Positions 1 through 64,000 of a stretch of DNA of 64,000 bases are shown piece by piece. Where the stretch lies: NCBI GenBank assembly GCA_016742275.1, contig JACVCD010000002.1:62001-126000 (forward strand). Direction: 5' to 3'. Under the pieces are notes generated by a model. The model was not told where the DNA came from. It made no database searches and saw only the letters and a list, made by a program, of their open reading frames with translations. The number at the start of each line of letters is the position of its first letter. Positions within the stretch are counted from its first letter, which is position 1. A program made the position numbers and the translations under genes. This DNA comes from Gemmatimonadaceae bacterium. Its GTDB lineage: Bacteria > Gemmatimonadota > Gemmatimonadetes > Gemmatimonadales > Gemmatimonadaceae.

Positions 1-2
1 GC

Positions 3-1289
3 TGTGGGCTTGGGTTGTGCATGGGGCTGGGAACCACAACTGCACAGCTTGAAGCGCAGGGAACGGGGCAGAAATTCCGCGACTCCTCGCTCGCGGCACG
101 GGTGGCGCATGTACGGAGAATTCTGCGCACGTCGCCATTGGTAGACGGGCACAACGATCTGCCGTGGGCGATGAGAGAAGAAAAAGAACGCCCGCTCGAT
201 GTGGAGGCGTACAATCTGCGTCGCACCACATCCGGCATGACCGACATTGCGCGTTTGCGCCGTGGTGGTGTTGGCGGACAGTTCTGGTCGGTGTACATCC
301 CTGGCGAAATTCGCGACAGCGGGTATGCGCGCGTGCAGCTCGAACAGATCGACATCGCGCGTCGTGTCATTGCGCGGTATCCGGATGTGTTCACGCCGGC
401 GTATACAGCAGCCGATGTACGCAAGGCGTTTGGCGCCGGTCGCATTGGTTCACTGATGGGCATGGAAGGTGGGCATGCCATCGAGAACTCGCTTGGCGCC
501 CTGCGCTCGTACTACGCGCTCGGCGCGCGGTACATGACGCTCACGCACAATGTCACGCTCGACTGGGCGGACGCTGCGGCAGACGTGCCCAAGCATGGGG
601 GGCTCACCGAGTTCGGCCGTGAAGTTGTACGGGAAATGAATAGGTTGGGCATGTTGGTTGACCTGTCGCACGTGTCACCCGGTACCATGAGCGACGCGCT
701 CGACGTGACCGAAGCGCCGGTTATCTTTTCGCACTCGAACGCACGTGCTCGTACCGATGTACCGCGGAATGTCCCAGACTCCATTCTGGCGCGCATGCCG
801 AAGAACGGCGGTGTGGTCATGGTGACGTTCGTTCCCGGTTTCGTATCGCAAGCTGTTGCCACTAGTGCGGCTGCACTCAACCGTCTGGGCGATTCGGTTT
901 CGAAAGCCAATCCGGGAAACAACGATGCGGTGTTTCGGGCCGTAGCTGCGTGGCGCGCGTCTCATCCCTCACCGGTTGCCACCATTGCTGACGTGGCGGA
1001 TCATCTCGACCACATCAAGCGGGTGGCCGGCGCTGCACATGTAGGATTGGGCGGCGACTTTGATGGCATCACCGAGACGGTGCAGGGTCTCGAGGATGTG
1101 TCCAAGTATCCGGATCTGCTGGCCGAGCTCGTGAAGCGCGGCTGGACAGACGCGGAGTTGCGTGGCCTTATTGGCGAGAACGTATTGCGGGTACTTACCC
1201 GTGCCGAGGCCGTCGCTGTGCAACTGCAGAAAGCCCGCCCCGCCTCCACCAAGACCATCCAACAACTGGATCGGAGACCCACCCCGTGA
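3..1289 (+). CDS. Membrane dipeptidase, peptidase family M19 (5' end probably outside window)
   Basis: The frame is open from the left edge, so the N-terminus, probably a signal sequence, is likely missing; a TTG at 15 or an ATG at 21 are the alternative starts. Family M19 enzymes are zinc-dependent dipeptidases acting outside the cytoplasm. Metal-site and family motifs are visible in order: DGHNDLPW (the HxD pair), GMEGGHAIENS, VDLSHVSPGTM, FSHSNAR and GLGGDFDGI near the C-terminus. The visible 428 residues cover essentially the whole catalytic barrel. The stop overlaps the next start (GTGA), so it is translationally coupled to the epimerase genes. The substrate cannot be told from sequence. 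Confidence 0.92.
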   Translation, partial: CGLGLCMGLGTTTAQLEAQGTGQKFRDSSLAARVAHVRRILRTSPLVDGHNDLPWAMREEKERPLDVEAYNLRRTTSGMTDIARLRRGGVGGQFWSVYIPGEIRDSGYARVQLEQIDIARRVIARYPDVFTPAYTAADVRKAFGAGRIGSLMGMEGGHAIENSLGALRSYYALGARYMTLTHNVTLDWADAAADVPKHGGLTEFGREVVREMNRLGMLVDLSHVSPGTMSDALDVTEAPVIFSHSNARARTDVPRNVPDSILARMPKNGGVVMVTFVPGFVSQAVATSAAALNRLGDSVSKANPGNNDAVFRAVAAWRASHPSPVATIADVADHLDHIKRVAGAAHVGLGGDFDGITETVQGLEDVSKYPDLLAELVKRGWTDAELRGLIGENVLRVLTRAEAVAVQLQKARPASTKTIQQLDRRPTP

Positions 1290-2455
1290 GCGTCGACCGT
1301 CGCACATTTCTCAAGACTTCCGCCGTACTTGGCGGCGGCCTTTCACTCGGCTTGCCTGCGCTCGCCGAAGCTTTCACTGCCGATGGTGTACGAGCGGCAG
1401 CGTATCGCCCTGAAACAGGTACGGCTCAGCCCAAGCCGCTCCGCATCCTCATTCTTGGCGGTACCGGATTCATCGGACCGTATCAGGTGCAGTACGCGCT
1501 CGACCGCAAGCACAAGGTCACGCTCTTCAATCGCGGCCAGACCAACAACACGCTCTTCCCCGACGTGCCGCGTTTGGTTGGCGACCGCAACGTCGCCGGT
1601 GGTCACGACGCACTCAAGAAGGGCACGTGGGATGTCGTGATCGACAATCCCACCACCAACCCCAAGTGGGTGCGTGGCGCCGGTGAAGCGCTCAAGGGAC
1701 GCGCTGGACACTACATCTTCGTGTCCACCATCTCGGTCTTCAGCGACTACTCGAAGCCGGGCATGGCCGAAGACGGTCCGCTCAATGCGCCGACCGACAT
1801 CGAAAAGGAATTCGATCGCAACGCGCAGTTCTATGGACCGAACAAGGTGCGCAGTGAGATGGAAGCGGTTGCGCAGTTCGGCAAGGACAAGGTCACCATC
1901 GTGCGCCCCGGTCTCATCGTGGGCCCCGGCGACCTGAGCGATCGTTTCTCCTACTGGCCCGTGCGCATCGACAAGGGCGGCGAAATTCTCGCGCCGGGTA
2001 CGCCAAACGATCCGGTGCAGTACATCGACGCGCATGATCTGAGTGAATGGATCGTGCGTCTTGGTGAGAATCACACGATGGGCACGTTCAACGCCACTGG
2101 CCCCAAGTCGCCGACCAACATCGCCGAGATGTTGTACGGTATCAAAGCGGTGACGTCGAGCGATGCCAAGTTCACGTTTGTGCCGGCCGATTTCCTTGCG
2201 CAGCATCAGGTGCGCGCGTGGAGCGAAATGCCGGTGTGGCAGCCGGGTCAGGGTCGCACGGCAGGCTTCATGGCCATCGACTGCAGCAAGGCATATGCGG
2301 CGGGTTTGACCTGCCGTCCGCTCGCCGACACCGCCAAGGCCACGCTCGACTGGTACAAGGAACGTCCCGCTGCCGAGCAGGAGAAGGCGCGCGCCGGTCT
2401 CGCGCCGGACAAGGAAAAGACCGTGCTCGCCGCCTGGCGCGCACGTAACGGCTGA
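1286..2455 (+). CDS. Tat-exported NAD-dependent epimerase/dehydratase family protein
   Basis: 389 aa, GTG start inside the upstream stop. The N-terminus carries a twin-arginine signal (RRTFLK followed by an Ala/Gly/Leu-rich stretch), so the folded protein is predicted to be exported with its cofactor. The mature part starts with a Rossmann motif, LILGGTGFIGPYQVQ, and continues as an extended/atypical SDR (NAD-epimerase) domain with VRPGLIVGPGDLSDRF. It is the first of three tandem paralogues that share YWP(V/I)R, LAPGTP and the closing EKTVLA-type tail. Substrate is unknown; members of this family act on nucleotide sugars or related compounds. Only this copy has a Tat signal. Confidence 0.88.
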   Translation: MSVDRRTFLKTSAVLGGGLSLGLPALAEAFTADGVRAAAYRPETGTAQPKPLRILILGGTGFIGPYQVQYALDRKHKVTLFNRGQTNNTLFPDVPRLVGDRNVAGGHDALKKGTWDVVIDNPTTNPKWVRGAGEALKGRAGHYIFVSTISVFSDYSKPGMAEDGPLNAPTDIEKEFDRNAQFYGPNKVRSEMEAVAQFGKDKVTIVRPGLIVGPGDLSDRFSYWPVRIDKGGEILAPGTPNDPVQYIDAHDLSEWIVRLGENHTMGTFNATGPKSPTNIAEMLYGIKAVTSSDAKFTFVPADFLAQHQVRAWSEMPVWQPGQGRTAGFMAIDCSKAYAAGLTCRPLADTAKATLDWYKERPAAEQEKARAGLAPDKEKTVLAAWRARNG

Positions 2456-2502
2456 TCGCAGCGGCTCATCGCAACAACTGATCCGTCAACCGGACATTCA
2501 TC

Positions 2503-3522
2503 GTGGCACTTCGCATCCTCATCCTGGGCGGCACCGGCTTTATTGGGCCGCACCAGGTGGAGTACGCATTGTCGCGTGGCCACAAGGTCACGTTGTTCAA
2601 TCGCGGTCGCACCAATCCTTCACTCTTTCCTAACGTCGAAAAGTTGATCGGTGATCGCAACGCACCGAATGGCTACGACGCGCTCAAAGGAAAAAAGTGG
2701 GATGTCGTGATCGACAATCCGGTGCAGGTGCCACGATGGGTGCGCGAAGCAGGAACCGTACTCGCGCCGAACGTGGGCAAGTATGTGTTCGTGAGCACGC
2801 TCTCCACGTATGCCAATCGCGGCAAGATCGGCATCAACGAGAATGACACCGCGATGCTCAACACGCCGTCGGCGCCCGATGCCAACGAGCGTGATGCGAG
2901 CTATGGCGAGCGAAAGGTGCGCGGTGAGATGGATGCGCGGGCCACGTTTGGTGAGAACAAGACGCTCGTGGTGCGGCCAGGACTCATTGTTGGCCCTGGT
3001 GATCTCACCGATCGTTTTTCGTACTGGCCCATTCGTGTGGAACAGGGTGGTGAGATGCTCGCGCCCGGCACACCGGATGATCCAGTGGCGTTCATAGATC
3101 AGCGCGATCTCACGGAATTCATGATCCGACTGTGTGAGCAGGATGCCACTGGCACGTACAACGTGGTTGGTCCGGCATCGGGACTCACCATGGCCGGTAT
3201 GCTCTACGGTTGCAAAGCCGTCACGTCGAGCGACACCCGTTTCACCTGGGTGAACGCAGACTTTCTGCTCGAACGCAAACTGCGTCCATATGCTGATCTG
3301 CCGGTGTGGATGCCACCGACGGGCAACAGTGCTGGTTGGGCGCGCATGGATGTGAGCAAATCGGTGAAAGCGGGTCTCACGTTCCGACCGCTCGCTGAAA
3401 CCGCACGTGACACGTTGACCTACTATCACGCGCAGACTCCGGAGCGTCAGGCGGCGCTCAAGGCAGGTCTTGCGCCCGATCGCGAGAAGACCGTTCTCGC
3501 TGAGTGGAAGGCCCGCTCATGA
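2503..3522 (+). CDS. NAD-dependent epimerase/dehydratase family protein (second tandem paralogue)
   Basis: 339 aa, GTG start (MALRILILGGTGFIGPHQ). It is closely similar along its length to its upstream and downstream neighbours, including the Rossmann glycine motif at the extreme N-terminus, VRPGLIVGPGDLTDRFSYWP, and a C-terminal APDREKTVLAEWKAR. There is no signal peptide, so it should be cytoplasmic. The three copies most likely arose by tandem duplication. The substrate is unknown; sharing an operon with a dipeptidase and a permease suggests a role in uptake or processing of a peptide- or sugar-linked compound, which is inference. Confidence 0.87.
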   Translation: MALRILILGGTGFIGPHQVEYALSRGHKVTLFNRGRTNPSLFPNVEKLIGDRNAPNGYDALKGKKWDVVIDNPVQVPRWVREAGTVLAPNVGKYVFVSTLSTYANRGKIGINENDTAMLNTPSAPDANERDASYGERKVRGEMDARATFGENKTLVVRPGLIVGPGDLTDRFSYWPIRVEQGGEMLAPGTPDDPVAFIDQRDLTEFMIRLCEQDATGTYNVVGPASGLTMAGMLYGCKAVTSSDTRFTWVNADFLLERKLRPYADLPVWMPPTGNSAGWARMDVSKSVKAGLTFRPLAETARDTLTYYHAQTPERQAALKAGLAPDREKTVLAEWKARS

Positions 3523-3529
3523 AGGCTCC

Positions 3530-4549
3530 ATGAAGATCCTCGTCCTTGGTGGTACGGGATACATCGGACCGCATCTGGTCACGCATGCACTCGAGCGTGG
3601 TCATCAGGTCACGTTGTTCAACCGCGGACGTACACGTCCTGGTCTGTTTCCGAAAGCTGAGCAGCTGATTGGTGATCGCAACACACCAACCGGTCATGAT
3701 GCGCTCAAGGGACGCACGTGGGATGTGGTATACGATCTGCCGGCCACCAATCCGCAGTGGGTGGTGAACTCCACCAACGTGCTCAAGGGCAATGTGAAGC
3801 AGTACGTGTACGTGAGCAGCACGGCAGCGTACAAGGACTTCACACGATCCTATCCCGACGAAACACATCCCGCGCAGGATCCCGCGCCGATTGATGGACC
3901 CGATGCGGCCAACGCGCCATACGGCAACAAGAAAGTGCGCTGCGAACAGCTCGTGCAGGCGGCGTTTGGTTCCGGAGCTACCATCGTGCGTCCCGGACTC
4001 ATTGTCGGCCCTGGTGACCTCACGGATCGTTTCACGTACTGGCCGGTTCGCATCGAGAAGGGCGGCGATATTCTTGCGCCGGGCAAGCTCGATGATCCTG
4101 CGCAGTGGATCGATGCGCGTGATCTCACGGAGTGGATGGTTCGACTCGGCGAGAACAGCACCGGTGGTGTGTTCAACGCGGTGGGACCGCGCACGGTGTG
4201 TGGCATTGGTGAGCTGCTCTACGGAATCAAGGCCTGCTACGCCAACGATGCGCGCTTCACCTGGGTGCCTCAAGAGTTTCTCACGGCCAACAAGATCCGT
4301 TCGTGGGCGGAGATGCCGGTGTGGAGTTTCACTGGCGCCAGTACCGTGGCGTTCTCCACGTCGGTGATTGAGAAGGCGAAGGCGGCGGGGCTCACGTTCC
4401 GTCCGCTGTCGGTCACGGTGCGCGATGCGATGACGTGGTACCACGCGCGTCCGGCGGCAGAGCAGGAGCGTTTGCGCGCCGGCATTTCAGCTGAACGCGA
4501 GAAGGAAATTCTGGCGTTGTGGCGGGCTCAGAACGGCGGGGCTCGGTGA
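3530..4549 (+). CDS. NAD-dependent epimerase/dehydratase family protein (third tandem paralogue)
   Basis: I start the gene at the ATG at 3530 (MKILVLGGTGYIGPHL), 7 bases after the previous stop, because the longer frame from 3470 lies inside the preceding gene and adds no domain. The 339 aa product has the same architecture as its two neighbours: N-terminal Rossmann motif, VRPGLIVGPGDLTDRFTYWPV, and a conserved C-terminal helix ending REKEILALWRAQN. No signal peptide. The stop codon overlaps the GTG of the permease gene. Function within the family is not assignable from sequence. Confidence 0.87.
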   Translation: MKILVLGGTGYIGPHLVTHALERGHQVTLFNRGRTRPGLFPKAEQLIGDRNTPTGHDALKGRTWDVVYDLPATNPQWVVNSTNVLKGNVKQYVYVSSTAAYKDFTRSYPDETHPAQDPAPIDGPDAANAPYGNKKVRCEQLVQAAFGSGATIVRPGLIVGPGDLTDRFTYWPVRIEKGGDILAPGKLDDPAQWIDARDLTEWMVRLGENSTGGVFNAVGPRTVCGIGELLYGIKACYANDARFTWVPQEFLTANKIRSWAEMPVWSFTGASTVAFSTSVIEKAKAAGLTFRPLSVTVRDAMTWYHARPAAEQERLRAGISAEREKEILALWRAQNGGAR

Positions 4550-5835
4550 GCGCATCGCCGTCGGTTGTTGCACGACTGATGAACCGGCTTGGCACCATCG
4601 AGCCGGGTGAAGAACGAGCCACCACACTCGCTGCCACGTATTTCTTCTTCGCACTCGCAAGCTATTTCATTCTGCGGGCGGTGCGAGATGCGGCGGGTGT
4701 GGCTGCCGGAACGGGCCAGCTACCATGGCTGTTCACCGGCACACTCATCACCACGCTGGTGATGAATCCGATATACGCCAGTGTCGTGGCGCGGCTGCCG
4801 GTGCGTCGTTTCATCCCGATTGTGTATCGGGTGTTCATTGCGCTGTTGCTGGTGTTCGCCGGTGTCATCAAGTACGGTCCGCCCGCGTGGGAGCCGTACC
4901 TCGGTCCGGCATTCTGGATTCTCACCAGCATCTACAGTCTGTTCATCCCCTCGGTGTTCTGGGGGTTCATGGCCGACACGTTCAATCCGGAACAGTCGAA
5001 GCGACTGTTTGGATTCATCAGTGTTGGTGGTACGCTGGGCGCCATTGCCGGCGCGTTTCTCACATCGCAGTTGGCGCAGCGCGTGGGTACACCGGTGCTC
5101 ATGATCATGAGCGTGGTGCTGCTGGAATGTGCGGTGCAGAGCACACGCCGCTTTCCGCCAAGCTTCCGTGCTGACACACGTGCCCGTGACGAAGCCGAAC
5201 GTGCAGTTGGCGGGTCGTCGTTTGCCGGCATTACGCATGTATTGTCGTCGCCCTATTTGCTGGGCATCTGCCTGTACATGCTGATGTTCACCATCGGCAG
5301 CACGGTGCTCTACTTCCAGCAGGCCGAGATCGTGGGCGCGCGCTATGCCGATCGTGAAGCACGCACGGCGTTTCTGGCGACCATTGATACAGTGGTGCAG
5401 ACTCTCACAATCCTCGCGCAGTTGTTCGTGACGGGTCGCGTGATCAAGTGGGTTGGCGTGGGCTTCACGCTGGCCATCATGCCCATTCTGAGCCTGATCG
5501 GATTTGCCTCGCTCGGCATGTGGGCCACGCTGGCGGTGTTCGTGGTGTTTCAGGTGACGCGTCGCGCGGGCGAATACGCGTTTGGTCGTCCTGCACGCGA
5601 AGTGCTGTTCACCGTGGTCGCACCGGAAGACAAGTACAAGGCCAAGAATTTCATCGACACCTTCGTGTATCGTGGTGGCGATCAAATCGGCGCGTGGAGT
5701 TATGCTGGTCTCACGGCGGCGGGCCTTGCCGTCAGTACGATTTCACTGCTGGCAGCACCACTCAGTGCGATCTGGTTGGTTGTGGCTGTCTGGCTTGGGC
5801 GCCAGCAGGCGCAACGGCAGCTCAGCGATTTTTAG
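4546..5835 (+). CDS. MFS / Npt1-Npt2 (Tlc)-like membrane transporter
   Basis: 429 aa, GTG start overlapping the preceding stop by 4 bases (GTGA). A longer frame from 4519 exists, but coupling favours 4546. The protein is a polytopic membrane protein with about 10-12 hydrophobic segments, beginning with FFFALASYFILRAVRDAAG, a segment seen in bacterial MFS proteins related to the Npt1/Npt2 (ATP/ADP translocase-like) family. Basic loops such as VARLPVRRFIP lie between helices. As the last gene of the dipeptidase-epimerase operon it may move the pathway's substrate or product. Nucleotide transport should not be assumed. Confidence 0.8.
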   Translation: MSASPSVVARLMNRLGTIEPGEERATTLAATYFFFALASYFILRAVRDAAGVAAGTGQLPWLFTGTLITTLVMNPIYASVVARLPVRRFIPIVYRVFIALLLVFAGVIKYGPPAWEPYLGPAFWILTSIYSLFIPSVFWGFMADTFNPEQSKRLFGFISVGGTLGAIAGAFLTSQLAQRVGTPVLMIMSVVLLECAVQSTRRFPPSFRADTRARDEAERAVGGSSFAGITHVLSSPYLLGICLYMLMFTIGSTVLYFQQAEIVGARYADREARTAFLATIDTVVQTLTILAQLFVTGRVIKWVGVGFTLAIMPILSLIGFASLGMWATLAVFVVFQVTRRAGEYAFGRPAREVLFTVVAPEDKYKAKNFIDTFVYRGGDQIGAWSYAGLTAAGLAVSTISLLAAPLSAIWLVVAVWLGRQQAQRQLSDF

Positions 5836-5904
5836 CCAATGACGAAATGGTAGCTTAAGATATGGAATCCGGACCACACCTTGCGCACAAGCCAGACAAG
5901 AAGT

Positions 5905-5920
5905 AGCCGCCCCAGCGGCT
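5905..5920. other. Small perfect hairpin upstream of the RT gene
   Basis: AGCCGC and GCGGCT flank a CCCA tetraloop in the 214-bp gap between the permease and the RT gene. There is no U-tract after it, so it is not a convincing terminator. Some DRT systems (types 2 and 9) use an upstream structured RNA; nothing here shows that this one does. The rest of the gap shows only an AGGTGAGAG ribosome-binding site before the ATG at 6050. Confidence 0.35.
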
Positions 5921-6049
5921 GATTTCGCAATGAAAACGCAACATCGGCGACCGGATTTCCACCTAACTGTCAAAGTGCCCGATCTCCGCGCTCTCTCGGG
6001 ATGACAGCACCACTCAAACTCGTATCATAGTTTCTTGAGGTGAGAGAGA

Positions 6050-6706
6050 ATGGAAAATCTTGAACTTGCACTACTCTCATATGCTAAAGCGAAGCGCGAG
6101 CTACTCGCAGAAAAGGAATGTGTTTGCGCTAGTTCCTTTGCGTCATTCGAGCAGTCGCTCAAGGAAAACCTTCAACTAGTAGCAAGCGCGATCGAAGGAC
6201 CGCTCGTCAAGTTCAATGCAGTTTCAGTTGGTACTTGTCGAATGGTCCCCAAAGCACTTACTGCTCTTAGCAATAACGAAAACGCAGTACTTCATACTGA
6301 GTCGGCATACAAACAGGATGTGTTGGCGGAAGTACGTTTTCGGTTAGACCCGTCCCCCGCTTTCGCTACGCTTGAGGTGGTATACCTGCGTGAGTACGGG
6401 CCAGCGCTCGAAAGCATACTTGGGGATTCGGCTCTCGGAAATCGCCTTGAACTGCGGAGAGGCGAATCTTCACTAAGCAGCAGGCGGCTCTTTCGCTACT
6501 GGTCACCCGAGTACCGAAAGTTTCAAATCGACCCTCTTCGTTCTGCGAAATTGGAGCTTGAGCGTGGGGAACGAGTAGCAGTGCTATGCGCAGATATTAA
6601 GTCGTTCTATGACTCACTCAATCCGGAATTCATGGTTGAACCGTCGTTCGTGGCGGCGATTGAGGTACAATCGAAAAGCAGAGGAATTCAGTTTGACTCC
6701 GAATGA
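6050..6706 (+). CDS. N-terminal RT fragment (motif A half) of the DRT1-like protein
   Basis: 218 codons from an ATG with a good AGGTGAGAG site upstream to the in-frame TGA. It contains the RT fingers region (RRLFRYWSPEYRKFQ) and motif A (ADIKSFYDSL) but lacks motifs B and C. As a separate polypeptide it could not be a complete polymerase. Confidence 0.7.
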   Translation: MENLELALLSYAKAKRELLAEKECVCASSFASFEQSLKENLQLVASAIEGPLVKFNAVSVGTCRMVPKALTALSNNENAVLHTESAYKQDVLAEVRFRLDPSPAFATLEVVYLREYGPALESILGDSALGNRLELRRGESSLSSRRLFRYWSPEYRKFQIDPLRSAKLELERGERVAVLCADIKSFYDSLNPEFMVEPSFVAAIEVQSKSRGIQFDSE

Positions 6707-6772
6707 TACATTAGGAGCACCAATCTTCTTCTACAGTCCTTCAATACGTACTGGAGTGAAGTCTCCGACACC

Positions 6773-8983
6773 GTGGGTGAGAGTGTTTCAATCGGCACTC
6801 CAATTGGACCATTGACAAGTAGATTGATCGCAAACGTAGCTTTGGCGGAGCTTGACAGGTACGTCGAATCAGATTCGCGAACGATTACTTACCGTAGGTA
6901 CGTCGACGACGTTGTGGTGGTCTCCAAGGTCGAGCCGAATACGAAAGTTGAAGTCAAGAGCATTCTTCCTTTGACCAAGATCGCCGATTCAGACGTCTTA
7001 GACTCTCAGGTGTTGAAGCGTTCGAAAGTTCGCCTCATGGTCAACGCAAGAAAGACGCGCCTTCACGTACTTGAAGGAAGGACAGGCGTTGGATTTCTAG
7101 ATACTGTGATTCGCTACCAGCTCGAGCTGGCAAGCCAGCGGCGGTCGTTTGTTCCTGAGAATAGACTGCTCACTGAAAGTTCCGCTACAATTGCGCGCTC
7201 AATCAGCAAGAACGAAACTGTTCCAAAGACACTTCGGGAAATCGACGAGCGTAAGCTTGAGAAGTATGCAATCAACACAGCAATTATCGGTGTAAGCAAC
7301 GCAGCGATACTCATAGATCGCGCCGAAGCAAACCAGATTGTTCGCAGAGCAGTGGAGCACCTGCTTACTCTAGCTCGCGGTAGCTACAACTGGCCGGAGT
7401 TCTTGGCACCACTGTGCTCACTTCTTGAAGTTGCCGTTTCGCTGCAGCTAAAGAGCCCAGCGCGCCAAATCGTTAACCACTTCCTTGGCACCGAAGAAGG
7501 CCGGAGTGGAGTCATAGAGGGAATGGTTGCGATTCAATGGGCGAATAGGGAGATCGCGAACGCCGAGGCGCAGAAGATGATTCGTAGCTGGGTAAAACAA
7601 CGTCTCAAAGACGCGATCTCAATTGGAGTGTCATCTTGGACATTAAAGGTTCGAAGCAGCAACTCCAAGAAAAGTCGCCAAGTCTTGAACTTCCCGTCCC
7701 TTGCCAGCCCGAACATGCTCCGCAGGCAGGGCAATCGATTCCTTCGGTCAGGAATTTCGCATCGTACTACACTTTTCAAGTTGCGTGGACCGATAGAAAT
7801 ACCGCGACGATCGACCTGGGGTTTGAGTGGGGTCACGTGGTCACACGCAATGGAGAAACGAATCGGCGTCCTTCGTGAACTTGCAGGCCTAGGAAGGCGA
7901 GCAAATGATCCGGTACTCGCTCGTGACTGGATATCGGCAATACTTCATCCAAATCCTCCATCATACTTTGCCGTCGCTATGCTTGTTTGGAGCGACACGA
8001 AGACTTCTGAAACGTTTGTCGAGCGCCTATGGAGAACTACCAAGTACGTTAACGCTTTGCGAGGAACCAAGTACCGCTCGCCTGATGCAAAACTTGACTT
8101 AGCCGGTACGGTGAGCCTGCCTCCGAGCGTTAGGAACTCGACCTCCGAAGCAATTCGTTACGTACTTGCGAATCTCGAAACCACGGATGCAAGCTGGAAA
8201 AGCTCCCTTCGCAATCCGAGTCGCTCGCTTGATCGACTGCTCTCACTAAGCAGGACAATCGACAGTTCACTCGAGTGTCAGACAACAAAATGGGGTGATC
8301 TGTCGCCAATGCTCATACTACTACCGGAGCTCTCATTGCCGCGAACTTGGGTCGCGCCACTTGGTGACTACATCACTTCTCGTCGGAAAGTTGGGTTAGT
8401 TGCTGGTATCGAATACCTCGTTGAAAAATCGAGTGGTCTCGTGACGAACCAAGCAGTGGCAATACTTCCTGGCCCGTACAAGAGCGCCAGCTTCTGGAGC
8501 TGGAGAAAGCGAGCACCGGCACAGAAGGAGAAAGAAGAGCTAGCAAAGGAAGGGTTCCGATTGGAAGTACAAGGAGTTGAACGAACTCTAGTCCTTGATA
8601 CGGAATTTGGCAGATTTTCCGTGCTCGTCTGCAGTGAAATTATCGATACCAAGAAGATAGCAGATGTAGTTGGTAGAGCCGAAGTGCTTCTTGTTCCAGC
8701 TTGGAATCAGGACACGACGAGTTTCGACCACATGACAAAGTCAGTTGGACTCGCAACTCACACCATTGTATGCGTCGCGAACAATAGGAGGTTCTCGGAT
8801 TGCAGGGCATGGGCGCCGCTCAGCAAGCGCTATGAGCAGGATCTGTGTCGTTTGATCGAAAGAACAAGGGACGGAGTAATTGTATTCGAGCCGCCAATCT
8901 CGTCTCTAAGAGATCTCCACGAAACTGGCTTAGATTCCGAGTCGATTTGGAAGCCACTGCCTCCTGGCTGGATGGAGAGCTGA
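6773..8983 (+). CDS. C-terminal RT palm and nitrilase fragment of the DRT1-like protein
   Basis: Same frame as the upstream fragment. A GTG at 6773 is the first candidate start after the TGA, but the 22 codons before it also read as RT sequence and no clear ribosome-binding site precedes it. The fragment holds RT motifs B and C (YVDD), an all-helical middle region of about 400 residues with no motif I recognise, and the nitrilase domain with its Glu and Cys residues. Independent initiation would give an RT palm without motif A. Confidence 0.65.
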   Translation: MGESVSIGTPIGPLTSRLIANVALAELDRYVESDSRTITYRRYVDDVVVVSKVEPNTKVEVKSILPLTKIADSDVLDSQVLKRSKVRLMVNARKTRLHVLEGRTGVGFLDTVIRYQLELASQRRSFVPENRLLTESSATIARSISKNETVPKTLREIDERKLEKYAINTAIIGVSNAAILIDRAEANQIVRRAVEHLLTLARGSYNWPEFLAPLCSLLEVAVSLQLKSPARQIVNHFLGTEEGRSGVIEGMVAIQWANREIANAEAQKMIRSWVKQRLKDAISIGVSSWTLKVRSSNSKKSRQVLNFPSLASPNMLRRQGNRFLRSGISHRTTLFKLRGPIEIPRRSTWGLSGVTWSHAMEKRIGVLRELAGLGRRANDPVLARDWISAILHPNPPSYFAVAMLVWSDTKTSETFVERLWRTTKYVNALRGTKYRSPDAKLDLAGTVSLPPSVRNSTSEAIRYVLANLETTDASWKSSLRNPSRSLDRLLSLSRTIDSSLECQTTKWGDLSPMLILLPELSLPRTWVAPLGDYITSRRKVGLVAGIEYLVEKSSGLVTNQAVAILPGPYKSASFWSWRKRAPAQKEKEELAKEGFRLEVQGVERTLVLDTEFGRFSVLVCSEIIDTKKIADVVGRAEVLLVPAWNQDTTSFDHMTKSVGLATHTIVCVANNRRFSDCRAWAPLSKRYEQDLCRLIERTRDGVIVFEPPISSLRDLHETGLDSESIWKPLPPGWMES

Positions 8984-8997
8984 TCTCTAGCGTAGAT

Positions 8998-11900
8998 TCA
9001 GTTGATCTGGGCTACGACCCTACGTGAAAGGTTCGCGGCGCGCTGACGAAACGTCGGCTCGCCGCGTGCCCAGGCACGTGCCACATATTCGGCGTGCACA
9101 ATGGCCGAATCGCGTCGACCAGCGGCCATGTGGGCCTGCGCCAGCAGCTCGTGCATCTCCGTGTGCGTAACGGCAATGCCATCCACCACATCACGCAAGA
9201 GCGGGCGTATCATGCGAATGGCTTCGTCCGCTTCGCCGCGCTGCAGCAGTGCGCGAGCGAGTTCAAGATTGACGCGTGAATGGTAGCCGCGAATAGGAGG
9301 CGCTACGGCTGCACGCCATTCGGTCAGCGCCTGTGAATTGTTTCCGCGCGCCCGATACATGAGGCCACGTACGTAGTGGTGCGCGCGCGTGTCTCGTACG
9401 ACTCCGCTCTGCGCGCCAGCGACTTCGATGGCCTTGAGTCGCGCCGGCAATGCGATCGTATCACCCAGCAAGGCCGTGAAGTCGGCAGCTGCTGTCAGTG
9501 AGCTGGTACGCAATCGCTGCACATTGGCGGCGTTCTCGCCAGGGCGCACGGTGCCAGCGGCCATGGAATCGAACAGTGCAATCGCTGCGCGCGTGCGGCC
9601 GGCATCATGCAGAATATGCGCGGGCAAGTACGCATGGTTGAGCGCCATGCGGCCGCCATCAACCGTGTCGCGCAGGGCACGAAAGCGATTGACCGCAGCC
9701 AGTGCTTCCTGCATGCGACCCTGATGTCGCAGAATGCTGGCCAGCTGCCACCAGCCATCGAGCCGCTGATCTGCTGTGGCCAGCGTGGTTTGCTCGCGTG
9801 CCAGGCGCTCGGCTTCTTCTAGGCGGGCGCCACGCACCAGATTGCTAATGTGACGCACAAAGCCGGACGGATACGCCGGATCGAGCGCAAGCGTACGTTC
9901 GATAGCACGATGACTCTCTTCCAGTCGTCCGGTGAAGTCGAGTACACGCGCGTAGGTTCCCCACGCTTCAGCCGACTGTGGCTGCGCATCGACCCAGCGC
10001 TTGATAGACGCCACTGCAGAATCCGGCGCGTCCTCATCCATCCATGCGCGTCCCAGCAGTTGCACCGCTTCACAGCCGTAGCAGTGTTCCGGTCGACGCG
10101 TGCGCAGCGCAATGGAGTCGAGCGCAATGGCTCGCTCGAGATACGGGCGCGCTTCTGCCGGCTGACCCAGATTGAGCCGCGCTTCGGCCGCAAACAACAG
10201 GGCCTGCGGATCCTGATTGTCGAGCGTGAGTAGCGAATCAGCCGTTTCGCGAAGTCCGGCCAACTGCATGGTGGACGCCCAACCCGCTTGAATCACCAAG
10301 CGTTCACGCATCGTGGCGCGCCGCGCGAGCCGCAGGGCACGCTCCATTTCATCGGCGAGCTCGGCGCGATTGGGATTGACGCGCGCATACTCGTATGCGG
10401 CCATGGCAAAAAGCGAGTCCTGCTTCAGTGCTTCGCCAAACAAACGACGCGCTGCTTCGAGATCGTACGAGGCATTGGCACGCAAACCTTCCGCATAGAA
10501 GCGATGCGCGGTAGCGGAGCGTGTGGTCACATCACGCACACTGCCACGCAGCGGTTCGATGCCAAAGCCATCGAGCAGTCGTGTGGTCCCGCTGTCGGCC
10601 AACGCAAACAGATCTGATGCGCGAATCGTCAGTGCTGCGAGAACGGATCCGGTTTCCACATCGACGCGGCGCAGATCAAGACGTAATTCACCATCGCCTG
10701 GATCGAACAACGCACCGTCAATCAATTCGTGCGCACCAGCGCGCCGCGCAGCGGCAATGTAGGCAGCTTCTGTGCTGTCACCCATCGCGCCCTGGTGGAG
10801 CAGTTCACTCAAACGTGCGGCGCTGACAACGCGTAGCGCTTCACTCCGTGCGAGACTGGTGGCAAGCAACGCCGCGAGCGAACGCACCGGTCCCTGTGAT
10901 GGCGTGCGGAAGTCCGAGATCAGTCCAACAGCAATGCTTGGCGGCCGATGATAACGTGGTTCGCCAGGTCCCGGCTCGTGTTCCTGCGGTGGCCAGAGTG
11001 CCCAATCGGCCACGATGAGCAATGTGGCGGCGAGCAACCACTGCATCCAGCGGGCGGGCACGGGCGCGGGTGCAGACTCGGTTGCAGGCGCAGGCACGAC
11101 ACCAGCAGACACTGCGACAGCGGGAGTTTCGACCGGAACCTCAACGATCGACTCTTCCACAACATCAGCAGCAGGCTGTGCCACCGCCAACGGAGCTACA
11201 ATCGCAACCGGTTGCGCCGGTGCTGCAACGGGCGGATTGTCGCGCAACTCCTCCGCATACGCCACCACTTCACGATCCGGCGGAAGTTCGAGCTCTTCCT
11301 GAATCAGTGTTTCGTGAATGGCGGCCTGTCGAATGGCCGCAGCCACTTCGCCATTGTTGGCCAACGCGCGCATGAGTGCGAGCGTGGCGCGCGAATCGAG
11401 CGGGTCGACCGCTGCGGCTTTGCGTCGCCACTGCACGGCATCACCAAACTGTCCATTGCGTTCTGCATCGGCCGCCAGCATTTCCACCGCGCGCAGAAAA
11501 TCGCGCTCGAGCACACGGCGTTCTTCCTCGGCCCATCTCTCAAACGCCGATGCGCCAGCGAGATGAAATCCGCCGAGAAACGGACCGGCATACAACGCGA
11601 CCGCATCAGCATGACGGCCATGCTTCAGATGTTCAGCAAACAGGCCGACGTCATGCGGCAGTAGTCCACCATCGAGACGCAATTCTTGCGTACCGACAAT
11701 GACCGCTTCATCGCCGAGGTCGCGGCGCAATGCATAGAGCGCCTGCGCGAGCGCCTTGCGACGACGTTCTTCATCGTCTTCGTCAGGCCAGAAGAGTTGC
11801 AACAGACGCGTGCGCGACACACCGCGATCACCGGCGCGTGCCAACACCGCCAGCATGGCGAGTCGCCGCTGCTGCGTCGCTGCTCCCTTGACCTCTCCTT

Positions 11901-12072
11901 CGTCGGACACCACTGCGCATCCGCCGAACGTGACGAATCGATACATGTCAATCGGAAATCGTGTGGCCGGTGCGACCGGCGCATGCGAAGGCTCAGAGGA
12001 GAGCCCGCGCGCGCCATCGCCCCATTCTCGTCGGATGTGCGTCCGAGGGGAAGTCGCGTCGGCCATCAACAT
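8998..12072 (-). CDS. SARP-like BTAD transcriptional regulator with membrane segment and TPR tail
   Basis: 1024 aa if started at the ATG at 12072, which shares one base with the upstream stop (TGATG coupling). An ATG at 11946 (MYRFVTFGGC) directly begins the domain and is a good alternative; the longer frame to 12207 lies inside the upstream gene. Order of parts: OmpR-type winged helix (VSRTRLLQLFWPDEDDEERR), bacterial transcriptional activation domain, a Pro/Ala/Val-rich linker, one membrane helix (WLLAATLLIVADWALW), a TolB-N-like domain, then TPR repeats to the end. Such proteins are abundant in Gemmatimonadota. It is last in a four-gene minus-strand operon and may control it (inference). 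Confidence 0.85.
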   Translation of the reverse strand: MLMADATSPRTHIRREWGDGARGLSSEPSHAPVAPATRFPIDMYRFVTFGGCAVVSDEGEVKGAATQQRRLAMLAVLARAGDRGVSRTRLLQLFWPDEDDEERRRKALAQALYALRRDLGDEAVIVGTQELRLDGGLLPHDVGLFAEHLKHGRHADAVALYAGPFLGGFHLAGASAFERWAEEERRVLERDFLRAVEMLAADAERNGQFGDAVQWRRKAAAVDPLDSRATLALMRALANNGEVAAAIRQAAIHETLIQEELELPPDREVVAYAEELRDNPPVAAPAQPVAIVAPLAVAQPAADVVEESIVEVPVETPAVAVSAGVVPAPATESAPAPVPARWMQWLLAATLLIVADWALWPPQEHEPGPGEPRYHRPPSIAVGLISDFRTPSQGPVRSLAALLATSLARSEALRVVSAARLSELLHQGAMGDSTEAAYIAAARRAGAHELIDGALFDPGDGELRLDLRRVDVETGSVLAALTIRASDLFALADSGTTRLLDGFGIEPLRGSVRDVTTRSATAHRFYAEGLRANASYDLEAARRLFGEALKQDSLFAMAAYEYARVNPNRAELADEMERALRLARRATMRERLVIQAGWASTMQLAGLRETADSLLTLDNQDPQALLFAAEARLNLGQPAEARPYLERAIALDSIALRTRRPEHCYGCEAVQLLGRAWMDEDAPDSAVASIKRWVDAQPQSAEAWGTYARVLDFTGRLEESHRAIERTLALDPAYPSGFVRHISNLVRGARLEEAERLAREQTTLATADQRLDGWWQLASILRHQGRMQEALAAVNRFRALRDTVDGGRMALNHAYLPAHILHDAGRTRAAIALFDSMAAGTVRPGENAANVQRLRTSSLTAAADFTALLGDTIALPARLKAIEVAGAQSGVVRDTRAHHYVRGLMYRARGNNSQALTEWRAAVAPPIRGYHSRVNLELARALLQRGEADEAIRMIRPLLRDVVDGIAVTHTEMHELLAQAHMAAGRRDSAIVHAEYVARAWARGEPTFRQRAANLSRRVVAQIN

Positions 12073-12518
12073 CAGGGGACGCCCGCAGCGGGGCTCTGAG
12101 GAACCGGAGCAGCCAGACGGCGCCACACCCGCGTGACCAGTGCCGCACGGGAATCGATGGCCGCCAACACCGAGGCCGGCGTACGATCCGGCACCACATC
12201 CCGGCACGCCCAGGCCAGTGCCTCAAGTGCCAGCCGCTGCGTTCGATCATCGACACCACTCGCCAGCCCCCAGCGCACCACTGCCACGACCAGTGGAATA
12301 GAGAGCGGATCATCGAGCTCGAGTCGAAGCAGGGCAACGAGCTTTTCGTACCAGGCGCACCACCAAGTCTCTTCTGTGGGTAGTAGCACCGGCGACACGA
12401 CAACACGCTGCAATTCGTGCATTCGCGCAACGAAGGCATCCCGCATGGGGCCTGGCACCGCATCGAGCGCTTCGCAGAGATGACGCAGTGTCGGTTGCGG
12501 TTCAGTGCTGGCTGTCAC
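12072..12518 (-). CDS. Hypothetical protein
   Basis: 148 aa, ATG start lying 17 bases inside the end of the globin gene, and its stop shares a base with the BTAD regulator start, so it is firmly inside the operon. I do not recognise a family. It is mostly helical, rich in Leu, Val, Ala and Trp, with an N-terminal acidic region and a central RLELDDPLSIPLVVAVVRWG stretch. No signal peptide or membrane helix is evident. It could be a partner of the globin or the regulator, but nothing in the sequence says which. Confidence 0.7.
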   Translation of the reverse strand: MTASTEPQPTLRHLCEALDAVPGPMRDAFVARMHELQRVVVSPVLLPTEETWWCAWYEKLVALLRLELDDPLSIPLVVAVVRWGLASGVDDRTQRLALEALAWACRDVVPDRTPASVLAAIDSRAALVTRVWRRLAAPVPQSPAAGVP

Positions 12519-12921
12519 GCGCTGCTTCCTGCATCACGGTGGCCAGCGTGACATATGCGGTGGTCCACGCCTCGCGTGCGGCGGGCGTGAAGTGTTCACC
12601 CAGCACATTGGCGAAGGTGTCGAGCAGCGCACGTCCCACCACGTCGTAGTGTGCGGCGGTCACACCGTATCCGTTGTGGCGCGCGCCGAGTGCCTGCACC
12701 GCTGGCAGTAGTCGCGAGAGGTCGTCGAGACTCTTCACGACCACGGCGAGTGTCTGCCCAAGCTTCTCCGCTTGCAACGACATGTCGCCGGCGGGGAAGA
12801 GCGCGCGCAACGACGCATCGTATTCGAACAGTCGATCATAGAACTGCGGGGCCACCGCATCGGTGGTGGCCCCCATGAGGTTCCACGTCGACCGGATCGT
12901 GGCGATCTGGTCGGCGGTCAT
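12502..12921 (-). CDS. Single-domain globin (flavohaemoglobin/Vgb type)
   Basis: 139 aa. The proximal haem ligand lies in LGARHNGYGV, the F-helix pattern of bacterial haemoglobins and the globin domain of flavohaemoglobin. A Gln in EKLGQTLAVVV occupies the distal E-helix region. The end matches a usual globin H helix and there is no reductase domain, so it needs a separate reductase. Such proteins bind oxygen or handle nitric oxide. The start is 2 bases after the stop of the upstream surface protein gene and the gene overlaps the following unknown gene by 17 bases. Confidence 0.9.
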   Translation of the reverse strand: MTADQIATIRSTWNLMGATTDAVAPQFYDRLFEYDASLRALFPAGDMSLQAEKLGQTLAVVVKSLDDLSRLLPAVQALGARHNGYGVTAAHYDVVGRALLDTFANVLGEHFTPAAREAWTTAYVTLATVMQEAARDSQH

Positions 12922-12923
12922 GA

Positions 12924-14633
12924 TCAGCGACTCCGCGGTGCGGTATGCGACGCGTTCTGCGTTGCGCTATTGCCCGCGAGCTGCGCAATCATGGCTTCGA
13001 GCTGCGCAAGACGCGCGGCCATGGCGGCGTTCTCTTCACGCAGCGCCATCACTTCGGTCTTGAGCGAACGCGTGCGGTTGTCGAGCGCCTTCACACCGGC
13101 GATGGCCACACCATCGATGTCGACCGTGCTGATGGCCTTGTCGGTGTCACCGAGATTGAAGGCCGCGCGGAACGCCTGCGCCGTCGGGCCCATGTGGCGC
13201 GTGGTCGTGTCTTCGGCGGTGTAGTTCCAGGTGTACACCGGCATCGCGGCCAGCTTGCTCAATACCGATTCACCATCGACGGCCCGGAAGTTGGCCTTCT
13301 TGGTGGAGTCGGAGGTGTTGGTCCAGACGCCGCCGGTCGTGAGATACGCCCCCGAACTTGTTTCGATGAGTCGACCCACTGTCGCAGTTGACGGTCCACC
13401 CGTACCCAGAAAGAAGCGATCCGCGCGCACGACGAAGTGGCCGTCCTGCTGGGCGTTCACTGTACCGCCTAGTGTGGAAGCGTCGATAACCATAGCGTTC
13501 TTCTTGCCATTGGTGTTGGCACCCTTGCCGATCGCGATGCTGCCTTCACCGGACGCGGTTCCGCGAAATGCCAGGGATGAGTTGCCCGATGCAATGCCAT
13601 GAATCGCCGTCGAATTGCTCGCGGAGGCGCTTCCGGAACCGAGCATGATTGACGAATGCCCAGTTGCATAGGCACCCGGTCCGAGCGCGAGGCTATAGGC
13701 ACCACTCGCCGTGCCTCTCCAGGCCAGTGCGTCTGCTCCACTGGCAACTCCACTGGTGAGGGCCATCGCACCAACACCCGTCGCTTGGGCATAGCCACCC
13801 AATGCAATGCTGCCTGAGTTCGTAGCCGAAGAGTTCGATCCCACGGCAACGCTATGGAGGCCCGAAGCGGTGGCATAGGCGGTTGCCGCGAACGAGGCCC
13901 AGCCCGAGGCTTCGTTATTGTCGCCAAATGAAGCGGACGCACCACCGATCTTTGCTGCGGTCCAGCCACCAACGCCATCGAATCCCGTGCGCAATGCGCC
14001 GTAGCCGCCGGCCCAGAGCAGAGCGGGCCCGCTGCCGGCATTGAGGGGGGCGGCATTCACACCGTTGGGGTTCACGACAGCAAATCCAGTGGACTGCCGC
14101 ACACCATTCGACAGCAGATACTGGGTGTGGTCGTCATCGCCCAGTCCGGTCAACGCACCGTGATCGCTCACGCCACCAGCGCCCCCACCCGCCGCCACGG
14201 TCTTCGCCTCCCACTGCTGCGCGCTGGCATTCCACGTCAGCACCTGCCCATCGGTCGGCGGTGTAGCGGCCAACGCACGGCCGAGCAGCTTGCCAACGGT
14301 CAGGTTGCTGAACACACCGGTCACATCGCCGGCGGCATTGTCGGTGTTCTTGACCGCATTCTGCAGCGCGGCTACAGCCTCGGCGCCGTCGGTCCAGCTG
14401 AACGCCACATGCGTAGGCTGCAGACAATTCTGCGGCGTGCTCGTGGCCTTGATCCGGTAGACCGTACCGGACGCCGGCACATAGCAGGCATGAATGACCG
14501 TCTGCGCTTCGGCCGGCGTCGCGGCGGCGAGACCCAGCGCGGCCAGCAGCGCCGCCGCATACGAATGAATGGAGCGGCGGAACGAGGGGCAAGCCGACAT
14601 CGGCGTGCTCGAGGACATCAAATAGAAAGACAT
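12924..14633 (-). CDS. Secreted surface protein with YadA-like head repeats and C-terminal S74 chaperone domain
   Basis: 569 aa. A signal peptide ends near ATPAEAQT; starts at 14618 or 14600 would leave a more typical signal n-region. The middle holds repeats of the trimeric YadA-head type (SVAVGSNSSATNSGSIALGG and relatives, roughly one per 14 residues). The C-terminal 150 residues look like the S74 intramolecular chaperone: SDSTKKANFRAVDGESVLSK, VYTWNYT, HMGPTAQAFRAAF and a final coiled coil. S74 domains assist trimerisation and cut themselves off in phage tail spikes. First gene of the operon with globin and BTAD regulator. It lacks a YadA anchor. Confidence 0.85.
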   Translation of the reverse strand: MSFYLMSSSTPMSACPSFRRSIHSYAAALLAALGLAAATPAEAQTVIHACYVPASGTVYRIKATSTPQNCLQPTHVAFSWTDGAEAVAALQNAVKNTDNAAGDVTGVFSNLTVGKLLGRALAATPPTDGQVLTWNASAQQWEAKTVAAGGGAGGVSDHGALTGLGDDDHTQYLLSNGVRQSTGFAVVNPNGVNAAPLNAGSGPALLWAGGYGALRTGFDGVGGWTAAKIGGASASFGDNNEASGWASFAATAYATASGLHSVAVGSNSSATNSGSIALGGYAQATGVGAMALTSGVASGADALAWRGTASGAYSLALGPGAYATGHSSIMLGSGSASASNSTAIHGIASGNSSLAFRGTASGEGSIAIGKGANTNGKKNAMVIDASTLGGTVNAQQDGHFVVRADRFFLGTGGPSTATVGRLIETSSGAYLTTGGVWTNTSDSTKKANFRAVDGESVLSKLAAMPVYTWNYTAEDTTTRHMGPTAQAFRAAFNLGDTDKAISTVDIDGVAIAGVKALDNRTRSLKTEVMALREENAAMAARLAQLEAMIAQLAGNSATQNASHTAPRSR

Positions 14634-14742
14634 GGGAGTGTGTTCGAGTTGTGGTTGGTCGACTCGGCCGGATAGCCGTGGTGGATGCGGGACAAGCTCG
14701 AAACCGCCCTCGCCTGCCGATCACTTGCGGTCAAAACGCCCG

Positions 14743-14780
14743 GGTGACGGTCAGGTGATGCGCAGGTGATCGCCGGGAGA
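14743..14780. promoter_or_regulatory. Four GGTGA-type direct repeats at exact 11-bp spacing (possible SARP/BTAD site)
   Basis: GGTGA occurs at 14743, 14754 and 14765, and GGAGA at 14776: four steps of exactly 11 bp. SARP regulators with an OmpR-type winged helix bind short direct repeats with 11-bp period, and a regulator of this kind is encoded in the divergent operon starting at 14633. I cannot place a convincing -10 next to it on either strand. The 14634-15006 gap shows nothing else I can name. Confidence 0.4.
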
Positions 14781-15006
14781 CCCCCGAAAGGAGCTTGATG
14801 GCGTGGAAACGGGCCGGTAGAGGCGCAATGGCGCGCCGGATCGAACCCGTCCCTCATCAACGTCATTCATTCCAACTTTCACATAGCTGAGGTCTCAGGT
14901 CATGACACCCCTACAGGTCGGCGACGTCGCCGCGAATGCGCAAGCACACGAGCACACGCAGGCGCTGGTTCACCCATTGGTCCACCATCATCAGTTGCAG
15001 TTTCAG

Positions 15007-15387
15007 ATGCAGCACCGTCGACTGGCGGTCGCGCTGCTGCTCGTCACCTCGTCCATGGCCGCGTGCACGGATGCGTCGCCCGCCGCCCCTTCATTTGAAG
15101 CGGCCGATGCTGCCCAGATGAGCCCGGTCCTGGTGGCCGTCGTGGACGACGCCACCAGCCGGCTGCTGGCCGGTCTTCCCACGGACTCGCCGGTTCAGAC
15201 GGCCTTCGGCGCGCTGCGTTCGGCGCTGGCATCGCATGACACGCCGGCCGCCCTCAGGGCCGCGGCCGACGCTCAACTGGCGCTCGATTTCTCACAGGCC
15301 GCGCATTCAATAGATGCGGCCGACCGCGACGCGCTCGCACTGCAACTCAGTGTGGTGCGTGCCCAGCTGGCCCCCGAGGCCCGCTGA
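15007..15387 (+). CDS. Small predicted lipoprotein
   Basis: I start at the ATG at 15007 because it gives a classic lipoprotein signal: MQHRRLAVALLLVTSSMAAC, with the lipobox Cys at residue 20. The longer frame from 14902 adds a His-rich tail with no signal character. The mature part of about 107 residues is Ala- and Leu-rich, probably helical, with no family I recognise. The stop is two bases before the PEP-CTERM gene, so the two are probably co-transcribed. Confidence 0.65.
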   Translation: MQHRRLAVALLLVTSSMAACTDASPAAPSFEAADAAQMSPVLVAVVDDATSRLLAGLPTDSPVQTAFGALRSALASHDTPAALRAAADAQLALDFSQAAHSIDAADRDALALQLSVVRAQLAPEAR

Positions 15388-15389
15388 TC

Positions 15390-16352
15390 ATGCGACATCT
15401 CGTCCAGGCACTCCTCAGCACGCTCAATGTCGAGCTGCGTGTATGGGGAGTGGCTGCCGTGCTCGGGAGCAGCGCGCTGGCCGGTTCGGCGCTGCTCCCT
15501 GGGCAGGTGGCTCAGGCGCAGACATTCACCCGTGACTTCACGGTGTGTTTCAGCAGCGGGGTGCAGTCGTGCACGTGGTTGTCGCTCACGACGACCGCGT
15601 TCTTCGACAATGGCAACACGCGCATTGGTACGGCGGTCGATGTGTACGTCAAGCACAACGAAGGTAGTGCACCGGATGCGGCCGTGATGAGCGCACTCAC
15701 CGGCTTCTACTTCGCGTACGCCGGTGGTGTGGTTGCGCCGGTGAGTGGCGCCGATGTGTCCGATGAATCCGGACTCGTTGCGCCGCTGGTGTTGCCGGAA
15801 GGCGACTACTCCTCGCCGTATCCGCTCAATGCCGGTGGTTGGTCGCAGATGGCGCGCAGCAGCACGACGACTTCGGGCACGCCGACATTCGATACCTATC
15901 TGTCATTCACCAATGCGCTCACGGCTTACGATGACGTGAGCGGTACGACCACCTCGCAGTACATCGGCGGATGTGGTGTGGGCGCAGCCAATGGTGCCAT
16001 CGATCCGGTGTACACCACGGAGATGTGGACCTGCGGTGAAGGCAGCTACTGGTTCACCACATTCACCAGTGCATGGTTTGATGCAAATCAGATCAATACG
16101 GTGGGTGTGACCACGTATGGGATCTTCGCCGGTGCCGACTATGGCGTGGCGGCATTCTGTGATCGACATCTCGACACGAACACCAGTGTCGGCGATGCCG
16201 ATGGCACATTCATGAATTTTGGCGACGTGTGCTCGCCGGGCGGTGAAGATCCGCCACCGACTACGGTGCCTGAGCCGAGTAGTGCTGGCTTGATGGCGGT
16301 TGGTTTTGTGTGTCTGGCGCGACAGGCATCGCGGAGGCTTCGTGTTGCATAA
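15390..16352 (+). CDS. PEP-CTERM sorting-domain exported protein
   Basis: 320 aa. The N-terminus has a long hydrophobic signal ending near GQVAQAQT. The C-terminus has VPEPSSAGLMAVGFV followed by RQASRRLRVA: the PEP motif, a hydrophobic stretch and a basic tail that define exosortase (EpsH) substrates. The body is Thr/Ser/Gly-rich and beta-strand-like, with two Cys near the start and a few later (GGCGVG, MWTCGEG). Such proteins are processed at the cell envelope and often relate to exopolysaccharide. No exosortase gene is in the window. Confidence 0.85.
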   Translation: MRHLVQALLSTLNVELRVWGVAAVLGSSALAGSALLPGQVAQAQTFTRDFTVCFSSGVQSCTWLSLTTTAFFDNGNTRIGTAVDVYVKHNEGSAPDAAVMSALTGFYFAYAGGVVAPVSGADVSDESGLVAPLVLPEGDYSSPYPLNAGGWSQMARSSTTTSGTPTFDTYLSFTNALTAYDDVSGTTTSQYIGGCGVGAANGAIDPVYTTEMWTCGEGSYWFTTFTSAWFDANQINTVGVTTYGIFAGADYGVAAFCDRHLDTNTSVGDADGTFMNFGDVCSPGGEDPPPTTVPEPSSAGLMAVGFVCLARQASRRLRVA

Positions 16353-17763
16353 ACAACTTGCCGCGATGACTGCCGCTGCATCCATGTGGAGTGCAACGCC
16401 CGCGCACGCGATGCGGATACAACAGAAACCGTCCGCGCAGGTATGCCAGGCCGTACCACAACGCATGCGCGCAGCGCGTGTGCACATGATCGACACGGCG
16501 CGTGTGCTGCGCGTGGACACGGTGCCTGTGCCAACTCCCGCAGCAGGGCAGGTACTCGTTCGTGTGCACGCGGCCAGTGTAAATCCGGTGGACTGGAAGC
16601 TGCAGGACGAAGGTTCACTCAAACCACTCTCCATTCCCGGCGGAGACTTTGCTGGCGAAGTCGTAGCGGTCGGCGCCGGTGTACGCACATTGCGATGCGG
16701 CGATCTCGTGGCAGGCACGGTAGATCAGGTGGCGCAGGGCGGGAGCTATGCTGAATACATAGTCGCCCCACTCGATGCGATCGTGAAGAAGCCGACCACG
16801 TACAGCATGCAGGAAGCGGCGGCGTATCCCACGGTCGCCATTGCGGCGTGGCGATTCCTCATTGCCGGCGCGAATGTGCAACGCGGCGAACGGGTACTGG
16901 TGCATGGTGCGTCAGGTGGTGTGGGCTCCATGGTGGTGCAGATCGCCAGCGCACGTGGTGCGCGGGTCATTGGCACGGCCTCAGCGCGCAATCATGCGTA
17001 TGTGCAGTCATTGGGCGCAGACAGTGTCATTGACTACACCACCACACCATTCGAGAAGGTGGTGCGCAATGCCGATGTCGTTGTCGATGCGGTGGGTGGT
17101 GAAACACTCGCACGATCGTACGGTGTGTTGCGCACCGGTGGACGACTGGTTTCGGCGGGTGGCAGTGTGAATCAGGCGCAGTGTGCGGCGGCGCGCATCG
17201 TGTGTCCTGCGCGTGCGCCGTGGGATGTGCAGCGCGGTTTGCAGTTCGTGGCGCCACTCATCGCCGAAGGCAAACTCAAGGTGCACGTAGACAGCGTGTA
17301 TCCACTCTCGGCCATCATGGCTGCGCAGCAACACAGTCGCAGTGGTCGCACCCGTGGCAAGGTGGTGGTGAGCATGGAGGCCGAGGCGGTTTCGGCGGCC
17401 ATGGTGCCCATCAATGCGTATCTGGAAGGACATGCCACGGGTCGTGCCGCCGCATTCGAGCGCGCCTTTGCCGACGATGCCATGCTGGTTGGCATCAAGG
17501 ACGGTCAGTATCGCCAATGGCCGGCACACGACTATGTACGGCAGTCGTCGAGCGGACGCGCACCGGCTGACGAAGCGCTCCGTCGGAGGCGCGTGGAGTC
17601 ACTGCACGTGACGGGCAAGGTGGCCACGGCCGTGATTGCGCTCGACTATCCCGACATGATTGCACGCGACCACATGACGCTGCTCGAGCGGAATGGCGAA
17701 TGGCGCATTGTGGTAAAGGCCTACGACGCCTTCACCCCTGCGGCGCCAGCCAAGCAACCGTAG
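16342..17763 (+). CDS. Quinone oxidoreductase-type MDR dehydrogenase fused to an NTF2/SnoaL-like domain, with signal-like N-terminus
   Basis: About 473 aa from GTG 16342 (TTG 16345 is equally possible; GGAGG at 16333-16337 suits both). The first residues look like a short signal (LAAMTAAASMWSATPAHA). Residues about 45-355 are a zinc-less medium-chain dehydrogenase: SVNPVDWKLQ, GGDFAGEVVAVGAGV, HGASGGVGSMVVQIA, DYTTTPFEK. The last 120 residues (INAYLEGHATGRAAAFERAF to RIVVKAYDAF) form an NTF2-like fold of the lumazine-binding/SnoaL type. An NADP-dependent enzyme outside the cytoplasm would be unusual, so either the signal is not used or cofactor is supplied otherwise. It overlaps the PEP-CTERM gene by 11 bases. 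Confidence 0.8.
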   Translation: MLHKQLAAMTAAASMWSATPAHAMRIQQKPSAQVCQAVPQRMRAARVHMIDTARVLRVDTVPVPTPAAGQVLVRVHAASVNPVDWKLQDEGSLKPLSIPGGDFAGEVVAVGAGVRTLRCGDLVAGTVDQVAQGGSYAEYIVAPLDAIVKKPTTYSMQEAAAYPTVAIAAWRFLIAGANVQRGERVLVHGASGGVGSMVVQIASARGARVIGTASARNHAYVQSLGADSVIDYTTTPFEKVVRNADVVVDAVGGETLARSYGVLRTGGRLVSAGGSVNQAQCAAARIVCPARAPWDVQRGLQFVAPLIAEGKLKVHVDSVYPLSAIMAAQQHSRSGRTRGKVVVSMEAEAVSAAMVPINAYLEGHATGRAAAFERAFADDAMLVGIKDGQYRQWPAHDYVRQSSSGRAPADEALRRRRVESLHVTGKVATAVIALDYPDMIARDHMTLLERNGEWRIVVKAYDAFTPAAPAKQP

Positions 17764-17850
17764 GCTGAGGTGGGACTGGTGCGAACCTCGGGGCGCGTGA
17801 ATCGTTCACCCGCCCCGTTTCGCATTCTTTCCCAGTCACTCTGCGCACCC

Positions 17851-18204
17851 ATGTCCGGCGCCCTGCTTCGCACCATCCTGCTACTCACGCTTTCGAATGT
17901 CTTCATGACCTATGCGTGGTATGGGCACCTCAAGGAACTGAGTGGGCGACCCTGGATTCTGGCGGCGCTCGTCAGCTGGGGTATCGCGCTGTTCGAGTAT
18001 TTGCTGCAGGTGCCGGCCAATCGGGCGGGCTACACGGTGATGACCCTGCCGCAGCTCAAGATGCTGCAGGAGGCCATCGCCCTGACGGTCTTTGTCCCCT
18101 TCGCCGTGTTCTACATGAAGCAGCCGGTGAAGCTGGACTTTCTTTGGGCGGGGCTATGCATCATGGGAGCGATGTATTTCATGTTTCGCGGGTCGGCGAG
18201 CTGA
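17851..18204 (+). CDS. DMT family protein (DUF486)
   Basis: 117 aa from the ATG at 17851; the frame from 17770 adds an unconvincing basic leader. Four hydrophobic helices fill the protein (LLRTILLLTLSNVFMTYAWY through FLWAGLCIMGAMYFMFRG), as in the DUF486 family of small membrane proteins distantly related to drug/metabolite transporters. The sequences VPANRAGY and LPQLKMLQEAI are typical of the family. The physiological substrate is unknown. Confidence 0.85.
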   Translation: MSGALLRTILLLTLSNVFMTYAWYGHLKELSGRPWILAALVSWGIALFEYLLQVPANRAGYTVMTLPQLKMLQEAIALTVFVPFAVFYMKQPVKLDFLWAGLCIMGAMYFMFRGSAS

Positions 18205-18216
18205 CGCCGACGTGAT

Positions 18217-18237
18217 TCACTTGACAGTGTTAAGTGA
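18217..18237. promoter_or_regulatory. TetR-type operator over the tetR promoter
   Basis: A 21-bp near-perfect palindrome, TCACTT-n-ACA-n-TGT-n-AAGTGA. It contains a consensus -35 (TTGACA, 18221-18226), followed after 17 bp by TACCAT (18244-18249). Transcription would begin almost on the ATG at 18257, so the mRNA may be leaderless. Placement on the -35 predicts autorepression. A related half-conserved site lies at 19005-19025. Confidence 0.7.
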
Positions 18238-18256
18238 CTGACGTACCATTCAAGAT

Positions 18257-18913
18257 ATGAGCACTTCCGCCATCCGCACCGCTTCGCTGGCCCGCCGTGA
18301 GCGCCAGAAAGCCGAAACGCGCCAGGCTATCCTGGACGCGGCGCGGGAGCTGTTCGTGAGCGAGGGCGTGGAAGCCACCACGATGCGAGCCATTGCGGCC
18401 CGAATCGGCTACACGCCAACGGCCATCTATCATCACTTCCGCGACAAGGATGCCTTGATCGTGGAGCTGTGTATGGCCGACTTCTCCGCTCTCGGTCTGG
18501 CCATGCACAAGATCGGTCGGATTGAGAATCCGGTTGAACGGCTCAAGCGCATGGGGTATGCTTACACCGATTTCGCGCTCGATAATACGAGCCAGTATCG
18601 GTTCATGTTCATGACACCACCAAGTCAGTTGCTGACTGAGGCACATGAACAAGTACTTAAGCGTCCAGAGGAAGACGCCTACGTCTTTCTGCTGGGGACG
18701 GTCACCGAAGCGGTTGAGTCTGGCGCATTCAGGCCCGAGCTCAATGACCCCATCGAGATCGCGCAGATGTTCTGGGGCGGTATCCACGGCATCATCTCGC
18801 TGTGGCTGACGCACTGCGGGAATGATCACATCACCTTTCGCGACCCACGGGAGACCGTGCGAACCATGTGCGACAATCTTGTGCGCGGGGCGCTTCGAAA
18901 CCCGTTGGCCTGA
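18257..18913 (+). CDS. TetR/AcrR family transcriptional regulator
   Basis: 218 aa. The N-terminal 60 residues are a TetR helix-turn-helix: RQAILDAARELFVSEGVEAT, then TMRAIAARIGYTPTAIYHHF, then RDKDALIVEL. The rest is an all-helical ligand-binding domain. It sits directly upstream of a TolC-adaptor-RND pump operon in the same orientation, and matching palindromes lie at its own promoter and in front of the pump, so it is most likely the pump's repressor, released by a pump substrate. The ligand is unknown. Confidence 0.92.
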   Translation: MSTSAIRTASLARRERQKAETRQAILDAARELFVSEGVEATTMRAIAARIGYTPTAIYHHFRDKDALIVELCMADFSALGLAMHKIGRIENPVERLKRMGYAYTDFALDNTSQYRFMFMTPPSQLLTEAHEQVLKRPEEDAYVFLLGTVTEAVESGAFRPELNDPIEIAQMFWGGIHGIISLWLTHCGNDHITFRDPRETVRTMCDNLVRGALRNPLA

Positions 18914-18974
18914 TCCGACGTAACGTGACACAGCAACATCTCGCTACCGCAGTACGGTCCACCATGTAGTCCTC

Positions 18975-18990
18975 GGGCGCCTCGGCGCCC
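18975..18990 (+). terminator. Probable terminator of the tetR gene
   Basis: GGGCGC and GCGCCC form a perfect 6-bp stem around a CTCG tetraloop, followed by TTCTTAA. The U-tract is short. It separates the tetR transcript from the pump operon. Confidence 0.5.
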
Positions 18991-19004
18991 TTCTTAAGGT
19001 CTAT

Positions 19005-19025
19005 TCACTTAACGTTGTTAGAGAA
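19005..19025. promoter_or_regulatory. Second TetR operator-like site in front of the efflux operon
   Basis: TCACTTAACGTTGTTAGAGAA aligns with the palindrome at 18217-18237. The left half (TCACTT-n-AC) and the central TGT are kept; the right half is degenerate. It overlaps the annotated TTG start of the outer-membrane gene, which suggests the true start is downstream, for example the GTG at 19033. Confidence 0.5.
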
Positions 19026-20487
19026 CAGATTAGTGTTCAACAGTCAATCGTTGTTCTCAAACGCGCGTCGACGCCGACGCATCGATCCCGCCGTCGCATG
19101 GCTCGCCTTGCCATTGGCGCTCCTCTTGCTCGCGCTGCCGCGGTCGGCGGCGCGAGCGCAGGCAGCGGCGGCGTCAGCGCCGGCACCCGGGCAAAGCGGT
19201 GAACCGGCCCGGACGCTGCTCGATCGCTACGTCGCGCAGGCCATCGACGCCAACCTGGCACTCGCCCAACAGGGGGCTGCGCTCCGCCGCGCCGAAGCCG
19301 GGGTCAAGGAAGCCAATGGACGCTTCCTGCCGAGTGTGGGCCTGAATGCCCGCTACTCCGAGTTCAGCGGTGTCATCAACATCGGCGATTTCATCAATCC
19401 CACCTACGCCGCGCTCAATCAGATCCTCGGCGAAGCACGGTTCCCCACCGACATCCAGGCCACGCTGCCCTTCCGTCAGGAAACCAAGCTCGATCTGCAA
19501 ATGCCGCTGTTCAATGGTGCGCTCTTTGGCGCGCGCGCGGCTGCCCGGGCACAACGTGATCTGGTCGGAAGCACACGTCTCACGGCAATGCGGCAACTCG
19601 CAGCCGATGTGCAGCAGAGTTGGCTTGCTGTTGCCAATGCATCGCGTGCTGTGGAGACACTCGAAGCCATGCAGCCCGTGCTTGATGAAAATGTGCGGGT
19701 CAGTGAGCGCTTGGTGAGTGCGGGACAGGCCACGCCCGATGTCGTGCTCCGTGCGCGCGCCGAACGCAGTGAGCTGCAGCAGCAAGTCGACGACACCAGG
19801 CGTGCGCGTGCCGCGGCGACGCGTGGATTCAATCTGCTGCGCAATCAGGACGCGGAGTCGCCCGTTACCATCACATCCGATAGCACGTTACTCGCGCTGC
19901 CCTCGCTTGATCGCGATGCGCTGGTGGCTCATGCACTCCGGCATCGTGAAGAGTTGGCGGGAGCTGGCAGCGGCGTGAATCTCGCGCGGGCGCAGCAGCG
20001 TGTGGCGGGCAGTGCCTTTCTGCCTGCGCTGTCGCTGGGTGCCAGTTACGGCGTGCAGGGTGATCGATACCGCTTCAACAATGACAATGATGTGGCGCTC
20101 GCATCGGTCGTGCTGTCGTGGAATCTCTTCAACGGGCAGCAGGACAATGCCCGTCGTCAGCAGGCCACGGCGCTGCGCCAGGAAGCCGAACTGCGTGTGC
20201 GTGAAGCAGAACGTGGCATCGTCACCCAGGTGCTCAACGCCCTGGATGCCGTGGAAGTAGCGCGCACCAATCTCAGTGCGGCCAATGATCGCCACGATGC
20301 CGCGCAGCGTGCATTCACGCTGGTTGAACGCCGATACGGCGAAGGGCTGGCCACGCAGGTCGAATTTCTCAGCGCACGCGCCTCGTACACGGCTGCTGCA
20401 CTGAATCGCGTCATCACGCACTTCGGATTCGCCGCTCGCATGGTGGACCTCGAGCGTGTCGCGGCGCTTCGCACACTGCCGCACTGA
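19015..20487 (+). CDS. TolC-family outer membrane efflux protein
   Basis: Up to 490 aa. The TTG at 19015 lies inside the operator-like site, so GTG 19033 may be the real start. After a basic n-region a hydrophobic signal (LALPLALLLLALPRSAARAQ) leads to two homologous TolC halves: each begins with a long helix (AIDANLALAQQGAALRRAEAG; AHALRHREELAGAGSGVNLA) and contains a strand pair of the trimeric barrel (LPSVGLNARYSEF; LPALSLGASYG). The C-terminal helix ERRYGEGLATQVEFLSARAS is characteristic. It forms the exit duct of the RND pump encoded by the next two genes. Confidence 0.9.
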   Translation: MLENRLVFNSQSLFSNARRRRRIDPAVAWLALPLALLLLALPRSAARAQAAAASAPAPGQSGEPARTLLDRYVAQAIDANLALAQQGAALRRAEAGVKEANGRFLPSVGLNARYSEFSGVINIGDFINPTYAALNQILGEARFPTDIQATLPFRQETKLDLQMPLFNGALFGARAAARAQRDLVGSTRLTAMRQLAADVQQSWLAVANASRAVETLEAMQPVLDENVRVSERLVSAGQATPDVVLRARAERSELQQQVDDTRRARAAATRGFNLLRNQDAESPVTITSDSTLLALPSLDRDALVAHALRHREELAGAGSGVNLARAQQRVAGSAFLPALSLGASYGVQGDRYRFNNDNDVALASVVLSWNLFNGQQDNARRQQATALRQEAELRVREAERGIVTQVLNALDAVEVARTNLSAANDRHDAAQRAFTLVERRYGEGLATQVEFLSARASYTAAALNRVITHFGFAARMVDLERVAALRTLPH

Positions 20488-20541
20488 TCAATCCACGACT
20501 CCGCGTCATTCAATCCACTCAATACGCGTCGACGAAGACCC

Positions 20542-21741
20542 ATGTTGCCCTCCACTCATTTCCGAATTCTCGCCATCTCGGCGCCACTGGCTCTCATCGC
20601 CATGACGGCATGCGGCGATTCCGGGTCCGCGAAAACCACCGATTCGCTGGCTACCGCCGCGCCAACTGTTGCTGCTGTTCCCGTCGCCGTTGCTGACATC
20701 GGCACCAGCGAAGGTCTTTCACCGGTGATTGCTGTCGGGACGTATGCGTCCCGCGATGAAATCCCGCTTGGATTCAAGATCGGTGGTGTGGTGCAACGCG
20801 TGCTGGTAGACGAAGGCGCCACCGTACAGCGCGGACAAATCCTGGCAGTGCTCGATCTGCGTGAGATCGATGCGTCGGTTACCAAGGCGCAAGCCATGGT
20901 TGACAAGGCCACGCGTGATCATGCGCGCCTCACGCGACTCGTAGCTGATAGTGTGGCCACGTCAGTTCAGTTACAGGATGCGTCCACCGCGCTCGACGCC
21001 GCGCGTGCCGATCTCGCGACGGCGCGTGTGAATCGCGAGTTCGCCACCATCACGGCGCCGGAAGCCGGTACGGTGTTGCAGCGCATGGGCACACCAGGCG
21101 CCACCGTTGCAGCGGGCAGCCCAATGTTCATGCTCGGCGGTTCGCGGCGTGGCCGCGTTCTACGCGCAGGTCTGCCAGATCGTGATGCGCTCAAGGTGCA
21201 AGCCGGAGACAGTGCCACGGTCACGTTCGATGCCGTGCCGCAGAAGAAGTTCGGCGCACGGGTCGTACTCGTTGGGCGCTCCGCCGATCCGCGCACGGGC
21301 ACTTATTCGGTAGAGCTGTCATTGCGCGATGCCGACGCACTACCAAGCGGATTGGTTGGCCAGGCACAGGTGCATGTGCGTGCCGCCGCTGGCACCAAGA
21401 ATACGGCCGTCAGCACACTTCCTGCCGATGCGCTGCTCGAAGCTGATGGTGATTCAGCCTCCGTGTATCTGGTGCGGTCCGATGCCACGGCGCCAGGCAA
21501 GCTGGTGGCCGAGCGTCTGCGTGTAGAAGTCGCCGGCATTGAGGGTGATCGTGTGCGCGTACGCGGTGTGCCGGCAGAAGCGCGCGTGGTCACTCGCGGC
21601 GCACCATACGTCACGCCGGGTGCCCCCGTTCGCATCGTTACGCGGGCCACACTCGACTCAGTCAGCCAGCGCCGTGTGGCCGGAACGGAAACGCGCAGCA
21701 CGCAGATCTCAAGCGTCACACCGCGAGGCCCCGTACCATGA
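20542..21741 (+). CDS. RND efflux pump periplasmic adaptor (HlyD/MFP family) lipoprotein
   Basis: 399 aa. The N-terminus is a lipoprotein signal (LALIAMTACGDSG, acylated Cys at about residue 24). The first half-hairpin of the lipoyl domain is at GGVVQRVLVDEGATVQRGQ, followed by a short coiled coil (AQAMVDKATRDHARLTRL) and the returning half at ITAPEAGTVLQRMGTPGATV. Beta-barrel and membrane-proximal domains follow. It links the inner-membrane RND protein with the TolC-like duct. Its stop overlaps the RND start by 4 bases (ATGA). Confidence 0.92.
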   Translation: MLPSTHFRILAISAPLALIAMTACGDSGSAKTTDSLATAAPTVAAVPVAVADIGTSEGLSPVIAVGTYASRDEIPLGFKIGGVVQRVLVDEGATVQRGQILAVLDLREIDASVTKAQAMVDKATRDHARLTRLVADSVATSVQLQDASTALDAARADLATARVNREFATITAPEAGTVLQRMGTPGATVAAGSPMFMLGGSRRGRVLRAGLPDRDALKVQAGDSATVTFDAVPQKKFGARVVLVGRSADPRTGTYSVELSLRDADALPSGLVGQAQVHVRAAAGTKNTAVSTLPADALLEADGDSASVYLVRSDATAPGKLVAERLRVEVAGIEGDRVRVRGVPAEARVVTRGAPYVTPGAPVRIVTRATLDSVSQRRVAGTETRSTQISSVTPRGPVP

Positions 21742-24700
21742 GTCTCCTCAGCGGAATCACACAGTTTGCGGTCAAGCGGTGGCAGTTCACCGTGCTGGTG
21801 TTTCTCATGTTTGCGGCACTGGGTACATCGAGCTGGTTTGCCATTGCTCGCAGCGAAGACCCGAGCTTTCCGGTTCCGATCTACACCGTAGTTGCCGTGT
21901 ATCCCGGCGCGTCGCCGGAAGACATGGAGCAATTGGTTGCAGATCCCATTGAGAAGCAGCTCAAGATTCTCGAGGATGTAAAGGAGCTTCGCAGCACGAG
22001 CAGCGATGGATTGACCGTGGTGCGCGTGGAGTTCGAAGCCGATGTCGACGCCGAACGCAAGTACGATCAGGTCGTGCGCGAAGTGAATGCGCTGCGTCCT
22101 GCATTGCCAGCTGCGCTCAATCGTCTCGACGTGCAGCGCAATCAGAATTCCGATCTCACCGTGTTTCAGGTGGCATTGGTGGCGCCGGCACTGCCGTACC
22201 CGGCACTCGATGATGCTGCGCGCACCATGGAAGATGCGCTTGAACGCGTGCCCGGTGTGAAGGCGGCGGAGCGTTGGGCGTCACCGCCACGCGAAATGCA
22301 GGTCACGCTCGATCTTGGTCGTCTGTCGCGGCTTGGTATCACGCCAGCGCAGGTGATGAACGCACTGGGCAGCGACAACACGCAGATCCCCGGTGGTTCG
22401 GTGGATGTTGGCACGCGTCGCTACAATGTGGCCACGCAGGGACGCTATCGCAGCGCGGCGGATGTGCAGCGTACTGTGGTATCCGGAAACAATGGTGCCG
22501 TGGTGCGTGTGCAGGATGTCGCCACGGTGCAATGGGGCGACGGCGACGCCGTGCACCTGGGTCGCTACAACGGGCAGCGCGCCATGTGGGTGTCGGTGGC
22601 GGTGCAGGAAGGCCAGAATGTTTCCAATGTGCGCGCAAGCGTGTGGAAAGCGCTCGACACCATCGAGCCCACGCTGCCGCAGGGTGTCACGCTCGAACGT
22701 GGTTTTGATCAGAGCGCCAACGTGGATGCACGTCTGTCGCGCCTGGGATGGGACTTTGCCATCGCCATCGTGCTCGTGCTGCTCACATTGCTGCCGCTTG
22801 GCACGCGCGCGTCGGTGATCGTGATGATCTCCATTCCAACGTCGCTCGCCATGGCCGTTGCTTTGCTCTATGTGACCGGCTACTCCATCAATCAGCTGTC
22901 CATCGTGGGCTTTGTGATTGCACTGGGGCTCTTGGTCGACGACAGTATCGTAGTCGTGGAGAACATCGCGCGTTTCCTGCGTGAGGGATATTCACGCACA
23001 CAGGCTGCAATCGAAGCCACCAAGCAGATTGGCGTGGCCGTACTCGGCGCGACCTTCACACTGATCTTTGCTTTCCTGCCGCTCATGTTCCTGCCGGGTC
23101 TCTCTGGCAAGTACATCCGTGTGCTGCCGATGGCGGTGGTGTATGCAGTGCTGGCTTCATTGATTGTGTCGCTGACCATCATTCCCTGGTTGGCCAGCCG
23201 CCTCATGCCGCGCGACTCGCATCCCGAAGGCAATCGCGTACTGCAGTGGCTCGATCGCGGTATTCATCGCACCTACGCGCCGCTGCTTGCGCGGGCCATG
23301 AACAATCCGCGCACGACGCTAGCCTTGTCGGCCGTCCTGGTGGCCGGTGCGTTGGCGCTGGTGCCTGCGGTGGGTTTCTCGCTCTTCCCCAAGGCCGGCA
23401 CGCCGCAGTACCACGTGGACATCACCACGCCGGAAGGCACGTCGTTGGCCGAGACCGATCGTGCGGTGCAATACGCCGAACGCATTGTGTTATCGCATCC
23501 GGGCACACGCGCCGTGTTTGCCAATGCGGGCAAGGACAATCCACCCGTGTACTACAACGTGTTTCAGCGCGCCGAGTCGCCCACGCGTGGGCAGCTCATT
23601 GTGTTATTGCACGAGTATGACAACGTGCACACGCCGATGGCGCTCGATTCGCTGCGTTCGCAGCTGGCGCTGTATCCTGGTGCGCGTATCGAACTCAAGG
23701 AGTTCGAGAATGGTCCGCCGATTGATGCGCCCATTGCCATGCGTCTCGAGGGAGCGGATCTCGATACGCTGCAGCAGTTGGCCGCGCAGTTGGAGAACGT
23801 ATTGCAAACCACGCCTGGTACGCAGTACGTGAATAATCCGGTGCGACTGCATCGCAGTGATCTGCGTGTGGTGGTCGATCGTCAGAAGGCTGGCCTGTTG
23901 GGCATTCCCGGCGCCGAAGTGGAGCGCACACTGCGTCTCGGTATCGCAGGGCTTGAGGCTGGTCGTATTCGTGCGGAGAACGGTGAGGAGTATCCCATTC
24001 GTGTGGGTATCGCACACGATGGACGTCCTGCGCCGCAGGATCTCGAACGCATTTTCGTGAGCAGCGTGACCGGAGCCATGGTGCCGCTGTCGCAGATCAC
24101 GAGCACGCGTTTTGTCACGTCACCTACCACCATCGATCATCGTGATCGTGAGCGGGCAGTCACGGTGACGAGCCACGTGCGCGAAGGCTTCAACACCGAC
24201 GCCGTGACCAAGGAGATTCTGGCGCGACTGGACAAGGTCGAACTGCCCGATGGCTATCGACTGATTCCTGCTGGTGAAATTGAAAGCCGGCAAGAGAGCT
24301 TTGGCGGCATCGGTGGTGCCATCATCGTGGCCGTGTTTGCCATCATGGCCATTCTGGTGCTCGAGTTCCGCGACTTCCGCACCACACTGGTTGTAGCCAG
24401 CGTGATTCCGCTTGGTGTGGTGGGTGGCATCGTGGCGCTGCTCTTGTCGGGCTACACGCTGAGCTTCACGGCCATGATCGGGTTCGTGGCGCTAGTGGGC
24501 ATCGAGATCAAGACCAGCATTCTTCTGGTGGACTTCACGGATCAGCTGCGTGAGCAGGGTGTGCCACTCGACGAGGCCATTCGCAAAGCCGGTGAAGTGC
24601 GCTTTCTGCCCATCGTACTGACGTCGCTCACGGCCATTGGTGGCTTGTTGCCGCTGGCGGTGCAGGGGTCGGGTCTCTACTCGCCACTGGCATGGGTGAT

Positions 24701-24842
24701 CATTGGCGGATTGGTCAGCAGTACGCTCATTGCGCGCCTGGTAACGCCGGTGCTGTACAAGCTGCTGGCGCCCGGGGATGCGCGGGTACACGCCTCCGAG
24801 CCCAATCCGGCGCTGGGCTTGCCGCAGCCCGCTACGGCGTGA
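21738..24842 (+). CDS. Efflux RND transporter permease subunit (AcrB-like)
   Basis: 1034 aa, the usual RND length. Twelve membrane helices are arranged as TM1, a large periplasmic loop, TM2-6, a second large loop (GFSLFPKAGTPQYHVDITTP) and TM7-12. TM4 carries the proton-relay acidic pair in VIALGLLVDDSIVVVENIAR. Also visible: FLPLMFLPGLSGKYIRVLPM and IGFVALVGIEIKTSILLVDF. The periplasmic porter segment starts with YPGASPEDMEQLVADPIE. The sequence resembles hydrophobic-compound exporters rather than metal exporters. Third gene of the pump operon. Confidence 0.93.
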   Translation: MSLLSGITQFAVKRWQFTVLVFLMFAALGTSSWFAIARSEDPSFPVPIYTVVAVYPGASPEDMEQLVADPIEKQLKILEDVKELRSTSSDGLTVVRVEFEADVDAERKYDQVVREVNALRPALPAALNRLDVQRNQNSDLTVFQVALVAPALPYPALDDAARTMEDALERVPGVKAAERWASPPREMQVTLDLGRLSRLGITPAQVMNALGSDNTQIPGGSVDVGTRRYNVATQGRYRSAADVQRTVVSGNNGAVVRVQDVATVQWGDGDAVHLGRYNGQRAMWVSVAVQEGQNVSNVRASVWKALDTIEPTLPQGVTLERGFDQSANVDARLSRLGWDFAIAIVLVLLTLLPLGTRASVIVMISIPTSLAMAVALLYVTGYSINQLSIVGFVIALGLLVDDSIVVVENIARFLREGYSRTQAAIEATKQIGVAVLGATFTLIFAFLPLMFLPGLSGKYIRVLPMAVVYAVLASLIVSLTIIPWLASRLMPRDSHPEGNRVLQWLDRGIHRTYAPLLARAMNNPRTTLALSAVLVAGALALVPAVGFSLFPKAGTPQYHVDITTPEGTSLAETDRAVQYAERIVLSHPGTRAVFANAGKDNPPVYYNVFQRAESPTRGQLIVLLHEYDNVHTPMALDSLRSQLALYPGARIELKEFENGPPIDAPIAMRLEGADLDTLQQLAAQLENVLQTTPGTQYVNNPVRLHRSDLRVVVDRQKAGLLGIPGAEVERTLRLGIAGLEAGRIRAENGEEYPIRVGIAHDGRPAPQDLERIFVSSVTGAMVPLSQITSTRFVTSPTTIDHRDRERAVTVTSHVREGFNTDAVTKEILARLDKVELPDGYRLIPAGEIESRQESFGGIGGAIIVAVFAIMAILVLEFRDFRTTLVVASVIPLGVVGGIVALLLSGYTLSFTAMIGFVALVGIEIKTSILLVDFTDQLREQGVPLDEAIRKAGEVRFLPIVLTSLTAIGGLLPLAVQGSGLYSPLAWVIIGGLVSSTLIARLVTPVLYKLLAPGDARVHASEPNPALGLPQPATA

Positions 24843-24906
24843 TCGAGAGTCACATGGCTTGATCATATGGCTTGACGGATAGGCCAGTGCGCCGTCGATT
24901 CGTGGC

Positions 24907-25749
24907 ATGAACCGAATCGCGACGCAGCTCACTAATGTCAGTTATGTCTTGGCCGCAGTGCTCTCTCTCGGAGTACTGCGGCCCGCTGCTGTCGTCGCAC
25001 AGTCGGCGACCAATACCGGTGTGGTGTCGGGCTTCGTGCTCACCGATCCTGGTGATCGTCCAATTCCCAATGCCACGGTGCGTGTATCTGGCGCGACGGG
25101 CAGTGCGGTGAGCGACAGCGCGGGCAAGTTCACCTTGAGCGGCGTACCCGGTGGCATGCAGCGCTTTGAAGTGATCGCGGTGGGATACAAGCCGCTGCGT
25201 CAGTCCATCGTGGTGTCTGCTGGACAGACCATTGAGGTGGATTTGCTCATGATAGTCGATGCGCAGCAACTGACAGGCGTGAAGGTTGCCGCGGCAGCTG
25301 GCCCGGGAGTGCGCGCACCGTGGCTGGCCGGTTTCGACGAACGTCGCAGTTATGGTATTGGTACGTTTCTCACCACCGAAGACCTGGAACGACAGGACGC
25401 CAGTCGTTGGGCATCAGTCGTGGCGCAGCGGGTGCCCGGTATCAATCTGGTGACATACAATGGACGCGCATCATTTGCGATTTCGCGCGGACCAATCAGC
25501 GATCGCAACACACCCAAGGGTGATATCGTCGACGCGGCGCAGGGCGCGCCCAAAGGCTGCTACGCGCAGGTCATCATTGATGACATCGTTCGCTATGCCA
25601 GTCGCATGGGCGAACCGCTGTTCGATGTCACGTCCGTCGATCCCAACACGGTGGCTGCCGTGGAGTACTATAGCGTGTCGCAGATACCGGCGCGATTCAA
25701 TCGCGGTGGCAACGCACCTTGTGGCGTGTTGGTGATCTGGCGGAAGTAG
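24907..25749 (+). CDS. Carboxypeptidase-regulatory-like plus TonB plug protein without a beta-barrel
   Basis: 280 aa. The signal peptide ends near AAVVAQS. Residues about 38-115 form a carboxypeptidase regulatory-like (CarboxypepD_reg) domain: VVSGFVLTDPGDRPIPNATV, then DSAGKFTLSGVPGG. The remainder resembles a TonB-dependent receptor plug: FLTTEDLERQDASRWASVVA, RVPGINLV, and a Cys pair in KGCYAQVIIDD and GGNAPCGVLVIWRK. The chain ends where a barrel would begin. Stand-alone plug proteins of this type are recurrent in Gemmatimonadota, so this may be a true family rather than a truncation. Confidence 0.8.
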   Translation: MNRIATQLTNVSYVLAAVLSLGVLRPAAVVAQSATNTGVVSGFVLTDPGDRPIPNATVRVSGATGSAVSDSAGKFTLSGVPGGMQRFEVIAVGYKPLRQSIVVSAGQTIEVDLLMIVDAQQLTGVKVAAAAGPGVRAPWLAGFDERRSYGIGTFLTTEDLERQDASRWASVVAQRVPGINLVTYNGRASFAISRGPISDRNTPKGDIVDAAQGAPKGCYAQVIIDDIVRYASRMGEPLFDVTSVDPNTVAAVEYYSVSQIPARFNRGGNAPCGVLVIWRK

Positions 25750-25760
25750 TCCGTCGCGAG

Positions 25761-25876
25761 AACGCTCGAGAACGCTCGAGAACGCTCGAGAACGCTCGAG
25801 AACGCTCGAGAACGCTCGAGAACGCTCGAGAACGCTCGAGAACGCTCGAGAACGCTCGAGAACGCTCGAGAACGCT
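25761..25876. repeat. Tandem 10-bp repeat, 11 full units plus a partial unit
   Basis: Eleven identical copies of AACGCTCGAG (25761-25870) followed by a partial AACGCT. Each copy contains the palindrome CTCGAG and matches one helical turn of B-DNA. It starts 11 bases after the stop of the plug-domain gene and ends just before the stop of the convergent ankyrin gene, so it fills the intergenic space. The frames through it only give an artificial repeating peptide. Confidence 0.95.
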
Positions 25877-25882
25877 GACGAA

Positions 25883-26611
25883 CTACGCCGGCTCGCTCGG
25901 CTCAGACGCAATCGCCGCCAGACGATCACCCAGATCAGCAAATCCGCGCGCCGTAGCCATCAGGGCCGGTGTCGTGCCGTCCTCCATGGTGGCATGCACA
26001 TCCGCGCCGCGTGCGATCAGCAAATCGCACATCGCCGTATCACCACGCGATGCGGCCAGATGCAGTGGCGTGATGCGATGCGCGCCAAGCGCTGACACGT
26101 CGGATCCGGCAAACACGAGACGCCGCACGACACCGGCCCGCGTGGCACCGGCAAGCGCCGCATGCAACGGCGTGTTGCGCGTAGCGTTGGTGGACAACGC
26201 ATCGAGTGGTGCGCCGAGATCGATAAGCAGGGCGACGGTGTCTTCGTGTCCGAAGAAGGCCGCGAGATGGAGCGGTGTCCAGCCATCGCTGCTGCGCAAC
26301 ACACGTGCATCATCGTCGTTTTCGATGACCGTGCGCAGCGCCTCCACATCACCAAGTGCAGCAGCTTCGCAGGCATCTGCCTGACGTCCACGAAGAAAGA
26401 GCGGAGCCAGTTCTGCCGCACCGACGTAGCAGCAATGCAGCGCCAGCGTCTCTCCACCGGCTGCGCGCATCTGCGCTCGCGACGGGTCTTCGGCCAGCAA
26501 GCGCTCGATGCTCAACTGATCCCGGCCACGGATGGCAGCCAGGAGTACTTCAGGGGCGGTTGGGACCATTTCGCAATCCTGCGATGTGTTCCCCTTCGCG
26601 TCAACCGGCAA
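25883..26611 (-). CDS. Ankyrin repeat protein
   Basis: 242 aa from ATG 26611, or 228 aa from ATG 26569 (MVPTAPEVLLAAI), which begins directly with the repeat fold. At least four ankyrin repeats are visible, including DGWTPLHLAAFFGHEDTVAL, RNTPLHAALAGATRAGVVRR, RITPLHLAASRGDTAMCDLL and DGTTPALMATARGF. No signal peptide. Ankyrin domains bind other proteins; the partner is unknown. It lies 30 bases downstream of the kinase stop on the same strand and may be co-transcribed. Confidence 0.87.
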   Translation of the reverse strand: MPVDAKGNTSQDCEMVPTAPEVLLAAIRGRDQLSIERLLAEDPSRAQMRAAGGETLALHCCYVGAAELAPLFLRGRQADACEAAALGDVEALRTVIENDDDARVLRSSDGWTPLHLAAFFGHEDTVALLIDLGAPLDALSTNATRNTPLHAALAGATRAGVVRRLVFAGSDVSALGAHRITPLHLAASRGDTAMCDLLIARGADVHATMEDGTTPALMATARGFADLGDRLAAIASEPSEPA

Positions 26612-26641
26612 TCATACGAGTACCGGTCGAATGTCGCAGTC

Positions 26642-29600
26642 TTAGCGCGACGGGTTGGCGGGACCGGTGCCGGTTGCGCCCGTTCCCACTGTGGAAGGCG
26701 CCGCGTCACGCAAACGGGCAATGGCCTCACGGGCCGCCCGCAGCTGCGGTTCGACGGGCGCTTCACCGTCACGCCACAGCTCGAGGAAACGCTCGTATGA
26801 CTGAATGGCCTTGGCGCGATCACCCACCTGCTCGTACAGCTGTCCGCGCAGCGCAAACTGCCGCACATACACCGCCCACGTGGTTTCCACCGACTGACTC
26901 GGCGTAAAGCGCGTAGGGTCGATGAGCTCGAGAATGGCCAGTGCCTGACGCGGATCACCAAGCTCGGCCAACACCACCGCGCGAGTCACCATGCGGAGAC
27001 CGGTCGTGCCAATGGCGCTTGCCGTGCGCAGCGAATCCACCGATGGGAAGGTGCGGGCCAGTCGACGCGCGGTCGCCGAATCACGACGGGCAACGGCCAG
27101 CAGGGCACGGAGTTCAGGATAGCCCGTCGTATCGCCCTGCGCGGCCAGCGTGCGCAGCGAAAGTTTCGCGTGCATGGTGTCACGCGTGGCGAGGAACATC
27201 ATGTACGAGCTCAGCCAGTCGCGGCGCTCGGGCGGCAACGTCTCGAGTTCACGAGTCACGCCATTCAGTTGCTGACGCTCCGTCGCCGACAGCTCCACGC
27301 CCATACTGGCGCGCATGGTGAGGGCCAACCACTGAGCAATGCTCGTCACGCGCGTGCCCGGCATGGTGGGCAGGTATTCATCCGTCTTGGACAGCGTGCT
27401 CGATGCGGCACTGATCAGCGCCGGACGCCCGGTGAGTGCACCGATACCCATGGCATCACTGAGCACCGTGTAGCGCTCACCAACACCAAGTCGCTTCAGT
27501 GAATCGATGGGTGTCGCGGCCAGCAATGTGGACGCTTCACCACCCACACCAGGACGCAATGCGCGTGCGCGCATGGCCAGGATGCGCCATGGGAATGTGG
27601 GATCGTTGGTGCTCGAGCGCGCCATCGCCGATTGCAGCACACCAATCGCGCTGTCGATCATGCCTGCCGACAGCAGATTGTCGGCGAGTGCACGACGTGC
27701 GGGAATTGCATCGGGATCGGCAGTGATCCAACCCAATGTTGCTTCGCGTGCACGCACACTGGCCGCGGTGCGTAGCGCCGTCATTTGCGAAGCTGTACCA
27801 AGACGCGCTTCGTAGTTGTTCGGGCCACCCGGCTTGATGCTGTCGCCCACGAGCACGGCATACGAACGCGGCACGGCCGCCTGGTTGTAGATCTCCACCA
27901 GATGACGGAAGGCCAAGTGGAACGTGCTGTCCAATGCGATGGTCTTCTGGAACGCACGCATGGACTGATTCAGATACTTGGCCGTGCTATCCGGATTGCG
28001 ACCGTAGTCGGTGTTCCACACCAGATGATACGCGGCATCGGCAAACGCATACCACGCCTCGGCGTCCAACGAATCGGATGCCACGAGACGTGCCAGACGT
28101 TCGCGCGAAGCGAGGAACTGTTGACGTGCTCCGTTTACATCATCACGGACCACGTTGCGAAACGCGCTCGTGAGCTCGGCGTGACCGCGCACGATTTCCT
28201 GCTGACGGATCGGCAAGCGATTGGCGTACTGCACGGCACGATCCGCATCAGTGGCACTCGCGGTGTCCACCCAGTTGAGCCAACCGCGTCCAAGCGAGCG
28301 ACGGTAGTAGGCCAGCGCGAATGTGCTGTCGAGTTGCAGTGCCTGTGTGAATGCGGAATCGGCCGACTGCAACCGCCACGAGTTGAGCGAACGCAGACCG
28401 TCGAGATAGAGACGATAGGCTTCGACGGACGTGGTGGTCTGCTTTGCGAGGTCGAGTGACACACGCGGACCGCCAGCGAGATTCAGCAGATCACCGGCCA
28501 GCTGTTCAAAGACACCACGTGGGTCGGCACCGCGCGGCGCGGCAACGCGCGCCCGATCAATCACGTCCTGCGCATCGGCGTCGTACAGTGTGGCCGTAGC
28601 AATGAGCGAATCACCCGCCAGCGTGAGCTGACCCAGTACCACTCGACCAACTCCCGCACGACGCGCGAGGCGTTCCGCATCATCGAAGCTGATCCGGCGC
28701 GCATCATCGAGATGTTCATCGCGCAACAGATCAAGCGTACGCTCGTACTCTACAACCTTGAGATCCTGCCACTGTGCAAGCGAGAGCGTGAGCATGTTGA
28801 GCCCACCTTCGCGCAACCACTCGAGCGAGTTGTCGGGCGCTTGCACTTCAAACGGTGCGACCAGCCACGCGCGTGCACCTTCGCCGCGACCTTTTTGCGA
28901 AACAAATACGGCGGTTAGCGATGCGGCCAGTGAAATGGCAATCGCACCCCAGACCACCAGTCTGGAACGTCCCTTGAGGCCACCGCTCTTACCACCGGCT
29001 CCAGCGGCCTTTGCACCACTGCCGCCACTCAACGCCGATGGAATGGCTGAACGTGTCGGTGTTGCGCGCGAAATCGGTCCCGATGGCGTATCGGCCATCG
29101 GGTCGCCGGTCAGCGCGGCAACAAATGCACGACCATGCGGCCACCGTTCCGCTGGATCCTTATTGAGCAGCTGATCGATGGCGTGCACCACGTCGCCCGA
29201 AGTCTCTGGCGCCGTGATGCTGAGGGACCGTACCTGCTCGGTGAGATGCTTGACGAGAACGGACGCGGCCGTGGGCGCTTCAACGGCCGGAGCGCCCGTC
29301 AGCATTTCGACGGCAATGAGGCCCAGCGAATAGAGATCGCTGCGTCCGTCGATATTGGCGTCGCCGCTGGCCTGTTCGGGGCTCATGTAGCGCGGCGAGC
29401 CGAGCACGAAGCCGGCGCCGGTGAGCTGCATGTTGCCCTGCAGGGCACGTGCGACACCGAAGTCGGTGAGCATGGCGCGCCCGGTCTCGCGATCGAGCAG
29501 CACGTTCTCCGGCTTCACATCGCGGTGTACCAGTTCGGCCGTGTAAGCGTAATCGAGCGCGAGCGCGATGTCGCGCAGGATGGGCACGGATTCCGCTTCG

Positions 29601-29950
29601 GACAGCGCGCCCTGACGCGTGAGTCGGTCACGCAGACTCTCGCCGGGCACGAACTCCATCACGAAGTAAAGCAGTCCATCCGCTTCACCGGCGGTGTAAA
29701 CCGCGACAATGTTGGGATGACGCAAGCGCGCTACGGTGCGCGATTCCTGCACGAAACGTTGCCGCAGCTCGGCGCTGGCCGCCACGTCTGGAGCAACCAC
29801 CTTGATGGCGACCGGACGATCGAGCGTTTCGTCGTGTGCCCGGAACACCGATCCCATCCCGCCCTGCCCAAGAAGTCCGTCCACCCGGTACTGCCCGGCG
29901 AGGGCGGTACGTAGACGTGACTCGAGAGAAGGGGATGAGGGGTCGCTCAT
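26642..29950 (-). CDS. Membrane-bound Ser/Thr protein kinase with TolB-like and TPR sensor region
   Basis: 1102 aa from the ATG at 29950 (MSDPSSPSLESR); upstream codons to 30037 overlap the divergent gene. The kinase domain, residues about 20-290, has the Gly loop GQGGMGSVFRAH, VAIKVV, HRDVKPENVLLD, TDFGVA and SPRYMSPEQ. A Gly/Ala/Lys linker leads to one membrane helix (VVWGAIAISLAASLTAVFV), then a TolB-N-like domain and a long all-helical TPR region. This Pkn architecture places the kinase inside and the TPR part outside. The substrate is unknown. Confidence 0.92.
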   Translation of the reverse strand: MSDPSSPSLESRLRTALAGQYRVDGLLGQGGMGSVFRAHDETLDRPVAIKVVAPDVAASAELRQRFVQESRTVARLRHPNIVAVYTAGEADGLLYFVMEFVPGESLRDRLTRQGALSEAESVPILRDIALALDYAYTAELVHRDVKPENVLLDRETGRAMLTDFGVARALQGNMQLTGAGFVLGSPRYMSPEQASGDANIDGRSDLYSLGLIAVEMLTGAPAVEAPTAASVLVKHLTEQVRSLSITAPETSGDVVHAIDQLLNKDPAERWPHGRAFVAALTGDPMADTPSGPISRATPTRSAIPSALSGGSGAKAAGAGGKSGGLKGRSRLVVWGAIAISLAASLTAVFVSQKGRGEGARAWLVAPFEVQAPDNSLEWLREGGLNMLTLSLAQWQDLKVVEYERTLDLLRDEHLDDARRISFDDAERLARRAGVGRVVLGQLTLAGDSLIATATLYDADAQDVIDRARVAAPRGADPRGVFEQLAGDLLNLAGGPRVSLDLAKQTTTSVEAYRLYLDGLRSLNSWRLQSADSAFTQALQLDSTFALAYYRRSLGRGWLNWVDTASATDADRAVQYANRLPIRQQEIVRGHAELTSAFRNVVRDDVNGARQQFLASRERLARLVASDSLDAEAWYAFADAAYHLVWNTDYGRNPDSTAKYLNQSMRAFQKTIALDSTFHLAFRHLVEIYNQAAVPRSYAVLVGDSIKPGGPNNYEARLGTASQMTALRTAASVRAREATLGWITADPDAIPARRALADNLLSAGMIDSAIGVLQSAMARSSTNDPTFPWRILAMRARALRPGVGGEASTLLAATPIDSLKRLGVGERYTVLSDAMGIGALTGRPALISAASSTLSKTDEYLPTMPGTRVTSIAQWLALTMRASMGVELSATERQQLNGVTRELETLPPERRDWLSSYMMFLATRDTMHAKLSLRTLAAQGDTTGYPELRALLAVARRDSATARRLARTFPSVDSLRTASAIGTTGLRMVTRAVVLAELGDPRQALAILELIDPTRFTPSQSVETTWAVYVRQFALRGQLYEQVGDRAKAIQSYERFLELWRDGEAPVEPQLRAAREAIARLRDAAPSTVGTGATGTGPANPSR

Positions 29951-30024
29951 GCGCGTAAGTTGACTCGAAATCCTGCGGATGGCCACGGCTGTCCGCCATT
30001 CCATCCCGGAAACCGGTGCATGTG

Positions 30025-31056
30025 ATGCGGACCACAATCGAACGGACTACCCAGGGCGTGCGGGTTCTGTTCCTCGCCCTCGGGCCTCTGCTGCTGGGTG
30101 CCTGTCAACCCACGGTGAGACCAGCTCCGTCACCGCGGGTTGGGCCCATAGTCATCGCGCATCGCGGTGCCAGTGGGCATAGGCCAGAGCACACACTCGC
30201 CGCCTATGCGCTGGCGGTGACCATGGGCGCCGATTTTATCGAACCGGATCTCGTGAGTACCCGCGATGGGGTATTGATCGCCCGTCATGAAAACGAAATC
30301 GGCGGTACGACGGATGTTGCCTCGCGATTCCCCGAGCGACGCACACGCAAGGTGATCGACGGTGACACGGTGGACGGCTGGTTCACCGAGGACTTTACCC
30401 TCGCTGAGATCCAGACACTTCGGGCGCGTGAGCGGTTGCCCTTTCGCTCGCATGCCTATGACGGGCAGTTCACCATTCCTACGTTCGACGAGGTGTTGGC
30501 GCTCGCCGATTCCATGGGCCGTGCGCGTGGTCGACCCGTGGGGGTGTACCCGGAGACCAAGCATCCCACCTATCACCGCGCCATTGGTCTGCCGCTTGAA
30601 GACAAGTTGCTGGCCTCGCTTCGCGCTCGTGGACTCGATCGCGCCGATGCGCCAGTCTTCATCCAGAGCTTTGAAGACGGGAATCTGCGTGCCCTGCGCC
30701 CGCGCACACGTGTACCCCTCGTGTTTCTCATGAGTGGCAGTGCGCCTGGCACCGATCGACTACGAGACATTGCGACATTTGCCGACGCCATTGGCGTCAA
30801 TCAGCGGATGATCGTGGGTGCTGACTCATCAGCCGTTCCCACCACCATCATTCGAGATGCACACGCCGCCGGACTGCGAGTCCATGTCTGGACGTTGCGT
30901 TCGGAGCCGCAATTTCTGGCCAAGCGCTATCGCGGAGATCCCCTGGCCGAGGTGCGGGAGATGGTGCGGCTCGGGGTGGATGGAATCTTCGGAGATTTTC
31001 CGGATGTGGTGGTGGCGGGTCTTCTTGGATCGGAGGGTAGGGGAGGATTTGAGTGA
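30025..31056 (+). CDS. glpQ: Glycerophosphodiester phosphodiesterase, lipoprotein
   Basis: 343 aa from ATG 30025 (a GTG at 30016 is possible), divergent from the kinase with a 74-bp gap. The N-terminus is a lipoprotein signal (VLFLALGPLLLGACQ). The catalytic motifs of the GDPD barrel are present: IAHRGASGHRPEHT (the first catalytic His and Arg), FIEPDLVSTRDGVLIARHE (metal ligands and second His) and VYPETKHP. The enzyme hydrolyses deacylated phospholipids to glycerol-3-phosphate and an alcohol. The last eight residues (SEGRGGFE) are encoded by the left edge of a dispersed palindrome that appears to have supplied the stop codon. Confidence 0.9.
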   Translation: MRTTIERTTQGVRVLFLALGPLLLGACQPTVRPAPSPRVGPIVIAHRGASGHRPEHTLAAYALAVTMGADFIEPDLVSTRDGVLIARHENEIGGTTDVASRFPERRTRKVIDGDTVDGWFTEDFTLAEIQTLRARERLPFRSHAYDGQFTIPTFDEVLALADSMGRARGRPVGVYPETKHPTYHRAIGLPLEDKLLASLRARGLDRADAPVFIQSFEDGNLRALRPRTRVPLVFLMSGSAPGTDRLRDIATFADAIGVNQRMIVGADSSAVPTTIIRDAHAAGLRVHVWTLRSEPQFLAKRYRGDPLAEVREMVRLGVDGIFGDFPDVVVAGLLGSEGRGGFE

Positions 31057-31196
31057 ACAGATGGCGTGAGGATTGGAGGATCTGAGGATAAGAGAGCGGG
31101 CCGCGGAGGTGCCCGGTGGGGCTGGGTACCCCCGCGGCCCGCACCTCCTAACCTCAAATCCTCTGATCCTCGCGCCATCTGTTCCTCAAATCCTCC
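31041..31196. repeat. GAGGAT-arm intergenic palindrome, copy A
   Basis: Long imperfect palindrome. The outer arms are built of repeated GAGGAT-type words flanking GAACAGATGGCGTGAGG / CGCCATCTGTTC. The inner perfect stem GCGGGCCGCGG (31096-31106) pairs with CCGCGGCCCGC (31132-31142). It fills the gap between glpQ and ppc. Confidence 0.9.
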
Positions 31197-31210
31197 TGTA
31201 CCTTCAATCC

Positions 31211-33988
31211 ATGGGAACGACTCCGATCAACAGAATCGAGAAGGACGCCCCCCTCCGTGAAGACATCCGGCTATTGGGGCGTCTCCTGGGCGACACGGTG
31301 CGCGAGCAGGAAGGTGCGCTGGTCTTTGATGTGGTGGAGCAGACCCGCCAGGCGGCCATCCGATTTGCGCGCGAGGGGCGTGCGGAGGATCGGGCGCAAT
31401 TGCATGCGCTGCTCGATGATCTGCCGCCCGATGAAACGCTGAGTGTTGTTCGGGCTTTTGCGTACTTTCTGCAATTGGCGAATATCGCTGAGGATACGCA
31501 TCGGGCACGCAGGCGTCGGCAGCATGAGCGGGAAGGGTCGCCGGCGCGTGGGGGCACGTTGGAGCATGCGTTGTCGGCGGTGCTCAAGGCGCTGCCGGCT
31601 GATCAGGCGGCGCGGCAGATAAGGGAGTTTTTCCGTGATGCGCTCGTGTCGCCGGTGCTGACAGCGCATCCAACCGAAGTGCAGCGCCAGAGCACACAGC
31701 GTGCCATGCAGGAGATTGCCACGCTGCTCGATACGCGCGATCGCACCGATCTCACGCCGATCGAAGAAGCGGAAAACGCCACGTCGCTCAAGCAGCACGT
31801 GCTCACATTGTGGCACACGCGTCTCGTGCGTGCGGAGCGTTTGCGGGTAATCGATGAAGTGCGCAACGGGATCGCGTACTACCGCAGCACCTTCTTCAGT
31901 GAAGTGCCGCGTCTTTATGCGGAAACGCAGGCATTGGTGGAAAGTCAGGCACCGGGTGAAGCGTGGCCTGATTCGCCGTTCCTGCGCGTTGGCAGCTGGA
32001 TTGGCGGTGATCGTGATGGCAACCCGTTTGTCACTGCGGCAATTCTGCGTGACACGCTCAAGTTGCAGGCGGCCGCAGCGTTCGAGCACTACCTGAACGA
32101 GGTGCATACGCTGGGCGGTGAGTTGTCGCTGTCGCAGGTGCTGCGTCCGGTCACGCCCGCGTTGGAATCATTGGCCGCATCGTCACCCGATACATCATCG
32201 CAGCGTCGTGATGAACCCTATCGCCGTGCGCTGAGTGGTGTGTATGCCCGTGTGGTGGCTACGGCGCGTGGGTTGGATGTGCCGGTGATATTGACTCGTT
32301 CGGCGGTTGGCGAAGCGGTTCCGTACGATTCACCCGATGCCCTGCGCGCCGATCTCGAGGTCGTTCGCGATTCGCTCGTGGCGCACGGTGTCGGTACTCT
32401 GGCCGATGGTCGACTGCGCCGACTCCTCACGGCAACACGTGTGTTCGGATTCCATCTCGCGCCGGTGGATATGCGGCAGAATGCTGACGTGCATGAGCGC
32501 GTGGTTGGTGCCTTGCTCGCTGCGGCTGGTGTGTGCACCGACTACACGTCGCTCGACGAAACAGCGCGCGTGAAGCTATTGGCATCGGAGCTCGAGGGTA
32601 CTCGGCCGCTCTGGTCGTCGCATCTACCCTATGATGCGGCCATTCAGGGTGAGCTCGATATCGTGTTTGCTGCGCACGATCTGCGTGCCCGATTTGGTGC
32701 GGCGGCATTGCCGCACTACATCATTTCCAAGTGCGATGGTTTGTCCGATCTCCTGGAAGTGGCGGTGCTGCTCAAGGAGGCCGGTCTCGCACATGGCGGG
32801 CACACCGCGAGCTCGGGGCTCGACATCGTGCCGCTGTTCGAAACCATCGGTGACCTGCAGCGCGCTGGTGAGGTGATGGCGCAGGCATTCGCGTTGCCGG
32901 TGTATCGCGCGCTGGTGAAGTCGCGTGGTGATCGTCACGAAGTCATGCTGGGCTATTCCGACAGCAACAAGGACGGCGGCTTTCTCACCAGTGGTTGGGA
33001 GTTGTATCAAGCCGAGTTGGCGCTGATGCAGGTGTTCACTGAACACGGTGTGCATCTGCGACTCTTCCATGGGCGCGGCGGATCGGTGGGCCGTGGCGGC
33101 GGTCCGAGCTACGACGCCATTCTCGCGCAGCCTGCGGGTGCGGTGCGTGGACAGATTCGCATCACGGAGCAGGGCGAAGTGATTGCGTCCAAGTACGCCA
33201 CACCGGATCTGGGTCGTCGCAATCTGGAGCTGCTGGTGGCGGCCACGCTCGAGGCCACACTCACCGATCACGCCAACGAAGCCGAACGTGCAGTGGAGTT
33301 CCATCCACTCATGGAGCGGCTCAGCAACGCCGCGTTTCGTGCATATCGTGCGCTGGTGTACGAGACGCCGGGCTTTGTGCAGTACTTCCGCGAATCCACG
33401 CCGCTCGCTGAGATCGCCACACTCAATATTGGCAGTCGTCCGTCGTCACGTACGGCATCCGATCGCATCGAAGATCTGCGCGCCATTCCCTGGGTGTTTG
33501 CCTGGGCGCAGTGTCGCGCCATGTTGCCCGGTTGGTACGGATTCGGCAGCGCTGTCGCCGCTGTACTCGCAGAAGATCCGTCGGCACTGCCAACACTGCA
33601 GCGCATGAACAAGGAATGGCCATTCTTCCGTACGCTGCTGAGCAACGTCGACATGGTGCTGGCCAAGAGTGATCTCCGCGTGGCGTCACGGTACGCGGAA
33701 CTCGTACGCGATCCCGAACTGCGCCACACGATTTTTTCGCGCATCGAAGCCGAGTGGCAACGCACGCGAGATGCGCTCGTGCAAATCACAGGCGAGACGG
33801 AATTTCTCGTCGACAATCCATTGCTCGCGCGCTCCATGGCCACGCGCTTCCCGTACATGGACCCACTCAACCACTTACAGATCGCGCTGCTCCGACGTTT
33901 TCGCGAAACCGGGGATGAGGATCGGGTGCGGCGGGGGATTCACATCACGATTAACGGGATTGCGGCGGGGCTCCGTAATTCTGGCTGA
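31211..33988 (+). CDS. ppc: Phosphoenolpyruvate carboxylase
   Basis: 925 aa from ATG 31211 (MGTTPINRIEKDAPLRED); the frame from 31073 runs through the palindrome and is not coding. PEP carboxylase adds bicarbonate to PEP to make oxaloacetate. Landmarks: LTAHPTEVQRQS (catalytic His), WIGGDRDGNPFV, LGYSDSNKDGGFLTSGWELY, FHGRGGSVGRGGGP and QIRITEQGEVIASKY. The C-terminus ends GIAAGLRNSG, a slight variant of the usual RNTG end that contacts the active site. Length is normal for a bacterial enzyme. Confidence 0.97.
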   Translation: MGTTPINRIEKDAPLREDIRLLGRLLGDTVREQEGALVFDVVEQTRQAAIRFAREGRAEDRAQLHALLDDLPPDETLSVVRAFAYFLQLANIAEDTHRARRRRQHEREGSPARGGTLEHALSAVLKALPADQAARQIREFFRDALVSPVLTAHPTEVQRQSTQRAMQEIATLLDTRDRTDLTPIEEAENATSLKQHVLTLWHTRLVRAERLRVIDEVRNGIAYYRSTFFSEVPRLYAETQALVESQAPGEAWPDSPFLRVGSWIGGDRDGNPFVTAAILRDTLKLQAAAAFEHYLNEVHTLGGELSLSQVLRPVTPALESLAASSPDTSSQRRDEPYRRALSGVYARVVATARGLDVPVILTRSAVGEAVPYDSPDALRADLEVVRDSLVAHGVGTLADGRLRRLLTATRVFGFHLAPVDMRQNADVHERVVGALLAAAGVCTDYTSLDETARVKLLASELEGTRPLWSSHLPYDAAIQGELDIVFAAHDLRARFGAAALPHYIISKCDGLSDLLEVAVLLKEAGLAHGGHTASSGLDIVPLFETIGDLQRAGEVMAQAFALPVYRALVKSRGDRHEVMLGYSDSNKDGGFLTSGWELYQAELALMQVFTEHGVHLRLFHGRGGSVGRGGGPSYDAILAQPAGAVRGQIRITEQGEVIASKYATPDLGRRNLELLVAATLEATLTDHANEAERAVEFHPLMERLSNAAFRAYRALVYETPGFVQYFRESTPLAEIATLNIGSRPSSRTASDRIEDLRAIPWVFAWAQCRAMLPGWYGFGSAVAAVLAEDPSALPTLQRMNKEWPFFRTLLSNVDMVLAKSDLRVASRYAELVRDPELRHTIFSRIEAEWQRTRDALVQITGETEFLVDNPLLARSMATRFPYMDPLNHLQIALLRRFRETGDEDRVRRGIHITINGIAAGLRNSG

Positions 33989-34000
33989 ATCAGAGGGAGT

Positions 34001-34155
34001 CGAGGATCTGAGAGAAAAGATGGCGTGAGGATTGGAGGATCTGAGGATAAGAGAGCGGGCCTCGGGGGAACCCAGTCGGACCGGGCTCCCCCGAGGCCCG
34101 CACCTCCTAACCTCAAATCCTCTGATCCTCGCGCCATCTGTTGCTCACATCCTCC
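34001..34155. repeat. GAGGAT-arm intergenic palindrome, copy B
   Basis: Same family as copy A: arms carry AGATGGCGTGAGGATTGG and CCTCGCGCCATCTG. The inner perfect 14-bp stem is 34055-34068 with 34088-34101. It lies between ppc and the kinase gene. Confidence 0.9.
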
Positions 34156-34186
34156 CTCCCCTCCAATCCGGGAATAGGTTAGCGGC

Positions 34187-35803
34187 ATGGATCAACTCGC
34201 CAATCTCCGAAGCACGGTGGGTCACCGGTTTTCCATTGAGCGCGCCCTTGGTCAGGGTGGCATGGGAACGGTGTATCTCGCGCGCGACAAGCAGCTCGAT
34301 CGACATGTCGCGCTCAAGGTGTTGCCGGCGGAGTTTGCGCAGCAGCACGATCTGCGTGAGCGGTTTCTGCGCGAGACACGCACGGCAGCGGGGTTTTCGC
34401 ACCCCAACATCGTGCCGGTGTTCAGCATCGAGGCGCATGGCGATCTGCTGGCGTACTCCATGGGGTTGGTGGAGGGTGAAACGCTTGCCGAGCTCGTAAC
34501 GCGCACGGGGCCCATGAGTGTGCGCGATGTCGTGCGCGTGCTGCAGGATGTGGGATATGCGTTGGCGTATGCGCATGGACGTGGTGTGGTGCACCGCGAC
34601 ATCAAGCCGGACAACATCATGATCGAGCGCGCCACGGGACGCGCGCTGCTCATGGACTTTGGTATCTCGCGTTCGGTCCAGGCGGCGCCAGCAGAACCGA
34701 GTGGTGCGACCGGCGCGCTCACCCGTGTTGGCGAAGTGGTGGGAACTCCAGAGTTCATGAGTCCCGAACAGGCGTCGGGCGACACACTCGATGGACGGAG
34801 TGATCTATACTCACTCGGTCTTGTGGCGTGGTTTGCGCTCACTGGCTCGAGCGCCATGCGCGGCGAAAGCACGCACAAGGTGCTGGTCAAGCAGCTCACC
34901 GAGCCCGTGCCGCCGGTGGCGTCGCATCGGCCCGATGTGCCGCCCACGCTCGCCGATGTCGTCGATCGATGCGTGCGAAAGGATCCGACTGAACGGTTTG
35001 CATCGGCTGAAGCACTGGTGGACGCACTCGACTCTGCCGCCCTACGTGGCGTGGAGATCCCGCTACCCATCCGACTTTTTGCGCAGGAACTCGCGCAGGT
35101 GTCGCTCGTGGTGGGCTTCATCGCCATGCTCCTCCCACTCGGCTACGCCGTGCAAACCATGCGCGGCGCCGGCAATCTCGATGTGATTCTTCCGTTGGTG
35201 CTGGTGGCCGCCATCGTGTGGGGACGCCTCGCGCAGACGGTGCAACAAGCACGACGACTCTTTTCTCGTGGATTCACGATAGACGCCGTGCAGAACGGAT
35301 TTGCTGCACTGCGCGCCGAACGCGATGCCGAACGCGCGCAGCTACGCGCCATTCCCGCCGTGATTGCCCGTCGTCGCAAACAGATCGTATTGTTTGCCGC
35401 GCTGATCCTCGTGTCGTTTGCCCTGCGCCAATGGGTGATCGATACCATGCGCACCGAAACCAGCCCCGGTTGGTTCGCCGTGTCGATGCCTGGCGTGATC
35501 ATTCTGTACTGCGTCTACATCATGCGCGGTATCAGCATTGTGGGTCTGATTCGCTCACCCCTTCGCCCCACCATTGGCGAACGCCTCTTCGGCCTCGCAT
35601 GGGGCACCCCCATAGGCGCCGGAATTCTGCGTCTCATGTCTATCGGCGTTCGCGCACCCAATACCGTTGGGGTCACCGTGCCTGTGTCGGCTCCAGCGCC
35701 AAGGATCGAAGCCGCACCCACCACACCCAGCGCGCCCGTCTCAACTCTCGAGTCCCGCGTCGCCGCCCTCGAAGAGTGGCGGCGCCAAACCGAAGATCGA
35801 TGA
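34187..35803 (+). CDS. Ser/Thr protein kinase with C-terminal membrane segments
   Basis: 538 aa. Kinase domain, residues about 17-285: ALGQGGMGTVYLARDKQL, VALKVLP, HRDIKPDNIMIE, MDFGIS, GTPEFMSPEQASGD. The C-terminal half has two pairs of hydrophobic segments (VSLVVGFIAMLLPLGYAV; LPLVLVAAIVWG; IVLFAALILVSFAL; PGVIILYCVYIM) separated by a cytoplasmic helical part rich in Arg, then a Pro/Ala tail and a short coiled coil. There is no TPR tail, unlike the kinase at 26642. The stop lies in the edge of palindrome copy C. Confidence 0.9.
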   Translation: MDQLANLRSTVGHRFSIERALGQGGMGTVYLARDKQLDRHVALKVLPAEFAQQHDLRERFLRETRTAAGFSHPNIVPVFSIEAHGDLLAYSMGLVEGETLAELVTRTGPMSVRDVVRVLQDVGYALAYAHGRGVVHRDIKPDNIMIERATGRALLMDFGISRSVQAAPAEPSGATGALTRVGEVVGTPEFMSPEQASGDTLDGRSDLYSLGLVAWFALTGSSAMRGESTHKVLVKQLTEPVPPVASHRPDVPPTLADVVDRCVRKDPTERFASAEALVDALDSAALRGVEIPLPIRLFAQELAQVSLVVGFIAMLLPLGYAVQTMRGAGNLDVILPLVLVAAIVWGRLAQTVQQARRLFSRGFTIDAVQNGFAALRAERDAERAQLRAIPAVIARRRKQIVLFAALILVSFALRQWVIDTMRTETSPGWFAVSMPGVIILYCVYIMRGISIVGLIRSPLRPTIGERLFGLAWGTPIGAGILRLMSIGVRAPNTVGVTVPVSAPAPRIEAAPTTPSAPVSTLESRVAALEEWRRQTEDR

Positions 35804-35932
35804 ACAGATGGCGCGAGGATCAGAGGATCTGAGTATAGGAGAGCGGGCCCCGGGTGCACCTGCCTACAAGGTGCTCCCGGGGCCCGCTCCCTCATATCCT
35901 CAAATCCTCACGCCATCTGTTCTCCAATCCTC
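35801..35932. repeat. GAGGAT-arm intergenic palindrome, copy C
   Basis: Arms TGAACAGATGGCGCGAGGAT and CTCACGCCATCTGTTCTCC; inner perfect 12-bp stem 35843-35854 with 35876-35887. Lies between the convergent kinase and desaturase genes and encloses the kinase stop. Confidence 0.9.
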
Positions 35933-35935
35933 CTT

Positions 35936-36904
35936 CTACTCCATAGCGAATTCACGAGCAAACGCCACCTGGAACTGGAAGGTCTTGGTCTTGCTGCGTG
36001 TCTCCATGGCATCCGCAATACGCGTGAGACGCTGCGTGATGCCCATGATCTTTTCCTGCGCCTTCTTGCCGGCCTCGTTCAGTCCTTCAACCTTGTCGAG
36101 CGCCCAGAACTTGATGAGGTCTTCGACGATCTTGATGTACTCGCGCGGACCGTAGATGCCCGCGCGACGGATGACGTCGGCCATCTCACGGAAGTGCGGC
36201 ATGTTGAGACCCGGCATGTCGATGCTCGGCATGACGTGCGCGGCCGAAATCATGGCGTTGCTGGGATCACGCTCCATCACGCGCTGGAAGATCTCGCGAT
36301 AGAACACGTAGTGCCTCGCTTCTTCCTTGGCCACGTTGGAGAGCACGACGCCGATGAGGGGCTCGTATTCGCTGGCCAGCTTGCCGGTATTGGCGTGACT
36401 CACCTGCGTGGCGCGCTCCTGCAGGGAGGTGTACACGAACACGCGGTACGGATCCTTGTCCCACTCTGGCTCGAAGCCCGCCTTGAGGTACTCGAACTGC
36501 ATACGCTCGAGCACCGGGTTGTCCAGAATGCGACTGTCGTGTGCATAATCGTGCAGGATCGCGCCGTGCCGGTCTTCCTCGGCCGTCCACAGGTTGTTCC
36601 ACTTCGCCCAGAAGGTGTCGCCGCCCAGGTAGGTGGCGAGCAGGCGATGGAAATGCGGCAGGCCTTCTTCGGTCAGCGTATTGAGCGCCAGCGCGACTCG
36701 GGCGGGCATGGAGATGCCACGCGCCCGCTCACGCAACTGCTTCACGTGCAGATCCGGGTCCGTGTCTGGCGCGGGGGCCAGCAAATCGGACGGGAACCAC
36801 AAGATGCGCTTGGCTTCGTGGGATTCCATCAGCTGCTCGACGTCCTTCTCGAGGTCAGCGAGAACTTCCACCTTGGCCAGAATTTCTTGACTGGGTATGA
36901 ACAT
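35936..36904 (-). CDS. Acyl-ACP desaturase (fatty acid desaturase type 2)
   Basis: 322 aa from ATG 36904 (MFIPSQEILAKVEVL); the longer frame to 37078 overlaps the divergent gene. The diiron ligands appear as TEEGLPHFHR, the first EExxH in WTAEEDRHG and the second in AKEEARHYVFY. The soluble desaturase inserts a cis double bond into acyl-ACP using oxygen and ferredoxin. The C-terminal helices (REYIKIVEDLIKFWALDKVE) match the family. It is divergent from the ABC exporter with about 96 bp between the starts. Confidence 0.92.
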   Translation of the reverse strand: MFIPSQEILAKVEVLADLEKDVEQLMESHEAKRILWFPSDLLAPAPDTDPDLHVKQLRERARGISMPARVALALNTLTEEGLPHFHRLLATYLGGDTFWAKWNNLWTAEEDRHGAILHDYAHDSRILDNPVLERMQFEYLKAGFEPEWDKDPYRVFVYTSLQERATQVSHANTGKLASEYEPLIGVVLSNVAKEEARHYVFYREIFQRVMERDPSNAMISAAHVMPSIDMPGLNMPHFREMADVIRRAGIYGPREYIKIVEDLIKFWALDKVEGLNEAGKKAQEKIMGITQRLTRIADAMETRSKTKTFQFQVAFAREFAME

Positions 36905-37000
36905 GCGGTCCTGAAGATGAGGGCAGCTATCCCGATTAAGATATCCCTCCAGCCTATTGCGCAAGAGCCGGAAGGATACGGAGGCCGCTAGATTGCGGGC

Positions 37001-38806
37001 ATGAATCCTCCCAAAGGCAAGCCGAAATACGATTCCAAGCGCGCCTGGGGTGAAGCGCGCACGCTGATGTGGGCCCACCGTCGGTCAGTGGGCATTGGCC
37101 TGGTCCTCATGCTCATCAGTCGAGCCAGCGGCTTTGTGCTGCCGTACTCGACCAAGATGGTTCTCGACGAAGTGTTGCCGTCGCGCGATGTCCAGCTGTT
37201 GGGCTGGATTGCCCTGGCCGGTCTCTCGGCAACCATCATTCAATCGCTGACGGGCTATGCCTTGTCGCAGGTGGTGAGTGTGGCCGCTCAGCAGGCCATC
37301 GCCAAACTGCGCGAAGAGGTGCAGGGCCACCTCATCCGATTGCCGGTGCGGTACTTCGACAGCACCAAGAGTGGTGTGCTCGTCTCGCGCGTCATGAATG
37401 ACCCCGAAGGCATTCGAAATCTCATCGGTACGGGGCTGATTCAGCTGACCGGTGGCATTCTGAGCGCGATCGGTGCCTTTGGTGTGCTGCTGCATCTCAA
37501 CTGGCGCATGACACTCGCGGCGGTGTTGCCACTCATTGCATTCGGTGTCGGCATGAGCATCGCGTTCAAGCGTCTGCGTCCGATCTTTCGCGAGCGCAGT
37601 GTCATTCAGTCGGAAGTGACAGGGCGTCTCACGGAAACACTGGGTGGCATCCGGCTCATCAAGGTGTACACGGCGGAAGATCGGGAACGCGCCGTGTTTG
37701 GTGAAGGTGTCAATCGTCTGTTCCGCAACATCGCCAAGACCATCACCGGTACATCACTCACTGGCACACTGGGTTTTGCCGTGGTGGGCGTGATTGGTGT
37801 TATCACCATGTACATGGGTGGCGCCGATGTGATTGCCGGTCGCATGACCCTGGGCAGTCTCATCACGTTTGTCATTTTCATTGCCATGGTCACAGCGCCG
37901 CTGGTGCAGGTGGCGAGCATCGGCACGCAGATCTCCGAAGCCTTTGCTGGTCTTGATCGCATTCGCGAACTGCGCGACATGGCCACCGAAGATCAAGAAG
38001 ACGCGGCCAAGCAGGATGTGCCGTCAGTGGTCGGACGTGTGCAGTTCGAGGATGTGTCGTTCGAGTATGAAACGGGTGTTCCGGTGCTGCGCGATGTGTC
38101 GTTCACGGCGCCCGCAGGTACGACCACGGCGCTCGTGGGATCGAGCGGCAGCGGCAAGAGCACGCTGATTTCGCTCATCATGGCATTTGCGCAGCCGCAA
38201 CAGGGTCGCATTCTGGTGGACGGCACCGCTGTCAGCGATCTCAAGTTGCGCGACTATCGTCGGCATCTGGGTGTGGTCATGCAGGACAACTTCCTGTTTG
38301 ACGGCACCGTGAAGGAAAACATCTCTTTCACCAAGCCTGGCGCCACAGACGAAGAAGTGATGGCCGTGTCGAAGATCGCCAACGCGCACGATTTCATTTC
38401 CGGTTTTCCGGAGCAGTACAACACCATCGTGGGTGAGCGTGGTGTGAAACTGTCTGGTGGTCAGCGGCAGCGTGTGGCCATTGCACGCGCCATTCTTGCC
38501 GATCCGCGTGTGCTCATTCTCGACGAAGCCACGTCGAGCCTCGACTCCGAGAGCGAGCATCTCATTCAGGAAGGTCTGCGTCGTTTGCGCGCGGGACGTA
38601 CCACGTTCGTGATCGCACACCGATTGTCGACCATCACCAGCGCCGATCAGATCCTCGTGCTCGAAAAGGGCGAGATCGTGGAACGTGGTACGCATCAGGA
38701 ACTGCTCGCACTCGGCGGCCGGTACCGTGAGCTCTATAACCGTCAGTATCAGTACGAGCAGGATCAGTTCATCAATCCCGGTGAAGAGATCGCGGCGACT
38801 GGCTGA
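37001..38806 (+). CDS. ABC transporter, fused permease and ATPase (MsbA/MDR-like exporter)
   Basis: 601 aa. Six membrane helices in the first 320 residues, then one nucleotide-binding domain: Walker A GSSGSGKSTLIS, Q-loop MQDNFLF, signature LSGGQRQRVAIARA, Walker B VLILDEATSSLD and switch His in IAHRLSTI. It is a half-transporter that must dimerise. Lipid, drug or glycan export are all possible; being next to a desaturase is suggestive of lipid handling but not proof. Confidence 0.92.
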   Translation: MNPPKGKPKYDSKRAWGEARTLMWAHRRSVGIGLVLMLISRASGFVLPYSTKMVLDEVLPSRDVQLLGWIALAGLSATIIQSLTGYALSQVVSVAAQQAIAKLREEVQGHLIRLPVRYFDSTKSGVLVSRVMNDPEGIRNLIGTGLIQLTGGILSAIGAFGVLLHLNWRMTLAAVLPLIAFGVGMSIAFKRLRPIFRERSVIQSEVTGRLTETLGGIRLIKVYTAEDRERAVFGEGVNRLFRNIAKTITGTSLTGTLGFAVVGVIGVITMYMGGADVIAGRMTLGSLITFVIFIAMVTAPLVQVASIGTQISEAFAGLDRIRELRDMATEDQEDAAKQDVPSVVGRVQFEDVSFEYETGVPVLRDVSFTAPAGTTTALVGSSGSGKSTLISLIMAFAQPQQGRILVDGTAVSDLKLRDYRRHLGVVMQDNFLFDGTVKENISFTKPGATDEEVMAVSKIANAHDFISGFPEQYNTIVGERGVKLSGGQRQRVAIARAILADPRVLILDEATSSLDSESEHLIQEGLRRLRAGRTTFVIAHRLSTITSADQILVLEKGEIVERGTHQELLALGGRYRELYNRQYQYEQDQFINPGEEIAATG

Positions 38807-38811
38807 TTTGT

Positions 38812-38912
38812 AACTGATTAACACGGATTTCACCGAAACCAAGGAAACAACAGGATCATCTATCTGAATCCTGTTGTTTCTATTTTGTCCGTGGAATCCG
38901 TGATAATCAGTT
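38812..38912. repeat. Nested inverted repeat between the ABC exporter and helicase genes
   Basis: The outer arms AACTGATTAACACGGATT (38812-38829) and AATCCGTGATAATCAGTT (38895-38912) pair with one mismatch. An inner perfect 12-bp stem AAACAACAGGAT (38845-38856) pairs with 38868-38879. Similar ACGGATT/TTAATCAG words recur in intergenic DNA of many unrelated bacteria. It could act as a terminator for the exporter gene. The remaining 94 bases to 39006 show nothing I recognise. Confidence 0.85.
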
Positions 38913-39006
38913 TGAGGTTGTGACGGTCCAGTCGGGGAATATCGATGAGCAACCCAGGTACAGCCCAAACTGATTAGCTTTCAGGCTTACCTGGACCCGA
39001 CTATAA

Positions 39007-40572
39007 GTGACCGCTACGCCGACATTTTCGACCCTGCAACTCCACCCGAGTCTGCTGCAGGGTCTCAAGGACCTGGGCTTTGCCCGTCCGACACCCATTC
39101 AGGGTGAAGCCATTCCGCCCGCCCTCGAGGGCAAGGACGTTCTCGCCTGCGCCATGACCGGCAGCGGCAAGACGTATGCATTTCTGCTGCCGATCCTGCA
39201 TCAGCTCATGACGCGTCCGCGTGGACGCACGCGCGCACTGGTGCTTACGCCCACGCGTGAACTGGCAGCGCAGATTCTCGAAAGCTTTAACGACATTGCC
39301 ACGCACACCCCACTGACTGGCGCGGCCGTGTTTGGTGGTGTGGGCATGGGACCGCAGGAGCATGCGTTCCGGAGCGGTGTCGATGTCATGATCGCGACGC
39401 CGGGTCGTTTGCTTGATCACTTCCGTCAGCCGTACGCCAAGCTCGACCAGCTCGAGTTCCTCGTGCTCGACGAAGCGGATCGCATGCTCGACATGGGCTT
39501 TCTGCCCGAGATCAAGAAAGTGTTGCGTCATCTGCCCACCACCAAGCGGCAGACGTTGTTCTTCAGCGCCACCATGCCGCCGCCAATCGCGTCACTGGCG
39601 CAGGAGATGCTGCGGAAGCCGGTCACGCTCAACCTGCAGCGTCAGGCCGCGCCGGCCAAAGGCATCACACAGGCCGTCTATCCGGTGTCGCAGGATCTCA
39701 AGAGCGCGTTGCTCGTTGCACTGCTCAAGCGTGGCGACATGCCGCAGGCGCTGGTGTTCACGCGCACGAAGCATCGCGCCAATAGACTCGCGTCGCAGCT
39801 CGTGACCGCCGGCATCAAGGCCGAGCGTATTCACGGCAATCGTTCGCAGTCGCAGCGCACGCAGGCGCTCGCCGGATTCAAGGACGGTACGTACAAGGTG
39901 CTCGTGGCCACCGATATCGCCGCGCGCGGCATCGATGTCGAAGCACTCGGCCATGTTGTGAACTTCGATGTGCCGGTGGCCAGTGAGGACTACATCCATC
40001 GCGTCGGACGTACGGCACGCGCGGAAGCCACCGGTGAAGCCTTCACCTTCGTGAGCCCGGAAGAAGAGGGCGAGCTCAAGGCCATCGAAAAGGCCATCAA
40101 GAAGCAGTTGCCGCGTGTGACGGTGCCGGACTTCGATTACACCGCGAAGCCGCAGACCAAGCTGGAAGTGCCGTTGGCCGATCGCATCGCCGAGATCCGC
40201 AAGAAGAAGGCGGAAGATCGGGCGCGTGCGGCGGAGAAGGTGGCACGCCGAACGGCGGCGCAGGAGGCCGAAGCGACGCGGCGGGCGGAGAAGGAGAGCA
40301 AACAGCGTGGACCGCGCGAGCAGGGGAGGCGCGAGCAGCCCCGGCGTGAACAAGCGGGTGGGGAACAGCGGGGAGAACAGCGCGGACCGCGTGAGCAGGG
40401 ACGACGCGAGCAGGCGCCTCGCGAGCAAGGGGCGCGAGGTGGTGGGGCGCGTTCGGGTGGAGGATCACGCCCGAATGGTTCGCGTCCGAGCGGATCGCGT
40501 CCTGGCGGCTCACGTCCAGGCAATGCCCCACGCCGTGACTCTGCTCCACGCAACGACAGTCCGTACAAGTGA
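39007..40572 (+). CDS. DEAD-box RNA helicase (RhlE-like) with Arg/Gly/Glu-rich tail
   Basis: 521 aa, GTG start. Motifs: Q motif (ARPTPIQGEAIP), I (AMTGSGKT), Ia (PTRELA), Ib (TPGR), II (VLDEADRML), III (FFSATMP), IV-V (ATDIAARGIDVEAL) and VI (HRVGRTAR). From residue about 395 the protein becomes a long charged helix of K/E/R/A and then an RGG/REQ-rich disordered tail, a likely RNA-binding extension. It unwinds short RNA duplexes in ribosome or RNA-decay processes. The stop overlaps the YigZ gene start (GTGA). Confidence 0.9.
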   Translation: MTATPTFSTLQLHPSLLQGLKDLGFARPTPIQGEAIPPALEGKDVLACAMTGSGKTYAFLLPILHQLMTRPRGRTRALVLTPTRELAAQILESFNDIATHTPLTGAAVFGGVGMGPQEHAFRSGVDVMIATPGRLLDHFRQPYAKLDQLEFLVLDEADRMLDMGFLPEIKKVLRHLPTTKRQTLFFSATMPPPIASLAQEMLRKPVTLNLQRQAAPAKGITQAVYPVSQDLKSALLVALLKRGDMPQALVFTRTKHRANRLASQLVTAGIKAERIHGNRSQSQRTQALAGFKDGTYKVLVATDIAARGIDVEALGHVVNFDVPVASEDYIHRVGRTARAEATGEAFTFVSPEEEGELKAIEKAIKKQLPRVTVPDFDYTAKPQTKLEVPLADRIAEIRKKKAEDRARAAEKVARRTAAQEAEATRRAEKESKQRGPREQGRREQPRREQAGGEQRGEQRGPREQGRREQAPREQGARGGGARSGGGSRPNGSRPSGSRPGGSRPGNAPRRDSAPRNDSPYK

Positions 40573-41198
40573 CCGACGCGGTGTCCGATGTGCGGTATCC
40601 GGTGCCGGCCGCGCGACATCGCGTGGAGCAGGTCATCGATCGCAGTCGGTTCATCTGCACGATTGAACGCGTTCGCAGCACCGATGAAGCGCAGGCGTTC
40701 ATCAAGTCGATGAACGCCGAATTTGCGGATGCAACACACAACTGCTGGGCGTACGTGGTTGGTGCGCCCGGCAGTACGGATCGCATTGGCATGAGTGACG
40801 ATGGTGAGCCGCATGGCACGGCCGGTCGCCCCATGCTCACCGTGCTGCAGCATTGCGGTATTGGCGAAATCGCCGCGGTGGTGACGAGATACTATGGCGG
40901 CACCAAGCTCGGTACCGGTGGACTGGTAAAGGCCTACGGTGGTGCCGTGCAGGAAGCACTGACCGCGCTGCCCACCGAAGAGCGTGTCGATACGGTGACG
41001 GTGATGTTTGCGGTTGGGTATGCCTTGGTCGGAGCTGTGCAGCAAATGCTTCCCGACGTAGATGCCGATGTATTGGCGCAGGACTTTGGCGTGGACGCGG
41101 CGTTCACTGTCCGTCTGCCGCGAGCATCATTGCCGCACCTTGCTGAAACGCTGGGCAATCTCACACGTGGTGCCGTGCAACCACACGAAGTGACCTGA
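40569..41198 (+). CDS. yigZ: YigZ/IMPACT family protein
   Basis: 209 aa, GTG start overlapping the helicase stop. The N-terminal UPF0029 domain is clear: SRFICTIERVRSTDEAQAFI, HNCWAYVVG, SDDGEPHGTAGRPM and VVTRYYGGTKLGTGGLVKAY. A small C-terminal ferredoxin-like domain follows (about residues 140-205). The family is related to eukaryotic IMPACT and ribosome-linked proteins; the bacterial role is not defined. Coupling to an RNA helicase fits a translation link. Confidence 0.92.
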   Translation: MTDAVSDVRYPVPAARHRVEQVIDRSRFICTIERVRSTDEAQAFIKSMNAEFADATHNCWAYVVGAPGSTDRIGMSDDGEPHGTAGRPMLTVLQHCGIGEIAAVVTRYYGGTKLGTGGLVKAYGGAVQEALTALPTEERVDTVTVMFAVGYALVGAVQQMLPDVDADVLAQDFGVDAAFTVRLPRASLPHLAETLGNLTRGAVQPHEVT

Positions 41199-41214
41199 GC
41201 AGACTCAACAGACC

Positions 41215-41637
41215 ATGACCGCCCAAATGACCGTTGAACAAGCCAACGCCCGTGCACAGGGACACTTCCCCGGACACCTCGGCATCGAATTCACCGGTGT
41301 GGCACCGCGCGATATTCGTGCAGTCATGCCGGTCAAATCGGAACTCATGGCGCCCAACGGCTATCTGCACGCCGGAGCTGTGGTCACGCTTGCCGATACG
41401 TGTGCAGGCTTTGGATGCATGGCATCGCTGCCGGAAGGTGCCACGGGTTTCACCACGATCGAGCTAAAGTCCAACTTCCTCGGCACCACGCGCGACGGCA
41501 CACTCGCCTGTCACGCCACGCTCGTGCACGGTGGTCGCACTACGCAGGTGTGGGACGCCACCGTAACGCATGAGGAAACGGGCAAGACACTGGCTCTGTT
41601 CCGGTGTACACAGTTGTTGCTGTATCCTAAGTCCTGA
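41215..41637 (+). CDS. PaaI-family hotdog thioesterase
   Basis: 140 aa, a normal length for a single hotdog domain. Characteristic stretch: APNGYLHAGAVVTLADTCAG (catalytic region), then TTIELKSNFLGTTRDGTLAC and HGGRTTQVWDATVTHEETGK. These proteins hydrolyse acyl-CoA thioesters, in the PaaI group often phenylacetyl- or hydroxybenzoyl-CoA. The substrate cannot be read here. 16 bases separate it from yigZ. Confidence 0.88.
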   Translation: MTAQMTVEQANARAQGHFPGHLGIEFTGVAPRDIRAVMPVKSELMAPNGYLHAGAVVTLADTCAGFGCMASLPEGATGFTTIELKSNFLGTTRDGTLACHATLVHGGRTTQVWDATVTHEETGKTLALFRCTQLLLYPKS

Positions 41638-41658
41638 CCGGTGCTCCGGATTAGAGGT

Positions 41659-41830
41659 AGCTGAGAATCTGAGGAACAGATGGTATGAGGTTCTGAGGAT
41701 CAGAGGATTTGAGGGTCGAACAAAAGGGTGGGGGCGCTTGGTCGCCCCCACCCTTTTGTTCAACTCAAATTCTCAGATCCTCAAATCCTCGTGCCTTCTG
41801 TTGCTCGGATCCTCCAATCCCTCTGATCCT
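41659..41830. repeat. GAGGAT-arm intergenic palindrome, copy D
   Basis: Arms built of TGAGGATCAGAGGATTTGAGG-like words and their complements, but the core differs from the other copies: a perfect 19-bp stem 41718-41736 with 41743-41761, loop CTTGGT. It lies between the convergent thioesterase and TlpA-like genes. Confidence 0.9.
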
Positions 41831-43106
41831 AGCGAGACTCAGCCAGCAACTTCTCCACGATCGAACGGTAGTCCGCCACCATCGCATCGTGATGCGGACC
41901 GCTGGCCTTGGCGGCAAATCCTGTGCGCACTTCGCGCACACGGCCCTGTCGGTCGAGGAAGAATGTGGCCGGCCAGGTGTCGAGATTGACTGCTTGCGGA
42001 ATCTTCTCGCGCACTTCGCGCGGCAGGCCCGCAATGAGATACGGATACGACACACCGTAGCGTGAAACGAATGCCTTCACGCGTGCGAGATCTTCGAGTT
42101 CGTCCTGTTCTTCGAAGTCCAGCGCGACCACTTCAAGTCCGCGGTTTTTGTATTCGTTGTAGAGCGCGGTGAGGAATGGCGCTTCATCGTGGCAATTGGG
42201 GCACCACGTACCGGTCACATTCACCACGACCACCTTGCCGGCGAAACGTGCGTCGCGATTGCTGAGTCGCTCGCCTGTGAGTGCCGGGAAGTCGAAGGCA
42301 AATTCGACACTTGAATCACGCACACTGGTGTGTGTAGCCACATCGGTGGGCTTGGAAAGACCACGCGCGCCCGCCTCGCCATCGCGCCACGCCACATACA
42401 CACGCGGAGCACCACGCGGACCGCGCTGCGTCACCTGCAGTGAACCATCCGTGTTCGGACGGAGTTCAATCACACCAGGGCGTGTTCCGTCGAAGTGGGC
42501 GAGTGTGAATTGTCCGTCGCGCCATTCGCCAACATGTGCGCCGGCGTCACCGTCCACACGCAACACGGTGGCTGTGGCCTGTGAGCCCTGCTGCGTGACC
42601 ACCAGACGCCACGCCTTCTCACCCTTGGACGATTCCACCGGCAGAATCCATGTGCCGTTCAGTGACGGCGCATCGGCACTGCGTTCGGTTGCTTCTGCCG
42701 TGCGTGCGACGGCCTGCACACGTACGGAATCGCGCCGACGTGGTGTGACCCACCATCCCTGAAAGCCCGCACCGCGCCTCACACCACGCAGCACCGCCGC
42801 GAGATGCTCGAACTGCGCTGTGACGGAATCGCCACGCACATTCACCTGCGTGGATGTGATGGAATCCCGGCCGTTGTACAGGGCGATCACCGGCGTTGCA
42901 CTACGGGCACGCGACCAGCCAAGTGTGAATGGCACCGTGAGTGAATCGTAGTGCAGTGTGGCCCGCCACTTACCGTCGAACGGCAGAGCCGCGCTCTGCG
43001 AGGATGCACCCTGCGCGTGCAGCACAAATGGCGCGAGGCTCAGCAGTGTCGACAGCAGCACGAACATGGGCCTCGACATGGGTCGTCCCCCTGGGCGATA
43101 ACTCAT
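41829..43106 (-). CDS. TlpA-like thiol-disulfide oxidoreductase with N-terminal extension
   Basis: 425 aa from ATG 43106, which overlaps the upstream stop by 4 bases (ATGA); the longer frame is the shadow of that gene. A signal sequence (MFVLLSTLLSLAPFVLHAQG) is followed by about 240 residues of beta-rich sequence without a named domain, then a thioredoxin-fold domain with the redox pair in GTWCPNCHDEAPF and a cis-Pro region DTWPATFFLD. It probably acts in the periplasm, reducing or oxidising cysteines. The partner gene encodes a DsbD alpha-type domain, which supports an electron-transfer pair. Confidence 0.88.
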   Translation of the reverse strand: MSYRPGGRPMSRPMFVLLSTLLSLAPFVLHAQGASSQSAALPFDGKWRATLHYDSLTVPFTLGWSRARSATPVIALYNGRDSITSTQVNVRGDSVTAQFEHLAAVLRGVRRGAGFQGWWVTPRRRDSVRVQAVARTAEATERSADAPSLNGTWILPVESSKGEKAWRLVVTQQGSQATATVLRVDGDAGAHVGEWRDGQFTLAHFDGTRPGVIELRPNTDGSLQVTQRGPRGAPRVYVAWRDGEAGARGLSKPTDVATHTSVRDSSVEFAFDFPALTGERLSNRDARFAGKVVVVNVTGTWCPNCHDEAPFLTALYNEYKNRGLEVVALDFEEQDELEDLARVKAFVSRYGVSYPYLIAGLPREVREKIPQAVNLDTWPATFFLDRQGRVREVRTGFAAKASGPHHDAMVADYRSIVEKLLAESR

Positions 43107-43618
43107 CGGCCACTCTCCGCGTCGGCGACTTCCACAGCGACTTCGATCTGTGTTGGCGGCAGGCACAGTGTGGCGCTGCACGCCTGATAGCGCACGGCAA
43201 GGCGCGGCGCGCGACGAAACACGGTGTTCCCGGTGCGCTTGAGTGGCACCGACACTTCCGCGCCATCGTTGTACCACTCCACGGGGATGCCAAATGCCGA
43301 CGTGGGATAGCGCTCGGGCGCGGGGCCACGCAATGGACCACTCACCTGCCATCCGCTGGCCGCTACATCGCGAATGCGCAGCGGATACGGTCCGGCCGGA
43401 TCCTGCGTGAGGGAATACACATGCCATCCCGCGTCGATGCGAAGACGCAGTGTCGCTATCGCAGAATCGCCGGACGACGAGGCGCGAGTAGCGGTCCAAC
43501 GCACCGTGGGCCCCTGCGGACCGGGGAGCGTACTTCGCTTGTCACGCGATGCACTGGCCATCGCCACATCGAGCGACAATGGCACGGCCAACCCCAAGAA
43601 CAACCGGACGAACGACAT
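43103..43618 (-). CDS. DsbD alpha-type (N-terminal) disulfide interchange domain protein
   Basis: 171 aa from ATG 43618, preceded by AGGAG at good spacing; the codons above it are less likely. After a signal peptide (FVRLFLGLAVPLSLDVAMAS) comes one immunoglobulin-like DsbD N-terminal domain with the cysteine pair in RYQACSATLCLPPTQIEV. In full DsbD this domain passes electrons to periplasmic partners. Here it stands alone, with no membrane beta domain in the window; the coupled TlpA-like protein is the likely partner. Confidence 0.85.
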   Translation of the reverse strand: MSFVRLFLGLAVPLSLDVAMASASRDKRSTLPGPQGPTVRWTATRASSSGDSAIATLRLRIDAGWHVYSLTQDPAGPYPLRIRDVAASGWQVSGPLRGPAPERYPTSAFGIPVEWYNDGAEVSVPLKRTGNTVFRRAPRLAVRYQACSATLCLPPTQIEVAVEVADAESGR

Positions 43619-43699
43619 GCACACTCCTGAGCGAGGGAAGGAACAACGCACAGGGGCGAGCGATCAGCGCGATCGAGTCGACATGCGAGCAAATACAAA

Positions 43700-43725
43700 C
43701 GCCCGCCCCTTTGCAGGGACGGGCG
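43700..43725 (-). terminator. Attenuator-like terminator in the leader of the DsbD-alpha/TlpA operon
   Basis: On the minus strand a 10-bp stem (CGCCCGTCCC with GGGGCGGGCG, one U-G pair, loop TGCAAA) is followed by TTTGTATTTG. It lies about 80 bases upstream of the ATG at 43618, in the transcribed leader, so it would stop or regulate transcription of the operon. A further perfect hairpin TGACGAT-4-ATCGTCA sits just upstream of it (43741-43758). Confidence 0.55.
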
Positions 43726-43894
43726 TGGACGTTGCATGTGTGACGATCGCAATCGTCAACGCACTACAAGGCACTCCAGTGGCTCCCTGCCGGCAACAAG
43801 TCCGCAGGGGCGACAACACGAGATGGCACGACGTGTGAAAGAGCGCATGATTCAATGCGTAATCGGATCCCGGGGATTTCGTCAACCCCGGGAC

Positions 43895-43924
43895 TTGACA
43901 TCACCAGCCGCGCATGACTAGCGT
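43895..43924 (+). promoter_or_regulatory. Promoter of the metB leader
   Basis: Consensus -35 TTGACA (43895-43900) and a weak -10 TAGCGT (43919-43924) with 18-bp spacing, about 35 bases upstream of the riboswitch. A CCCGGGG/CCCCGGG palindrome (43869-43892) abuts the -35 and could be an operator or a terminator. Confidence 0.5.
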
Positions 43925-43956
43925 GAATTCACAACTGAAGTGCCCCGCAGTTGTTG

Positions 43957-44009
43957 GACGTGGTCATTTGCCGCTATTGCCGCCACGCAAAACAAAGTGC
44001 TAAAACGCG
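43957..44009 (+). promoter_or_regulatory. SAM-II-type riboswitch upstream of metB
   Basis: P1 is CGTGG (43959-43963) with CCACG (43983-43987). The P1 loop starts TCATTTG, and the 3' part CAAAACAAAGTGCTAAAA carries the AAACAAG..GCTAAA signature of the SAM-II (metA) element. CATTT (43965-43969) can pair with AAGTG (43995-43999) to form the class pseudoknot, with one G-U pair. SAM-II aptamers bind S-adenosylmethionine and turn off methionine genes. This one precedes an intrinsic terminator and the trans-sulfuration gene, the expected target. Confidence 0.8.
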
Positions 44010-44012
44010 AAC

Positions 44013-44048
44013 GCCCGGCGGCCCCTTCTGCCCGGGCTTTTTTGTTTT
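44013..44048 (+). terminator. Intrinsic terminator between the SAM-II-type aptamer and metB
   Basis: GCCCGG (44013-44018) pairs with CCGGGC (44032-44037), directly followed by TTTTTTGTTTT. It sits 4 bases after the aptamer and 38 bases before the metB start, so SAM binding probably acts by transcription termination. Confidence 0.8.
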
Positions 44049-44085
44049 GGCACCTCGCCCGTTCCCATTTTCATCGAGGTGACCC

Positions 44086-45342
44086 ATGTCGTTTGCTCCG
44101 TCGTCGTTTCGCGCTCCACGCACCCGTGCTGTTCGCGCCGGCATCGATCGTGATGTTGGCCATGGGGCTGTGGTACCGCCCATTCACCTGTCGTCGAACT
44201 TTTCGTTCGCCGCGTTTGGTACGCCGCGAAAGTACGACTACACACGCAGCGGAAATCCCACGCGCTCGCTGCTGGCTGACGCGCTGGCGGACCTCGAAGG
44301 TGGTGCAGGGGCAGTCGTGACATCGAGTGGCATGAGCGCCATCACGCTGGTGCTGCAGCTCGTGCCGACTGGTGGACGCATTCTCTGTGCGCACGATTGT
44401 TACGGTGGCACATGGCGTCTGCTCAATTCGCTGGCGTTGCGCGGGCATTTCACACTGGAGCTCGTGGATCTCACGGCGCCCGACGCCGCAGCGGTGGTGC
44501 GCAAGGCACGTCCCGATCTGGTGTGGATTGAGACGCCGAGCAATCCGCTGCTTCGCATCACCGATATTCGTGTCGTGTGTGAAGCGGCCACCTCGGTTGG
44601 CGCACTCAGTGTGGTGGACAACACATTCCTCTCTCCTGCTCGGCAGCGTCCACTTGCGCTGGGCGCCGATCTCGTGGTGCACTCCACCACCAAGTACCTC
44701 AACGGACACAGCGATGTTGTGGGCGGCGCGGTGGTGACACGCGATGCCGCGCTGCTCGAGACGCTAGCGTTCTGGTCCAACTGTCTTGGCGTGACCGGCG
44801 CACCATTCGATAGCTATCTCACGTTGCGCGGACTGCGCACGCTGCATCCGCGGTTGGAGCTTCATGAAGAGAACGCCGACGCCATCGTGGCTCGCCTCGC
44901 GCAGCACGATGTCGTACGCGCTGTGTACTACCCCGGGTTGGCTACACATCCCGGTCACAACATTGCACGTCGTCAGCAGGATGGATTTGGCGCCATGATC
45001 GGTGTGGAACTGCATGGCGGACTCGAAGCCGCGCGCGTGTTTGCCAGCACGCTTGAGTGTTTTTCACTGGCCGAGTCGCTGGGTGGTGTAGAGAGTCTGG
45101 TGGCACATCCGGCCACGATGACTCATGCCTCGATGGCGCCGGAAGCGCGCGCCAAGGCCGGCATCACGGATGGCCTGCTCAGGCTCAGTGTGGGTATCGA
45201 GGACAGCAGCGATCTGGTGCGCGATATCGAGCGAGCACTGGATGCAGCGGCTACTGCGGTCGACGCGCCGGCGTCTTCTGCGCTGCCGATTCCCGATATC
45301 GCGCCGGCGTCATCCCCCAGAGTGCACGCATCGTGCGCGTGA
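44086..45342 (+). CDS. metB: Cystathionine gamma-synthase / trans-sulfuration PLP enzyme
   Basis: 418 aa with GAGGTGA at good spacing before ATG 44086. The Cys/Met metabolism PLP enzyme family is clear: PPIHLSSNFSF, YDYTRSGNPTRSLLADALADLE, SSGMSAITLVLQL, the PLP-binding Lys in HSTTKYLNGHSDVVGGAVV, SLGGVESLVAHPATMTHASM and GLLRLSVGIED. It probably joins an activated homoserine with cysteine; cystathionine gamma-lyase or O-acylhomoserine sulfhydrylase activity cannot be excluded. The upstream SAM-II-type element favours methionine synthesis. The last 30 residues are not family-like and arise from 92 bases of overlap with the convergent AraC gene. Confidence 0.88.
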   Translation: MSFAPSSFRAPRTRAVRAGIDRDVGHGAVVPPIHLSSNFSFAAFGTPRKYDYTRSGNPTRSLLADALADLEGGAGAVVTSSGMSAITLVLQLVPTGGRILCAHDCYGGTWRLLNSLALRGHFTLELVDLTAPDAAAVVRKARPDLVWIETPSNPLLRITDIRVVCEAATSVGALSVVDNTFLSPARQRPLALGADLVVHSTTKYLNGHSDVVGGAVVTRDAALLETLAFWSNCLGVTGAPFDSYLTLRGLRTLHPRLELHEENADAIVARLAQHDVVRAVYYPGLATHPGHNIARRQQDGFGAMIGVELHGGLEAARVFASTLECFSLAESLGGVESLVAHPATMTHASMAPEARAKAGITDGLLRLSVGIEDSSDLVRDIERALDAAATAVDAPASSALPIPDIAPASSPRVHASCA

Positions 45343-46156
45343 GGTGCGCCTGATCGACGAACCCGCAGTGGCTGGCGACCATGGACACTGTGGGGGCGTC
45401 GGTCCCGGAGTATCGCAGCAATGCACCGGCCTGTGCCAAGCGCATGCGACGATGCAGCGTGCCGGGACTCATACCGAGGTGCGTGCGAAACGCACGCGCC
45501 AGGTATACGGGATGCACATCGGCTATGTCGGCGAGGTGCTGCACATCGTAGGCGGTGACCGGGGAGTCGAGCATGCAGGTCAACACACGATCCAGCCAGG
45601 GCGGTGCATGTCGTGATTGCGTGTCTGTCGGCGCGCTCACCATGCTCACCAACTCCCAGATCGCAGCGTCGGCGGCAAAGCGGTGTCCGGCGGATCGAGT
45701 ACGCGTGATGCGTGCGAGCTGCTCAGCAAGCGCAATGGCCAGCGGATGATGCAGCATGCGCGCATGATCTTCCTGAAGGCCGAGCATACCGTGTGCCTTC
45801 ACGAATGACGGCGGCAGCGACACACTCATGAAATCGCCGAGGTGGCGATCCGGGTGTGATACGAAAGCATCGGCGTGTGTGGTGCCCGGCGGATTGTAGA
45901 TCAGCTGCGGGCCGGTCGAGCGCTGATCGAGAGCCGTTGTGGTGTAGTGGCCGGAAAGCACGAGCACAAAATGGGCGTCCTCGTGCTGATGTCGTGGGAT
46001 GTGGCGGTTCGGGTCGGCCGCGCGGACGCCCACGAGTACATCACCAACGGTGATCTCATGGGCATCCACACCATAGAAAGCACCGGCGGGACGATGGACA
46101 GACTGAGGTACGCTCACGAGGGGTTGTACGCGTTGGTGCTCGTACGGGTTTCGCAT
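45251..46156 (-). CDS. AraC family transcriptional regulator
   Basis: 301 aa from ATG 46156; a start at 46222 would overlap the divergent gene. The N-terminal half is a cupin-like sensor (HIPRHQHEDAHFVLVLSGHY, GTTHADAF). The C-terminal 100 residues are the double helix-turn-helix AraC domain: VQHLADIADVHPVYLARAFR, TLHRRMRLAQAGALL, SMVASHCGFVDQAHLTRTMR and WGMTPARYR. It is divergent from a beta-lactamase-family gene, its likely target. Its stop lies 92 bases inside metB. Confidence 0.9.
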   Translation of the reverse strand: MRNPYEHQRVQPLVSVPQSVHRPAGAFYGVDAHEITVGDVLVGVRAADPNRHIPRHQHEDAHFVLVLSGHYTTTALDQRSTGPQLIYNPPGTTHADAFVSHPDRHLGDFMSVSLPPSFVKAHGMLGLQEDHARMLHHPLAIALAEQLARITRTRSAGHRFAADAAIWELVSMVSAPTDTQSRHAPPWLDRVLTCMLDSPVTAYDVQHLADIADVHPVYLARAFRTHLGMSPGTLHRRMRLAQAGALLRYSGTDAPTVSMVASHCGFVDQAHLTRTMRALWGMTPARYRESAAQKTPARRPQ

Positions 46157-46210
46157 CAGCAGGTTGCCCGCGTACAAGACAGGCGCGCGGTCTGTGCGCA
46201 ACTTGCATAC

Positions 46211-47932
46211 ATGTTTCAACATCTCACCACACGTTCTCGCCGCCTAAGTGGCGTTGTTCTGCTGTCGCTGGCAGGCCTCACGACGCCGCTTTTTGCGCAA
46301 TCCGTTGTTTCAAAAGGGTTCGACGGTGTCTGGGGTGGTGTGCTCGAGTTGCCGCCCACTGTTTCTGGTCACATCGAGGTGCAGCACGCCGGTGGGCGCT
46401 GGACACTGCGTATTCCCAATTCGGCGCCGGTCAATGCAGCGGCCACTTACGACACTGTTCGCCTCATCCTCCCCAACAATCGCGGCGAACTCCGTCTCGA
46501 ACAGATCGCGAAGGCCGGCAATAGCGCGGCGCCTCGCGCCTTCTGGATTCAGCCGCCCGGCATGGGGTCCTCATACGCGACACCCGTGCTGTTGACTCGC
46601 ACGGGCACCGGTAGGTGGCGTGGCATTTTGCGTCCGTTGCCCAACAGTTTCTCGCTGTACCTCGCCATGCGTCCCGGTGCCGGTGACACCGTGTGGGGCA
46701 CCTTCCGAAATCCAGAGAGCAATTTCGGCGGTGGGCGCCGACTGCGTGTGGCAGCAGAACCCAATCGCCTGGTGTTGTTCGATTCGTCGAGCGGACGTCA
46801 ACGATTCGCGCAGTCATGGAACGCCACCGAACGCACAATCGGATTTGATTTCGGAGCACCACTCACGCTGCGCGAAGTGTCACTTCGCACAACGCGTGGT
46901 CTGGTGCCGCGACTTCCCACAGAGCCAACCACCTACCAAACGCCGCGCGTCCGTCAGGACGGATGGCCGGTGCGGTCAGCGGTGGCGGCTGGTGCCAATC
47001 GTGCCGCACTCGATGCATTGGTGCGCGAATGGAGTTCGTACGATCTGCATGGTGGGAAACAGCCGCGAGTACACGCGGTGCTGGCGGTACAGAATGGCAC
47101 GCTGCTCATGGAGGAATACTTCCGCGACTGGAACGCCGATCGATTGCATGATCTGCGATCAGCTTCGAAAACACTGACCGGCATTCTGTTCGGCACGCTC
47201 ATGCAGCAACAGCCAAAGCACACAGTCAGCGACACCGTGTTGCCCAGCGGCGTGACCGTGGCGCACCTGCTCACTCACACATCGGGCCTCGATTGCAATG
47301 ACGAGGACAGCAAGTCGACCGGCAACGAAGACCGCATGCAGGAGCAGCAGGAACAACCCGATTGGTACGCATACGCACGGGCGCTGTCACAACGGTATGC
47401 GCCCGGTACGCACTACGCCTACTGCTCGGCGGGCATCAATCTGGCGGGCGAGCACATCATGCGAAGCAGCGGGCAATGGCTGCCTGCATACTTTGACCGA
47501 TCGCTCGCCGCACCACTTGGCATCACGCACTACGCCTGGAATCTCATGCCGACCGGACAGGGATACGCCGGCGGTGGTGTGCGCCTGCGTGCGCGCGATC
47601 TGCTCAAATTCGGTCAGCTCTGGTTGAACGACGGCGTATGGCAGGGCAAGCGACTGGTGCCGTCACACTACGTCGCGGCAAGTGTGCAGCGTCAGCAACC
47701 CGATACCGCAGGTGCCGACGATGGATACACGTGGCACAGAAACACACTGCGCGTGAATGGCCGGACACTCGAGACCTATGAGGCCGGTGGAAACGGTGGA
47801 CAACTTCTCGTTGTGGTTCCGGCTATTCGAGTTGTGGTTGTGGTATTCGCGGAACACTACGGCGAGGGTCCACGGTGGCTGCGGCTACGCAACGAAGTAG
47901 TCGTCCCGGTGCTCGAGGCCCTACGGCTATGA
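46211..47932 (+). CDS. Serine hydrolase, beta-lactamase family (class C/PBP-like), secreted
   Basis: 573 aa from ATG 46211; the frame to 45875 is antisense to the AraC gene. Signal peptide: LSGVVLLSLAGLTTPLFAQS. An N-terminal beta-rich region of about 210 residues precedes the catalytic domain, which has SxxK in SASKTLTGILF, a YxN-like YCSAGINLAG and a third-box GGNGGQLLVVVP. Such enzymes include esterases, D-aminopeptidases and PBP4-like hydrolases; true beta-lactamase activity is not implied. YCS in place of YSN is a variant. It is divergent from the AraC regulator across 54 bases. Confidence 0.87.
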   Translation: MFQHLTTRSRRLSGVVLLSLAGLTTPLFAQSVVSKGFDGVWGGVLELPPTVSGHIEVQHAGGRWTLRIPNSAPVNAAATYDTVRLILPNNRGELRLEQIAKAGNSAAPRAFWIQPPGMGSSYATPVLLTRTGTGRWRGILRPLPNSFSLYLAMRPGAGDTVWGTFRNPESNFGGGRRLRVAAEPNRLVLFDSSSGRQRFAQSWNATERTIGFDFGAPLTLREVSLRTTRGLVPRLPTEPTTYQTPRVRQDGWPVRSAVAAGANRAALDALVREWSSYDLHGGKQPRVHAVLAVQNGTLLMEEYFRDWNADRLHDLRSASKTLTGILFGTLMQQQPKHTVSDTVLPSGVTVAHLLTHTSGLDCNDEDSKSTGNEDRMQEQQEQPDWYAYARALSQRYAPGTHYAYCSAGINLAGEHIMRSSGQWLPAYFDRSLAAPLGITHYAWNLMPTGQGYAGGGVRLRARDLLKFGQLWLNDGVWQGKRLVPSHYVAASVQRQQPDTAGADDGYTWHRNTLRVNGRTLETYEAGGNGGQLLVVVPAIRVVVVVFAEHYGEGPRWLRLRNEVVVPVLEALRL

Positions 47933-47963
47933 GGTTTGGGAGTATGAGAGTGTCAGAGTATGT

Positions 47964-48104
47964 GATGGAAATAGACATTGAGAGGGTCAGCAACTCAGGA
48001 CGCGAGGATTCAGAAGCTCGGCGGAAAGGACCGCAGTTCTTTCGGCATGAACCTCCGACCACTCGACTCCTGCGTTGCTGACCCTCTCAATGTCTATTTC
48101 CATC
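47964..48104. repeat. Perfect 31-bp inverted repeat with 79-base loop
   Basis: Left arm 47964-47994 and right arm 48074-48104 are exact reverse complements (GATGGAAATAGACATTGAGA and onward). The loop has no open frame of note. It fills the gap between the convergent hydrolase and fhs genes. The architecture resembles the GAGGAT palindromes, but the arm sequence is different. Confidence 0.92.
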
Positions 48105-48149
48105 CGGCACTCTCACCCTCTCAACTCAGAGATCAGAACTCTCAGCAGT

Positions 48150-49847
48150 TCAACTGAGCCCTTCAATCGTCCCGTCCGCACGAAGCCTCATGCCCTCGGC
48201 CGCAGGAATCTTGGCGAGCCCCGGCATCGTCATGATGTCGCCGCACTTGGCGACAACGAATCCTGCCCCCGCCGATCCGTACACCTCGTTCACTGTGATG
48301 CGGAATCCTGTCGGCACATTGAGCTTGGTCGCATCATCGGTGAGCGAGTACTGCGTCTTGGCCATGCACACGGGTGTATTGCCCATGCCGTTGGCCTCGA
48401 GCCAGTCGATGCTCTTCTCGGCACTCGGTGCAAAGTCCACGCCATCAGCGCCGTATACACGCTGCGCGACGGTGCGCACCTTTTCACGAATGGGGAGCGC
48501 GGTGTCGTAGAGTGGTGCAAAGTGTGCGGTCTTGGCGTCGAGCACCGTAAGCACTTCGCGTGCGAGCTGTTCGCCGCCTGCGCCGCCCTCGGCCCATACA
48601 TCGCATAGGGCGACGGGTACACCGAGACTCTCCACGTACTCACGCACCATTGTGAGTTCGGCGTCGGTATCACTCAGTCGACGATTGATGGCCACCACCA
48701 CCGGCACGCCGAACTGCTGCACATTGCGCACGTGATGGGCAACGTGTGGCAGACCGCGCTCGAGTGCTGCGACATTCTCTTCACCAAGCAGAGGCTTGGG
48801 CACGCCACCCTGCATCTTGAGTGAACGCACGGTGGCCACGAGTACCGCCGCTTCGGGATTGAGACCACCAAAGCGGCACTTGATGTCGAAGAATTTTTCC
48901 GCGCCGAGGTCACTGCCGAATCCGGCCTCGGTTACGACGATATCGCCAAGCGCGAGACCGGCACGTGTGGCCACCAGTGAGTTACAGCCGTGTGCGATGT
49001 TGCCGAATGGGCCGCAGTGCAGAATGGCTGGTCCACCCTCGAGTGTCTGCACGAGATTGGGGCGCAGCGCGTCCTTGAGCAGCAGTGACATCGCGCCCGT
49101 GCCCTTGAGATCGCGCGCGCGCACCGGAGTTTTTTCCTTGCCACTCGTGGTGCCCACGATGATCTCGCCGAGTCGTCGTTCGAGATCCTCACGATCACTG
49201 GCGAGTGCCACGATGGCCATGATCTCGCTGGCCGGAATGATCACCCATCGTTCTTCACGCATCGTACCATTGCCCGCACCGACTCCGATGATGGCGCTAC
49301 GCAATGCGCGATCATTCATGTCGATGGTACGCGGCCACGTGATGGTCTTGGGGTTCAATCCCAGTGCATTACCGTGATAGAACGAGTTGTCGAGCAATGC
49401 TGCCAGCAACGCGTGTGCACTGGATATGGCGTGGAAATCACCGGTGAAATGCAGATTGATATCGTCCATTGGCAGCACCTGCGAATAGCCACCACCCGCT
49501 GCGCCGCCCTTCACGCCAAACACAGGACCCAGACTGGGTTCACGCATGCAGAGCACGGCCTTGTGTCCCAGTCGGCGGAACGCCTGTGACAGTCCTACAC
49601 TGACTGTGCTTTTTCCTTCACCTGCTGGTGTGGGGTTGATGGCGGTGACCAGCACCAGACGGCCTTTGGCCGGTTGTGATGCCAACTCTAGTGGCAACTT
49701 GGCTTTGTGTTTGCCATAGAGATCGATGTCATCTTCACCCAATCCCAATTCCGCAGCCACGTCACGGATGTGTCGCATTGTGGCTTGCTGGGCAATCTCG
49801 ATATCGGAAGGAACGACTTTAGGCGCGACCTTGTTGGGAACCGTCAT
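48150..49847 (-). CDS. fhs: Formate-tetrahydrofolate ligase
   Basis: 565 aa. The enzyme activates formate to 10-formyl-THF using ATP. Motifs: LVTAINPTPAGEGKSTVSVG (ATP-binding loop), REPSLGPVFGVKGGAAGGG, FTGDFHAISSAHALLAALLD, and near the end GFVVAKCGDIMTMPGL. Length and layout are those of the bacterial enzyme. It feeds one-carbon units to purine, Met and fMet synthesis. Transcribed alone, convergent to the hydrolase. Confidence 0.97.
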   Translation of the reverse strand: MTVPNKVAPKVVPSDIEIAQQATMRHIRDVAAELGLGEDDIDLYGKHKAKLPLELASQPAKGRLVLVTAINPTPAGEGKSTVSVGLSQAFRRLGHKAVLCMREPSLGPVFGVKGGAAGGGYSQVLPMDDINLHFTGDFHAISSAHALLAALLDNSFYHGNALGLNPKTITWPRTIDMNDRALRSAIIGVGAGNGTMREERWVIIPASEIMAIVALASDREDLERRLGEIIVGTTSGKEKTPVRARDLKGTGAMSLLLKDALRPNLVQTLEGGPAILHCGPFGNIAHGCNSLVATRAGLALGDIVVTEAGFGSDLGAEKFFDIKCRFGGLNPEAAVLVATVRSLKMQGGVPKPLLGEENVAALERGLPHVAHHVRNVQQFGVPVVVAINRRLSDTDAELTMVREYVESLGVPVALCDVWAEGGAGGEQLAREVLTVLDAKTAHFAPLYDTALPIREKVRTVAQRVYGADGVDFAPSAEKSIDWLEANGMGNTPVCMAKTQYSLTDDATKLNVPTGFRITVNEVYGSAGAGFVVAKCGDIMTMPGLAKIPAAEGMRLRADGTIEGLS

Positions 49848-49973
49848 GGCGGGAGCAGGGGTCCGGGTGCAAGTTCAGGGGATGCGCTGTCTTCCCCTCG
49901 TCGAAACCGTTGCCGGTGATTGTGCTCCCATACCCGGCTTTGCACAACAGGTCCCCGCATTTCGGGAGCCATC

Positions 49974-50609
49974 ATGATCATTGCGCTGTTCGGCGCCTCC
50001 GGGCGCCTGGGACAGTGTGTCATCGAGTCGGCCACAGCGGCCGGCCACACTCTGCGGTTGCACTATCGCGCCAAGCCATCGGAGAATGTACCTGAGTTCA
50101 GCACGGTGGTTGTGGGGCGACTGGACGATCCCACGGCTGTACGCGAAGTGTTGCGTGGTGCAGATGCGGCCGTAGTCGTGCTTGGGCACAAGCCTGACGC
50201 GCGCGTACCTTACATTGCGGATGCGACGAAACTCGTCGTGAGTACCATGAAGACGCTTGGTCAGTCGCGTCTGCTCGTGGTGACCGGCGCCATGGTCGGC
50301 CACGAGAAGGGCCCGGTTGGCATTGGCATGCGTCTCCTCTCGATGGTTGTTCGTTCGCGTACGGCAGATGGCATGATGGAGGATCGCGACGAGCAGGAAC
50401 GTCGCGTGAAGGCCAGTCACCTCGACGGATGGACGGTGATCAAGCCGCCCCGTCTCTCCGACGGGCCGGTCGGTGATGTCGATGCCGGCGCCACACAAGG
50501 TGTCGGCTTGCGCAGCAGCGTGTCGCGCAAGGCACTCGCCAAGTTCATCGTGCAGGAACTCGAAGCACCGCAGTTTTCGCAGCAAGTCGTGTACGTCGCG
50601 GGGCGCTGA
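49974..50609 (+). CDS. NAD(P)-binding oxidoreductase (atypical SDR, BVR-B-like)
   Basis: 211 aa from ATG 49974 (MIIALFGASGRLGQCVIE). One Rossmann domain with the G-A-S-G-R-L-G nucleotide motif at the N-terminus; no YxxxK active site, as in atypical SDRs of the biliverdin-reductase-B/NmrA type. VVTGAMVGHEKGP and TVIKPPRLSDGP match the family. Reaction unknown. It opens a plus-strand series with cupin, SDR, ilvE and yaeQ genes. Confidence 0.82.
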   Translation: MIIALFGASGRLGQCVIESATAAGHTLRLHYRAKPSENVPEFSTVVVGRLDDPTAVREVLRGADAAVVVLGHKPDARVPYIADATKLVVSTMKTLGQSRLLVVTGAMVGHEKGPVGIGMRLLSMVVRSRTADGMMEDRDEQERRVKASHLDGWTVIKPPRLSDGPVGDVDAGATQGVGLRSSVSRKALAKFIVQELEAPQFSQQVVYVAGR

Positions 50610-50674
50610 ACACACAGCGCCGTCCGTCACTTCGGCACCCAGTACGGGACCCTCCCACAATCCGGTTTCCCACC

Positions 50675-51097
50675 ATGACCGACGTCCGCAAGATCACATG
50701 GGACGATATGGCCATCGAGGAGCTCACGCCCCAGATCGGCCGTCGTCTCATCTACACGCAGTCGCAGATGCTGGCGCATGTGTATCTCAAGAAGGGCGCC
50801 ATCGTGCCGGCGCACGATCACGTGAACGAACAGCTCACGTACGTCGTCAACGGTTGGCTGCGCTTCTGGATTGGCGAGCACGCGGACAATCCGGGCGACG
50901 TGTACACCGATGTGAAGTCGGGCGATGTGCTGGTGCTGCCCAGTCATGTGCGTCATCGCGCCGAAGCGATGGAAGACACACTCGACGTGGACATCTTCAA
51001 TCCGCCGCGTCAGGACTGGATCGATAAGGACGATTCGTATCTCCGCACCGGCATTCCGATGGGCAATGTGCCCGAAGGCTCCAACGGAGGACGCTGA
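50675..51097 (+). CDS. Cupin domain protein
   Basis: 140 aa, one cupin barrel. Metal-ligand-like residues are in IVPAHDHVNEQLTYVVNGWL (His, His, Glu) and VLPSHVRHRAEAMEDT (His). Gene order and coupling (its stop shares a base with the SDR start, TGATG) suggest that the two act together. The reaction is unknown; small cupins include isomerases, dioxygenases and binding proteins. Confidence 0.85.
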   Translation: MTDVRKITWDDMAIEELTPQIGRRLIYTQSQMLAHVYLKKGAIVPAHDHVNEQLTYVVNGWLRFWIGEHADNPGDVYTDVKSGDVLVLPSHVRHRAEAMEDTLDVDIFNPPRQDWIDKDDSYLRTGIPMGNVPEGSNGGR

Positions 51098-51885
51098 TGG
51101 ATCTCGCGATTCGTGGGCGCGTGGCGCTCGTGTGCGGAGCCAGTCGTGGCATTGCATACGCCACCGCCGAAGAGTTTGCGCGCGAAGGCTGTGATCTCTT
51201 CATCTGCTCGCGCGATGCCACATCACTCGACGCGGCACGCACCAAGCTCGAAGCGCTGGGCGCGCGCGTCGAACATGCAGTGGCCGATCTCGCCACGCCT
51301 GAAGGCATCGCGCATGTGGTGGAGCGCGTGAACGCCACCTACGGCAAGGTGGACATCCTTATCTGCAATACCGGCGGCCCGCCAACCGGTGCCACCATGG
51401 CGCACGATTGGGCGGCGTGGAGCAAGGCCAGCGAGTTGTTGCTGCGCAGTGTGGTCGAACTCACGCGGGCGTTTGTCCCCGGGATGCAGGAACGAAAGTG
51501 GGGACGGGTGGTGGCCATCACGTCACTGGCCGTGAAGCGTCCGCAACCAGCGCTTGTGCTCAGCAACTCGCTGCGCGCCGCTGTCACGGGCTATTTGCGG
51601 ACGCTGGCCAACGAAGTCGGCAAGGACGGCGTGACCGTCAATACGGTGTTGCCTGGTTTCACGGCCACCGAACGTCTCGATGACCTGGCCGCCGCGAACT
51701 CGGCCCGCACTGGTCAGGCACGTGACGCGATTTTCGCGGGATGGGAAGCGGAATCGCCGTTGAACCGCATTGGACGCCCTGACGAGTTGGCGGCCGTGAT
51801 AGCTTTCCTCTGTTCTGCACGTGCCGGGTTCATGACCGGTCAGCAGGTGCTCGTCGACGGCGGTGCCGTCAACGCCCTGATCTGA
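51097..51885 (+). CDS. SDR family protein lacking the canonical YxxxK
   Basis: 262 aa with the SDR nucleotide motif GASRGIAYATAEEFAREG and NTGGPPTGAT in place of NNAG. The catalytic Ser is in VAITSLAVK, but the aligned active-site stretch reads ALVLSNSLRAAV, without Tyr and Lys. The C-terminus PLNRIGRPDELAAVIAFLCS and GQQVLVDGG is standard. This variant is recurrent among SDRs carrying NTGGPP, so it is probably a distinct subfamily rather than a broken enzyme. It is coupled to the cupin gene. Confidence 0.88.
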   Translation: MDLAIRGRVALVCGASRGIAYATAEEFAREGCDLFICSRDATSLDAARTKLEALGARVEHAVADLATPEGIAHVVERVNATYGKVDILICNTGGPPTGATMAHDWAAWSKASELLLRSVVELTRAFVPGMQERKWGRVVAITSLAVKRPQPALVLSNSLRAAVTGYLRTLANEVGKDGVTVNTVLPGFTATERLDDLAAANSARTGQARDAIFAGWEAESPLNRIGRPDELAAVIAFLCSARAGFMTGQQVLVDGGAVNALI

Positions 51886-51945
51886 GTTCTATCTGATCGC
51901 ACTGAACACGCGCAGCTTTTTTCGTCACCATCAGCAGCAACTCTC

Positions 51946-52872
51946 ATGAGCCGCATCACCGAAACGCAGTGGATCTGGCGCGACGGCCATTTCATTCCCT
52001 GGGCCGATGCCACCGTGCATGTGTTGGCCCACTCCGTGCAGTTCGGTTCGTCGGCTTTCGAAGGCGTGCGTGCGTACAACACGCCAAAGGGACCGGCCAT
52101 TTTCCGTCTGCGTGAGCATCTCGAACGGCTGTACAATTCATGCAAGATCTATCGCATGGATATTCCGTTCACGATGGATCAGCTGGTCGAAGCGTCGCGT
52201 GAGTTGATCGTGCGCAACGGTCTCGATTCGTGCTATCTGCGTCCCATGGTCGTGCGTGGATACGGCACGGCTGGCATGGTGCCGATTGGTGCGCCCATCG
52301 AGGTGTATCTCCCCTGCTGGCCGTGGGGCGCGTACCTCGGCGACGAAGCACTCGAAGCCGGTGTGGATGCGTGCATCTCGACGTGGCATCGTGTGGAGCC
52401 CAACACGATTCCCGCGATGGCCAAGATTGCCGGCAACTATCTGAGCGGTCAGCTCATCAAGATGGAAGCGCTGGCCAACGGTTATGCCGAAGGCATCGCG
52501 CTCAGCCCGAGTGGCATGGTGAGCGAAGGTTCGGGTCAGAATGTGTTCATCGTGTCCAAGGGCACGATCATCACCACGCCGCTCGACGGCAGCATTCTGG
52601 GCGGCATCACGCGTGCCACGATCATGCAGCTCGCTGCCGATCTAGGTATCCCGGTGCGTGAACTGCACATCCCGCGCGAAATGCTGTACATGGCCGACGA
52701 AGTGTTCTTCACTGGTACGGCAGCCGAGCTCACGCCGGTGCGCAGTGTCGACAAGATCACGGTTGGTGCCGGCAAGGTCGGTCCCATCACGCGTCAGCTG
52801 CAGCAGCAGTACCTCGGCATCGCCAAGGGCACGATCGAAGACCGTCACGGCTGGCTGACGTACTGCCGTTGA
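51946..52872 (+). CDS. ilvE: Branched-chain amino acid aminotransferase
   Basis: 308 aa. PLP class IV fold: WRDGHFIPWADATVHVLAHS, FGSSAFEGVRAY, the catalytic Lys in NTIPAMAKIAGNYLSGQLIK, EGSGQNVFIV, TPLDGSILGGITRATIMQLA and EVFFTGTAAELTPVRSVD. It transfers the amino group in the last step of Leu, Ile and Val synthesis. Length and motifs fit the bacterial IlvE type. Confidence 0.95.
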   Translation: MSRITETQWIWRDGHFIPWADATVHVLAHSVQFGSSAFEGVRAYNTPKGPAIFRLREHLERLYNSCKIYRMDIPFTMDQLVEASRELIVRNGLDSCYLRPMVVRGYGTAGMVPIGAPIEVYLPCWPWGAYLGDEALEAGVDACISTWHRVEPNTIPAMAKIAGNYLSGQLIKMEALANGYAEGIALSPSGMVSEGSGQNVFIVSKGTIITTPLDGSILGGITRATIMQLAADLGIPVRELHIPREMLYMADEVFFTGTAAELTPVRSVDKITVGAGKVGPITRQLQQQYLGIAKGTIEDRHGWLTYCR

Positions 52873-52902
52873 TGTTTTACCCGCAGTCGACGCAGCGCTG
52901 AT

Positions 52903-53442
52903 ATGGCGCTGACGTCCACGATGTATGCGTTGCGAGTCGAGCTGGCACATGTCGACCGCAACGTGTACGCGTCGCTCGACTTCCGCATGGCGATGCATCC
53001 ATCGGAGTCCCCGGAGTATTTCGCGGCGCGATTGCTCGCCTATTGCCTCGAATACGATGAAGGCATCGTGTTCTCGAAAGGCGTGTCGGACCCCGACGAT
53101 CCCACACTCAGTGTGCGTGATCTGACTGGCACCATCACCACCTGGATTGAGATCGGTTCACCCGACGCCGCGCGTTTGCACAAAGCCAGCAAAGCCGCGC
53201 CGCGCGTGGTGGTGTTCAATCACAAGGAACCGACGCGCTGGCTGGAGCAGCTGGCGGGTGAGAGGATTCACCGAGCCGAGCGCCTCGAGGTGGTGGAGCT
53301 GGACCGTGATCTCGTGGCGGCGTTGGTGGAGCGGCTCGATCGGCGCATGACCATGGATTTGAGCGTGACGGATGGCTCGGTCTTCATCGGGGTTGGCGGG
53401 GAAACGCTGCAGGGCTCCCTGATTCCGCATCGTCTCGCGTAG
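52903..53442 (+). CDS. yaeQ: YaeQ family protein
   Basis: 179 aa, full length for the family: VELAHVDRNVYASLDFRMAM, ARLLAYCLEYDEGIVFSKGV, WIEIGSPDAARLHKASKAAP and VVFNHKEPTRW. The fold is a variant PD-(D/E)xK nuclease, though the family's role is unsettled. It follows ilvE by 30 bases. Confidence 0.9.
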   Translation: MALTSTMYALRVELAHVDRNVYASLDFRMAMHPSESPEYFAARLLAYCLEYDEGIVFSKGVSDPDDPTLSVRDLTGTITTWIEIGSPDAARLHKASKAAPRVVVFNHKEPTRWLEQLAGERIHRAERLEVVELDRDLVAALVERLDRRMTMDLSVTDGSVFIGVGGETLQGSLIPHRLA

Positions 53443-53455
53443 CCGCGTCGGATCG

Positions 53456-53645
53456 GAGGTGGCGGAGGATTTGAGCAACAGAAGGCACGAGGATTAAAGG
53501 ATCAGAGGATTTGAGAGCGGGCCTCGGGGGTACCCAGCCATACCGGGCACCCCCGAGGCCCGCCCCTCATATCCTCAGATCCTCCAATCCTCATGCCATC
53601 TGTTCCTCCGATCCTCATTGTCCCCATCTGTTCCTCAGATCCTCA
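53456..53645. repeat. GAGGAT-arm intergenic palindrome, copy E
   Basis: Arms GGAGGATTTGAGCAACAGAA and CATGCCATCTGTTCCTCC. Inner perfect 14-bp stem 53517-53530 with 53550-53563, the same stem sequence as copy B. The right arm is extended by a second CCATCTGTTCCTCAGATCCT word. It lies in front of the patatin gene. Confidence 0.9.
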
Positions 53646-53662
53646 CCACTTAGGTTTGGGGG

Positions 53663-54856
53663 ATGCGAACGAGGATCCGCCGACTGGTTTTGGGCCTGCT
53701 GGCCGCAGCTGTTACCACGGGCTGTGCGGCTATTTCCCGTCCACCAGCCGATCTTGCGTCGCTCCAATCCGAGGCGGTCACCCTCGCGGCACGGGACCGG
53801 GCTCTCAGGGACACCGTCATCGCCCGCCTCGTGCGCCGCGCTCAACGCCGCAGCGACCGCACCCTCGACATCCTCCTGTTATCGGGGGGCGGACAGAACG
53901 GCGCCTTTGGTGTGGGCTTTCTGCGCGGTTGGCGCACACGCACTGATACGCCGATGCCCACCTTCGACATGGTCACGGGAATCAGCACCGGTGCATTGCA
54001 GGCGCCGTATGCGCTTCTTGGTACGGAAGCGTCGCTTGATACGGTGAGTGCGCTCTATGCGCGCGCGGCTACCAGCATTGCGCCCACGTTTGATTGGTGG
54101 TTCTGGTTTCGTCGCACTGGTGGACTCGTGAATACCGGACGCTTCGATCGCACACTCGAGGAAGCGATCGACGGTGATTTTCGCACCGAGTTGCGTGCGG
54201 CATTTGCCAATGATCAACAGCTGTTGTTTGGCACCACTGACTTTGACCTCGGCATCGGTCAGCTGTGGTCACTGGGCGACGAACTCGATACCACCGAACA
54301 GGGGCTGCGTCGCGCGCGTTCGCTGCTCAAGGCGGCAACGGCCATTCCCGCCATTTTCCCGCCGGTTGTGATCGATGGGCATGTGCACGCTGATGGTGGG
54401 GTGGTGGAGAATCTGCTGCCGGTGCTCACACTGGCCGACTATCACCTGCTCGGTCGTGAACTGAGCGCGCAGGGCATGCGTGATGTCACGGTGCGACTCT
54501 GGGTGGTGATGAATGTGTGGTCGCATGCCGAACCGCGTGCCATCAAGCCGTCGAGTCGTGGTACCATGGATTCGCGTTCAACGGCGCTGCTGTTCTATCT
54601 GCATCAGCCAGCCACCTTCGAGCGACTCGACTATCTCGCGCGTGCGGTCCGCGCCGAAGTGCCGGGGCTCAATCTGCAACTCCGCATTGCGGCATTGCCG
54701 GCGAGCGAATCGGTCGCGCCTGGCGCCAACAAGCTGTTCGAAAAACGATTCATGCAACGACTCGACTCACTCGGATTCGCCAAGGCTCGCAGCAGCGCGC
54801 CATGGGATTCGGTGAGTACGGCGTTTGTCCGTCCCGAGATACGCAACAAGAAATGA
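53663..54856 (+). CDS. Patatin-like phospholipase lipoprotein
   Basis: 397 aa. Lipoprotein signal LVLGLLAAAVTTGCAA (Cys about residue 21). Patatin motifs: oxyanion loop SGGGQNGAFGVGFL, nucleophile GISTG, and the catalytic Asp in HVHADGGVVEN. It probably hydrolyses lipids at the outer membrane or periplasm. It differs from the cytoplasmic integron patatin at 60876. Its stop overlaps the start of the next gene (ATGA). Confidence 0.9.
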   Translation: MRTRIRRLVLGLLAAAVTTGCAAISRPPADLASLQSEAVTLAARDRALRDTVIARLVRRAQRRSDRTLDILLLSGGGQNGAFGVGFLRGWRTRTDTPMPTFDMVTGISTGALQAPYALLGTEASLDTVSALYARAATSIAPTFDWWFWFRRTGGLVNTGRFDRTLEEAIDGDFRTELRAAFANDQQLLFGTTDFDLGIGQLWSLGDELDTTEQGLRRARSLLKAATAIPAIFPPVVIDGHVHADGGVVENLLPVLTLADYHLLGRELSAQGMRDVTVRLWVVMNVWSHAEPRAIKPSSRGTMDSRSTALLFYLHQPATFERLDYLARAVRAEVPGLNLQLRIAALPASESVAPGANKLFEKRFMQRLDSLGFAKARSSAPWDSVSTAFVRPEIRNKK

Positions 54857-55896
54857 ATCCCGCCAGTTCGTCTGCATCCGTGGCCGCGCCACTCGATGTG
54901 GTTCGAGAAGAGCCGCTCTGTGCGGAAACACCACGCGAAGTTCTGCAGCAGGCCGTTACACCGCGCGAGAGTGTGTATGTACGCAGCAATTTCCCTACAC
55001 CATCGCTCGATGCTTCACATGTGATTGTCGTGCGCGGTGCCGTGCAGCATCCGTACGAAGTGGCCGTGCACGAACTCGCCGCATGGCCTCAGCATGAAGT
55101 GTTGGTGACCATGGAGTGCGCGGGCAATTGGCGACTGGGTATGGATCCCGTGCCGGTTGGTGAGCCGTGGAGCTACGGTGCTGTGAGCACCACGGCATGG
55201 CGCGGTGTGCGCGTAGCCGATCTGTTGACGCGGGCCGGCATTGCGCCTGAGGCCGTGGAGCTGCTCACCATCGGTGCGGACAAGGGTGAGCGTGATGATT
55301 CAGTCACGCCAGGTCCGGTGACCTTTGCGCGTGGCCTGCCGGTCGATGCCGCCATGCATCCCGACACCATTCTCGCCACGCACATGGATGGTGAGCCGCT
55401 TACGCAGCATCACGGTGCTCCGGCGCGACTCATCGTACCGGGATGGTACGGCATGGCCAGCGTGAAGTGGGTGGCCGCGTTTGAACTCATCACCACACCA
55501 TTCGACGGCTACTTCCAGCGTCAGCGTTACGTGTACAAGACGGCCGAGGGCGACACGCCGGTCACGCGTGCGCTGGTGAAGAGTTTTCTCGCCAAGCCTG
55601 AGCGCTCGGCAGACGGGCGCGTACTGACAGCGCGCGGTTGGGCGTGGTCGGGCTTTGGTGAAATCGCACGAGTACAGGTGCAGGTCAATGCAGGCGAATG
55701 GGTGGACGCTGAGCTCATTCCATCTACATCGCCATATGCCTGGACGGGATTCTCTCTGGTGCTCGATATACCTGCAGGTCCGGTCACCGTACGCACGCGC
55801 GCAACCGACACGGCCGGCAACACGCAACCCGACCGCATCGAATGGAACTCACTCGGCTACGGCAACAATGCCGTACGCACGTTTGTCATCGACTGA
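54853..55896 (+). CDS. Sulfite oxidase family molybdopterin-dependent oxidoreductase
   Basis: 347 aa from ATG 54853, coupled to the patatin stop; the frame from 54517 is a shadow of that gene. The oxidoreductase molybdopterin domain has the Mo-ligand Cys in VTMECAGNWR, then STTAWRGVRVADLL, ADKGERDD, HGAPARLIVPGWYGMASVKW. A dimerisation domain follows (GRVLTARGWAWSGFGEIARV). There is no Tat or Sec signal, so a cytoplasmic location is likely unless the start is wrong. The substrate, sulfite or other, is unproven. Confidence 0.9.
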   Translation: MNPASSSASVAAPLDVVREEPLCAETPREVLQQAVTPRESVYVRSNFPTPSLDASHVIVVRGAVQHPYEVAVHELAAWPQHEVLVTMECAGNWRLGMDPVPVGEPWSYGAVSTTAWRGVRVADLLTRAGIAPEAVELLTIGADKGERDDSVTPGPVTFARGLPVDAAMHPDTILATHMDGEPLTQHHGAPARLIVPGWYGMASVKWVAAFELITTPFDGYFQRQRYVYKTAEGDTPVTRALVKSFLAKPERSADGRVLTARGWAWSGFGEIARVQVQVNAGEWVDAELIPSTSPYAWTGFSLVLDIPAGPVTVRTRATDTAGNTQPDRIEWNSLGYGNNAVRTFVID

Positions 55897-55909
55897 TGCG
55901 GGTCCTGCA

Positions 55910-56458
55910 ATGACTGCTGTCGAGATTCGGCGAGCCATGCCGGACGATGCGGAGTTGCTCACGCCATTCGCGCGCCGCGTGTTTCTCGACACGTTTCTGG
56001 CGGACAACGACCCGGGGGCCATCGACGCATATGTGGGTGAAGCATTCACGCCGGAGAAGCAGCGCGCCGAGATTGCGTTTGAGCGCGGTGTGTGTTTGCT
56101 GGCGTTCGTAGAGAACACGTTGGCGGCGTGGGCCCTGTTGCGTGAGACGAAGCCTGTTCCACCGAATTGTTCTGTTGCTGCGGAGCGGCCGATGCAACTT
56201 GATCGCTTCTATGTCGATCACGCGTGGCATGGACGCGGAGTGGCCATTGCGCTCATGAACGCCGCCAAGAATCACACGACGGCGGTGAACGCTGATGCGT
56301 TGTGGCTCACCACGTGGGAGCGCAACGCTCGCGCCATTCGCTTCTACGAACGCGAAGGTTTTGTTCTGGTTGGAGAAACGACCTTCGTGTTGGGCGACGA
56401 GGTGCAGCGTGATGTGGTGATGTGCGCGCCAATCACACCGGCTCCACCAACGGTCTAG
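55910..56458 (+). CDS. GNAT family N-acetyltransferase
   Basis: 182 aa from ATG 55910. GNAT order is clear: EIRRAMPDDAELLTPFARRV at the start, then DRFYVDHAWHGRGVAIALMN (acetyl-CoA loop R-G-x-A) and WERNARAIRFYEREGFVLVG (motif B). The acceptor is unknown. It overlaps the convergent SET gene by 4 bases. Confidence 0.9.
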   Translation: MTAVEIRRAMPDDAELLTPFARRVFLDTFLADNDPGAIDAYVGEAFTPEKQRAEIAFERGVCLLAFVENTLAAWALLRETKPVPPNCSVAAERPMQLDRFYVDHAWHGRGVAIALMNAAKNHTTAVNADALWLTTWERNARAIRFYEREGFVLVGETTFVLGDEVQRDVVMCAPITPAPPTV

Positions 56459-56937
56459 CGCTTCTTCGCCAGCATTGTCCCGCGGCAGGTGATCGCACCG
56501 CAGTGGCAGGGATAGCGTTTCTTGGCGGCCGGTGTGTGACGTTCCTCGAGCACGAAGGCGTAATCGTAGACCAACTCTTCGCCGGGCTCGATGTCGTGAA
56601 TGGCTTCGATCCACAAGCGTTTCTGGTCGATCACCACATCGCAGTTTGGGGCGCAGGAGTGATTGAGAAAACGCGCCTCATTGCCATTGACCGACGCGTC
56701 CACGACCACGTCGTCATCGATGGCAAACAGAAACGTGTGGTGGCGTTCACCCGCCACGTCGGGGTAGCGCTCCTCGGCCTGGGCGGGGGTGAGCCGTTCG
56801 CCGGCGTACTCGATGAGACGTTCGCCGATTGGAATGGCCCGGGTGGCAAAGGCCCCCATCCCCTGAATGCCGGAGGAGCGGATTTCGAAGGGGTAGGGCG
56901 GCTGGGGGGCGTTTTGGGCGTCACGCGGGTGGCTCAT
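56455..56937 (-). CDS. SET domain protein (lysine methyltransferase fold)
   Basis: 160 aa from ATG 56937 (MSHPRDAQNA). SET motifs: GAFATRAIPIGERLIEYAGE, NGNEARFLNHSCAPNCDVVI, GEELVYDYAF and the Cys-rich post-SET YPCHCGAITCRGTML. Bacterial SET proteins methylate lysines of self or host proteins; the target here is not predictable. Divergent from the helicase gene. Confidence 0.92.
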   Translation of the reverse strand: MSHPRDAQNAPQPPYPFEIRSSGIQGMGAFATRAIPIGERLIEYAGERLTPAQAEERYPDVAGERHHTFLFAIDDDVVVDASVNGNEARFLNHSCAPNCDVVIDQKRLWIEAIHDIEPGEELVYDYAFVLEERHTPAAKKRYPCHCGAITCRGTMLAKKR

Positions 56938-56999
56938 TCCCGGAATTTCACTGTTTGGGGACGGAATTGGGTAGATTTCCGGGCTACAGGAGAAAAACC

Positions 57000-58793
57000 A
57001 TGACACAACCGGACGCGGACAGCACCGTCGCCCCGATCAGCGCGCACGACGAGTCGCACGGCACCTTTGCCGCGCTTGGAGTGGATCCGCGCATTGCCCA
57101 GGCCCTCGTGGCTTTGGGCTACGAAGAACCCACGCCAGTACAGCGCGCCGCCATTCCACCTCTGCTGGAAGGGCGCGACGTGTTGGCGCAGGCTGCCACG
57201 GGCACCGGCAAGACCGCTGCGTTTTCGTTGCCATTGCTGACGCGTATCGGCGCCGGCCATCGCTCGACCGGCGGTCCGTCCGTGCTCATTCTCGTACCCA
57301 CGCGCGAGTTGGCCATGCAGGTGGCCGAGGCCGTGCATCGCTACGGCAAGCCGCTCGGTCTCAATGCGCTGGCCGTTTATGGCGGTGCGAGCATGGAGAT
57401 GCAGGTGCGGGCACTGCGTCGCGGTGTGGATGCGGTGATTGCCACGCCGGGCCGCGCGCTCGATCACATCAAGCGTCATACGCTCAAGCTGGACACGCTC
57501 AAGGGCGTAGTGCTCGACGAAGCCGACGAAATGCTCGACATGGGTTTTGCCGACGAGCTCGAGGCCATTCTTGAGGCCACGCCGTCGACCAAGCAGACCG
57601 CCTTGTTCAGCGCCACGTTGCCGCCGCGCATTGCCGGCATTGCGCGCACGTATCTGCAGAACCCCGTGCATGTCACGGTGGAGCGCGAAGTGGTGGCCGA
57701 GGGCGAGTCGGCGCGCGTGCGGCAGGTGGCGTACATCGTGCCGCGTGCGCACAAGATGCCGGCGCTGGCGCGTGTGCTCGATATCGAGCAGCCCACGAGC
57801 GCGATCGTGTTCTGTCGTACGCGTACCGAAGTGGACGAGCTTAGTGAGACGTTGACAGCGCGCGGTTTGCGCGCCGAGTCGTTGCATGGTGGGTTGTCGC
57901 AGGATCAGCGTGATCGGGTGATGCAGAAGTTCCGCGCCAAGAAGGTGGACCTGCTCATTGCCACGGACGTGGCCGCGCGCGGACTTGATGTAAAGCATGT
58001 GTCGCACGTGGTGAACTTCGACGTGCCGGCGGATGCTGAGACCTATGTGCACCGCATCGGTCGTACCGGTCGTGCGGGCCGTGAAGGTGTGGCGATTACG
58101 CTGGCTGAGCCGCGTGAACATCGTTTGCTGCGCAATATCGAGCGGCAGACCAATCAGAAGATCGAGCAGGCGCAGGTGCCCACGGTGGCTGACTTGCGTG
58201 CGCATCGTCAGGAGCTGGTGAAGGCCACGTTGCGTGAGGCCGTGCTCGAGGGGAATCTCGACAGCTTCCGCGGCATGGTGGAGTCACTGGCGGGCGAGTA
58301 CAACGTGATGGACTTGGCTGCGGCCGCAGTGAAGCTGGTGGCGGCGCGTCATGATGGAGAAGAAGCCGAGATTCCGACGGTGGCGCCGCGCAGCGAGCGT
58401 ACCGGATCGCCGAAGTTTGATCGTGACAACCGTCCGGAGCGCGGCTCTCGTGATTCACGTGAGTCGCGTGGTTCGCGTGGCGATTCCGGTGAAGGTCGTG
58501 GTGAGCGCGGCGCCGGTGGCAACAAGCGCGCCAAGCGTGAGACCGCGTGGACGGCCGCGAAGTTGTGGATTGGTGCGGGCCGCAAGCTCAAGATGCGTCC
58601 GGGCGATCTCGTCGGTGCGATCGCCAACGAGGCCGGACTCGACTCCAGTCATATCGGCGCGATCCAGATTGCCGACAACTTCAGCACGGTGGAAGTGCCG
58701 GAGGCGATGGCGGACGAAGTGATCAACGCGCTCAAGAACACCAAGATCAAGGGACTGCGGGTGCAGGTGCGCCGGGATCGGATGGGTCGTTGA
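57000..58793 (+). CDS. deaD: DEAD-box RNA helicase with C-terminal DbpA/CsdA RNA-binding domain
   Basis: 597 aa from ATG 57000 with AGGAG upstream. Motifs: PTPVQRAAIP, ATGTGKTAAF, PTRELAMQ, ATPGRALD, VLDEADEMLDMG, FSATLPP, ATDVAARGLDVK and HRIGRTGRAG. After the core and a helical region comes an Arg/Ser/Gly-rich linker, then a DbpA-type RNA-binding domain (KLWIGAGRKLKMRPGDLVGA, STVEVPEAMADEVINAL). This matches the DeaD/CsdA group, cold-shock and ribosome-assembly helicases. Confidence 0.92.
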   Translation: MTQPDADSTVAPISAHDESHGTFAALGVDPRIAQALVALGYEEPTPVQRAAIPPLLEGRDVLAQAATGTGKTAAFSLPLLTRIGAGHRSTGGPSVLILVPTRELAMQVAEAVHRYGKPLGLNALAVYGGASMEMQVRALRRGVDAVIATPGRALDHIKRHTLKLDTLKGVVLDEADEMLDMGFADELEAILEATPSTKQTALFSATLPPRIAGIARTYLQNPVHVTVEREVVAEGESARVRQVAYIVPRAHKMPALARVLDIEQPTSAIVFCRTRTEVDELSETLTARGLRAESLHGGLSQDQRDRVMQKFRAKKVDLLIATDVAARGLDVKHVSHVVNFDVPADAETYVHRIGRTGRAGREGVAITLAEPREHRLLRNIERQTNQKIEQAQVPTVADLRAHRQELVKATLREAVLEGNLDSFRGMVESLAGEYNVMDLAAAAVKLVAARHDGEEAEIPTVAPRSERTGSPKFDRDNRPERGSRDSRESRGSRGDSGEGRGERGAGGNKRAKRETAWTAAKLWIGAGRKLKMRPGDLVGAIANEAGLDSSHIGAIQIADNFSTVEVPEAMADEVINALKNTKIKGLRVQVRRDRMGR

Positions 58794-58870
58794 GTTGGAC
58801 CATGTCGGTTTGATGCAACCGACGTAGAAATGATGACGGGACATGCGTGGCACGGTGGTATGGTGCCGGC

Positions 58871-59857
58871 ATGTCCCGTTCTTCGTTGTTGGTGTTGGCG
58901 CGTGAGCGTGCGGCGCTACGACGGTACAGTCCCCGTACGGTGGATGTGTATCTGCGGTGGGTGGTGAAGTACGTGCGTCACCATGGACTTCAGCATCCGG
59001 GTCGCATGGGCGCCGAGGAGGTTCGGGCCTTTCTCAGTCACTTGGCGGATGTTGGTCATGTGGCAGCGAGCACGCAGAACCAGGCCTTGGCGGCGTTGCA
59101 ATTTCTGTATCGTGATGTGTTGGATGCGCCGCTGCCGCCAATTGATGCATTGGCGCCGGCGCCGCGTCCGCAGGTGTTGCCCAACGTGTTGTCGCGCGAT
59201 GGCGTAGCGCGGGTGCTGACGCACATGGATGGTACGCCGCGGCTGATGGCGCAGTTGCTGTACGGGTCCGGATTGCGGTTGATGGAGTGTTGTGCATTGC
59301 GCCGGAAGGATGTGAATCTCGAGCGACGCGAGATCGTGTTGCGTCAGACCAAGGGTGGGCGACATCGCGTGACGATGTTGCCGGAATCGCTGATGGACCC
59401 GTTGTCCCAGCAGATGGAGCGTGCGCGGGTGTTCATTGTGCGTCTGATGTTGCGTGGCGGTGGGTATGTGGAACTGCCAAATGCCTTTCATCTCAAGGCG
59501 TCGAATGCCGGTCGGCATCGTGCGTGGATGTGGGTATTCCCGGCGGCACGGCAGCATTGGCACGCCGAGAGTCGGCAGTGGCGCGTGCACCATGTGCATC
59601 CGAGTGTGTTGCAGCGGGCGGTGGCGTCGGCCGCGAAGGATGCCGGACTTGGACAGCGCGTGGGGTGCCACACATTCCGGCACTCTTTCGCCACACATCT
59701 GCTGGAGTCGGGCTACGACATTCGCACCGTGCAGGAGCTATTGGGCCACAAGGATGTGAAGACCACGATGCTGTACACGCATGTGCTGAATCGCGGCGGG
59801 CGTGGTGTTCGGAGTCCGTTGGACGGCGTGCCGGGAGCGGGCCATGTCCTCCCGTGA
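58871..59857 (+). CDS. intI: Integron integrase (tyrosine recombinase IntI), in cassette orientation
   Basis: 328 aa from ATG 58871. Tyrosine recombinase residues: Arg in YGSGLRLME, His/Arg in CHTFRHSFATHLLESGYD, His and Tyr in LLGHKDVKTTMLYTHVLNRG. The integron-specific insert between catalytic boxes is present (YVELPNAFHLKASNAG to WMWVFPA), as is the IntI-type end RGGRGVRSPLD. The gene points toward the array, unlike class 1 integrons, so its 3' end is next to attI. Such inverted integrases form a known subset in other phyla. GC is high, like the chromosome, which suggests long residence. Confidence 0.93.
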   Translation: MSRSSLLVLARERAALRRYSPRTVDVYLRWVVKYVRHHGLQHPGRMGAEEVRAFLSHLADVGHVAASTQNQALAALQFLYRDVLDAPLPPIDALAPAPRPQVLPNVLSRDGVARVLTHMDGTPRLMAQLLYGSGLRLMECCALRRKDVNLERREIVLRQTKGGRHRVTMLPESLMDPLSQQMERARVFIVRLMLRGGGYVELPNAFHLKASNAGRHRAWMWVFPAARQHWHAESRQWRVHHVHPSVLQRAVASAAKDAGLGQRVGCHTFRHSFATHLLESGYDIRTVQELLGHKDVKTTMLYTHVLNRGGRGVRSPLDGVPGAGHVLP

Positions 59858-59988
59858 CTCTCTCTGAGCGTCGGCGTGATATAGCGCGATAACCGCAGGA
59901 TAACGCGGGCTGGCGGGTGGGCTTAGGCGCACCGTAAGTTCTGGCAATGCAATTGGATGGTGTGCTGCACTGCCGCGAATTTCAGGAT

Positions 59989-59997
59989 TGTTATACT
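59989..59997 (+). promoter_or_regulatory. Candidate cassette promoter (extended -10)
   Basis: TGTTATACT forms an extended -10 (TGn-TATACT) between intI and attI, pointing into the array. No convincing -35 is visible. In this gap (59858-60087) it is the only promoter-like signal I see. Confidence 0.4.
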
Positions 59998-59999
59998 GC

Positions 60000-60060
60000 G
60001 AAAATCAGCGGTATAAACAACTGGCTGCAGTGATCGCACGCGGTCTAATAAGCGTTAGGC
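60000..60060 (+). other. attI-like recombination site
   Basis: GTTAGGC (60054-60060) matches the GTTRRRY crossover exactly and stands between intI and the first cassette gene, without the paired arms of an attC. The 5' limit is arbitrary. Confidence 0.65.
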
Positions 60061-60087
60061 ACACGCTACGGAATCAATCATCAACTC

Positions 60088-60690
60088 ATGGGAGCAAAGA
60101 GAATGCCCTTCTCCGGCATGATGAACGACATAGTGGCGCTCGTAAAGCAGGATGGTACGGTCTTCCCCAACATCAAGAGCGTCGTTTCGGGCTCAAGCAT
60201 TGTGTTTGACGATGTGCAGATCCCTCTTGAGGAAGGAGATCACCTTGAGAGAAAGCTACCGAATGGCCTTAAGGAGACCTACGTCGTGCTCGATCGCGGT
60301 TACTACGACAAGTTTCACGGGATTCCTGCCCACTACCAGGCGAAGGTTCGTAAGCTGACTACGATTGAGGTGGAGCGGATCATGCGCCCGGGAATCTCGA
60401 TACATGGCGACAATTCTCGAGTCAACATCAACTCCACTGACAGATCCAGCAATCTCGTTCTGAATGGCAGCGATGTCTTCGAGAAGCTCTCGCAGGCAAT
60501 TAGGGAACGGGTAGCCGCCGAGTCAGAACGTGATTCACTGCTCGTTGCGATTGAGGGAATGCGGTCATCTAACCAACAGGACGAATTTCTAGCGCACTAC
60601 CAACGCTTCATTGCCTCGGCCGCAAACCACATGACGATCATTGGCCCGTTCTTGCCGGCTCTTGCGAAGTTTTTCGGGGGCGGTGCCTAA
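60088..60690 (+). CDS. Cassette 1: conserved protein of unknown function
   Basis: 200 aa from ATG 60088, or 195 aa from ATG 60103 (MPFSGMMNDIVALVKQDG). Two parts are visible: an N-terminal beta-rich domain of about 95 residues (FPNIKSVVSGSSIVFDDVQI, LERKLPNGLKETYVVLDRGY, GIPAHYQAKVRK), then an Asn/Ser segment RVNINSTDRSSN and a helical C-terminus ending AANHMTIIGPFLPALAKFF. I recall this layout in unannotated proteins of many bacteria but know no function. The stop TAA is embedded in the attC R'' box. Confidence 0.8.
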   Translation: MGAKRMPFSGMMNDIVALVKQDGTVFPNIKSVVSGSSIVFDDVQIPLEEGDHLERKLPNGLKETYVVLDRGYYDKFHGIPAHYQAKVRKLTTIEVERIMRPGISIHGDNSRVNINSTDRSSNLVLNGSDVFEKLSQAIRERVAAESERDSLLVAIEGMRSSNQQDEFLAHYQRFIASAANHMTIIGPFLPALAKFFGGGA

Positions 60691-60791
60691 CAGAACGCTG
60701 CTGCCGCCAGGGCATTCGATGAGCGCGGCTGACTCACTGCGTTCGCCTGCCGCATTGTTATGGGGCCCTGCGGCAGAGCTTTGCGTTATGC
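60685..60791 (+). repeat. attC site of cassette 1
   Basis: R'' GCCTAAC (60685-60691) and R' GTTATGC (60785-60791) enclose arms GCTGCTGCCGCCAGGGC and GCCCTGCGGCAGAGC that pair with unpaired extra bases, as in folded attC. 107 bp. Confidence 0.88.
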
Positions 60792-60875
60792 AAAAACTAG
60801 AAACCACCTCGGCCTGTCGGGCATCGCTTGGGCTACCCGAAGCATCCATATATTCGTTACGCCAATCGACCGTAA

Positions 60876-61856
60876 ATGACAGAGAACACGATCAACGTGG
60901 GAGCAGAGAGCACGACATCGCAGTATCGGGTGCTCTCACTCGATGGCGGAGGCGCAAAGGGGCTCTACACACTAGGGGTACTTCATGAGTTCGAGAAGTA
61001 CGTCGGTGGGTCGCTAGGGTCATACTTCGAACTGATTTACGGAACCAGCACGGGTGCCATTATCGCCGCACTCTTGGCGCTCGGAAAGTCCGTTGCTGAA
61101 ATCCTTGATATCTACCTAGAGTTGGTGCCGCGAGTGATGCGTGCAGGGCTTCGACCCCCGCCGCTGGCAAGGCGGTATCGATCAAATGCGCTGCGCAGAG
61201 AGGCAGAGCGCATCTTTGGCGATCGAAACTTCGATGCATTCCAGACTGCATTGGGATTGGTCGCCGTGGACTACGATGGCGCGAAGCCGATGATCTTCAA
61301 GACAAAGGCAGATCTCGCGATCGGCAGAAGGAGCAGCTTTGAAGCTGGATTCGGTTCGACCATCGTAGACGCACTAGTCGCCTCAACCGCAGCATTTCCG
61401 TTCTTTGCACGGCCGAGAATCGCCACGAGTAGTTGGGGCAATCCAGAAGTACTAGATGGTGGCTACGCGGCGAATAACCCGACCATGCTTGCAATTGCCG
61501 ACGCGCTAAGGGTGGTGACAGCACCCGAGAGGCTGGCGGTTCTGAGCATCGGAGTTGGTCACTACAAGGAGCCGAAACGAAGTATCGCCCATCAGCTACT
61601 CTTCAGTATGTGGTGGTTCTATATGATCCCTAAGACGCTTGAGACTAGCACGAACACGATGGAAGGCCTGCGTAAGGCACTATGCGCGCATGTCCCATGC
61701 GTGCGAATCGATGAAACCTACGCCGGCTCAGAGTACGCCACAGACCTTCTCGAGTCGGATCGGAATAAACTAGAGAAGCTCTTCGTTTTGGGACGCACTT
61801 CCTTCGGAGCTTTCGAGTCTCAGGTGAAACAGCTGTTCCCACCACTCGCCAACTGA
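60876..61856 (+). CDS. capV: Cassette 2: patatin-like phospholipase, probable CBASS effector (CapV-like)
   Basis: 326 aa, cytoplasmic (no signal). Patatin motifs: LSLDGGGAKGLYTLGVL (oxyanion loop), nucleophile in YGTSTGAII, and the Asp in LDGGYAANNP. Directly upstream of a CD-NTase gene, 7 bases apart, in the order also seen for capV-dncV in Vibrio. In CBASS the nucleotide second messenger switches on such a lipase, which degrades the inner membrane of phage-infected cells. A weak promoter-like pair (TTGGGC 60828, TATATT 60849) lies upstream. Confidence 0.85.
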   Translation: MTENTINVGAESTTSQYRVLSLDGGGAKGLYTLGVLHEFEKYVGGSLGSYFELIYGTSTGAIIAALLALGKSVAEILDIYLELVPRVMRAGLRPPPLARRYRSNALRREAERIFGDRNFDAFQTALGLVAVDYDGAKPMIFKTKADLAIGRRSSFEAGFGSTIVDALVASTAAFPFFARPRIATSSWGNPEVLDGGYAANNPTMLAIADALRVVTAPERLAVLSIGVGHYKEPKRSIAHQLLFSMWWFYMIPKTLETSTNTMEGLRKALCAHVPCVRIDETYAGSEYATDLLESDRNKLEKLFVLGRTSFGAFESQVKQLFPPLAN

Positions 61857-61863
61857 GTTCGTC

Positions 61864-62898
61864 ATGGCCCGCGAAACCCAATTGCAAAATCTGCAAGACC
61901 GCCGACGTGGCGTGGTAGAGAAGGCACTCGGCCTCCAAGAGGCTTACGCGAGACTATCCGAGGATTCGGCAGTCAAGTATGCCATAGGTGCAATGCAGCC
62001 CATTGAGAAGCGATATACGGAGATTACGCTCGAGGAAGGTTCGCGAGTGAGGCGTCAGCTTGAAGATGGGCTGGCACGGCGAAACATCCCCGTTGCGTTT
62101 CGATTTCAGGGATCGACTACTAACGATACCCATATTAAGGCGTACAGCGACATTGACTTGCTAACCCTCCATCTTGCGTATCACGACCTGGAGCCGCCTT
62201 TGCGGCCTTCGACGCCATATGCGGGGGATCCGGCGAGCGACCTCAAAGAGTTGCGTCAAGCAGCAATTGGAGTGCTTGCCAACGCCTTCCCAGAAGTGAT
62301 GGTCGATGCTTCGGGATCCAAGGCGTTAGCCCTGTCAGGTGGCTCATTGCGCCGTGACGTCGATGTCGTGATAGGAAACTGGTGGAACAATATTGAGTAT
62401 GAGCAAACAAGCCTTGAAGCATTTCGGGGCGTTCGCATTTACGATGCGCACAGCCAGCAGCGGATAGGCAACAAGCCATTTCTACACAATCTGCGAATCG
62501 CGGAGAAGGACGCGCGGTGCGGAGGGGGATTGCGAAAGGTTTGTCGACTGCTGAAGTCACTGAAGTACGACGCGCAGCCGGAAGTCCCGATGTCGAGTTA
62601 TGACTTAGTGAGCTTGGCTTATGCGATGTCAGAGCAACAGCTCACGACGGAGAACGGCGCGGATCTGCAGCTGGTGGCGAATACTGAAGAGTTTCTCCGT
62701 GTCCTCCGTGGGAGTGAGCAACTCAGAAGTCAGATGTATGTTCCGAACGGAATGCGCAAGGTGTTCTGTGCTGAGGGCGCAACCATCGACGGTCTAAAGG
62801 CACTGCATGCGGAAGTGGCGCAGCTGCTCGCAGACATTCATCAAGGTTTGGCGCGCTCGTTCAAGAAGCTCGAATCCTCTCGAATCTTGCTTGGATAG
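61864..62898 (+). CDS. Cassette 2: CD-NTase (cyclic oligonucleotide synthase) of a CBASS-like pair
   Basis: 344 aa. The nucleotidyltransferase core is FQGSTTNDTHIKAYSDIDLL (GS motif and the two catalytic Asp) with the third acidic strand RRDVDVVIGNWW. The remaining helical domain (GLRKVCRLLKSLKYDA, SSYDLVSLAYAMSEQQL) fits SMODS-type CD-NTases. It should make a cyclic di- or trinucleotide on phage infection; the product cannot be predicted. No Cap2/Cap3 or HORMA/TRIP13 gene follows, so this would be a minimal type I system. Confidence 0.85.
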   Translation: MARETQLQNLQDRRRGVVEKALGLQEAYARLSEDSAVKYAIGAMQPIEKRYTEITLEEGSRVRRQLEDGLARRNIPVAFRFQGSTTNDTHIKAYSDIDLLTLHLAYHDLEPPLRPSTPYAGDPASDLKELRQAAIGVLANAFPEVMVDASGSKALALSGGSLRRDVDVVIGNWWNNIEYEQTSLEAFRGVRIYDAHSQQRIGNKPFLHNLRIAEKDARCGGGLRKVCRLLKSLKYDAQPEVPMSSYDLVSLAYAMSEQQLTTENGADLQLVANTEEFLRVLRGSEQLRSQMYVPNGMRKVFCAEGATIDGLKALHAEVAQLLADIHQGLARSFKKLESSRILLG

Positions 62899-62925
62899 CG
62901 GCTCCTGCCCCTCAGCGCACCCGCC

Positions 62926-63032
62926 GCATAACGAGGCGCTGCTGCCGACAAGGCATTCAAGGTACACGGCTGGCTCGCTGCTCTCGCCTGCCGCATTGTT
63001 ATCAGGCCATGCGGCAGAGCTCAGCGTTATGC
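62926..63032 (+). repeat. attC site of cassette 2
   Basis: R'' GCATAAC (62926-62932), R' GTTATGC (63026-63032), arms GCTGCTGCCG and CGGCAGAGC. 107 bp and similar throughout to attC of cassette 1. Confidence 0.9.
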
Positions 63033-63053
63033 TTGGGAACACGCCGTCGCACC

Positions 63054-63082
63054 TTGACGGTGTGTATCCGAATAGATACACT
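63054..63082 (+). promoter_or_regulatory. Promoter and operator of the HigBA cassette
   Basis: -35 TTGACG (63054-63059), 17 bp, -10 TACACT (63077-63082). The 7-bp palindrome GTGTATC-6-GATACAC (63062-63081) covers spacer and -10, a likely antitoxin operator. Transcription would start at or next to the toxin ATG at 63088, giving a leaderless mRNA. Confidence 0.7.
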
Positions 63083-63087
63083 ACTGC

Positions 63088-63390
63088 ATGCACGTGTTTC
63101 TCCGCACCGACGAGTTCGACGCATGGCTGCGGGCACTGCGCGATCCGATCGGAAAGGCTCGGATCTTGGCGCGACTGCGCGCGGCCGAGTTAGGACACTT
63201 CGGCGATCACGCGCCGGTCGGAGACGGCGTGCTGGAGCTCCGCGTTCACGCGGGTCCGGGGTATCGGGTGTACTACTGGCGACAGGGCGCGGTGACGTAC
63301 TGGCTGCTCTGTGGCGGCGACAAGTCGACGCAGCGCCGTGATATCCGCCGCGCGCACGCCCTGCGTGCGGCACTGGAGGAGGAGCGATGA
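63088..63390 (+). CDS. higB: Cassette 3: RelE/HigB-type toxin
   Basis: 100 aa. Family marks: TDEFDAWLRALRDPIGKARI, LGHFGDHAPVGDGVLELRVH, GYRVYYWRQGAVTYWLLCGG and DKSTQRRDIRRAH. Toxins of this group cut mRNA on the ribosome. The toxin gene precedes the antitoxin, as in HigBA, and overlaps it by 4 bases (ATGA). Confidence 0.9.
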   Translation: MHVFLRTDEFDAWLRALRDPIGKARILARLRAAELGHFGDHAPVGDGVLELRVHAGPGYRVYYWRQGAVTYWLLCGGDKSTQRRDIRRAHALRAALEEER

Positions 63391-63680
63391 AGAAGGCAGC
63401 CCCGTTCGATGCGGCCGATTATCTCGACAGTGACGAGGTGATCGCGGAGTACCTCAACGTCGCGTTAGCCAGCGAGCATCCCGACTTGTTTCTCCAAGCC
63501 ATCGCGGATGTCGCGAAAGCGCGCGGGATGGCGCAACTAGCCAAGGATACCGGCCTGGGGCGCGAGAGTCTCTACAAGGCGCTGGCCCCCGGTGCGAAGC
63601 CGCGGTACGACACGGTGTTGAAACTCATCCGCGCACTGGGAGTGGAGTTGCATACGATGCCGATCGCGCGCGAAGCATAA
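63387..63680 (+). CDS. higA: Cassette 3: HigA-type antitoxin with helix-turn-helix
   Basis: 97 aa. The HTH is MAQLAKDTGLGRESLYKALA followed by YDTVLKLIRALGVELH, typical of the addiction-module antidote family paired with this toxin. It should bind HigB and the operator at 63062-63081. The stop TAA lies within the attC R'' box GCATAAC. Confidence 0.9.
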   Translation: MKKAAPFDAADYLDSDEVIAEYLNVALASEHPDLFLQAIADVAKARGMAQLAKDTGLGRESLYKALAPGAKPRYDTVLKLIRALGVELHTMPIAREA

Positions 63681-63767
63681 CGAGGCTTGCTGCAGGCGGG
63701 CGCCGTTTCGGACGCGCGCTGCGCGCGCATTTTGTTGGAGCGCCCGCTGTAGAAGCGAGCGTTATGG
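63676..63767 (+). repeat. attC site of cassette 3
   Basis: R'' GCATAAC (63676-63682) and R' GTTATGG (63761-63767). Arms GCTGCAGGCGGGCGCC and GGAGCGCCCGCTGTAG pair imperfectly. 92 bp, with an internal GC-rich palindrome; unlike the first two attC sites. Confidence 0.8.
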
Positions 63768-63819
63768 CCACGGGGCCTAGAGTTGCCGCGGTCTGAAATT
63801 GCTGCCAAATTCCCTCCAT

Positions 63820-64000
63820 ATGGTCGAGCGCTCGCAGGCATTGGAGTCCCTCACGGTCGAGGAGCGTATCGCGCTCATGGGCCGATTGTGGGACAGTTTG
63901 GATCCGGCGGACAGTGCTCCCGTCGCGGGAGCGTTGGCGGCGGAGCTGCATGATCGAGAGGTTGAGGCCGATGCCTCGCCGGATGCGGGTATCCTGTGGT
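63820..64000 (+). CDS. Cassette 4: addiction-module antitoxin (unstable antitoxin family), 3' end outside window
   Basis: 60 codons from ATG 63820 to the window edge. The start (RSQALESLTVEERIALMGRL, then WDSLDP) matches the short helical antitoxins that pair with RelE/ParE toxins (Unstab_antitox type). A toxin gene is expected just beyond the edge. Confidence 0.75.
   Translation, partial: MVERSQALESLTVEERIALMGRLWDSLDPADSAPVAGALAAELHDREVEADASPDAGILW

Follow-up and report, generated by a model that had tools for sequence, protein, structure and literature searches.

The window analyzed here is a 64,000-nt stretch of a Gemmatimonadaceae genome (contig JACVCD010000002.1, positions 62,001 to 126,000), and it carries a gene that is probably a horizontally acquired, single-gene UG5-nitrilase defence system recently inactivated by one nonsense substitution. 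The gene occupies positions 6050–8983 of the plus strand as one frame of 977 codons if read through, encodes a reverse transcriptase (RT) joined to a nitrilase, and contains a single internal TGA at codon 219 (6704–6706, +). Translation returned exactly the coordinates and content given in a preliminary description of this DNA, and together with alignment it confirmed one TGA, no frameshift and the retention of RT and nitrilase catalytic residues. The open part 5′ of the stop (6050–6706, +) specifies 218 residues comprising N-terminal helices and the RT up to motif A, without motif B or YVDD, and the gene ends at a natural terminator that is also TGA (8981–8983, +). A Shine-Dalgarno-like AGGTGA (6038–6043, +) is located 6 nt 5′ of the ATG, preceded by a candidate sigma-70-like promoter, ATGACA-16-TATCAT (6001–6028, +), which agrees at 10 of 12 positions and is a weak match, as three promoter-like matches were found in the region against a mean of 2.1 in shuffles. 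Automatic annotation would call two ORFs here, a truncated RT and an ‘RT-nitrilase’ without its N-terminus.

The geometry of these ORFs alone is no evidence for a single gene, because the window is GC rich and contains dozens of same-frame pairs of open segments of at least 90 aa split by one stop. A chance pair of ORFs is rejected by homology on both sides of the TGA. Before the stop, residues 5–206 match positions 24–217 of the PADLOC RT_UG5-nitrilase profile (PDLC03780; E 7.6e-28), and the part after the stop matches positions 223–890 (E 3.2e-77). The read-through chain gives a single match to the same profile, residues 6–974 to positions 25–890 of 907, and its 363.8 bits exceed the sum of the two halves (95.4 + 258.8). 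Alignment places the RT motif A aspartate at D182 (6593–6595, +), motif B at G249-x-P251-x-G253 and the catalytic YVDD at Y284–D287 (6899–6910, +), followed by the nitrilase catalytic residues E760 (8327–8329, +), K820 (8507–8509, +) and C861 (8630–8632, +). Family-invariant residues are retained at fractions of 0.42 before and 0.36 after the stop in the window, compared with 0.51 and 0.45 in one related locus (L035) and 0.57 and 0.53 in another (L059); the drop in the window resembles that in the two relatives, so the part past the stop shows no additional decay.

A scan of species genomes yielded 37 related loci, the two nearest to the window being L034, from a Blastocatellia MAG, and L035, on a contig binned as Gemmatimonadetes that is apparently the G180 contig of our whole-genome set, with identical length and ORFs. 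The taxonomic assignment of L035 is doubtful because near-identical contigs, 99.96% identical over 6761 bases, occur in MAGs of two phyla (L035/L036; Gemmatimonadetes MAG CADEFN010000025.1 and Acidobacteria MAG CADEFD010000234.1), probably through cross-binning. Across the stop the window reads GIQFDSE*YIRSTNLLLQSF, L035 and L027 read GIAFDTAEYRVATTTLLAAF and L034 reads GRSFSLSRYRTATKSLLNKY, each in gap-free alignment with the window. The preliminary description had made its case depend on whether the 22 codons between the TGA and the next possible start (6707–6772, +; GTG at 6773) are aligned RT sequence, and they proved to be homologous RT sequence, gap-free in the two nearest relatives. At the stop position itself L034 has Arg (CGC) and L035 has Glu (GAG), and of the 32 relatives aligned at this column, 28 have Leu and the other four have Ile, Val, Glu and Arg, one apiece; none has a stop, although the more distant members align uncertainly in this loop. 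Because the two nearest relatives have a sense codon here, the stop is no conserved recoding signal. The CGA-to-TGA change proposed earlier stands in part: the CGC of L034 makes an arginine codon a plausible ancestor of the TGA, but this is the reading of one homologue, and the GAG of L035 is more than one change away from TGA.

The gene sits in a low-GC segment (5836–8997) between a convergent transporter gene (4519–5835, +) and a BTAD/TPR regulator gene (8998–12207, −). The site is empty in the sister species G020, G001 and G022, in which transporter and regulator are adjacent, their matched protein ends lying approximately 91, 22 and 19 bp apart. GC content is roughly 0.47–0.52 inside the segment and 0.57–0.64 in the flanks, and the gene itself has 50.7% GC compared with 61.1% for the window. 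Among 41 genomes searched, the RT-nitrilase gene was present in this one and absent from its 40 relatives, and a survey of the phylum returned any family match at E 1e-10 in 7 of 395 genomes, this one included. The simplest account is that horizontal transfer brought the gene in as a lone insertion. No repeats marking the ends of the insertion were found, the window gave no Rfam match that would point to an intergenic ncRNA, and no viral copies of the gene were confirmed. Elsewhere in the window, three consecutive NAD-dependent epimerase-like genes (PF01370) lie in tandem on the plus strand upstream of the transporter (1286–4549), and the minus strand at 12924–14633 encodes a protein that combines YadA head repeats with a Peptidase_S74 (endosialidase chaperone) domain at its C-terminus.

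With the TGA at codon 219, the ribosome would release a 218-residue fragment, and because this fragment ends before motif B and YVDD, no polymerase would be expected to form; in-frame starts downstream would supply at most a piece without motif A. In an AlphaFold model of the read-through chain, built with 24 sequences and of mediocre overall confidence (mean pLDDT 64.7, good mainly around the RT core), codon 219 falls close to the beginning of the helix (residues 217–242) that lies between motifs A and B, and residues 221–230 have a pLDDT of 93. Given this position near the start of a confident helix in the palm, the 218-residue product would be without most of the polymerase palm. A fold search with the model returned nitrilase-superfamily amidases first, and the PDB matches listed were nitrilase-superfamily enzymes, none of them DRT1. 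We infer that the lesion is young, since the rest of the gene has neither frameshifts nor lost catalytic residues. The earlier characterization of the gene as freshly dead with no frameshift is thereby well supported, with both halves in register in one profile and the catalytic residues kept. Counting against recent inactivation as the best reading, 758 codons without further lesions would be equally expected of a functional gene or of a base error.

The strongest competing explanation, which we consider unlikely, is that the organism itself carries an intact gene, with the TGA entering the assembly as a base error or as an allele of a minority strain. It would account for everything else in the gene being intact and for the sense codons of the relatives at the stop position, and the genome is a 33-contig draft (99.62% complete, 1.44% contamination). 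Against it, a consensus assembly rarely contains a single substitution error, relative to how often mobile defence genes carry a real nonsense allele, and broken copies of the family exist elsewhere, with a TAG in L058 and frame changes in L034 and L061. The L058 copy, a UG5-nitrilase of Candidatus Symbiopectobacterium, has its in-frame TAG in the nitrilase part (L058:7206–7208), and in L034 (Blastocatellia AA13) the frame changes just after YVDD (L034:1109–1187), which either adds a second broken RT to this small lineage or reflects an error in assembly; L061 is likewise a UG5-nitrilase relative. That the lesions lie at different places fits independent losses better than a shared signal, and some of them may be assembly errors.

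Readthrough or suppression of the stop, constitutively or during infection, with full protein made at a low level, is very unlikely. The frame and catalytic residues do continue for 758 codons past the stop, and a toxic abortive-infection protein could conceivably work at low expression. Against this, none of 47 typed tRNA matches has the anticodon TCA (genome 99.6% complete), the tRNA-Trp does not differ from that of 22 congeneric species, and the gene uses TGA as its own terminator. A selenocysteine tRNA was not found, as the RF01852 matches retrieved were ordinary tRNAs, mainly tRNA-Ser, and SelB gave matches only below the cut-off. Selenocysteine insertion and a UGA suppressor tRNA were rejected on these results, and with no UGA-reading tRNA and no SelB above the cut-off the gene does not classify as a selenoprotein or UGA-recoded gene. 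A programmed frameshift is excluded by the identical frame on both sides of the TGA. There is no repeat tract at the TGA, which lies in unique sequence, and since the lesion is a one-base substitution without a frameshift, the gene does not classify as phase-variable. Taking the tRNAs, SelB, the terminator and the sense codons of the relatives together, readthrough, recoding and slippage-type phase variation are unsupported, and so are the preliminary suggestions of a recoded, readthrough-dependent, conditionally suppressed or phase-like gene. Low basal readthrough is possible, judging from the sequence; should the stop prove to be read through, an abortive-infection toxin would here be controlled in a new way.

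It is also highly improbable that each open part is translated on its own and the two products form a working split enzyme. Related RT and nitrilase sequences are found as two overlapping ORFs in L035 and L027, and PADLOC has a separate model for an RT-associated nitrilase (PDLC03804). The L035 and L027 split lies between the domains, whereas the stop in the window interrupts the RT palm, close to where the confident helix begins, and the next in-frame start, GTG 6773, would omit 22 homologous codons and has no Shine-Dalgarno at normal spacing. In L035 the two ORFs (L035:1733–4763) are in different frames, their open frames overlap by 59 nt, and they are split near the same domain boundary as the L034 frame change; a natural form with two genes, or translational coupling, could explain this arrangement. 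Equally improbable, in our estimation, is that the stop is kept as a brake, with a UGA silencing a toxic single-gene defence that is produced only when readthrough occurs, rarely or on infection; the window, L034 and L035 would then represent a small lineage whose RT-nitrilase chain is regularly interrupted and is joined during translation.

Recent inactivation of an acquired defence gene thus remains our preferred reading, and the locus is most likely an ordinary case, a copy of a known kind of defence gene. Inserted alone, absent from sister species and probably disabled already by one base, it shows cleanly how a costly defence gene can be gained and lost. Abortive-infection defence by DRT1 depends on the active sites of both its RT and its nitrilase, and DNA synthesis by class 3 RTs is protein-primed and template-free (PMC13275509). 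An intact UG5-nitrilase would, by analogy, probably act much as DRT1 does: its RT would synthesize protein-primed DNA without a template, this DNA would control the nitrilase effector, and infection by a phage would tip the balance so that the nitrilase ends the infection along with cell growth. 

The label ‘DRT1-like’ used in the preliminary description thus holds as a functional analogy but fails as a family assignment, as UG5-nitrilase is a sister family. DRT1 (UG1) likewise has RT and nitrilase in one chain, its mechanism is probably similar, and it is the best solved-structure relative by sequence (PDB 9yfd, E 6.2e-8). It was rejected as the family because the Drt1a profile gives only 78.7 bits on the read-through chain, compared with 363.8 for RT_UG5-nitrilase, and because DRT1-like proteins fall in a separate clade of the tree. 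In the same tree the window, L034 and L035 group as a small, divergent lineage next to the remaining UG5-nitrilases, most of which are from Pseudomonadota, and long branches leave the details unsure; the window protein is 30–35% identical to L034 and L035 and 21–24% identical to other UG5-nitrilase members. The serine that serves for priming in DRT1, S402, lacks conservation among the other class 3 members (PMC13275509), and the window region likely to match it aligns poorly and has a pLDDT below 50 in the AlphaFold model. Among class 3 RTs, DRT5S and DRT5L have been shown to make covalent protein-primed DNA without a template (PMC13275509), and their relation to UG5-nitrilase is assumed from the name. 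The closest known system is RT_UG5-nitrilase itself (PDLC03780; class 3 UG/Abi RT), with which the window gene shares a single-gene organization of RT and C-terminal nitrilase matched over the whole chain, RT motifs A, B and YVDD, and the Glu-Lys-Cys triad. It differs in coming from a divergent lineage and in being interrupted by one TGA (6704–6706) in place of an uninterrupted ORF, and by its sequence it is a broken member of RT_UG5-nitrilase by descent, not a working one, the loss of function being what we would expect from a chain that ends inside the polymerase.

Follow-up and report, generated by a model that had tools for sequence, protein, structure and literature searches.

Can a complete cyclic-nucleotide signalling system be carried as one integron cassette and, if so, which effector and which signal does it use? 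The question is raised by a stretch of 64,000 nucleotides (the window) from a Gemmatimonadaceae bacterium whose genome comprises 4.57 Mb in 33 contigs. A first-pass annotation had proposed that a CapV-like patatin and a CD-NTase form a complete two-gene CBASS-like system between two attC sites. According to our analysis, the two genes probably constitute an intact and complete CBASS of type I, which occupies the second cassette of a chromosomal integron and whose action and mobility are predicted from sequence.

Upstream of the cassettes, the gene intI (58847-59857, plus strand) encodes an intact integron integrase of 336 aa and is transcribed towards them. It scores 383.8 bits against TIGR02249 (cut-off 265); the genome has five matches to this model, and no other one exceeds the cut-off. 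The protein contains GSGLRLME, HTFRHSFATH, GHKDV and TTMLYTH as well as the stretch VFPAARQHWHAESRQW, all of which we take to be integrase motifs. Slightly less than 200 bp downstream of the gene, a putative attI-like core GTTAGGC (60054-60060, plus strand; GCGTTAGGC at 60052) marks the left end of an array of four cassettes, all on the strand of intI. Of 60 relatives, 31 have a match to the integrase at E 1e-60 or better; within the genus the count is 18 out of 29. In five out of 14 stretches taken from relatives, the same DEAD-box gene directly precedes intI, and several stretches end so close to intI that they could not reveal this; attC sites of the TAAC type occur in seven of the 14, the remaining seven ending early at contig ends. 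With intI, an attI-like site, an array and one place in related genomes, the locus has the features of a chromosomal integron, and the CBASS cassette is best read as its second cassette.

The first cassette (60055-60785, plus strand, 731 bp from core to core) contains one ORF (60088-60690, 200 aa), for which Pfam gives nothing at E 0.1 and which has relatives on plasmids. It is followed by the CBASS cassette (60786-63026, plus strand). The third cassette (63027-63761, plus strand) carries a toxin-antitoxin pair, i.e. a Gp49-like gene (63088-63390, PF05973) and an HI1420-type antidote (63387-63680, PF21716), and ends in an attC (63675-63767, plus strand; R'' GCATAAC, R' GTTATGG); in another species of the genus (L140), this pair adjoins an attC and shows 83% and 91% identity. 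The fourth cassette starts within the window (63762-64000, plus strand) and continues past it, with a ParE-type toxin gene at L002:38-337; its attC, the last of the array, is located outside the window (at about L002:328-440) and has a degenerate R'. An Rfam scan of the window gave no match at gathering thresholds, the coverage of attC by this library being uncertain.

The boundaries proposed for the CBASS cassette, 60786-63026, are exact: core sites G^TTATGC lie at 60785/60786 and 63026/63027, and the unit, estimated at about 2.2 kb, measures 2,241 bp between them. Its left boundary is the attC of the first cassette (60685-60791, plus strand, 107 nt; R'' GCCTAAC, R' GTTATGC), whose bottom strand folds into a long hairpin of 22 arm pairs; at the right end stands its own attC (62926-63032, plus strand, 107 nt; R'' GCATAAC, R' GTTATGC), with eight paired end bases and a bottom-strand hairpin of 21 arm pairs. 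Both are full sites that align over their whole length, in agreement with the homology claimed for them, and more distantly they also align with the next two sites of the array. The unit thus has the attC at its end and the R' core at its start that characterize an integron gene cassette. The claim that it holds no other gene is borne out on the plus strand, where the patatin and the nucleotidyltransferase are the only ORFs of at least 60 aa wholly inside; five ORFs of 60-105 aa on the minus strand overlap these genes. In folding energy the first attC does not stand out (z -1.13; 25 of 200 shuffles are as good), and the second and third sites form moderately stable folds (z -2.40 and -2.20, respectively). 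Because the folding energies are partly ordinary, the boundaries are argued from the sequence of the cores, from symmetry and from position.

The second gene of the cassette (61864-62898, plus strand) encodes a CD-NTase of 344 aa that belongs to clade E. No Pfam match is obtained at E 0.001; the PADLOC profile PDLC00807 (340 bits) identifies the protein as a CBASS cyclase, as had been proposed, and its best sequence match in the PDB is 6wt9 (6.2e-26). The predicted structure (pLDDT 92.8) has its best fold matches in 6wt9 and 6wt8, followed by ClCdnE, EfCdnE, LpCdnE, RmCdnE and EmCdnE. The 14 best chains in the PDB fold search all belong to CdnE enzymes, so that the grouping with non-CBASS families, named beforehand as the outcome that would speak against the annotation, was not observed. 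The catalytic GS and DxD...D residues are present: G83, S84, D96, D98 and D167 show no variation among all 25 aligned relatives.

The first gene (60876-61856, plus strand), which ends 7 bp before the cyclase gene, encodes a patatin phospholipase of 326 aa (PF01734, 1.1e-28; PADLOC PDLC00755, 344 bits) and keeps DGGGAKG, GTSTG and DGG. Here the annotation needs correction, because the protein is closest to CapE, not CapV, by both sequence and fold. Its best relative by sequence in the PDB is CapE (9iom; 3.2e-71, 243 bits), the match to CapV (8zr9; 1.7e-14) is far weaker, and the predicted structure (pLDDT 79.4) reaches a TM score of 0.83 against CapE with cUA (9ioq). An assignment to the CapV-type CBASS lipases (NF041079) was rejected, since the score of 132.9 bits misses the equivalog cut-off of 200; NF053870 is matched with 347.5 bits, below its equivalog cut-off of 400. 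Among the CapE structures that come nearest to the patatin, some contain bound cUA, and 9ion is titled as a cUA-bound CapE filament. Based on CapE-like sequence and fold together with the patatin catalytic dyad, the protein appears closest to the CapE effectors, i.e. to a type activated by cUMP-AMP.

Taken as a pair, the two genes agree with the annotated complete two-gene CBASS: effector and cyclase each match a PADLOC profile, and the catalytic motifs of both are intact. The effector directly adjoins the cyclase on its upstream side, and the cassette contains no Cap2 or Cap3, HORMA or TRIP13, or QueC homolog, which corresponds to type I. The DS-2 antiphage system was considered as an alternative assignment and rejected. 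DS-2 likewise combines a phospholipase with a cyclase, and the patatin comes near its model NF053870; the cyclase, however, scores 41.9 bits against a cut-off of 350, and the third gene, a diadenylate cyclase that is required according to the available part of the DefensePredictor paper (PMC13092281), is absent from the cassette. According to the model that we favor, the CD-NTase would be idle before phage infection and would then synthesize a cyclic dinucleotide, most likely of a uracil type such as cUMP-AMP. This signal would bind the CapE-like patatin and assemble it, whereupon its serine hydrolase activity would degrade membrane phospholipid, and the cell would die or stall before phage release. 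IntI would act on the flanking attC sites, recombining their bottom strand in its folded form, so that both genes could be excised and reinserted together.

What is less common is the combination of the two proteins. Our survey covered the best 80 of 101 genome loci with the nearest cyclases (one genome per species, one cyclase group), and the neighbours of each cyclase were compared with reference effectors. In 71 of these best 80 loci the cyclase adjoins a Cap15 membrane effector and in six a CapE-like patatin (L024, L036, L038, L041, L077 and L098), while the adjacent effector was not recognised in the remaining three. Some of these assignments are ambiguous: the patatin of L038 and L077 has a small cyclase of its own, a weak Cap15-like ORF (24%, E 2e-5) lies beyond the patatin of L098, and L076, which was counted as Cap15, has a distant patatin (29%) nearby as well. 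The order of the window, patatin before cyclase, recurs in only one of the best 80 loci, L024, whose cyclase frame is broken in the assembly and around which the scan detects no attC. On three plasmids that we examined, the CapE-like patatin is paired with a shorter cyclase, 296-297 aa in length (PDLC00788); a search of the window's own genome with this small cyclase matched solely the window's cyclase (29%). A search for Cap15 in the same genome gave no match, but it rang in no control either, so that its absence is not established. The cassette therefore resembles the type I systems with CapE (9iom, 9ion, 9iop, 9ioq) in its effector and catalytic motifs, and differs from them in its PDLC00807 cyclase of 344 aa; it shares its cyclase group with the type I systems that combine Cap15 with a clade-E enzyme, and differs from those in having a patatin in place of Cap15. 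A patatin with a cyclase of this group is an uncommon effector-cyclase pairing.

How often the effector has changed was examined on a tree of the cyclases (85 rows, seven of them with patatin), from which seven near-identical or cut loci were left out (L053, L058, L081, L084, L085, L103 and L104). The patatin label requires five changes, which may be gains or losses, and at least four of them are forced by well-supported branches, L038 and L077 being scored as patatin despite their own small cyclases. Most shuffles give a less clustered label (4 of 500 are as low). The placement of the window itself is unsure, because the tree is a quick one and the long branches of L038, L041 and L044 stand beside its row. 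Since at least four changes are forced, effectors seem to have been exchanged more than once around this group of cyclases.

For the nucleotide signal, the lid of the cyclase is informative. In clade E, according to the accessible part of PMC10442399, the choice of uracil for the acceptor pocket is made by a lid Asn (Asn169 of ClCdnE, with His174), and the motif (R/Q)xW near the C-terminus, found in the enzymes with two-pyrimidine products, limits the donor to a pyrimidine. In our protein, Asn203 is conserved in 25 and His208 in 24 of the 25 relatives; the two residues are spaced by five positions, as are Asn169 and His174 of ClCdnE, and align with the Asn and His of EfCdnE, their position being deduced from spacing and alignment. 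A placement of the lid at Arg211 and Asp216, which would suggest a purine product, was rejected because it conflicts with the His published for EfCdnE; with the lid at Asn203 and His208, the prediction shifts towards uracil. The (R/Q)xW motif of the two-pyrimidine enzymes is absent from the cyclase, whose only Trp residues are 173 and 174, and its absence does not speak against cUMP-AMP: a uracil acceptor without a bar to a purine donor would yield cUMP-AMP, the nucleotide that is bound by CapE. The signal is thus most likely a uracil cyclic dinucleotide such as cUMP-AMP, as predicted from these residues.

Related cassettes in other bacteria bear on the question of movement. To recognise them, we used an attC scan of the TAAC/GTTR form with control windows of 350 bp in related loci; this form was adopted because a first scan was too strict (it recovered only the first of three sites) and the next too permissive (44 matches in 144 kb, both strands). 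It matches 2 of 313 control windows, and the CBASS cassette has one such site at each end; in the window it also matched 8047-8163, outside the array. Among 85 loci (80 genome and five viral), sites were found upstream in four, downstream in five and on both sides in two. The scan misses the attC sites of L027, which were recognised by eye and whose R arms are unpaired in the minimum-energy fold, and the matches in L023 and L069 look like chance. A census of plain core motifs in 82 loci gave six upstream, seven downstream and one paired, compared to 3.7, 5.1 and 0.12 in shuffles; because the counts of single motifs are near those of the shuffles, single core motifs prove nothing.

In Aliivibrio (L052), a Cap15-CdnE pair has an attC on both sides within an array where ten such sites were detected, and in Vreelandella (L079) such a pair is likewise flanked on both sides. 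The Cap15-CdnE units of Marinobacter (L070) and Pseudohongiella (L074) are 97.3% identical over 1,820 bp; the identity starts on the left at the core GCGTTATGA and ends on the right within the attC, and the flanks of the two loci, searched against each other, show no similarity. The units of Cycloclasticus (L025) and a member of the Competibacteraceae (L027) share 72% identity over a segment of 1,679 bp that begins at GTTAGCC and reaches GGCTAACAATC; in L027 an integron integrase lies 2.5 kb upstream (TIGR02249, 378.9 bits, cut-off 265). Two further loci (L028 and L030) have a similar left boundary and no clear pair of sites. Altogether, six of the best 80 of 101 loci were called cassette-borne (L025, L027, L052, L070, L074 and L079), L027 partly by eye and L025, L070 and L074 with one attC in the scan and the other end defined by pairwise comparison. 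These sequence boundaries support the movement of the whole unit that the annotation had envisaged. The pattern suggests that complete CBASS pairs move as cassettes, the strongest support coming from the Cap15 relatives and not from the window's own cassette, and hence that whole immune systems can spread via integrons.

As to the origin of the cassette, the integrase is present in about half of the relatives examined for it, while the cyclase was found in none of 99 relatives and the patatin in none of 60; the GC content of the cassette is 0.556 compared to 0.611 for the window. These observations fit an acquisition of the CBASS from outside by a chromosomal integron that was already resident. 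Plasmid records contain no homolog of patatin or cyclase at 60% identity or more. Viral contigs yielded five relatives of the cyclase and none of the patatin, in a search able to find close relatives only.

Several observations count against our interpretation: the ordinary folding energy of the first attC; the c-di-GMP synthases as the enzymes that the cyclase matches best in fold and sequence; the patatin scores below the equivalog cut-offs of NF053870 and NF041079; the lack of attC at L024, the nearest locus of the same gene order; and the lack of a promoter-like site from 59800 to the patatin gene, in front of which a whole cassette of 731 bp is placed (from 59800 to 63900 one such site was found, at 63054, versus 2.2 expected). 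The second of these points could mean that the pair works with a purine signal, c-di-GMP or a cGAMP, and that the patatin has switched its ligand. The STING-associated synthases 6wt9 and 6wt8 are indeed the best relatives of the cyclase, and in the available portion of PMC10686824 a Cap15-linked clade-E cyclase from Staphylococcus makes 3',2'-cGAMP on sensing phage RNA. However, the identities to 6wt9 and 6wt8 are only 26% and 20%, the cassette contains no STING gene, and 6wt8 has an Asp in the lid-1 column (placed by spacing) where the window's cyclase has Asn203 as in EfCdnE. Furthermore, c-di-GMP would be awkward as a death signal because the genome has 15 GGDEF matches and a clash with housekeeping would follow, and the closest relative of the patatin, CapE, has been solved with cUA. 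We consider a purine signal unlikely for these reasons.

That the two genes are no defence system at all, either neighbours by chance or a toxin-antitoxin-like stabiliser of the array, gains some plausibility from the toxin-antitoxin pair in the third cassette and the ParE-type toxin gene in the fourth; yet the genes are 7 bp apart, each matches its own CBASS family with its catalytic residues kept, and their order recurs in L024, which makes this reading very improbable. A CBASS that is a fixed resident and no longer moves, with decayed attC sites or a silent integrase, would be consistent with the degenerate R' of the last attC, the short array of four cassettes, the missing promoter-like site between 59800 and the patatin gene, and the right attC of the related cassette L070, which is cut off by other DNA. 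Against it stand the intact frame and motifs of the integrase, the canonical cores and arms of both attC sites of the CBASS cassette, the finding of patatin and cyclase in none of the relatives searched, and the third cassette with its relative of 83-91% identity in another integron of the genus; we regard a fixed resident as improbable, and a mobile type I CBASS cassette as the preferred reading.

Beyond this locus, we put forward a tentative hypothesis, to which we give less than an even chance. The CdnE group may contain lineages that move among distant bacteria in the form of integron cassettes, with an effector (Cap15 or a CapE-like patatin) that is exchangeable because both effectors read one predicted uracil-dinucleotide signal, e.g. 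cUMP-AMP, from a cyclase with the lid Asn and without the two-pyrimidine motif. If so, integrons would be a route for the spread and recombination of whole cGAS-like immune operons. The patatin in place of the usual Cap15 also makes the matching of signal and effector directly testable.

The system type and its carrier are both known, and the novelty is the uncommon effector-cyclase pairing. In its available part, the review PMC12409362, which describes the work of Darracq 2025, Kieffer 2025 and Getz 2025, reports that integrons hold defence cassettes and are without defence systems of more than two genes. A Xanthomonas survey (PMC12444791) reports 12 defence systems from cassettes and nowhere uses the word CBASS in its main text. 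Among the literature matches listed (titles and beginnings of abstracts, the three studies named above being represented by the review only), none describes a CBASS operon as a cassette; priority for CBASS in a cassette cannot be claimed. Like the defence cassettes of these two sources, as far as their accessible text describes them, the cassette of the window places a defence system of at most two genes between attC sites; unlike them, it holds a two-gene cyclic-nucleotide signalling system. With the sensor-cyclase and the killer protein on one cassette, abortive-infection immunity could be gained, lost or re-ordered in a single recombination step.

The Cap15-CdnE pair, which combines the membrane effector usual beside this cyclase group with a clade-E cyclase, is nearly alike in three related loci, namely L051, L055 and L056, from records named Oceanobacter, Comamonas and Serratia. 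L051 and L055 agree at 96%, and the agreement with L056 is 87%; the likeness to L056 stops sharply around the pair. No TAAC-type attC, the form used in our scan of related loci, was seen there, and the pair is perhaps moved by a mobile carrier of another kind. In a further locus (L070), a Cap15-CdnE cassette has its right-hand attC interrupted at mid-site by other DNA (6093-6150), and this would leave the cassette stranded. In locus L077, one effector, a CapE-like patatin, shares a single row (4830-7849) with two different cyclases, one of the Cap15 type and a small one of the CapE type.

In the window integron, the cassettes and intI share one transcription direction (58847-60060, forward strand). 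In the best known integrons, intI is oriented opposite to the cassettes. Stretches from two relatives of the window genome possess a second integrase-like gene, located about 0.4 kb (L141, 16811-17599) and about 2.5 kb (L145, 14957-15745) beyond intI; it is distant, with 33% to the window IntI. Downstream of the CBASS cassette follow a toxin-antitoxin pair as cassette 3 (from 63027) and, past the window end at 64000, a ParE-type toxin gene in cassette 4 (L002, 38-337).

For the protein of cassette 1 (60088-60690; 200 aa), a Pfam search returned no match. A relative of it is present in 223 plasmid records (32-40% among the 20 matches listed), 206 of which are predicted to be conjugative. The Agrobacterium plasmid NZ_CP116698 possesses both a CapE-like patatin and a relative of this protein, with about 11 kb between them.
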